Virus record (IMG/VR): IMGVR_UViG_3300006735_000180
Coordinates: 1 to 27,549 of that record
DNA: 27,549 nucleotides
Direction: 5' to 3' (one strand)
DNA from: a virus
Part shown: one piece after another, positions 1-27,549 of the stretch
Layout of the letters: each line of letters begins with the position of its first letter
How positions within the stretch are numbered: position 1 is the first letter of the stretch
Notes under the pieces: model-generated
The model's database searches: none
Told to the model about the DNA's origin: nothing
Seen by the model: only the letters and a program-made list of their open reading frames with translations
Program-made: the position numbers and the translations under genes

Positions 1-393
1 CGTATGAAATACATATTCTAAACCTTTAACGGATGAGTTAGGGGCTGTCATAGCTACGTTAGATTCAGTCCCATCATAATAATCTTTAGCTTTTCTTTCA
101 TAATCAAATCTAGCAATCTTACGGATACCAAAACCATACCTATAATCATAGTCATAATAATCTGTACCATCTACAACTACAGGGGGTGCATATAAATTAC
201 CATCTGGATTAGTTCTTACAAAATAATCTTTAGGTTCTTCTTTTGGGTTATCAATATTACCAGCTACATAAAAAGTACCATATTTAAATAATTCATTATA
301 AATAGATTTAAAAAATTTACCTTTTTTCTTTTCTTCTTGTGCAGTAATATTAAATGATATTAATATCACTAAGATAGTTAAAATTTGTTTCAT
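1..393 (-). CDS. Exported phage protein of unknown function, 3' end cut by window edge
   Basis: The ATG at 393 opens a frame that stays open for 131 codons to the window edge, so the C-terminus is missing. Residues 1-18 (MKQILTILVILISFNITA) form a classic Sec signal peptide: a lysine, a hydrophobic core and a likely cleavage before QEEKKK. There is no lipobox cysteine. The style is typical of Flavobacteriia. The mature part is rich in Tyr, Asp, Lys and Gly, with alternating stretches such as YGTFYVAGN and YRYGFGIRKIARFDYER that could be beta strands. An outer-membrane or periplasmic role, perhaps a small beta-barrel, is inference only. It is the last visible gene of the leftward late operon, 34 bases after the 90-residue gene. 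The export signal is unusual among structural genes; lysis, envelope modification or superinfection exclusion are possible roles. Confidence 0.85.
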   Translation of the reverse strand, partial: MKQILTILVILISFNITAQEEKKKGKFFKSIYNELFKYGTFYVAGNIDNPKEEPKDYFVRTNPDGNLYAPPVVVDGTDYYDYDYRYGFGIRKIARFDYERKAKDYYDGTESNVAMTAPNSSVKGLEYVFHT

Positions 394-427
394 AATGTTA
401 AGTTTGTATAATATATGTAATTACCTG

Positions 428-700
428 TTATTTGCGTCTTTTAACGTTTTTAACTCTTCTTGGCTTACCTGCAGGCTGACCTAAATTTTTCTTTTCTCTT
501 ATTTTTGCTGCTTTTTCAGCTGAAGACATTTCAGAAGCTGTTTTTACAGTTTTACTTGATACTCTTTTTTTAGGTCTACAATAAGGCACACCTCTTTTTT
601 CTCCTTTACGTCTTCCGCAGGGTTTACCAGTTCTTACATCAATCCATTCTTCTTTAAACCAACGTTTAAGAGCCGCCCCTTTTTTAGTTTTTCTTACCAT
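428..700 (-). CDS. Small basic DUF5872-like protein (90 aa)
   Basis: This very basic 90-residue protein has an N-terminal block LKRWFKEEWIDVRTGKPCGRR followed by a second cysteine in GVPYCRP and the segment KKRVSSKTVKTASEMSSAEKA. The LKRWFKExWxDV...GKPCGR...CRP pattern is one I associate from memory with DUF5872, found in marine phages and large algal viruses. Its function is unknown. The two cysteines could bind a metal or form a disulphide. The high Lys/Arg content would suit nucleic-acid binding, but that is inference. The C-terminus (GKPRRVKNVKRRK) is almost entirely basic. The gene overlaps the end of the upstream 112-residue gene by 17 bases, which suggests coupled translation, and ends with TAA. 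Confidence 0.8.
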   Translation of the reverse strand: MVRKTKKGAALKRWFKEEWIDVRTGKPCGRRKGEKRGVPYCRPKKRVSSKTVKTASEMSSAEKAAKIREKKNLGQPAGKPRRVKNVKRRK

Positions 701-1022
701 TTAGATTATTTGTATTTCTTTTTGTTGGAAGCTTTGGGTTTTTGTTACCATTTACATTTCCTCTTATACCACCTACAATATTTCCATTTTTATCTCTTGT
801 TCCTCTTTTTCTTTTTTCAGGAAGATTTCGGTCTTGCTTTGCTTTCCCCATATTTCTATCTTTAGGTGGTTGTTTTTCATTTGGGTCCATTTTCATAGGT
901 GAATGTCCACAACCCTTTTTCTTTAATGCTAGATGCTCTTTATATGTTTTAGCTTTTTTTGATGAGCCATCTTTACAATACATCATATGTGGCTTATAAT
1001 TTTTTTTATCTTTACCTTCCAT
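684..1022 (-). CDS. Small basic protein with N-terminal YKEHLALKKKG motif (112 aa)
   Basis: The N-terminal 45 residues hold MMYCKDGSSKKAKTYKEHLA then KKKGCGHSPMKM, with two cysteines. I recall this KDG...A.T..EHL..KKKG.GH pattern in short phage proteins of unknown function. The remaining two thirds is low-complexity, rich in Lys, Asn, Gly, Arg and Pro, and probably disordered. The protein is strongly cationic, so DNA or RNA binding, or packaging in the virion, is possible but not shown. It sits six bases after the 43-residue gene and overlaps the next gene by 17 bases. The hydrophobic reading frame opposite it on the plus strand is a mirror of this Lys-rich sequence and is not a gene. Confidence 0.75.
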   Translation of the reverse strand: MEGKDKKNYKPHMMYCKDGSSKKAKTYKEHLALKKKGCGHSPMKMDPNEKQPPKDRNMGKAKQDRNLPEKRKRGTRDKNGNIVGGIRGNVNGNKNPKLPTKRNTNNLNGKKN

Positions 1023-1028
1023 TTTAAC

Positions 1029-1160
1029 TTATTTTTTTGATTTATTACCCCAGTTTGCTGCCCCAACTTTTCTACACTTAGCGATTGCACCACTAGCATA
1101 CGCGGACGGGAACACTTTATACCTTGCTTTTACTTTTTTATAACATGCGTCTTTTGCCAT
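1029..1160 (-). CDS. 43-residue KDACYxKVKxRYKVxPSAYASG family protein
   Basis: A complete short ORF runs from ATG at 1160 to TAA at 1029. The protein starts MAKDACYKKVKARYKVFPSA, continues YASGAIAKCRKVGAANWG and ends NKSKK. I recognise this pattern as a widespread tiny protein or domain in marine phages and nucleocytoplasmic large DNA viruses, often near DUF5872-like sequences, as here. Its function is unknown. Two cysteines (residues 6 and 29) and the conserved aromatic and glycine positions suggest a compact fold rather than a random ORF. It begins two bases after the stop of the giant 2156-residue gene and precedes two more small basic genes. It is short enough to be missed by length-filtered gene calling. 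Confidence 0.85.
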   Translation of the reverse strand: MAKDACYKKVKARYKVFPSAYASGAIAKCRKVGAANWGNKSKK

Positions 1161-1162
1161 AA

Positions 1163-4100
1163 TTATTTTATTTTTAGCTTTTTAATTTTTAATTTTTTAA
1201 TTTTAGTAGGTTGTAACTCATTTTTCTTTTTTATTAATTTTGTATTATCTTCTTCTATTTTTAAAGTCCATCCGTCCCAACCTAATAACAGCGCTAATTT
1301 TTGCCACAATTCAGTTTCTGAATCTACAATTCCTTTACCTTGTTCATACAATCTCATTGCCTGATCAAGAGGTATATTAGCTGTGGCTGATATAAATCTT
1401 GCAGCTGCCATTGTTGCGGGATTATCTAAACTAAGTCCCGATTCTTTTATTTCATCCATTTCATAATCAAATACAGAAAGTGCTTGTCTTATTTGTGTCA
1501 CCTTTCTATCTACGGGCGGCATAAAATCAAATAATTTCCATGCTGCATCCCCAAATTTAGGCCGAGGTCTACCTGCTCTTCTGGCTAAATCAACTGCAAC
1601 ATTTTTAGCCATTAAAATTATATTGCCATATACACCTGTACCTCTAATAACTGAATCAGCCATTCCCTCAGCAGTTTTTATAACCCTATCTCTTTCTTTT
1701 TCATCTTCTTCTTCTTCTCCAAATCCCATTGCAAATAGTGCTTGCTGCATTGCGTTGAATATAAAGTTTTGAACAAAACTATAATATATAAGCTTTGACC
1801 AATTAGTTCTAGGGTCACCACGTCCGTCTCGTATATCTTGAGCAGCTCTTTTCATAAGTCTGGCATACTGCATAGGTGTATTAGCAAAAGCTAAAACAAC
1901 TCTACCTAAATTACTTGCTTGCTGCATAGATATTTTATCAGGTCTACTAGATTGTTGTGTTTCTTCAGCTATTTCTCTAAAATCTTCAAAAGCTCTTTTA
2001 AAAGCAATATCTTGTTCTAATCCTTTATTAGTATATGTATTTGTTCTATTTCTAATAAAACTTGCGCCTCCTAATGCAATTGCAAAACTATCCGCATATC
2101 TTGTTAAAACAAAACCTTTACTTAGTAATAAACTTATAACACCACGCATTCCTCCTTTTTCAGCCTGCTCTACAAGTTCAGATTCGTTAATATTTATTTT
2201 CAAACCACCTCTTCTTTGAACTAAATAGTCTGAATTAAATAATCTCATAAAATCTCCCCAAAATTGTTTTTGATTAGAAAAAGCTTTACCAGCCTGTAAT
2301 AAATTATTATCACTCCAGTTTATAAAGTTTATGGTTGATATTGTTTGTAGAACAGCAGATTTTCTATTTAAGAACATAATAGTACCAACTGCATCATTAA
2401 GCCAATCTAACATAATGTTAATTTGCTTATTGTTACTAGGCTTTCTATTTCTACCAGTTTTCATTCTACGAAGAATATCTTCTAACGCTTCTCTATACTT
2501 TCTACCAAATAAAGCTTCAAGTTTATTTAAATTTTCTTCTGAAAATACCGTATCAGCATTTTTTTGCCATTGCTGAAGGTATTTTTCTCTTTTTGTTGTG
2601 TTTATACTTTGTTTTAAATCTGTTGATATAGTTCCAGATTCCCAATTATTATCAGGTTTTATATAGCCATCAGCTTTAGTAATTAATATTAAATTATCTG
2701 CAAAATCTTTAAAAGTTTTATCTTTTTTAATTAAGTTAACTAAGCTTGCTTCTTCTTCTTTACTTAAACCTGGGATTTGCATTTTTTGTTTATTCCATAT
2801 ATAAACCCTGACAGCATCGCCCATTGTGAAATCACCATCTAATACTTTTTCCTGTAATGGCGATTGTGCAAATATTCCAGCTTTTTTTGGTAATTTAGGT
2901 AATCTTAATTTTAATTCTGCAAAGTCAGCCATCATTGCTGATCTTTCTCTTTCAATATTTGCCATAGCTCTACCAAAAGGTCTGATTAAATTAATTCTAA
3001 CCCATTCTATAGCTTGGTCACCTTTAAATCCTTTAGGTAACAATGTGTACATTAGTCCTAAAAAGTCTTCTGCTCCCGGCGGTATAAATAAATTATATCT
3101 ACCTTTATTTTTGCCTCTTCTTCTGGCTCTTACTGCAGAATATTTAGTAGTTGATAATACGCCAGATTTATCTTCTAATATTGAATTAAATTCTAAATCC
3201 AAATTAGCTTCTTTACTAGGTAAAGTTCTAGGAGTACCATCTTTTTTTATGTTAAATTGTACCGAAAATGATTTTCCTTGTAATGTTTTATAGTTTTTTA
3301 TTGTAACACCGCCGTCAATTTTTGCAACCGCGCTATTAAAATGTCTTCTTGTCCAACTATCTTTCCATAAATTCCAGTTTCTACCCATACCAAATTTATA
3401 AAATTTAGTTTTACCTTCGTTATCTATATATGTAGCCGCATCAACTTTGTCAGCATCTTTTTTAGACATACCTATTAATACATAATTTTCTAAAACTTTA
3501 TCTAATAATTTTGTAAACGGTATTTCTTTTTTATTAATTCCACTTAACAATTCTTTCCAAGCTCTAAAACTTTGCATTGCATGTTCCATTATCATTTGCT
3601 CATTATTTGCAGCCGCTACTACGTCAAATCCCGCAAGCTTAGCCATTCTTCTATGCAAATGTGATTTATCTTTATAAGAATTAACCATAAAGTGTATCAT
3701 AGTTAAAAGTCTTTCGTTTTTCTGCGCTTGTGTAATATTAGGTTCATTTATAAATTCATTAATAGCTAACCATAAATGTATACCCGCATTAGTGTATCTA
3801 TCAGTAGTTTCTTCTAACCATTGTAAGCTTCTAGTTTTAAGATTTTTTTGATTAATAGGTGCGCCCTTATAATAATTTTTTTCAGCATCTTCACGCACTT
3901 GCTTTCTTGTTGCTGATTTACCATAAGAAAAATTCTTTTTACCAACCCAATTTTTAGAACCTGCTAGTAATTGTTGTTTAATTTCTTGAATTTGATCTTT
4001 AGTAATATAACCACCCATTTGTAATCCACTAGTGACAATACCAATATTTAATAAACCTGGGAATTTATCAAGGTATGGTAAAAAATCAATCATACCATTA

Positions 4101-7100
4101 GAATATCTTTTAGTATCGTCAGTAACATTATACCAAATATTTCCTAATCCCATTTTAAAAGCAAATTGTCTACTAGCCAAAGTTCTTTCTATTTTTCTAG
4201 CTGCTGTGGCCTGATCTTCAGTAGATAACGGCGATTGCTTTATTGCCGCTGGAGATAAGTTGAATGCAATTTCTTTGCCGAATTCCGCAAAAAGTTTATT
4301 TCTTCTTGCTCTTATAGTAGAATTAGGTTTCTTTTCACCATAACTATAATATTCTTTTAAAATTTCTAATGATGGTTTTAGCCTATCATATAAATCAACA
4401 CCTTGTGCTTCATTTTCAACAAAAGCATTTTTTTCATCTCTTGCTTTTCTAATCTCTTCTTGTGTTGTTAATCTTTTATTTAACTTAGCAAAATTTTTGT
4501 TTTCTAATTTTCTTTCTGCTTGATATAAATATTGTATTGATAATAACTTTTTCTTAGGGTCAAAAAGTTTATCTATATATTTATCAAAAAACTTTTCAAA
4601 ATTACCAGCCGCTTTTCTTATTTTAGGCATTACTGCATTTTCAAACAAATTTTTAATATTGTTTCTAAAATCAGCATCACTTGGATCAAAAGCTTGGTCT
4701 TCACCAAATATTTCATCAACAAAATCTTGTAAATCTTTTATATCATCTTCTGTGAGTATATCAATTTCGTCTTCCATTTTAGGATTAGAAGTATTTTCTA
4801 TGTTCTCACTAAGTATTTTAGCATCTATCATAGATTCTACATCCATTGAAGTTTCATCTAAAATATCAATTGTAGCACCAGCGTCTGTTTCAATAGATTG
4901 TGCTTTTGGTTTCTTTACATATTCTAATTTAACATCTTGAAATGCTCTAAATGCAATACCACCTAGTCCCTTGCTTTCTTTTTTACCATAAATATAACTA
5001 AATACACTTCTTTTATTTCCTTCTAATGTTGGATTAAAGTTTTTAAATATTCTTTCTGTAATTCTTTCTCTTACCTTTCTTTTAATATCTTCTTGCACCT
5101 CAGGTGCCAAACTACCAGTATTTTCATCTCTTTGTATTATGCTATTTATAACTGGGTCTATAATAAGATTACTTTCTATTTCTGTGTATATACCTGCTCT
5201 AGCAACATCACTGGCTTTAAAATCATCTTGTGTTTTTATATCTTCTGTAATATACTTATCTAATGCGTTCTGGCTAGCTTTTATTTGTTCGGAAGTTAAT
5301 TCAGCTTCTTTAGACGGTTTAGTTTTTTCTTCAATATCAACCTTGCCACTTTTTGCTACAGTTTTTGCAACATCATCAGCTGCTTCTAATACTGTTTTTG
5401 CAGATAAAGGTTTAACACCTGTAAAACTATTATATCTTTTTATTAATTCTAAAGCATTTTCTCCGCTAATTTCAAATGGTAAATTCTTTATATTTTTAGA
5501 ATAAGTTTTTGCGAACGCTTCTCCAAATTTATTAAACATGTTAGCTTGTTCAATATTTTCTAAGGCAGCTTGATTAGCTAAAACATCAGATAACCCTGAT
5601 AAATATTCATCTACAATATCATTATTTTTAAGATCAAATTTACCATATACAGATAACCTTTGTTTTAATAATTCATATGCAGCTACCATTTTAGGGTCTG
5701 TTGAATTAGAAAAATCTGTGTCTAAAGCTTGTATTATACTTGTTTTTTCATCTCTTGATAAAGATTCAAATATAAAGTGCATTACCTCATGATGTACAAC
5801 ATTGCCGGAGGTACTTCTACCATTATTAGTTTTAAATATATTGTTGTCAACATTTTCTTCAACAAATAAAGCTAAATCACCCTTCATAACTCCAGACGTG
5901 TACATACGCATACCAGATTCATTTACAGTGCCTTCTAACATGTCAATAACATTCTCGTCTGTCAAAAGGTCAGGTCTATTTTTTTCAAGCCATGCTTTCA
6001 ACTCAGCTCTAGTTTTACGCATTATACCTTGTTTACCCGCAAATACCCCAGTTTTATCTGAATTTATATATGATAATAAAGTTTTGCCTGTTGTATGAAA
6101 ATATTCCAAAAGTTTTGTATCAATTAATTGATTATCATAACTTTCAATTCTTTGTTTTTCATTTTCAATTTTAGCCTCAATTGAAATGCTATTATTTGTT
6201 TTAAATTCTTTTTCTAAACCAGTAAGATTAGATTGTGCATCTGCTTTTTCAATTTGTAAATCAAACATTTTTTTTCTACTTTCATAAGATAAATATCTAT
6301 AAGTAGAATTATTTGCTACATTCTCAGCAACATCTATATTTCTTAATATTTGGTCTTTTTCAGCTTGAGTTTTATTACTTTTCTTTACCTCTACTTTTAA
6401 CGCGTTTACTATTGCTCTTAAGCTTTCGGGATCTCTTAATGCTGTTAATTCAGCTATTCCCTCTCTAATAGCCATACTTGTACCTGTTATACTTACTTGT
6501 GTACCACTAGTACCTAATATTGTTTGAGCGGTTGTTTCTGCAATTAATTTTGCAGTTATAGGATTATCTAATGCTAATGCTGAATTTATTTCTTGGCTAT
6601 TTTCTGTAACAATTTCTGCTAATTGAGAATACCCAGTACCAATTAAAAAATCTTGCGCGTCTTGATTAACTTGACCTTTTAGTATACCCCTAAGAGCTGT
6701 TTTTGGCACAAATTTAGTCGCTTTACCTACTAAAAAAAGATTACTTGCATAATCCATGGCTGCGTTTTGTATACCTACTCTGTTAGCCTCATTAAGAGCA
6801 TCCACTGTTTTCCCATCTTGAATAGCGTTTAATACAGCATTAGCTTGTTGGTCTTTTGGTAAGTTTTGAAATGCTTCATATGTTAAACCTATTTCTTCAG
6901 CAGCAATCCTGTTAATTAATTCTGTTGCTACCGCTCCGCCTTCTTGAGTGTATGTTGTAAAACCAAAACTAACTAGGGCAGAAAGCATTTGTGGTATTTG
7001 TTCTGCAACTACACCAGTTGTTTTATCAAAAGTTAAATTAAAATCATCCCATAATTCATTATCTCCATCATCTTCAAATATATTTATTTTTTCATATCTA

Positions 7101-7633
7101 TCTAAATATTCTTGCATTTCTTTAGATTCAATAAAATTTTCTCTAAATATTTTACTATCTTTTTCAACTAAGTCTTCGTAATACTTTAAAGCATTTTCTC
7201 TGTCTACGCTTCGCCCACCTACAAAATTACCTTCTTTCATAAGATATACTCCACCTACACGAAAACTATTTATACTATCTGGAGTATTTTTAATTTTTCT
7301 TATCTGTCTTTCATTTTTTTCAATTCTTCTAGCAGCACTGTCTCTTAAAAAATCATCAGAAACACTTGACCCAATTTTTTTAAAAGCATTTACAAATCTT
7401 CTACCTAATGATGGTTTAATTTTTTCTTCTTTTGCTGGGGTTAGTTCAAGGGCTTTATTATAAAGAAATCTTTTTGAATTTTTAGGTGGTAACGCCCCGG
7501 TATATTTTTTATATAGGGCGTCTATTGCTTTAGTGGGGTCTTGTGTTAGTAGAAAAGAAATTTGCTTAGTTCTTAAGTCTTCTCCCATATTAGCATCGAA
7601 TTTTTGAAGTAATGCTTGGTATAGTTCTTCCAT
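1163..7633 (-). CDS. Giant putative internal virion (ejection) protein with HExxH motif (2156 aa)
   Basis: The protein is mostly charged and helical in character, with Ala/Ile-rich stretches near residues 205-400 and 1630-1990. Residues 614-619 read HHEVMH, a zinc-metallopeptidase-type HExxH with H615, E616 and H619, within VVHHEVMHFIFE. A third metal ligand is not obvious. Acidic coiled stretches lie near residues 760-1000, an EEEEDEKERDR patch lies near residue 1970, and the C-terminus is a KIKKL repeat. Such very large proteins at the end of podovirus-like virion operons are usually carried in the capsid and injected with the DNA (compare T7 gp16); here that is inferred from size, position and composition. 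The ATG follows the TAG of the 513-residue gene with no base between and in the same frame. A lytic-enzyme role for other segments cannot be excluded. Confidence 0.8.
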   Translation of the reverse strand: MEELYQALLQKFDANMGEDLRTKQISFLLTQDPTKAIDALYKKYTGALPPKNSKRFLYNKALELTPAKEEKIKPSLGRRFVNAFKKIGSSVSDDFLRDSAARRIEKNERQIRKIKNTPDSINSFRVGGVYLMKEGNFVGGRSVDRENALKYYEDLVEKDSKIFRENFIESKEMQEYLDRYEKINIFEDDGDNELWDDFNLTFDKTTGVVAEQIPQMLSALVSFGFTTYTQEGGAVATELINRIAAEEIGLTYEAFQNLPKDQQANAVLNAIQDGKTVDALNEANRVGIQNAAMDYASNLFLVGKATKFVPKTALRGILKGQVNQDAQDFLIGTGYSQLAEIVTENSQEINSALALDNPITAKLIAETTAQTILGTSGTQVSITGTSMAIREGIAELTALRDPESLRAIVNALKVEVKKSNKTQAEKDQILRNIDVAENVANNSTYRYLSYESRKKMFDLQIEKADAQSNLTGLEKEFKTNNSISIEAKIENEKQRIESYDNQLIDTKLLEYFHTTGKTLLSYINSDKTGVFAGKQGIMRKTRAELKAWLEKNRPDLLTDENVIDMLEGTVNESGMRMYTSGVMKGDLALFVEENVDNNIFKTNNGRSTSGNVVHHEVMHFIFESLSRDEKTSIIQALDTDFSNSTDPKMVAAYELLKQRLSVYGKFDLKNNDIVDEYLSGLSDVLANQAALENIEQANMFNKFGEAFAKTYSKNIKNLPFEISGENALELIKRYNSFTGVKPLSAKTVLEAADDVAKTVAKSGKVDIEEKTKPSKEAELTSEQIKASQNALDKYITEDIKTQDDFKASDVARAGIYTEIESNLIIDPVINSIIQRDENTGSLAPEVQEDIKRKVRERITERIFKNFNPTLEGNKRSVFSYIYGKKESKGLGGIAFRAFQDVKLEYVKKPKAQSIETDAGATIDILDETSMDVESMIDAKILSENIENTSNPKMEDEIDILTEDDIKDLQDFVDEIFGEDQAFDPSDADFRNNIKNLFENAVMPKIRKAAGNFEKFFDKYIDKLFDPKKKLLSIQYLYQAERKLENKNFAKLNKRLTTQEEIRKARDEKNAFVENEAQGVDLYDRLKPSLEILKEYYSYGEKKPNSTIRARRNKLFAEFGKEIAFNLSPAAIKQSPLSTEDQATAARKIERTLASRQFAFKMGLGNIWYNVTDDTKRYSNGMIDFLPYLDKFPGLLNIGIVTSGLQMGGYITKDQIQEIKQQLLAGSKNWVGKKNFSYGKSATRKQVREDAEKNYYKGAPINQKNLKTRSLQWLEETTDRYTNAGIHLWLAINEFINEPNITQAQKNERLLTMIHFMVNSYKDKSHLHRRMAKLAGFDVVAAANNEQMIMEHAMQSFRAWKELLSGINKKEIPFTKLLDKVLENYVLIGMSKKDADKVDAATYIDNEGKTKFYKFGMGRNWNLWKDSWTRRHFNSAVAKIDGGVTIKNYKTLQGKSFSVQFNIKKDGTPRTLPSKEANLDLEFNSILEDKSGVLSTTKYSAVRARRRGKNKGRYNLFIPPGAEDFLGLMYTLLPKGFKGDQAIEWVRINLIRPFGRAMANIERERSAMMADFAELKLRLPKLPKKAGIFAQSPLQEKVLDGDFTMGDAVRVYIWNKQKMQIPGLSKEEEASLVNLIKKDKTFKDFADNLILITKADGYIKPDNNWESGTISTDLKQSINTTKREKYLQQWQKNADTVFSEENLNKLEALFGRKYREALEDILRRMKTGRNRKPSNNKQINIMLDWLNDAVGTIMFLNRKSAVLQTISTINFINWSDNNLLQAGKAFSNQKQFWGDFMRLFNSDYLVQRRGGLKININESELVEQAEKGGMRGVISLLLSKGFVLTRYADSFAIALGGASFIRNRTNTYTNKGLEQDIAFKRAFEDFREIAEETQQSSRPDKISMQQASNLGRVVLAFANTPMQYARLMKRAAQDIRDGRGDPRTNWSKLIYYSFVQNFIFNAMQQALFAMGFGEEEEDEKERDRVIKTAEGMADSVIRGTGVYGNIILMAKNVAVDLARRAGRPRPKFGDAAWKLFDFMPPVDRKVTQIRQALSVFDYEMDEIKESGLSLDNPATMAAARFISATANIPLDQAMRLYEQGKGIVDSETELWQKLALLLGWDGWTLKIEEDNTKLIKKKNELQPTKIKKLKIKKLKIK
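1166..1204 (-). repeat. 15-base near-tandem repeat encoding KIKKL units
   Basis: The last 13 codons of the giant gene encode KIKKL, KIKKL, KIK from two imperfect 15-base A-rich units plus a partial third. This is probably slippage-prone low-complexity DNA giving a lysine-rich C-terminal tail. Confidence 0.7.
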
Positions 7634-9175
7634 CTAGTTATTATTTCCTTCGATGTTATTTAATCCGTCAATTATATCTTGTGTAACGTCAACTGGCTTT
7701 TTTAATCTAATTTCCTCTAATAATTCGCCTACATAGTCTTCACCTTCAAACCGCATGGTTTTTTGATTAAATCGACCTTTAGTTTTTATTTTTCCATCTG
7801 GCAATACAATACCTCCAAATGTACCTTCTTTTGCATTCATTATGTAATAATTTATAACTTCTGTATCCAATCCAGCTGTTTTTGCATATAACCTAAATAA
7901 ATCTTCTTGATTGTTTTGAGGAATAGATGTTTGATCATAAAATACACCTATCTGATCATCGCCATATGTTTCATTAAATAATTTTACTTTTTCTTCGCGA
8001 GGCAATTTTTGATAAGCTTTTGATGTCATGTCTACAGTTTTAGTATCTGTTTGTTGTTGAGCAGAATCCCAAGCTTTAAAGAGTTGATCTTTATCCATAA
8101 ATTTGCTAGCATTTTTAATATCTAATCTTTGTAAAGCTTGAACTCTTTCTTTTGCATTTAAAGGCTGTGTTGCAAAATTAATTGCATTTTGAATTGTAGG
8201 CATTGCTAAGTTAATTTTTTGCTGCATACTAGCTGTAAACTCACTTTCTCCGCCACTAGGCTTATATGCTGAATATCCAACTGAATTTTGTTCTATTAAA
8301 CCAGTCATTATTTTACTAACTATAATAGGTTTAAAATTAATAGGGTCTTCTTCATATTTTGCTCTTTCTTCATCACTAAAAACATCTTTAAATAAATCAT
8401 CATATAAAATTGATTTAATTCTATCGTCGCCTCCTTTATCTAGTTCAATTATTAAGTTTCTTTTTAAAGACTCAACTAATCCATTAAATTTATCATCATT
8501 TAAATTAATACCTTCTATTCCATCTTTAATTACACTCTTGTTTAATTTATCTAAATATTGTGAAAATTCGTCATCAGTTTCAAACCAATCAAAATCTTTT
8601 TTAGTAAATGAATAATTTTTACCATTATGTGTTGTATTGTATGTAGGATTACCAAAATTATCATATGTCATTGTATAATCCAGTTCATCGGGTAATAGTA
8701 TATTATCTAATGCACCTTTTTTGCCGGCATCGTAACCTTTAGATATTCTCAAATGGTTTTCAGAATATTCTTTTCTTTTAGCTTGAACCCAAAGTAAGTT
8801 ATCATTTGCATTTGAATATGATGCAGTTATATTATTTAATTCATTTTGTAAAGTTAAATATTCAGGTGTACCCGCAGGTACTTCTGCTAGCATATTACCT
8901 ATTTCAAAAGCTCTTTTCTTTTTATCAAAAGCCCATGGGGTTAAGGTTTCTCTTTGTATGCCATCTAATTTTGAAAAATTAATTTCTTCTGGAAATTTAT
9001 CAAGTATACCTCTAGCCCTAGCGTCGGCCGCTTCTCGCGCTATTCTATTTCCTTCAATTTGTTTTATTAAGTTATCAGTAGTTCTTTTTATACTTTTATC
9101 TATAGTATCTGATAGACCAGTATTAAAACCGCCTGCCGCAAGTCTTGCTCCTAATATTAAGTTTTTATCTGCCAT
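7634..9175 (-). CDS. Putative internal virion protein (513 aa)
   Basis: This is a mostly helical, charged protein with no signal peptide or membrane segment. The N-terminus (MADKNLILGARLAAGGFNTG) is Gly/Ala-rich. It is followed by a coiled-coil-like stretch (residues 24-58: IDKSIKRTTDNLIKQIEGN then IAREAADARARG), then alternating helical and aromatic segments. I do not recognise a catalytic motif. It lies between a small Ala/Gly-rich protein and the giant HExxH protein, the same relative place as T7 gp15 between gp14 and gp16, so an ejection or inner-core role is inferred. It starts one base after the 233-residue gene ends. It ends with TAG, one of only three non-TAA stops in the window, immediately followed by the ATG of the giant gene in the same frame. 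A minor structural role elsewhere in the virion is the alternative. Confidence 0.75.
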   Translation of the reverse strand: MADKNLILGARLAAGGFNTGLSDTIDKSIKRTTDNLIKQIEGNRIAREAADARARGILDKFPEEINFSKLDGIQRETLTPWAFDKKKRAFEIGNMLAEVPAGTPEYLTLQNELNNITASYSNANDNLLWVQAKRKEYSENHLRISKGYDAGKKGALDNILLPDELDYTMTYDNFGNPTYNTTHNGKNYSFTKKDFDWFETDDEFSQYLDKLNKSVIKDGIEGINLNDDKFNGLVESLKRNLIIELDKGGDDRIKSILYDDLFKDVFSDEERAKYEEDPINFKPIIVSKIMTGLIEQNSVGYSAYKPSGGESEFTASMQQKINLAMPTIQNAINFATQPLNAKERVQALQRLDIKNASKFMDKDQLFKAWDSAQQQTDTKTVDMTSKAYQKLPREEKVKLFNETYGDDQIGVFYDQTSIPQNNQEDLFRLYAKTAGLDTEVINYYIMNAKEGTFGGIVLPDGKIKTKGRFNQKTMRFEGEDYVGELLEEIRLKKPVDVTQDIIDGLNNIEGNNN

Positions 9176-9176
9176 A

Positions 9177-9878
9177 TTATGTAGGTTTTAAAATTCCTGA
9201 TTGCGCTACACCAGCCGCACCACCGGCCATATCTGTTAATCCACCAACTAATTGATTTGTTGCGTCTTTTCTTGCCTGGTCTGCTGCTGCTTTTCTTTGC
9301 TGCGCCATTCCAAGTAAAGTACTTTGTTTTTCATAAGCCATTTTTTGAGACTGTGCTTCTCCACCTGCAATAGCCATTTGTCTTGATTGCTCACCTTGAG
9401 CACCTAATTGTGCATTTCTTTGTTCTTGCTGAGCTATACTTGCTGAAGCAGCTTGAGCTTGCTGGTTTTGACTATTTGCCATTGCCTGCGCTAATGCAGC
9501 AACCCCTCCGCCCCCTGCCGAAGCAGCCATACTACTCATAATATTTGCAGCTCCCTGTGCGCTTTGTTGTGCCGCAAAATCTGCTGCTTGAGTATTAACA
9601 GTTAAATTTGTATAAGGATTAGTTATGTTTTTATATGGATTAGATGTATCTAAATCTCTAAATGCTTGTTTTTCTTGTTTTAGTTCTCTAGCCGCTCTTC
9701 TTTGTTCACGTCTTCTTTTACCACCTCCAAATAAACTAGCACCAAATTTTATAAGACCGCCTACTGCTTGACCAGCTGCTTGTATACCCGCAGCAGCTAC
9801 CATTGGTGCGATTGCCCAGCTTGCTCCTCCCGTAGGTGCTTCTATTATTAATTTTGATATTTCTACTATACTTTCCAT
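9177..9878 (-). CDS. Small Ala/Gln-rich putative internal virion protein (233 aa)
   Basis: Residues 19-52 form a long Ala/Gly/Ile stretch (ASWAIAPMVAAAGIQAAGQ and on to FGASLFGGG) that could insert in or lie along a membrane. A basic patch KRRREQRRAARELKQEK follows. A tandem SNPYKNITNPYTNLTV element lies near residues 78-94. The second half is a low-complexity Ala/Gln/Ser helix with a poly-Gly break (AGGGGVAALAQAMAN). This architecture recurs in podovirus-like phages of Bacteroidota as I remember them, and matches the role of T7 gp14, which forms part of the DNA ejection channel. That role is inferred, not shown. A 30-base AT-only gap separates it from the 1590-residue gene, and the next gene starts one base after its TAA. 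Confidence 0.75.
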   Translation of the reverse strand: MESIVEISKLIIEAPTGGASWAIAPMVAAAGIQAAGQAVGGLIKFGASLFGGGKRRREQRRAARELKQEKQAFRDLDTSNPYKNITNPYTNLTVNTQAADFAAQQSAQGAANIMSSMAASAGGGGVAALAQAMANSQNQQAQAASASIAQQEQRNAQLGAQGEQSRQMAIAGGEAQSQKMAYEKQSTLLGMAQQRKAAADQARKDATNQLVGGLTDMAGGAAGVAQSGILKPT

Positions 9879-9908
9879 TATATATTTTTATATATTTATT
9901 ATTACGTA

Positions 9909-12900
9909 TTAACTACTTATACTAATTTCACTTCCAACAGCATATATTTCTTTAACCGTGCTTGCTGTATTTCGCATCTTTACAACTGCATGATAACCTA
10001 ATAAACCACTTGTTTGCCATTTTGCTTGTTTTACATAAAATATAAAATAAGTTGGATAAGATGGCGGAGATGCTGTTGTTGAAAAATTAGCAGTAACCTC
10101 GGTTGATGTGATTGCTGTTACAGGACCTATTCTAGTATTAACACCTGTGCTTGGGTGAACATAATACAAATCGTCATCTATTTGTAAATCCTCAGGAACT
10201 GCATTCGCAAAAGTATATTTTCTTAAATTTGTACCAGCACTAACATTACTACCCCAGTCGCCTATACCTTGTACATTTAATGCTTTTAAATCAATTGTAG
10301 TAGCTGTTTCTGAACCTCCTCTTATGTAGTTAAAATATTTATTTTCTTTATTTATAAATGAATCTACAGCTCCGTCCTGCTGATCACTAGTTATGCTAGG
10401 GCATGTCCATCCAGAATCCCCTTCATAATTTAATGTTCTAAAATTTTTCATATTAGCAGGGGCTTCATTCAAAATAACCTCCACATATGGTGTTTCTTTT
10501 GAACCATAAAAATTACAAACATCTCCAACATGATGTTCATATATATGACCATTTTTAAAAGTAAAATATTTATTTTGTATACTTTCTGCAGCTTCAGGTA
10601 TAAAGGACTTTTTACTAGTCCATCCATTTATTGATTCAGAAAAAGAAATAGTACTGTTTGCATTTGTAGGGTGAGTGCTAATATTATACTGATGTTTTCT
10701 AATATCATAAGAACCCACCATATATCCAGTATTTGCCGGTAATGCGTCTCTAAAAAAATCTTTCATACCATAATCTGATATAGCTTCCATGCCATCCATA
10801 GAATGCCTAACTACTACTCCATTTTTTCTATCTGTAAAATATGCCCTATGTGTATAAAAAGCGAAGCTTTCTGGATTTTTACTTATACCATAATTAGAAT
10901 TATAAGGCATTGCTTGCCCTAAAACTGCTTTATTAGATGTAACATTAACATTACCGTCAGCATTAAATAATGCGTCTTTATTAGTTAATATTTTTACAAC
11001 TTTATTTTCACAATAAGCAATTATATCATTATATCTAGTATGTAATAACTGTATACTACCATAATCTGGATTAATTTCTTTAGTAATAGCTTCAGCAATA
11101 ATAAATTGGTTTAATCTATTTAACCCGTTTTTATTATTATATATTTGAGAAAATATTAAATTATTTTTATGATTTTCTTCTATATATGGCTTATCTTCAA
11201 AGACAGTAGACACTCTAACACCTTTTCCTAATGAAGCGCCATTAAAAGTATCTCTAATTGACATAGATTCTATACCGTTTGAAAAACAAAAACAATTATA
11301 ATAAGATAATATATTAACATTACCATGATCATTTGTACCATCAGATGCTATTGTAAAAACTTCTTGTGTTTCAAAATATATATCAATGTCAACATCATCC
11401 TTAGGTAATACTTCAAATATAGGTGGCTCTGGAATACCTATTAACTGATCTTCTTTTCTAAACTCAAGAACTGATATTTGCATTACCTGCTCCCCATTAA
11501 AATTACTACTACTTTCAGCTGCTTCATTTTGACCATTAAAAACTAAATTTTGGGCTAATTGTTTATCTAGCTTTATTAAATAAACAGCATCTCCATCGTT
11601 AAATTGCGAAGGTACATTTGATTTTCTTTCAAGATACTTAAATACTCTTTGTACTTTATATATATTATTATCCGCCGCTTGGCCTGCTGCTATTTGATCT
11701 CTTGATCTATCAAATTTTAAGTAAACAGGGTTATCCCCATTGTAATTATTTTTATTAGACGGGGCTTTTTCTAAGCCAGTAACCAAAGGGAGCGTTGCAT
11801 ATTTTGATTCTTTATTGGCATATGGTAAATCTGTTCTTATGCAAAAATGATACCCTTTGTCTAATTCTGTTTCACTAATAAAATCTCTTGAAGGATTAAA
11901 AGATTGACCATCAGTTGCAGTTGAACCACCCGCGTGATTTGTGTCACCTCTAAAGCCGCCCTGCATTGGTGTTTTTGGGTTAGAACCTCCAATTCTTGTT
12001 ATAGACGAGTCGCTATTTGCCAAGCCGCCGCCATACATATGAAATTGTCTTGGGTCGTTATCAGTTTGATTACCATCTAAAGATATTGTACTTAATACTT
12101 GTAAATTGTTTAAATCTTCTTCACCTTTTAACTCCGCTAATAAGCTGGTGTTATTTCTTATTTTTATAAAAAATTTACCTTGATATTCTTCTTTACCGCT
12201 TTCGTCAACTGTATCAACTATAACCATTTTTACCCCGCCGCCATAACTACCAGATGTAATATTTAAAGACGCATCTCCACCAACTATTGTAGCTCCACCA
12301 CTTAAATCACCAGAAGGGTTGAGCAGTTTATCTCTATCAAAATCGTCATAAAGAATTTTTACATCATCTCCAAATTCTTGAGTAAAATGTAATTCAAAAT
12401 CATTATCATCAGCTAAATCTAATTCTTTATTTGATATTGTGTAAACATCAGTTTCCCCCGAACCAGTAACAAATTTTACTTTTGTGCCAGGATTTAAAAG
12501 AGTATATGCTTCTTTACTTACCCCGTCTTTGGTATCATTATCAATTCTCCCATTGTTATGAATATTAGTTTCTAGAATCTTGTACATTGCATTAACAGTT
12601 ATTCTATTTCTGCCTGGAACAGGAGATGACCCGGGTTTTAGTACATGCAAGTCTTTATCTTGTTCAAGATTTTTACCAAACACAAATACATCTGGAACAT
12701 ATATTTCTTTTAAAGGTTTAGCTAAAAATGGAGGTGGGGTGGTATATTTATCTAATACTTTAAATTCTTCTTTAATATCTGAAATATTATTACCTCTTTT
12801 CTTTTTAAGTATTATTTTATCGTCAACATCTACTTTGTTAACATCTGCAGATGGTATTGCAACATATATAAACCCTTCTTTATCTTGATAAAAACTATCA

Positions 12901-14681
12901 CCTATAAAGTTATGTGTTTTAGATGATATTTCTTTTATAAAATATTTATAAGTTTTTGCGAATGAAGGTGGGTTGGAAGTTATAGCTGTTTTAAATCTAG
13001 TTGAAAAAGAAGCTCCTTCTTGCCCAACTTTTACAATACCTGTTTTGCTTGTTAACACAGGTGTTTGCCTACCAAACTCATCCATGTAAACAACACCAAA
13101 TTGATATGTTCTTTTTGACTTTATAGATTGTCTTTCTTTTTTAACATCATCATAATTTGAATCAGTAGGATTGTATCTATTATGTATACCTACTGAAAAT
13201 ACAGGCTCTACATTTGCCGGAGGATTACTAGAATCTTTTAAATTAAAGTTTTCAGTATAATTACCATATATTAATCTGTTTGCTGTAATTTCTTGTGCTT
13301 TAGCTTTTCTAGGTACACTATCAAATAATCTTAATAATTGATTTGATGGTAAAGTTTTAAATATTTGATCATCTTTTACTTCAAATTCTAAAGGGCTTGG
13401 AAAAGCATTGCTAGAATTTCTTTTAATAGTATCAACTAAATAGCAGTTTGTGCCTACAGAATCTTTATATAGTATATCTATTTCTTCAACATCAGCATGT
13501 ATATTATGATTTAAATTTTTTAGTTTTAGCAGCCTCAGGCTATTAACCATTGCTAAATTTTGACCCGCTTTTGTATCATATTCTACACCTGTATTTCCAA
13601 GGCCGGGATTAGATTCATCTATTAATGGTCCAACTGTAGGGTCAGGTAAAAACGCCGCATTAGAAAACGGAGAAAAGCAAGAATATTGCCCATTATTGTA
13701 TTTATATCTATAAGCAAACCTGGGAAATTTTTCTTGAAATAACGGATCATCTTCCTCCAGTATACATGTATAAGGTACGGCACCGCCTGGAGCCTTTTCA
13801 GATAAAGTTAATATTGTAGCTGTATACGTTCCAACACTACCGCCAGTTTGAGAGCTATTATAAGTAGTTAATTCTATTCTAGCTTTAATAGTTTTCACAG
13901 TGTCATCGGATTGTGTAAAAGAATGTGTTAGTACAATTACGTCTCCAACTTGATAATTAGGATTTACAGAACTACCTGCCACTAAAAATTTACTAAAATC
14001 TTGACCTGTATTATTAAATGAAGTTCCAGTGTCTATAGAGGGTACTAAATTACCAACACTTGCAGTTGACCCAAAATCAGCCTGCATAATTACAGTGCCA
14101 CCACCATCTCCCGCAGTGCCCAAACCGCCTCTTGCTGAACTGCTCATATCTAAAGTTGGCGCAGCTAATGGAGATTTTTTAATAACAGTTATTCTTTCTG
14201 CACTTAATCCAGAGCTGGTTCCCGCAGATCCAGAAGTTTGACCTCTCCAATATTCAATATCTACTTGTCTTGGTTCATTTAAATTATCTGTAAAAAATAA
14301 AATACCATCAATAACATTTGCCCCAGTTATAAAATAATCCGTATTAAAATTTAATATATTACTTTGGTCAACTAATATTGTATCGTATGTGTTTGCTTGA
14401 TAATCCCACTCTGCTATTAAATCTTTTGCTGATGATGTAATAAACCAATATATTTTATTATTTTCAATATCTTTTACGGTACCAATACATTTTGCATTAG
14501 ATAAACTTATTGTATCTCTTTGAGTATTACCTAAAATACTTTTTAATGCTCCAACGTCGCTACCTTCTGAAAAGTCAACATCAACATTTACAGCGTCTCT
14601 ATATTCACCATTAGGAATCAATCTTTCATCAAGGTCTTTATTCATTTTACCTTGTATAAAAGCATTTTTAATTTCTGGCAT
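9909..14681 (-). CDS. Large tail protein, crAss-like muzzle/stabilisation type (1590 aa)
   Basis: The N-terminus (residues 5-32) reads KNAFIQGKMNKDLDERLIPN then GEYRDAVNVDV. I recognise this as a hallmark of large tail proteins in crAss-like and many uncultured marine podovirus-like phages. The rest is long, beta-rich and low in cysteine, with many Gly/Asn/Asp turns. Repeated strand-loop patterns in the last third (for example AFYTHRAYFTDRKNGVVVRH) would fit a propeller or beta-sandwich assembly. In crAss-like virions a protein of this kind forms the distal muzzle or tail tube; the assignment here rests on recalled N-terminal similarity, length and place after two connector genes. It starts three bases after the 368-residue gene. 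There is no evident enzyme motif. Confidence in the gene is high, in the exact tail role moderate. Confidence 0.85.
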   Translation of the reverse strand: MPEIKNAFIQGKMNKDLDERLIPNGEYRDAVNVDVDFSEGSDVGALKSILGNTQRDTISLSNAKCIGTVKDIENNKIYWFITSSAKDLIAEWDYQANTYDTILVDQSNILNFNTDYFITGANVIDGILFFTDNLNEPRQVDIEYWRGQTSGSAGTSSGLSAERITVIKKSPLAAPTLDMSSSARGGLGTAGDGGGTVIMQADFGSTASVGNLVPSIDTGTSFNNTGQDFSKFLVAGSSVNPNYQVGDVIVLTHSFTQSDDTVKTIKARIELTTYNSSQTGGSVGTYTATILTLSEKAPGGAVPYTCILEEDDPLFQEKFPRFAYRYKYNNGQYSCFSPFSNAAFLPDPTVGPLIDESNPGLGNTGVEYDTKAGQNLAMVNSLRLLKLKNLNHNIHADVEEIDILYKDSVGTNCYLVDTIKRNSSNAFPSPLEFEVKDDQIFKTLPSNQLLRLFDSVPRKAKAQEITANRLIYGNYTENFNLKDSSNPPANVEPVFSVGIHNRYNPTDSNYDDVKKERQSIKSKRTYQFGVVYMDEFGRQTPVLTSKTGIVKVGQEGASFSTRFKTAITSNPPSFAKTYKYFIKEISSKTHNFIGDSFYQDKEGFIYVAIPSADVNKVDVDDKIILKKKRGNNISDIKEEFKVLDKYTTPPPFLAKPLKEIYVPDVFVFGKNLEQDKDLHVLKPGSSPVPGRNRITVNAMYKILETNIHNNGRIDNDTKDGVSKEAYTLLNPGTKVKFVTGSGETDVYTISNKELDLADDNDFELHFTQEFGDDVKILYDDFDRDKLLNPSGDLSGGATIVGGDASLNITSGSYGGGVKMVIVDTVDESGKEEYQGKFFIKIRNNTSLLAELKGEEDLNNLQVLSTISLDGNQTDNDPRQFHMYGGGLANSDSSITRIGGSNPKTPMQGGFRGDTNHAGGSTATDGQSFNPSRDFISETELDKGYHFCIRTDLPYANKESKYATLPLVTGLEKAPSNKNNYNGDNPVYLKFDRSRDQIAAGQAADNNIYKVQRVFKYLERKSNVPSQFNDGDAVYLIKLDKQLAQNLVFNGQNEAAESSSNFNGEQVMQISVLEFRKEDQLIGIPEPPIFEVLPKDDVDIDIYFETQEVFTIASDGTNDHGNVNILSYYNCFCFSNGIESMSIRDTFNGASLGKGVRVSTVFEDKPYIEENHKNNLIFSQIYNNKNGLNRLNQFIIAEAITKEINPDYGSIQLLHTRYNDIIAYCENKVVKILTNKDALFNADGNVNVTSNKAVLGQAMPYNSNYGISKNPESFAFYTHRAYFTDRKNGVVVRHSMDGMEAISDYGMKDFFRDALPANTGYMVGSYDIRKHQYNISTHPTNANSTISFSESINGWTSKKSFIPEAAESIQNKYFTFKNGHIYEHHVGDVCNFYGSKETPYVEVILNEAPANMKNFRTLNYEGDSGWTCPSITSDQQDGAVDSFINKENKYFNYIRGGSETATTIDLKALNVQGIGDWGSNVSAGTNLRKYTFANAVPEDLQIDDDLYYVHPSTGVNTRIGPVTAITSTEVTANFSTTASPPSYPTYFIFYVKQAKWQTSGLLGYHAVVKMRNTASTVKEIYAVGSEISISS

Positions 14682-14684
14682 ACT

Positions 14685-15791
14685 TTAGTGTTTTATTACT
14701 TTAGATTTATTTCTCATTACTTGAACAAGCTCTTTAGGGTTCAAGTTTGCTAACCTTAACTTTGCATTTCTTATTGATGCAAATCTATCTCTTTTATATC
14801 TTTGGATTACATACTCTGGAAAATTTGTTCTAGCACTTACTATAGAATATACAATATGCTTATATAACGCTTCTTCAGCAAATTTATGAACTTTCATTTC
14901 AGAGTCAGTACCCATGCTATCTGAAATATATTTTATTGTTATTACAGCATTAGCTAAATCAGATGTAAAATGAAATTTACCATTTAATTCATCTATCATA
15001 AAATTACCATTTTTTTGAGCAATTTCTGGGTCTAACCCGAATCTTCCGCCATACTCAGATATTCTTTCATGTGCTCTTTCTAGGTCGTTGTTTACATCGT
15101 TATCAAATAGTCCTGTAAAATTACCACTGTTATTATCTTTGAATCTTGTTTGAGTAGTTGGTGTTTGAGTTAATAAACTATCATCATCATCAAATAAATA
15201 TTCTGCTTCTGAATCTTGTAATATAGATTCTGTTGGTATAGATGTAAATCTTATAGGATATAAAGGTCTTTCTACACCAGCCTTATCAACTCTAGATATT
15301 TGAACATAATCTACATAATCTTGTGGCATTAGTACTGACAAAGAACTACCAACTTCTACTTCTTGTATTTTTTCAACTTTAGTTAAATCATAACTAAATT
15401 CTTGCAAACCTCTTTTTGCATGGAATAATACGTCTGATCTTTTAACCCTAGGTATTATTTTATCTTTACCTACATATGAAACCATAAAATTAGCAACTAT
15501 ATCTGTTAAAGATATATATCTATATCCACCAGAAGGTGTTGTTAATTTAACTTCTATAAGATCACCGGCTGTTCTTCCTGAAGAAAATATTACCTTACCA
15601 GCATTATTACCAGATGAACTATATGTATATAGATTGTCGTCTACTTCTGAACCATTAATAAAAACAATAAACTTTGATTCCGCTGTTGGCAAAGGATCTA
15701 GTGTTAATAAAAACTGTGTCTGACCCGCGGTTGCTGTAAACTTTTGTCCCGGAGTATAATATTGATAATGTGTTTGATTTATAAATGCCAT
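14685..15791 (-). CDS. Tail connector / ring protein with N-terminal beta domain (368 aa)
   Basis: Residues 14-76 form a beta domain with the pattern FTATAGQTQFLLTLDPLP, then FIVFINGSEVDD...YTYSS, ending GDLIEVKL. I know this signature from T7-like and T4-like fibre and connector proteins. The body (residues 90-368) contains VKRSDVLFHAKRGLQEFSYDL then VLMPQDYVDYVQISRVD, typical of podovirus-like tail connector or ring proteins as I recall them. Position between the 229-residue protein and the large tail protein supports a ring or adaptor beneath the portal. It is spaced three bases from each neighbour, so translation is likely coupled. The C-terminus is basic (LVQVMRNKSKVIKH). It could instead be a tail tube or stabilisation protein. 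Confidence 0.8.
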   Translation of the reverse strand: MAFINQTHYQYYTPGQKFTATAGQTQFLLTLDPLPTAESKFIVFINGSEVDDNLYTYSSSGNNAGKVIFSSGRTAGDLIEVKLTTPSGGYRYISLTDIVANFMVSYVGKDKIIPRVKRSDVLFHAKRGLQEFSYDLTKVEKIQEVEVGSSLSVLMPQDYVDYVQISRVDKAGVERPLYPIRFTSIPTESILQDSEAEYLFDDDDSLLTQTPTTQTRFKDNNSGNFTGLFDNDVNNDLERAHERISEYGGRFGLDPEIAQKNGNFMIDELNGKFHFTSDLANAVITIKYISDSMGTDSEMKVHKFAEEALYKHIVYSIVSARTNFPEYVIQRYKRDRFASIRNAKLRLANLNPKELVQVMRNKSKVIKH

Positions 15792-15794
15792 TTA

Positions 15795-16484
15795 TTATGC
15801 TTTTTCTTGTTGTACATCCTTCATTTCTTCAGCTGAACCTGTTTGGTAAAGATTACCATCCTTTAATAATATACCAGACAATGCTAATATTTTATTAACT
15901 AATTCTGTTTCCTCAGATTCATGTAGCTCGAAATTTACAGAATTTGCTGAGTTATATAATCCTGTCCCGCTGTTAGCAGCCCATGATACTGTTGCTGGTA
16001 TTTTTACGTAATTAGCATATACACCACTGGTTATTTGTGTGTTATTATCGCCATATACTTTTATACCGGTATTACTTCTTATATAAATAGGATATTCATT
16101 TGTTGGTGAAGCAATAGGTGAAGATTTTATATATAACCATTCTCTTTGGGTTACTTGCTCTGCTTCGCGGCACGATGGACAGTTTGTTAATACAGAACCA
16201 AGTCTATATAAATCAGTAGGAAGAGATGTTCCACTATTACTAACAGAACCTTGTTTTTCAAATAAACTTATTTTTTCTTCTAATATTTCAACCATGTCAG
16301 CATACTCTGTTTGATTTCCAGGTATTCTACTAAATTGATTTAAATCGTAAAAATACTGTTCAAATATATCTAACTGTGCTTGATTAGCCATTGTGTTAAA
16401 TTCCTGAGGTGTAATATATCCTCGCTGTTCTTTGTTAGTTATAGCTAACACTCTTTGGTATACTGTGTTTACGTTTACTGCCAT
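15795..16484 (-). CDS. Head-tail connector / ring protein (229 aa)
   Basis: The N-terminus NTVYQRVLAITNKEQRGYIT followed by PQEFNTMANQAQLDIFEQYF is a pattern I recall in connector-region proteins of flavobacterial and crAss-like phages. The first third is helical. The middle (residues 90-175) is beta-rich with a CPSC pair (residues 102-105), and the end is helical again (EETELVNKILALSGILLKD). It is the first gene after the 16504-16527 hairpin and begins the connector and tail block. An adaptor joining portal to tail is the best inference; no enzyme motif is seen. The cysteine pair might bind metal, but it stands alone. Confidence 0.75.
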   Translation of the reverse strand: MAVNVNTVYQRVLAITNKEQRGYITPQEFNTMANQAQLDIFEQYFYDLNQFSRIPGNQTEYADMVEILEEKISLFEKQGSVSNSGTSLPTDLYRLGSVLTNCPSCREAEQVTQREWLYIKSSPIASPTNEYPIYIRSNTGIKVYGDNNTQITSGVYANYVKIPATVSWAANSGTGLYNSANSVNFELHESEETELVNKILALSGILLKDGNLYQTGSAEEMKDVQQEKA

Positions 16485-16503
16485 TGTATTATTGTTATAG
16501 GTT

Positions 16504-16527
16504 AAAGGCCCACAATCGCAGGCCTTT
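16504..16527 (-). terminator. Possible terminator hairpin between head and tail blocks
   Basis: A perfect 7-bp inverted repeat, aaaggcc (16504-16510) with ggccttt (16521-16527), encloses a 10-base loop. It lies in the 56-base gap between the 261- and 229-residue genes, 13 bases after the former's stop. The T run on the minus strand is only three bases, so termination would be weak. It may attenuate transcription or stabilise mRNA ends. The stem is symmetric and could act on either strand. Confidence 0.5.
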
Positions 16528-16540
16528 TCCTACAATTGCT

Positions 16541-17326
16541 TTACTTTAATTTTTTTTCAATATTTTGAAATACTTCAATTCCGTCGTCGGTTTTAAAGTA
16601 AGCTGCTAATGCTGAATATGGGTTTTCATCAAATGGAACTTTAATTAATTTTCTATCAGTTGACCCCCACATAAATGTTCTTTGGTCATTAGATAATTTA
16701 ATAATACCTTGTTCTGTTGCTTTTATACCTACATTTCTAATATTTAGATTTTCATCATTAGCTAATTCTAAGAATAAGAAAGGATTTCTTCTAGCAAATA
16801 GTAAGCAATCTCTTTTAAGTTCCTTAGAAGTCATCTTAGACACTCCATTTCCAATCTCAGCTCTTAAAATTGCTTCAATATGATCCAATTCTAAAGTTTG
16901 AGCTAAATTTAAAGCTTTAATTTCCATTTCTAAATAGTCTATATCATTTTCAGCTATCTGTACTGGATTATGTTCTTTAAATTTTTTATTTAAATCTGGG
17001 TGGTGTGCTAAATATTTTTGTAAAGTTTGTTTTTCTTTTGGAACAAATAATTTTCCATCTTTAAACATAATATGGCTTAATTTTTGAGGGCCTTTCATTT
17101 CATCTACAAATATTGTTTTTTGATTTTCACAATATTTAATTTCTCTTTCATAGCCTAATTCTTTGTCAAACCATAAACATCCTCTACTTTTTATTATATA
17201 AACTATAGGAGATTCGCCTATTGAAAGTTCATATAATTTATCTACAAATTGTGGTTTTTTTACTACAGGCTCCACAGCCTTTTTTACTACAGGTTCTACA
17301 ACCTTAGTCTTTTTTGTTTTTTCCAT
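16541..17326 (-). CDS. Conserved phage protein downstream of capsid gene (261 aa)
   Basis: The N-terminus carries a short internal duplication, VVEPVVKK then AVEPVVKK, in a Lys/Val/Pro-rich and probably flexible leader (residues 1-25). The rest looks globular: a strand-rich segment (residues 27-105, including GESPIVYIIKSRGCLWFDKE and LFVPKEKQTLQKYLAHHPDL) followed by a helical part and a final YSALAAYFKTDDGIEVFQNI. I recall similar proteins after major capsid genes in marine phages but know no established function. A head decoration, head completion or minor virion role is inferred from position only. The gene is flanked by a strong terminator upstream and a weaker hairpin downstream, so its level may be set separately from the capsid protein. 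It ends with TAA. Confidence 0.75.
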   Translation of the reverse strand: MEKTKKTKVVEPVVKKAVEPVVKKPQFVDKLYELSIGESPIVYIIKSRGCLWFDKELGYEREIKYCENQKTIFVDEMKGPQKLSHIMFKDGKLFVPKEKQTLQKYLAHHPDLNKKFKEHNPVQIAENDIDYLEMEIKALNLAQTLELDHIEAILRAEIGNGVSKMTSKELKRDCLLFARRNPFLFLELANDENLNIRNVGIKATEQGIIKLSNDQRTFMWGSTDRKLIKVPFDENPYSALAAYFKTDDGIEVFQNIEKKLK

Positions 17327-17353
17327 GATATAATATAATAAAAGTTAAAAATA

Positions 17354-17387
17354 AAAAGGGCAGGGTGCCGAAGCACCCGTTCCTTTT
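17354..17387 (-). terminator. Rho-independent terminator after major capsid gene, UUCG loop
   Basis: On the minus strand the inner stem GGGTGC-TTCG-GCACCC is closed by a cUUCGg tetraloop, one of the most stable known. An outer AAAAGG/CCTTTT stem extends it across a small internal loop. A T-rich tract (TTTATTTTTAAC) follows. It begins 11 bases after the capsid stop, so most capsid transcripts should end or be 3'-protected here, with read-through to the connector genes. Confidence 0.85.
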
Positions 17388-17397
17388 AAATTAAGTA

Positions 17398-18849
17398 TTA
17401 AGAGTCAAATCTGATAAAGTTGTTAGCAGCTTGTACTACTAAACATCTTTCTGAAAGATAGTGAACTTCCATAATGTCTTTACCAGTTGTAGATGCTCCA
17501 CCTACAGAACCAGTAATCCATGATTTCATTCTTCTATCATCAGTTTCAGAAGCTCTATATCTTACGTGTAAGAAAGGTCTTCTAACGTTTTTACCTAACA
17601 TTTGGTCATACACTGAAGATGTACCAGCTGGTACTAAAAGTCCTTTTAATCCTCCTACTAAACCTCTTGTAGATTTATCGTTAAGATATTTCCAGTCAGT
17701 TTTGTAAAAGTCATAAGAACCTCTTCTAAATCCAGAGAATCCTAAGTTAAGTGCCATGTCAGATGAATTTTCAAATACACCAAAGTTTACACCACCTGTA
17801 ATACCTGGGTTTAATCCCGCTAACAAGTCGTCAATAACTAGATTTGCATCTCTATTTAAGAATAACATATTTTCTTCAATAGCACCTTGCTTATCTAATT
17901 CCTTTAATAAATCATCAAATTCTGATAATTCAGCTGATGCGTTGAATTGGTTTGTCGCAACAATACCTCTAGTTCCAATCGCAGATAAAAGTCCTTCAGT
18001 ACCCTGAACAGCTACATCAGAAGCAGCAGTCCCAGATCCTGTAGCTGCTTTTTCAGCTTCAATCATAGACATTTCTAAATAGTCCTCAAATCTTACTCTA
18101 GTATCACCTTCAGCCTTCATATACCATAAGTAACCTGCCATTCCAGACTCACCACTTACTTCAACCCAACCAATTTGAGCTGTATCAGAACCAGAAACTT
18201 CAAAGTGATCTTTGATAATAATTGGTCTGTTAGTAAATGATTTAAAGTTTGGCTCAACAGCGTCAGTCATTGAATCAGAACCTTTTACAAATTCAGAACC
18301 GTAAACAAAGAATCTAATAACAACAGCTGTGTCTCCACTTGCTAATGTTGCTAAATCATCAAAGTTTTCAGCACCGTAAGGTAATAATGTTAAAGAAAGG
18401 TTATCAGAAGCTACAGCCGTACATTTAGCTTTAACTACTACAGTACCAGCACCTCCAACGATAGAAGCTACTACAGTAGCACCAACTCTTACAGAGTGAG
18501 CTATTGAAGAACCTGATTCGTTGTCAACGTCTTTAATTGCAGTAACCGCACCGTTTGTACAGTTAATAGTTCCTTTATATGCCAGGTGTAATCTACCCTG
18601 CTCAGACCAAATAACTTGATCAGAAGCCATAGGCATTTCAGCACCTACCATTCTCAAGAATGAAGAAACAGAACGGTTTCCGTATCTTTCAACTTCTTGG
18701 GCGTACAATTCAGGTAGAAATTGTTGTGACCAATTCTTACCATCTGTACCATGAAAATTTAAATAGTTAGATGACAGCGTTACTTTTTGCGACGCTGGGC
18801 TAACTAAACTACTGGCTAATGGGCCAGTAAACGTATTATCGTTTGCCAT
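17398..18849 (-). CDS. Major capsid protein (483 aa)
   Basis: The N-terminus has the pattern FTGPLASSLVSPASQKVTL then SNYLNFHGTDGKNW, and later YGNRSVSSFLRMVGAEMPMA and DQVIWSEQGRLHL, which I recognise from major capsid proteins of crAss-like and related marine phages. The length fits an HK97-fold capsid protein. Domain II has the mixed strand/helix pattern expected, and the end is VHYLSERCLVVQAANNFIRFDS. It follows the scaffold by 13 bases and is followed by a strong terminator. Codons here end in C or G more often than in neighbouring genes (a line near 18001 is about 50% G+C against about 30% around), which suits a very highly expressed gene. The leader before the ATG is AAAAACTTTTGAAAA with no Shine-Dalgarno. 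Confidence 0.9.
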   Translation of the reverse strand: MANDNTFTGPLASSLVSPASQKVTLSSNYLNFHGTDGKNWSQQFLPELYAQEVERYGNRSVSSFLRMVGAEMPMASDQVIWSEQGRLHLAYKGTINCTNGAVTAIKDVDNESGSSIAHSVRVGATVVASIVGGAGTVVVKAKCTAVASDNLSLTLLPYGAENFDDLATLASGDTAVVIRFFVYGSEFVKGSDSMTDAVEPNFKSFTNRPIIIKDHFEVSGSDTAQIGWVEVSGESGMAGYLWYMKAEGDTRVRFEDYLEMSMIEAEKAATGSGTAASDVAVQGTEGLLSAIGTRGIVATNQFNASAELSEFDDLLKELDKQGAIEENMLFLNRDANLVIDDLLAGLNPGITGGVNFGVFENSSDMALNLGFSGFRRGSYDFYKTDWKYLNDKSTRGLVGGLKGLLVPAGTSSVYDQMLGKNVRRPFLHVRYRASETDDRRMKSWITGSVGGASTTGKDIMEVHYLSERCLVVQAANNFIRFDS

Positions 18850-18862
18850 TTTTCAAAAGTTT

Positions 18863-20119
18863 TTAATAGTTTTTTAATTTTAGTTTAATTCCTAACAAAT
18901 CATCTCCGCTAATAACTCTTGCTTTCATTCCGCCAGCTTCAACATTTTGATGTCCTGATCTAGGACTCATGTTGATATTCTTAGCAGACTTAACAGATTG
19001 CTTAATAGCATCTGCCTTGCCTTGTTCATAAAAGTGTTGAGCGATAGCATCGGAATTCATCGCGGTAAATAAAGCTTTATGATAGCCAGGAGCATCAGCC
19101 ATCTTATTTTCTTTATCTAAGAACTTCTTAGTAAAGTTATTGATGTCGCTCTGGGTTTCTCTAACCTCATTTACATTCTTCACATTAAACCTAAATCTCT
19201 TATCCCCGACATTGTATTCAAAACCTTTGAACTTATCGTTAAAAAGCGAAGTGGTTTTATTGTTAAACACATCTCTTTGAGATTGTGCTATTTTTTGATT
19301 AGCTTCGGTTTCTTCATTATATCTATTGAAAAAATCCATAGCTTTCTGGGCTTCAGGTGTTAGCTTATTCCCAGCTTTAATTTCTTTATAATATGTTGCT
19401 TTAGCGTCTTCTAATTTATACTTAGCCTCAGCAACAGCTTCTTTAAAAGCTAATTTTTTTCTTTTTATATCTTTAGGTTCGTCAACTTCCTCATCGTAAG
19501 AAAAACTATCATCAATTAAAAATGTTATTTCTTCCTGCGTTAAATGAGGTTTACTTTGAGAATAATATTCCTGTAGTAAATCCATTTGTTCGAACTTTTC
19601 GTAATCCTTATTTAAAGCAACATAATCCTCTAAATCCCCACCAGTTTCATTCATAAACTTAACTAAGTCTTGAATATTTTCTGGATAGTCTATTGATTCT
19701 TGTGCTTCAACTTCCGGTAATACTTCTTCTTGTTGCGGTGTGGGCTGGGTAATTTCAGCGCCTGCTTCCACTCCTGTATTGTCAGTTGAATCCTCTTCAT
19801 CTGTAATTTCTTGTAATACCGATTCTTCTTCTGCCGGTTCCTCTTCCTTTACTTCTTCTTCTTCTTCTTCTCGTACTTCTTGCAATCCCACTTCGGCTTC
19901 TTCCCCAGTTTCTTCAACCTCGACGCTTCCGCTAGGCACGCTATCTTCTGTTTCTTGTTCTTGAACGGCATCTTCTTGATTATTAATTTTACTGTAGTCA
20001 ACTTTATACATGTTTGATTCTTGGTCAAACCCCGCATTCTTTTGTACTACTTCTTCTTTTTCTTGCACAGATAATTCTTCACCTGTGTCTAACACTTTAG
20101 CTTTAATTTCTTTTGCCAT
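18863..20119 (-). CDS. Capsid scaffolding protein (418 aa)
   Basis: Residues 48-145 are extremely acidic (Glu/Asp runs such as EVREEEEEEVKEEEPAEEE) and probably disordered. The centre and C-terminal half are helical and charged (KLAFKEAVAEAKYKLEDAKA; FFNRYNEETEANQKIAQSQR), and the end is basic (LLGIKLKLKNY). Acidic disorder, a coiled middle and a basic C-terminal capsid-binding tail are the usual make-up of scaffolds, and the place between portal and major capsid protein is the usual one. No protease domain or catalytic triad is visible. GAA/GAG codon repeats near 19850-19872 form a microsatellite that may vary in length. A 62-codon ORF in another frame of the same strand overlaps the acidic part and is discussed separately. 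Confidence 0.8.
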   Translation of the reverse strand: MAKEIKAKVLDTGEELSVQEKEEVVQKNAGFDQESNMYKVDYSKINNQEDAVQEQETEDSVPSGSVEVEETGEEAEVGLQEVREEEEEEVKEEEPAEEESVLQEITDEEDSTDNTGVEAGAEITQPTPQQEEVLPEVEAQESIDYPENIQDLVKFMNETGGDLEDYVALNKDYEKFEQMDLLQEYYSQSKPHLTQEEITFLIDDSFSYDEEVDEPKDIKRKKLAFKEAVAEAKYKLEDAKATYYKEIKAGNKLTPEAQKAMDFFNRYNEETEANQKIAQSQRDVFNNKTTSLFNDKFKGFEYNVGDKRFRFNVKNVNEVRETQSDINNFTKKFLDKENKMADAPGYHKALFTAMNSDAIAQHFYEQGKADAIKQSVKSAKNINMSPRSGHQNVEAGGMKARVISGDDLLGIKLKLKNY

Positions 20120-20152
20120 AATAAAATATTATATGATTATACAATTTATATA

Positions 20153-22576
20153 TTACTTAGGTTCAAATGCACCTAAGTTAAAATTACCGCTTATTATATC
20201 GTTTCCTGCCGATTCGAAATTTTTAGGCGGTCTACCAGTTTTTCTCTGGTCGATTAATTCAGATTGTTGAGACGCCTGTATTTTTGTACGTTCATCTTTA
20301 CGATCTTCTTTTTTGTTCATTGCATTGGACTCTGAATCGGTTTTAACTTTTGCTAAAGCCATATTCATTTGGAATTCCATTTGCATTAATTGTTTCTTTA
20401 ATTCAGCTTCTCTGTAAAGTTTATTAGTATCTAACTGACTTTTAGCTTGTTCTAATTGTATTTTACTTTGAGTTAACGCTTGTTGTTTTTGTATTTCTGC
20501 TTGTGCCGCAACTTGTTGTGCTTGAGCGTTTGCTTGTGCCTGAGCCTGTATATTTTGTTGTTGCATTTTTTGGTCTCTTTCTTGCTTCTTTTTTCTTCTT
20601 AATTTTAAAAGTTGATTAGCAAGTTTAACATTTTTAATCATTCTTATATCAATAGCGTCTTCTAATTCAATATTATTTTGTGCTATTGCCACTTGAATAT
20701 TATTTTCTAATAGTTGTTTTTCTTCTTCATCTGGCTCTAATTCTAAGAATATACCAAAATCATGTAAATGTAATTCCGCTAATTCTTTTAAAGTTCCAAC
20801 GTTATGCGACCCTATGCTTTGTATGAAAGCATTTGCTGTTGGAGAATATTCTAAAACATCAGAAATTCTTAATGATATTTTTTCAGCCATTTCAGCTGTT
20901 AAGAACAATCCGCTTTGTAATATATGTCTAGTAGCTGTATTGCTATTTGCTGCCGCAAGCTTTTGCACACCTACTAAGGCATTCTTATCCGGAGTGCTGC
21001 CATCTCTTGCCTCGTTTAATCCTGTAGCATCTCTCATCATTTGTAAATAATAATTATAAGTGCTAATTAAAGCGGATAGTTTTCCTGTACCAGAATTATT
21101 ACTTATTTCTTGTATTGGGACTTTTCCTGGGTTCATATCACCATCAGATGTAAATGATCTACCTATAATACTACCTGTTTGGAAAAACATATTTAATGCT
21201 TCTTGTGGATTGTAATTACTACCGTTTCCTAAATCAACTTCCGCTAATCCATCGGCATCAACATATACACCATCCGGAACCATTCTTGCAAGTATTTGCT
21301 GAATTTTTAAATGAGTTAACTGAATCATGTCTGCAAACCCAGTAACTCTGCTAACTAAAGATTCAACCTTACCGTTATACAATCTTGGTGCTACTATAGA
21401 ATAATTAAGTTTAACTTTATTTACATCGCTTTTTTCACGCAACATATTTTCACAAAGATTCCATTTAAGTAATTGTTTAGCCCCTGGTAAATACACACCT
21501 TCATAAACAACTTCAATATTTTTAGCAATACGTTCAAATTTTAATCCTTCAACCATTGGTGGATTGAAAGCGTCTGATTTTTTAATAATTTTTTCTGCCC
21601 CAGTTGCTGTTTCTTTTACTTTATAAACCTCATTCATGTACGTTTTATAACTAAAGTACATTAATTGAATAGAATTATTATCTGTATTATTAACTTGAGA
21701 ATTATATTTATTATAGCTATTGTAATCCCCGTTACCTTGACTTTGTATTTTCTTTAAATCTTCATCTGTTAAATTCGGAAATTCTTTTTTAACTTCTGAT
21801 ATATTAACATTTTTAATTTCACCTACATAGTATATGTCATCAAAATACGGTGATTCAGTATAAGAATAAACAATATTTGCGGGATCAACATATTCAATTT
21901 TTATTCCCTCAGATTGTGTAAAATTGTTTTTAACACAAGCCATTCCAAGAACAGCTAAATCATAATAAAATCTTTTCTTTGTTAACTCGTAATTGTTTTG
22001 ATTAAATATAGTTGATATAGCCTGCTCCTCTGCAATTTCAATTCCTTGCTTATAGCTTAATTGCATGTGTAATTCTAGCTCTTCGTTATTTTCAGGAAGT
22101 TGATCTGCAGGAGTATTATACATGTTAATGCCAAATTCTTTTTGAGCATAATCGGATAACTCTTTAGTTTTCATATCCATAAGTATGCCCTCCATATATT
22201 GAGTTCTTTTATTAACTCCAAATGGGTCTTGTGAATATGCTTTTATGTCATAAGTTCTTTCTGCAATACCATTTACAACTATGTCAACAAACTTAGGTAT
22301 AATAGGAACTGGTTTCCAGTCTAAATTTAAATATGATAAATCACCATTAATAGATAATTCATCTTTATATTTTTGAATAGACTGTTCTCCTCTAGCATAC
22401 AATCTTAATTTATGAAAATTATTTTGGTTTTGGAAAAATCTATTTACTCCATGAGATTTTTTAAACCATTCATTTTCTATAGCTCTTGCAACTTCTAAGC
22501 CGTAATCCATACTTAACTTTACGTCGTCTCCTACGGTTTGACTTGGAAAATGTGATTTCATAACTGATTCAGCCAT
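20153..22576 (-). CDS. Portal protein, crAss-like type (807 aa)
   Basis: The protein follows the terminase by one base and precedes the scaffold, the canonical portal place. The N-terminal half carries LNLDWKPVPIIPKFVDIVVN then GIAERTYDIKAYSQDPFG, a conserved portal-like segment I recall from crAss-like phages. It also has EQAISTIFNQNNYELTKKRF and YVDPANIVYSYTESPYFDD, typical of the wing and clip. The length of about 800 residues matches that group and exceeds usual siphophage portals. From about residue 660 onward it has a long Gln/Ala/Lys coiled coil (QQQNIQAQAQANAQAQQ), likely the barrel or a capsid-interior extension, ending NFNLGAFEPK. It forms the dodecameric DNA channel at one capsid vertex. 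No Shine-Dalgarno is present before its ATG (AAAACAATAAT). Confidence 0.92.
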   Translation of the reverse strand: MAESVMKSHFPSQTVGDDVKLSMDYGLEVARAIENEWFKKSHGVNRFFQNQNNFHKLRLYARGEQSIQKYKDELSINGDLSYLNLDWKPVPIIPKFVDIVVNGIAERTYDIKAYSQDPFGVNKRTQYMEGILMDMKTKELSDYAQKEFGINMYNTPADQLPENNEELELHMQLSYKQGIEIAEEQAISTIFNQNNYELTKKRFYYDLAVLGMACVKNNFTQSEGIKIEYVDPANIVYSYTESPYFDDIYYVGEIKNVNISEVKKEFPNLTDEDLKKIQSQGNGDYNSYNKYNSQVNNTDNNSIQLMYFSYKTYMNEVYKVKETATGAEKIIKKSDAFNPPMVEGLKFERIAKNIEVVYEGVYLPGAKQLLKWNLCENMLREKSDVNKVKLNYSIVAPRLYNGKVESLVSRVTGFADMIQLTHLKIQQILARMVPDGVYVDADGLAEVDLGNGSNYNPQEALNMFFQTGSIIGRSFTSDGDMNPGKVPIQEISNNSGTGKLSALISTYNYYLQMMRDATGLNEARDGSTPDKNALVGVQKLAAANSNTATRHILQSGLFLTAEMAEKISLRISDVLEYSPTANAFIQSIGSHNVGTLKELAELHLHDFGIFLELEPDEEEKQLLENNIQVAIAQNNIELEDAIDIRMIKNVKLANQLLKLRRKKKQERDQKMQQQNIQAQAQANAQAQQVAAQAEIQKQQALTQSKIQLEQAKSQLDTNKLYREAELKKQLMQMEFQMNMALAKVKTDSESNAMNKKEDRKDERTKIQASQQSELIDQRKTGRPPKNFESAGNDIISGNFNLGAFEPK

Positions 22577-22577
22577 A

Positions 22578-24791
22578 TTATTGTTTTATTATTTTTGATA
22601 AACTTCCTTTATTTTCGTATTTTGAAAAATTAATATTTACTTTTTGTTTTATTCTTTCAGCGTGTGGTTTATATTTGTTTTTATTACAAGCCATAATAGC
22701 TAAACCAGAACTAATTGCGGCATCAAACTTTGTTCTTTTATTTATATCAAACTTCGCCCAATCATTAAGTGTTCTGTTAAAATATAAATCACCATATGAG
22801 CCACCTGATAAAATGCCAACATAATCATTAATATATGTTTCAATAGCAGCAGCATGAGCCTGCCTTATATCTTCACTTGAATTAGGTATACCACCTATTT
22901 CTTTTTCTGTTATTGATAATTTATTTCTTGCTTTGTCCGGTCTATTCATAGAATAACCTCTGTATCCCCTTCTTTTTAAATAATATAATAATCTAGGTTT
23001 ATTATTCTCTGCTAATAAAGGCATTCCATAAAATACTAACGCCATTAACACATCTTCAAAAAACATTTCAGCTGTTTGCGGTCTGGCTATATATTCTAAA
23101 AAAAACATATTAGCAGGGGCATTATCCATGCTAAACTTAGTTAAACCATGTAAAGACCCTTTAGAACCTTGTCCATCTGTTGTTCCTGATATATCATAAC
23201 TATCACAACCAAAAGCACCCATGTGCTCATTGCCTGGATATTTCATACCGTTCTTAATTATAATATTATTTTGTAATTTTACATTCGGAACCCAGCTGAC
23301 TTTAAACCTTCCGTTAAGATTTGGCGTAAACTGGACCTTTGTGTCTTTAATTCCATTTTTCCACGTAAAGCTGCCAACGGTAACTTGTGACAGATTTGCG
23401 ACTTCATCGTTGTAATCAATTTGCTCGTAAATTTTTGCTAAATTAAATATGCTATTTCTTGTTTCATCTCTAAACGCATGCTCTTCAGTACGTGGAAACT
23501 GTCTATAGAATTCATTTAAAGCATCTTGATCACCCTTTAAACCTTCAACTTCGTTTTCCCAGTGTTCAATAACTCCGATGTCAATTTCATCTCCGTGTAC
23601 ATCTTTAACAATTGTGTCTGGTGTTTCAAATACAGGTATTCCATAAGAATCAATGAATCCCTCGAAGTTCCATTCCATAGGTATGAACAAAGAATATAAT
23701 CCCGAGCGAGTCTGTCCATTGCGGTTTCTTTTGGTAACATCTGAGTCATGGTATAATTTTTTAAAGTTTTCACCTCCTTTATCTGATGAGTTACTTGTTG
23801 AACCCATCATACATTTTCCGATTATTCTACTTCCTAATCTTAATGTGGTTTTCGTAACACGCCAGTTGTTGAGGATGTTCTCGGGGCGCTCCCATTTGCC
23901 GGCTTCGTCATGTACGAGGAGGGCAAGTTTCTCCCCATCGTAGGAGTTATCCCCTGTGTTCTTCCAATCGATGGTCGTGTCAAGTCCCTGGATGTCCTCC
24001 ATGGCTTCGTTGGCGGTAAGCTTACGTCTGGTAAATTTACTGGCTGGGACACGGTAGGCAAGTTCGGTTTTTGGACGGTCCATTCCGTCCTGGATGGGTT
24101 TGAAAAAGAATGGGTAGTTGACAGAGATGGGAACCACCTTATCTGTAAACATCTTCTTGGCATCGGCACCGGACTTTGATAATATACCATACCTAGAGTC
24201 ACTCGATATGGTTGCCAGGTTAACAGTCTCTCCTGATGCCATGAAAGAAAACCCGGAACGCCTGTTCTTAAGGTAACACATCCCATAGGATCGTGAATCT
24301 GCCTTACAAGCTTCCCAGAAAATAAAGAATAATCTATTTGCTTCTCGAAACTCTGGCTTCCCGATGTCAATCTTAGTCCACTGCAAGTACATATAGTGAG
24401 TGCCACTAATATAAGTAGGAGTGTCTTTGTTATAAAACCAAAAACCCTCTTCCCTTTTAGTAAACTCTGAATCAATATACGCATGCCAATTATTTTTAAA
24501 ATCTGATGGTAAATCTCGCCAATCAAATATTGTTTTTATTTTGTCTAATTCTTTTGGATATTTCTGAACCTCCCATTTGTTATTGCCTTTAAAAACATTT
24601 TTAGGCTGCTTGGGTAGAGCTATTTTAAGATTTTGTATCTCATATATCTCGCCTATCATGCCTGTTTTGCTTATAACAACAACGTCGTGCTCTTTATTAT
24701 AGCCGTATTTCCACTTTTTTGCTTTATTAAGCCTTTTAATCGTATTAATTTTTATAGGCTCTATAACGCTATATAATGATTGTTTATACAT
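22578..24791 (-). CDS. terL: Terminase large subunit
   Basis: This is the packaging motor ATPase and nuclease. A Walker A-like loop lies at residues 175-182 (KNRRSGFS, a TerL-type deviant P-loop). Walker B is at 289-296 (LALLVHDE, with D295 and catalytic E296). A GSTSNSSDKGG coupling motif lies near 330-340. The RNase H-like nuclease begins with GAFGCDSYDISGT (D530, D533) and has a later Asp in TKFDAAISSG (D690). At 737 residues it matches the longer TerLs of crAss-like phages, and YLQWTKIDIGKPEFREANRL is familiar from that group. The start overlaps the upstream stop as TAATG. Bases of about 23881-24300, covering both Walker motifs, are about 50% G+C with many C/G-ending codons, unlike the roughly 30% around, which suggests a recombined segment. 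Confidence 0.95.
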   Translation of the reverse strand: MYKQSLYSVIEPIKINTIKRLNKAKKWKYGYNKEHDVVVISKTGMIGEIYEIQNLKIALPKQPKNVFKGNNKWEVQKYPKELDKIKTIFDWRDLPSDFKNNWHAYIDSEFTKREEGFWFYNKDTPTYISGTHYMYLQWTKIDIGKPEFREANRLFFIFWEACKADSRSYGMCYLKNRRSGFSFMASGETVNLATISSDSRYGILSKSGADAKKMFTDKVVPISVNYPFFFKPIQDGMDRPKTELAYRVPASKFTRRKLTANEAMEDIQGLDTTIDWKNTGDNSYDGEKLALLVHDEAGKWERPENILNNWRVTKTTLRLGSRIIGKCMMGSTSNSSDKGGENFKKLYHDSDVTKRNRNGQTRSGLYSLFIPMEWNFEGFIDSYGIPVFETPDTIVKDVHGDEIDIGVIEHWENEVEGLKGDQDALNEFYRQFPRTEEHAFRDETRNSIFNLAKIYEQIDYNDEVANLSQVTVGSFTWKNGIKDTKVQFTPNLNGRFKVSWVPNVKLQNNIIIKNGMKYPGNEHMGAFGCDSYDISGTTDGQGSKGSLHGLTKFSMDNAPANMFFLEYIARPQTAEMFFEDVLMALVFYGMPLLAENNKPRLLYYLKRRGYRGYSMNRPDKARNKLSITEKEIGGIPNSSEDIRQAHAAAIETYINDYVGILSGGSYGDLYFNRTLNDWAKFDINKRTKFDAAISSGLAIMACNKNKYKPHAERIKQKVNINFSKYENKGSLSKIIKQ
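23881..24300. other. GC-rich island inside terL
   Basis: Seven consecutive 60-base lines hold about 37, 31, 31, 28, 28, 27 and 26 G or C (hand count, about 50% overall). A line sampled at 22681 has about 19, and flanking lines fall to about 19-24. The change is visible in synonymous positions (for example GAC GAA GCC GGC AAA TGG). The reading frame is intact across it. Confidence 0.75.
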
Positions 24792-25063
24792 TACTTAGAT
24801 CTTCTTTCGGCAAACCCTTTAAACGCAACTTCTTTGTTTTCTAAAGGTTTGTTTTCTAATAATGCTTTTTCTTCTTCAATACGGTTAAGTATTTCAAAAG
24901 CATCAAATATAGCTAGTTTTTTTGTAGCGGCTGCATTTTTTAATCTATCAGCAGATATGTCATCTTCTGTTTCGACTATAGGTTCTTTTGCAACCTTTAT
25001 AAGTTCTTTAACAGCACTATGTCCAGCTTGGATTATATTCTTTTTCGTTTCCTTGACGTTCAT
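24791..25063 (-). CDS. Small helical protein upstream of terL, possible small terminase (90 aa)
   Basis: The protein is short, charged and almost wholly helical in composition, with a conserved-looking core ISADRLKNAAATKKLAIFDA followed by FEILNRIEEEKALLEN. I recall this core from short genes immediately upstream of terL in uncultured marine phages. Position and size would allow a small terminase subunit, which binds DNA and regulates TerL, but no helix-turn-helix is evident, so this is a guess. The only Met is the first residue, so the 47-base overlap with the GroES-like gene appears real unless a non-ATG start is used. Its TAA overlaps the TerL ATG by one base (TAATG), implying translational coupling and matched expression. 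Confidence 0.65.
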   Translation of the reverse strand: MNVKETKKNIIQAGHSAVKELIKVAKEPIVETEDDISADRLKNAAATKKLAIFDAFEILNRIEEEKALLENKPLENKEVAFKGFAERRSK

Positions 25064-25604
25064 ACTTAATAGATATTGAATTAGTTAATACTCTATACAA
25101 TCTTTCACCGTTAACAATAAATTCATATTCACTGCTCGGTGTAAATCCAACTAAATCTTCTTTATTTATATCTTTAAGTTCTTTATCAACATATTTGATA
25201 ATACCTCTTAATGGAACTTCTTTTTCTAATAATATATTATTTGATTCAATTGGTTTAATAAAACAATAACCTTTTGGTGCATGCCACTCGTTATTTCTTT
25301 TATATAAAAATATTTGGTCTGACTTAACAAAATATTTATTATCCTCCCAATAACTTCTGCTATTTTGTTCTACACCCCTAACATCGTACCATCTTCTAAA
25401 AACATTATGATGTACAATAACTTCATCACCTGTTTTAATTTCGGTATTTTCTAGCTTAGGAGTTGATAAAACCACACCAACACGACTTACATATCGATGA
25501 TCAGATATTTCTGAATTTAATATCAGCTCTTTATCATCGATTTGTTTTATATTGTCGTATCTTTTATTTTTTGGTTTGATTATAAAGTCAAAAACACTAC
25601 GCAT
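25017..25604 (-). CDS. Putative tandem GroES-like co-chaperonin (195 aa)
   Basis: Two segments fit the GroES pattern. The first, residues about 22-103, has RVGVVLSTP, then IKTGDEVIVHHN, then YFVKSDQIFLY, matching the GroES order rGxV, vkxGDxVif, sesDIlai. The second, residues about 111-182, has KGYCFIKPIESNNILLEKEV, then LRGIIKYVD, INKEDLVGFTP and LYRVLTNSISI. NNILLEKEV sits where GroES has its mobile loop GGIVL tripeptide. GroES itself has about 97 residues, so 195 suits two fused domains. Phage co-chaperonins such as T4 gp31 help host GroEL fold the capsid protein, and the gene lies just upstream of the head genes. The match is by eye. The start overlaps the previous stop (TAATG); the stop is TAG, with TAA two codons later. 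Confidence 0.6.
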   Translation of the reverse strand: MRSVFDFIIKPKNKRYDNIKQIDDKELILNSEISDHRYVSRVGVVLSTPKLENTEIKTGDEVIVHHNVFRRWYDVRGVEQNSRSYWEDNKYFVKSDQIFLYKRNNEWHAPKGYCFIKPIESNNILLEKEVPLRGIIKYVDKELKDINKEDLVGFTPSSEYEFIVNGERLYRVLTNSISIKYERQGNEKEYNPSWT

Positions 25605-25831
25605 TAATATTCTAAATTATATTCAACTGCAACAGCCATATTCTTATTAAAATCTTTCCAAGGTAAAACCTCGTTTCTTTTTTTAATAAAAATAGAAAAT
25701 TTATTATCTTCTTCAATAATTGAATCTATTATATGACCACCGTAAACTTCTTGTCCAACGGAGTAGTGCATTGCATCGTTCTTATAATCTCTGCCTATAC
25801 TAATCTTCCTTATTAGGCTCATCTTCTTCAA
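25604..25831 (-). CDS. Hypothetical protein (75 aa)
   Basis: I do not recognise a named family. The N-terminus is basic (MKKMSLIRKISIGRDYKNDA). The remainder has a beta-like pattern, VGQEVYGGHIIDSIIEEDNK then FSIFIKKRNEVLPWKDFN. This may be a small beta-barrel or SH3-like fold, but that is only an impression. Two in-frame Met codons (residues 1 and 4) could serve as start; both lie within the previous gene, which it overlaps by up to 32 bases. Its TAA overlaps the ATG of the GroES-like gene by one base (TAATG), so the two are probably co-translated. It belongs to the compact cluster of small genes preceding the terminase; a morphogenesis role is inferred from position only. Confidence 0.65.
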   Translation of the reverse strand: MKKMSLIRKISIGRDYKNDAMHYSVGQEVYGGHIIDSIIEEDNKFSIFIKKRNEVLPWKDFNKNMAVAVEYNLEY

Positions 25832-26066
25832 TCTCTTTTATAGTGCCGTCAGTTAAGTTAACTGAAACTTTACCATATTTTTCCTCAAGCGTTTTTTGCA
25901 ATTCTCCTAATTGGCCTTGTGCTTGATTAACTTGCATTACACCCATTTGTTTTTGAATTTCCAATCCACCAACTTGCATTTGCAAATTATTAATTTCTTG
26001 TACTTTTTCTTGAATTAGTTTTAATTCTTCGTCTGTGATTTTTAAATCATCTGTTTTCTTTGTCAT
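25800..26066 (-). CDS. Small coiled-coil protein (88 aa)
   Basis: Residues 7-68 form an uninterrupted heptad-like helix (LKITDEELKLIQEKVQEINN, LQMQVGGLEIQKQMGVMQVN, then QLGELQKTLEEKYG). A short strand-like end KVSVNLTDGTIKEI and an acidic tail DEPNKED follow. I recall similar short proteins in marine phages, with no known role. A coiled coil of this size could be a small assembly or chaperone factor for the head genes downstream. It is the first gene after a 66-base gap that contains a perfect dyad (26104-26122), so a transcript might begin here. The stop is TAG, and read-through would add only five residues before TAA. The leader AAATTAAATTTT lacks a Shine-Dalgarno. Confidence 0.7.
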   Translation of the reverse strand: MTKKTDDLKITDEELKLIQEKVQEINNLQMQVGGLEIQKQMGVMQVNQAQGQLGELQKTLEEKYGKVSVNLTDGTIKEIEEDEPNKED

Positions 26067-26103
26067 AAAATTTAATTTTAATTGTTATTACTATGTTTAT
26101 ATC

Positions 26104-26122
26104 ATTACGTATTTTACGTAAT
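26104..26122. repeat. Perfect 8-bp dyad in the gap before the pre-head cluster
   Basis: attacgta, a 3-base ttt spacer, then tacgtaat. It lies in the 66-base gap between the nucleotidyltransferase stop and the ATG of the 88-residue gene. It could be an operator, a weak hairpin or part of a promoter. On the plus strand it is followed by five T; on the transcribed minus strand no T tract follows, so it is a poor terminator for these genes. Confidence 0.45.
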
Positions 26123-26132
26123 TTTTACTTTA

Positions 26133-26627
26133 TTAATTTAATGCTAAAGGTTCTTTATCGTAAGTTCTACCCTTAGGGTCAAATTTTTCACACATCCAAA
26201 ACATACCATCAGCCTTCCATTGTCCGTGCCATCTAGCTGATCCTTCATGTGGTTTACAATCAGGTTTTGCAAATTCCCATATTCTATTGCCTGTTCCTTT
26301 TATATCATCTAAAGACTTTACATAATACATGTCAAAGGGGCCTAACTCCATTGCTGCTTTCATTAAAACTGGTAAATTTTCATCAACTTCTCCTGTTATG
26401 CAAATATCTATATCAGTTGTTTTCCAGCCTTGTAAAAGACCCCCAACTAAATATAACTTATAATGTGCCCAATTCATTTTTAATAGATCGTCAATACAAC
26501 CTTGGTATAAATCATCGTCTAAGCTTTCCATCCAAGGAACAAGTGTATATCCTCCGTTTACATATCTTACCTCTCCATCTGTTTTAAGATTAAGGTTTGC
26601 CGTGTTTAAATTTTCAAAATATCCCAT
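26133..26627 (-). CDS. Nucleotidyltransferase-fold protein (164 aa)
   Basis: Residues 58-78 read LYLVGGLLQGWKTTDIDICI followed by T. This fits the nucleotidyltransferase pattern GG-x(8)-DxD, with G62, G63, D72 and D74. A third acidic residue is expected on a following strand, and D99 in GPFDMYYV fits, so the triad looks intact. Such enzymes transfer a nucleotide to RNA, protein or small molecules; the substrate here is unknown. The C-terminal part (residues 115-150) is rich in Trp, Cys and His (WEFAKPDCKPHEGSARWHGQ) and may form a substrate or metal site. The gene begins one base after the fibre gene's stop and is followed by a 66-base gap with a dyad, so it seems co-transcribed with the fibre gene. 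The match is by motif only. Confidence 0.65.
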   Translation of the reverse strand: MGYFENLNTANLNLKTDGEVRYVNGGYTLVPWMESLDDDLYQGCIDDLLKMNWAHYKLYLVGGLLQGWKTTDIDICITGEVDENLPVLMKAAMELGPFDMYYVKSLDDIKGTGNRIWEFAKPDCKPHEGSARWHGQWKADGMFWMCEKFDPKGRTYDKEPLALN

Positions 26628-26628
26628 A

Positions 26629-27537
26629 TTATATATCGTAATCTGTTAATTCTACTATAATTCCCATAGAAACTCCATCCCATGTTTTTCCTGACGCATT
26701 TTTTTGGTAACCAAAACTCAATTCATCTCCTTCGGCAAATGTATTACTTGATGTTGGTGACCATGTTATTGTACTGCCTGAAATGGTTAACTCTGAGCTA
26801 CTAGTCACCTGTGAACCATTTACATAAAGGAAAAGCTGTGTTGTCATACCACTACTTGCGCTACCTGTTACGGTTCTCATAACAACTTTAGTTACTTTTC
26901 CAGCAGCGGGCATAGTTAAGTAATGATAATATGATTTACTAGAAACTGTTGCTTCATTGTCATGTCTATTAAATGGCACTAGTAATATCGCGTTAGATGT
27001 TCCGTCAAACCAATTACTATTAAACAAACAAGGTATGTCTCTATCCTCAATATCTGAAGACACTGTTAAACTTCCAACAACCCCTACTTTTCCTGCATTT
27101 ACATTTACATGGAGCATAGTATTGCCTCCCGCTGCAAATTTTAGTGTATCAGCAGAATCTGAAAACATTCCCGTATTTGCATCTCCAGTAAAACTATATG
27201 ATGGTGCACCTTTATTTCCTAATGGAGCTATTACTACACCTGCAAAAGTTGCATTACCTGATGATTCAACTTTCATTTGGCCTGATGTAGTTTGTCCATT
27301 AGGTCTTAAAAAGACAGTTCCTGAACCTGTGGTTGCTAACGATATTGAAGCATCATCCCCAAGAAAATAAGAGCCTGCAGTAACGGCTCCTGTAAAAGTA
27401 CCATTACCTTCAATAGTTACATTACCTGATATATCTTGTTTAAAAGCATTTGCATTTCCACTGCTACCAATATTTAAAACTCCATCAGCGTCTTTCCATA
27501 TTCTGTGGCTGGTAGCGTGACTACTTGTAATAGCCAT
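26629..27537 (-). CDS. Tail-fibre-like protein, possibly cut at its 5' end by the window edge (at least 302 aa)
   Basis: The sequence is Gly/Ser/Thr/Asn-rich and beta-like throughout. Residues 30-60 show short strand-turn units (DISGNVTIEGNGTFTGAVTA). Residues 110-150 include SYSFTGDANTGMFSDSADTL followed by KFAAGGN, a pattern I know from fibres of cyanophages and other marine phages. The last 130 residues look like a compact beta-sandwich (VTKVVMRTVTGSASSGMTTQ, then FLYVNGSQVTSS), likely a receptor-binding or trimerisation tip. ATG at 27537 is the first visible start, but the frame stays open to the window edge (GCA GGT AAT GGT), so translation could begin further upstream. A decoration or head-fibre protein is an alternative, since the gene precedes the terminase rather than following the tail genes. 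Confidence 0.75.
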   Translation of the reverse strand: MAITSSHATSHRIWKDADGVLNIGSSGNANAFKQDISGNVTIEGNGTFTGAVTAGSYFLGDDASISLATTGSGTVFLRPNGQTTSGQMKVESSGNATFAGVVIAPLGNKGAPSYSFTGDANTGMFSDSADTLKFAAGGNTMLHVNVNAGKVGVVGSLTVSSDIEDRDIPCLFNSNWFDGTSNAILLVPFNRHDNEATVSSKSYYHYLTMPAAGKVTKVVMRTVTGSASSGMTTQLFLYVNGSQVTSSSELTISGSTITWSPTSSNTFAEGDELSFGYQKNASGKTWDGVSMGIIVELTDYDI

Positions 27538-27549
27538 ACCATTACCTGC

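What the first reader, a model, noticed from the sequence alone, without database searches (positions are those of the whole stretch)
7631..7636. Zero-spacing in-frame TAG-ATG junction between two virion genes
The 513-residue gene ends TAG and the 2156-residue gene starts ATG on the very next base in the same frame. TAG is one of only three non-TAA stops seen. Reading through it would give a single protein of about 2670 residues. Options are recent gene fission, stop-start reinitiation, or programmed read-through. Some crAss-like phages recode TAG, but other genes here are full length without internal TAG, so global recoding is unlikely.
Basis: partly seen in the sequence, partly recalled or inferred. 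Interest (0 to 1): 0.5.

Follow-up and report, generated by a model that had tools for sequence, protein, structure and literature searches.

The report
Ordinary abutting stop-start between phage genes
In a probably marine phage related to flavobacterial crAss-like phages, one gene stops on TAG and the next begins on the very next base, which looks like a hidden fused gene, but relatives keep two separate genes with varying, often out-of-frame spacing, so this is an ordinary tight gene junction.

Summary
In detail: on the minus strand TAG (7636-7634) is followed directly, in frame, by ATG (7633-7631), joining a 513-aa and a 2156-aa gene. It is nevertheless ordinary. In 81 relatives' junctions tallied, each giant gene has a separate upstream ORF; gaps run from -1 to +30 nt, 23 of 81 are in frame and 4 of 81 are exactly zero. 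Among the seven sequences (window included) in which both genes are clear homologues, the junction is TAG|ATG (3), TAA|ATG (2), TAG+10 nt (1, out of frame) and a 1-nt TAATG overlap (1, out of frame). In the last two, read-through adds only 8 and 4 residues. The downstream start Met is conserved; the upstream C-terminal tail is not. The cultured Tenacibaculum phage Gundel_1 has the same gene order with a 1-nt overlap. No TAG recoding, no suppressor tRNA in ten (probably partial) records and no unusual RNA fold were found. Best reading: two separate proteins, probably virion cargo/ejection proteins, in a tightly packed operon. The second gene starts at an A-rich Bacteroidota-type site, probably helped by termination-reinitiation. 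Recent fission and programmed read-through are not supported.

The parts
7634..9175 (-). upstream gene, 513 aa, stop TAG at 7636-7634; probably a virion cargo/ejection-type protein (inferred)
   Evidence: homologues in 9 IMG/VR contigs; low-confidence, mostly helical model, pLDDT 68, pTM 0.41
7631..7636 (-). zero-gap in-frame stop-start junction TAG|ATG
7637..7649 (-). A-rich stretch before the ATG (A at -13, -12, -11 and -6), inside the end of the upstream gene; resembles the Bacteroidota translation initiation region
   Evidence: window and 80 relatives' starts; PMC6847099 passages
1163..7633 (-). downstream giant gene, 2156 aa, with one HExxH motif at residues 615-619
9177..9878 (-). 233-aa gene just upstream, 1 nt before the 513-aa gene
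9909..14681 (-). 1590-aa muzzle-like protein (Pfam crAss_MUZ_C)

Best explanation
The junction is an ordinary tight boundary between two same-strand virion-module genes that make two separate proteins. The ribosome ends the 513-aa protein at TAG. The 2156-aa protein is started as a separate product at the adjacent ATG, through an A-rich initiation region that lies inside the last codons of the upstream gene, probably with help from ribosomes that have just terminated (termination-reinitiation coupling; I put coupling itself at about 0.65). Shown: the geometry, the two-gene state in the relatives examined, the variable spacing and frame, the conserved start Met, the A-rich leader. Inferred: coupling, co-transcription, and the role of both proteins as virion cargo.
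For: In 81 relatives' junctions tallied the giant has a separate upstream ORF; gaps -1 to +30, 56 of 81 within -8 to +10 nt, 21 at 11-20, 4 above 20. Seven sequences with both genes clearly homologous: TAG|ATG x3 (window included), TAA|ATG x2, TAG+10, TAATG -1. The giant starts with MEE in all seven, while the C-terminal tails of the upstream proteins align poorly. The 513-aa protein hit 0 of 80 giants and the giant's first 600 residues hit 0 of 80 upstream genes at E 1e-3. Tenacibaculum phage Gundel_1 has a 511-aa gene and a giant 'structural protein' gene sharing 1 nt. Before the start in 80 relatives A is at -12 in 65, at -11 in 62 and at -3 in 54; the window has A at -13 to -11 and at -6, matching F. 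johnsoniae determinants (PMC6847099, passages). Pairs at -8 to +10 nt were taken as predictive of coupling in PMC10666635 (passages).
Against: No expression data. The window start has T at -3 (forced by the stop codon), unfavourable by the F. johnsoniae rule. The two nearest contigs share TAG|ATG, so a function restricted to that small clade is not excluded. Five of the seven fully homologous sequences, window included, have a zero gap, more than the 4 of 81 overall; shared descent would explain this but I did not test it on a tree. The passages read on Flavobacterium do not treat reinitiation (0 occurrences in PMC6847099).
Confidence: 0.92

Rival explanations
1. Programmed TAG read-through yields a small amount of a 2670-aa fusion besides the 513-aa protein.
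For: Zero-gap, in-frame TAG|ATG kept in the window and both nearest contigs.
Against: TAA in two next relatives and out-of-frame junctions in two others. Retention of TAG in three sequences is uninformative: fourfold sites differ by only 17-26% in the three comparisons. No unusual RNA fold, z -0.54 and -1.13. No suppressor tRNA found, in records that are probably partial.
Confidence: 0.03
2. Recent fission of one ancestral ~2670-aa gene by a nonsense mutation before an internal Met.
For: A nonsense mutation before a Met codon would give exactly this geometry.
Against: A separate upstream ORF in the 81 relatives tallied; no trace of the 513-aa protein in 80 giants. For most of these the upstream gene is paired by position, not by homology.
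Confidence: 0.01
3. The same two separate proteins, but the giant gene is started independently, with no coupling to the upstream gene. This differs from the best explanation only in the coupling step.
For: A-rich Bacteroidota-type initiation region present; 4 of 81 relatives have gaps of 25-30 nt, too long for efficient coupling by PMC10666635.
Against: 56 of 81 junctions lie in the range where coupling is expected.
Confidence: 0.3
4. The phage recodes TAG as glutamine, as some gut crAss-like phages do.
For: Known in crAss-like phages, mostly in late genes (PMC7886860, passages).
Against: Coding density 97.7% under the standard code; TerL, portal and capsid proteins match families nearly end to end although their ORFs were called with TAG as a stop.
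Confidence: 0.01

Closest known systems
Overlapping or closely spaced gene pairs with termination-reinitiation coupling (PMC10666635, passages; review PMC12548453, passages)
   Same: Same-strand genes at a distance inside -8 to +10 nt
   Different: Distance 0 rather than the commonest -4 or -1; coupling not measured here; the likely host group does not use Shine-Dalgarno sequences
Tenacibaculum phage Gundel_1 (Pachyviridae), gp072-gp073-gp074
   Same: Same gene order and sizes: 225-aa virion structural protein, 511-aa protein, giant 2482-aa structural protein; a 511-aa Gundel_1 protein was also a weak fold match of the 513-aa model
   Different: Junction is a 1-nt overlap, out of frame; no sequence match of the two window proteins to any of 50,697 phage records
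Virion cargo genes of crassvirus PhicrAss001: gp45, gp46, gp47, gp49, gp50 (PMC10172136, passages)
   Same: Mid-size protein (gp46, 60 kDa) beside a giant one (gp47, 262 kDa) in a phage with a muzzle protein
   Different: No match to any solved structure; gp47 is RNA-polymerase-associated, for which nothing was found here; correspondence is by size and order only

Membership tests
Termination-reinitiation coupled gene pair | intergenic distance -8 to +10 nt, same strand | tested here: met
   gap 0; 56 of 81 relatives also in range
Termination-reinitiation coupled gene pair | downstream translation depends on translation of the upstream gene | not testable with these tools
   needs a reporter assay
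Programmed stop-codon read-through | in-frame extension kept across relatives | tested here: not met
   extensions of only 8 and 4 aa in L022 and L023
Programmed stop-codon read-through | downstream RNA structure or conserved stop context | tested here: not met
   z -0.54 and -1.13; stop codon varies TAG/TAA among close relatives
Split (fission) gene | fused homologue in relatives | tested here: not met
   0 of 80 giants match the 513-aa protein
TAG-recoded crAss-like phage | in-frame TAG inside TerL, portal, capsid genes | tested here: not met
TAG-recoded crAss-like phage | suppressor tRNA | tested here: inconclusive
   10 records searched, one tRNA, anticodon CAT; records are probably partial
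crAss-like phage | muzzle protein C-terminal domain | tested here: met
   PF25729 E 8.1e-07, 29.8 bits against cut-off 27
crAss-like phage | placement in the order Crassvirales by a phylogeny of signature genes | not tested
   no tree was built; the related cultured phage Gundel_1 is filed under Pachyviridae

The most novel reading that the evidence does not exclude
In the small clade of the window and its two nearest contigs, a minor fraction of ribosomes reads through TAG and a 2670-aa fusion is packaged as a rare virion component.
Probability: 0.02. Interest if true: 0.45.

Novelty: already known. Interest (0 to 1): 0.08.

Why it matters
It closes a lead that looked like read-through or gene fission. 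It also gives a small worked example: an exact in-frame stop-start abutment turned up at 4 of 81 homologous or same-position junctions, so such a case should be judged against relatives before a fusion is proposed.

Tried and rejected
Rejected: TAG recoding, conserved read-through, recent fission, RNA structure at the junction, informative conservation of the stop codon.

Led nowhere: genome-contig scan with the giant profile, 112 pattern matches and no relative; tblastn of both proteins against 50,697 phage records, no match at E 1e-5 (giant) and 1e-2 (513 aa); search of solved structures with both profiles, no match at E 0.1; Pfam on five giants, none at E 0.01, and PHROGs one weak hit, E 0.0078, in one of five. 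Foldseek of the low-confidence 513-aa model (pLDDT 68, pTM 0.41): no PDB match at E 0.001; in the viral library one match at E 3.4e-4 (probability 1.00, TM 0.29, unnamed protein) and a weak one to a 511-aa protein of Tenacibaculum phage Gundel_1 (E 0.66, probability 0.72, TM 0.30); with such a model these are leads only. Profile comparison of the 513-aa family with the wider relatives' upstream genes, and with the genes at the same position in one Flavobacterium phage and one uncultured phage, showed no homology, so beyond the close relatives the pairing rests on position.

Few synonymous changes were seen in about 20 codons either side of the stop, but stretches with none occur elsewhere in the gene. 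The usual constraint at gene starts could explain it; no test was run.

Full report
What is there. On the minus strand the 513-aa ORF (9175..7634) ends in TAG and the 2156-aa ORF (7633..1163) starts with ATG on the next base, in the same frame. In the 18 genes counted the stops are 15 TAA, 3 TAG and no TGA. The 17 distances between neighbouring genes in transcription order are 1, 66, 195, -47, -1, 1, 33, 13, 71, 56, 3, 3, 30, 1, 0, 140 and -17, so a distance of 0 belongs to the ordinary packing of this operon.

Where it lies. The 1590-aa gene two positions upstream carries the crassvirus muzzle C-terminal domain (PF25729, E 8.1e-07). TerL, portal and capsid proteins match PHROGs families nearly end to end. 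TerL matches 87 phage records: 68 of Flavobacterium phages, 15 Cellulophaga, 2 Tenacibaculum, 1 Maribacter and 1 uncultured. The window is a 27,549-base virus record, by these matches a crAss-like phage whose host is probably a flavobacterium (inferred; no tree was built). The 233-aa, 513-aa and 2156-aa genes follow the muzzle gene. In PhicrAss001 virions the cargo proteins detected are gp45, gp46 (60 kDa), gp47 (262 kDa), gp49 and gp50 (PMC10172136, passages). The cultured Tenacibaculum phage Gundel_1 (Pachyviridae) has a 225-aa virion structural protein, a 511-aa protein and a giant structural protein of 2482 aa in a row, the last two sharing one base. The likeness in size and order suggests cargo or ejection proteins, but no sequence match and no solved structure supports it.

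Relatives. Scans of viral contigs gave relatives of the upstream protein in 5, then 7, then 9 loci, of the whole giant in 10 loci and of its N-terminal 600 residues in 7. In one search I examined 86 loci: those 80 plus six; the other loci lie in contigs already included. Six had no 5' side in the contig, leaving 80 junctions. For the tally I dropped L085 (no intact neighbour gene found; nearest ORF 230 nt away) and replaced L029, whose giant gene is itself split, by the junction before its first half. I then added L100 and L110, giving 81. Some contigs are near copies of each other: 78 of these junctions hold 72 distinct 90-nt sequences, and many more are related, so 81 is not a number of independent events.

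Result. In each of the 81 the giant has a separate upstream ORF. Gaps range from -1 to +30 nt; 4 are 0 (L019, L020, L021, L100), 23 are in frame, 56 lie between -8 and +10, 21 between 11 and 20, 4 above 20. Of the 80 junction stops, 72 are TAA, 7 TAG and 1 TGA; the TGA is the split inside the L029 giant gene. The 513-aa protein has no match in any of the 80 giants, and the giant's first 600 residues have none in the 80 upstream genes, at E 1e-3. The upstream gene is a detectable homologue of the 513-aa protein by blastp in 8 of those 80 and in L100. A profile that already contained the same contig also found L026. For the rest the pairing is by position and size only (367 to 788 codons from stop to stop, L085 and L029 apart), since profile comparison found no homology. 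In two annotated phage records the genes at the same position are 32 nt (L017, uncultured) and 27 nt (L018, Flavobacterium phage) apart (coordinates), also without detectable homology.

The decisive subset is the seven sequences, window included, in which the upstream protein and the giant's N-terminal 600 residues are both homologous. The giant starts with MEE in all seven. The junction is TAG|ATG in the window, L019 and L020; TAA|ATG in L021 and L100; TAG plus 10 nt in L022; and a 1-nt overlap TAATG in L023. Continuing past the stop gives the whole giant in the first five, but 8 residues in L022 and 4 in L023. The C-terminal tails of the upstream proteins align poorly across these seven, apart from the window and its two nearest contigs. 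A conserved start after an unconserved end, with a frame that drifts, is what two separate proteins give. Five zero gaps in seven is more than the 4 of 81 overall; inheritance from a common ancestor is the simplest reason, but I built no tree. L110, a more distant relative with a TAG stop, has a 2-nt gap and a 2-residue extension. Being in frame proves little: L004 and L026 are also in frame, but with TAA and 6 or 3 nt between.

Signals of read-through. Between the window and its two nearest contigs fourfold sites differ by 17% and 26%, and by 23% between the two, so a stop codon that stays TAG in all three is not evidence of selection. The 103 bases from the TAG onward and the 101 bases around it fold about as shuffles do: 64 and 27 of 200 shuffles fold at least as well (z -0.54 and -1.13). 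ARAGORN found no tRNA in the window. Of ten records searched with the Rfam tRNA model, window included, one has a match, a tRNA-Met; ARAGORN on 24 loci found none. These records are probably partial, so a suppressor elsewhere is not excluded. With ORFs called under the standard code 97.7% of the window is coding and the 383 glutamine codons are CAA or CAG; internal TAG is absent by the way ORFs are called, so the weight lies on the density and on the full-length matches of TerL, portal and capsid proteins. TAG or TGA reassignment in gut crAss-like phages, mostly in late genes, is reported (PMC7886860, passages) but is not seen here.

How it probably works. Before the giant's start, 80 relatives' sequences show A at -12 in 65, at -11 in 62 and at -3 in 54. 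F. johnsoniae initiation is favoured by A at -3, -6, -12 and -13 (PMC6847099, passages). The window has A at -13, -12, -11 and -6 but T at -3, which the stop codon forces. So the giant has its own initiation region, lying inside the last codons of the upstream gene. In E. coli and Haloferax, pairs spaced -8 to +10 nt were treated as coupled, and about 20 nt nearly abolished coupling (PMC10666635, passages). By that yardstick coupling is likely here, but it was not tested.

Verdict. Interest is low. A minor read-through product confined to the window and its two nearest contigs cannot be excluded by sequence and is put at 2%.

Noticed in passing
L029:3220-12067 (contig IMGVR_UViG_3300025120_000051); same in L010:2220-11067: The giant gene is split into 1978-aa and 968-aa ORFs in different frames, the first ending TGA 4 nt before the second's ATG (32-nt overlap of open frames). 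They align to residues 1-2030 and 2002-2951 of one intact giant (L061), so this is a true fission or an assembly frameshift.
   Followed up: partly
window 1163-7633, residues 615-619 of the giant: A single HExxH motif (HEVMH), aligned and invariant in five giants; the motif occurs in 64 of 80 giants, some incomplete, and in 0 of 200 shuffles of the window protein. It suggests a zincin-like metallopeptidase domain (recalled), though no Pfam family matched.
   Followed up: partly
giant gene N-terminus, window 7633, L004:10423, L009:5179: Relatives with a homologous C-terminal part carry a different N-terminal start (MEE-type against MPDYKFDG or MSKIYKYKG-type), and length runs from 1887 to 3432 aa among giants complete at both ends, the split L029 apart: apparent domain swapping at the start of the gene.
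   Followed up: no
window 25604-25831: A TTG-start 75-aa ORF fills the largest gap (195 nt) of the operon and overlaps the neighbouring gene; may be a small gene or nothing.
   Followed up: no
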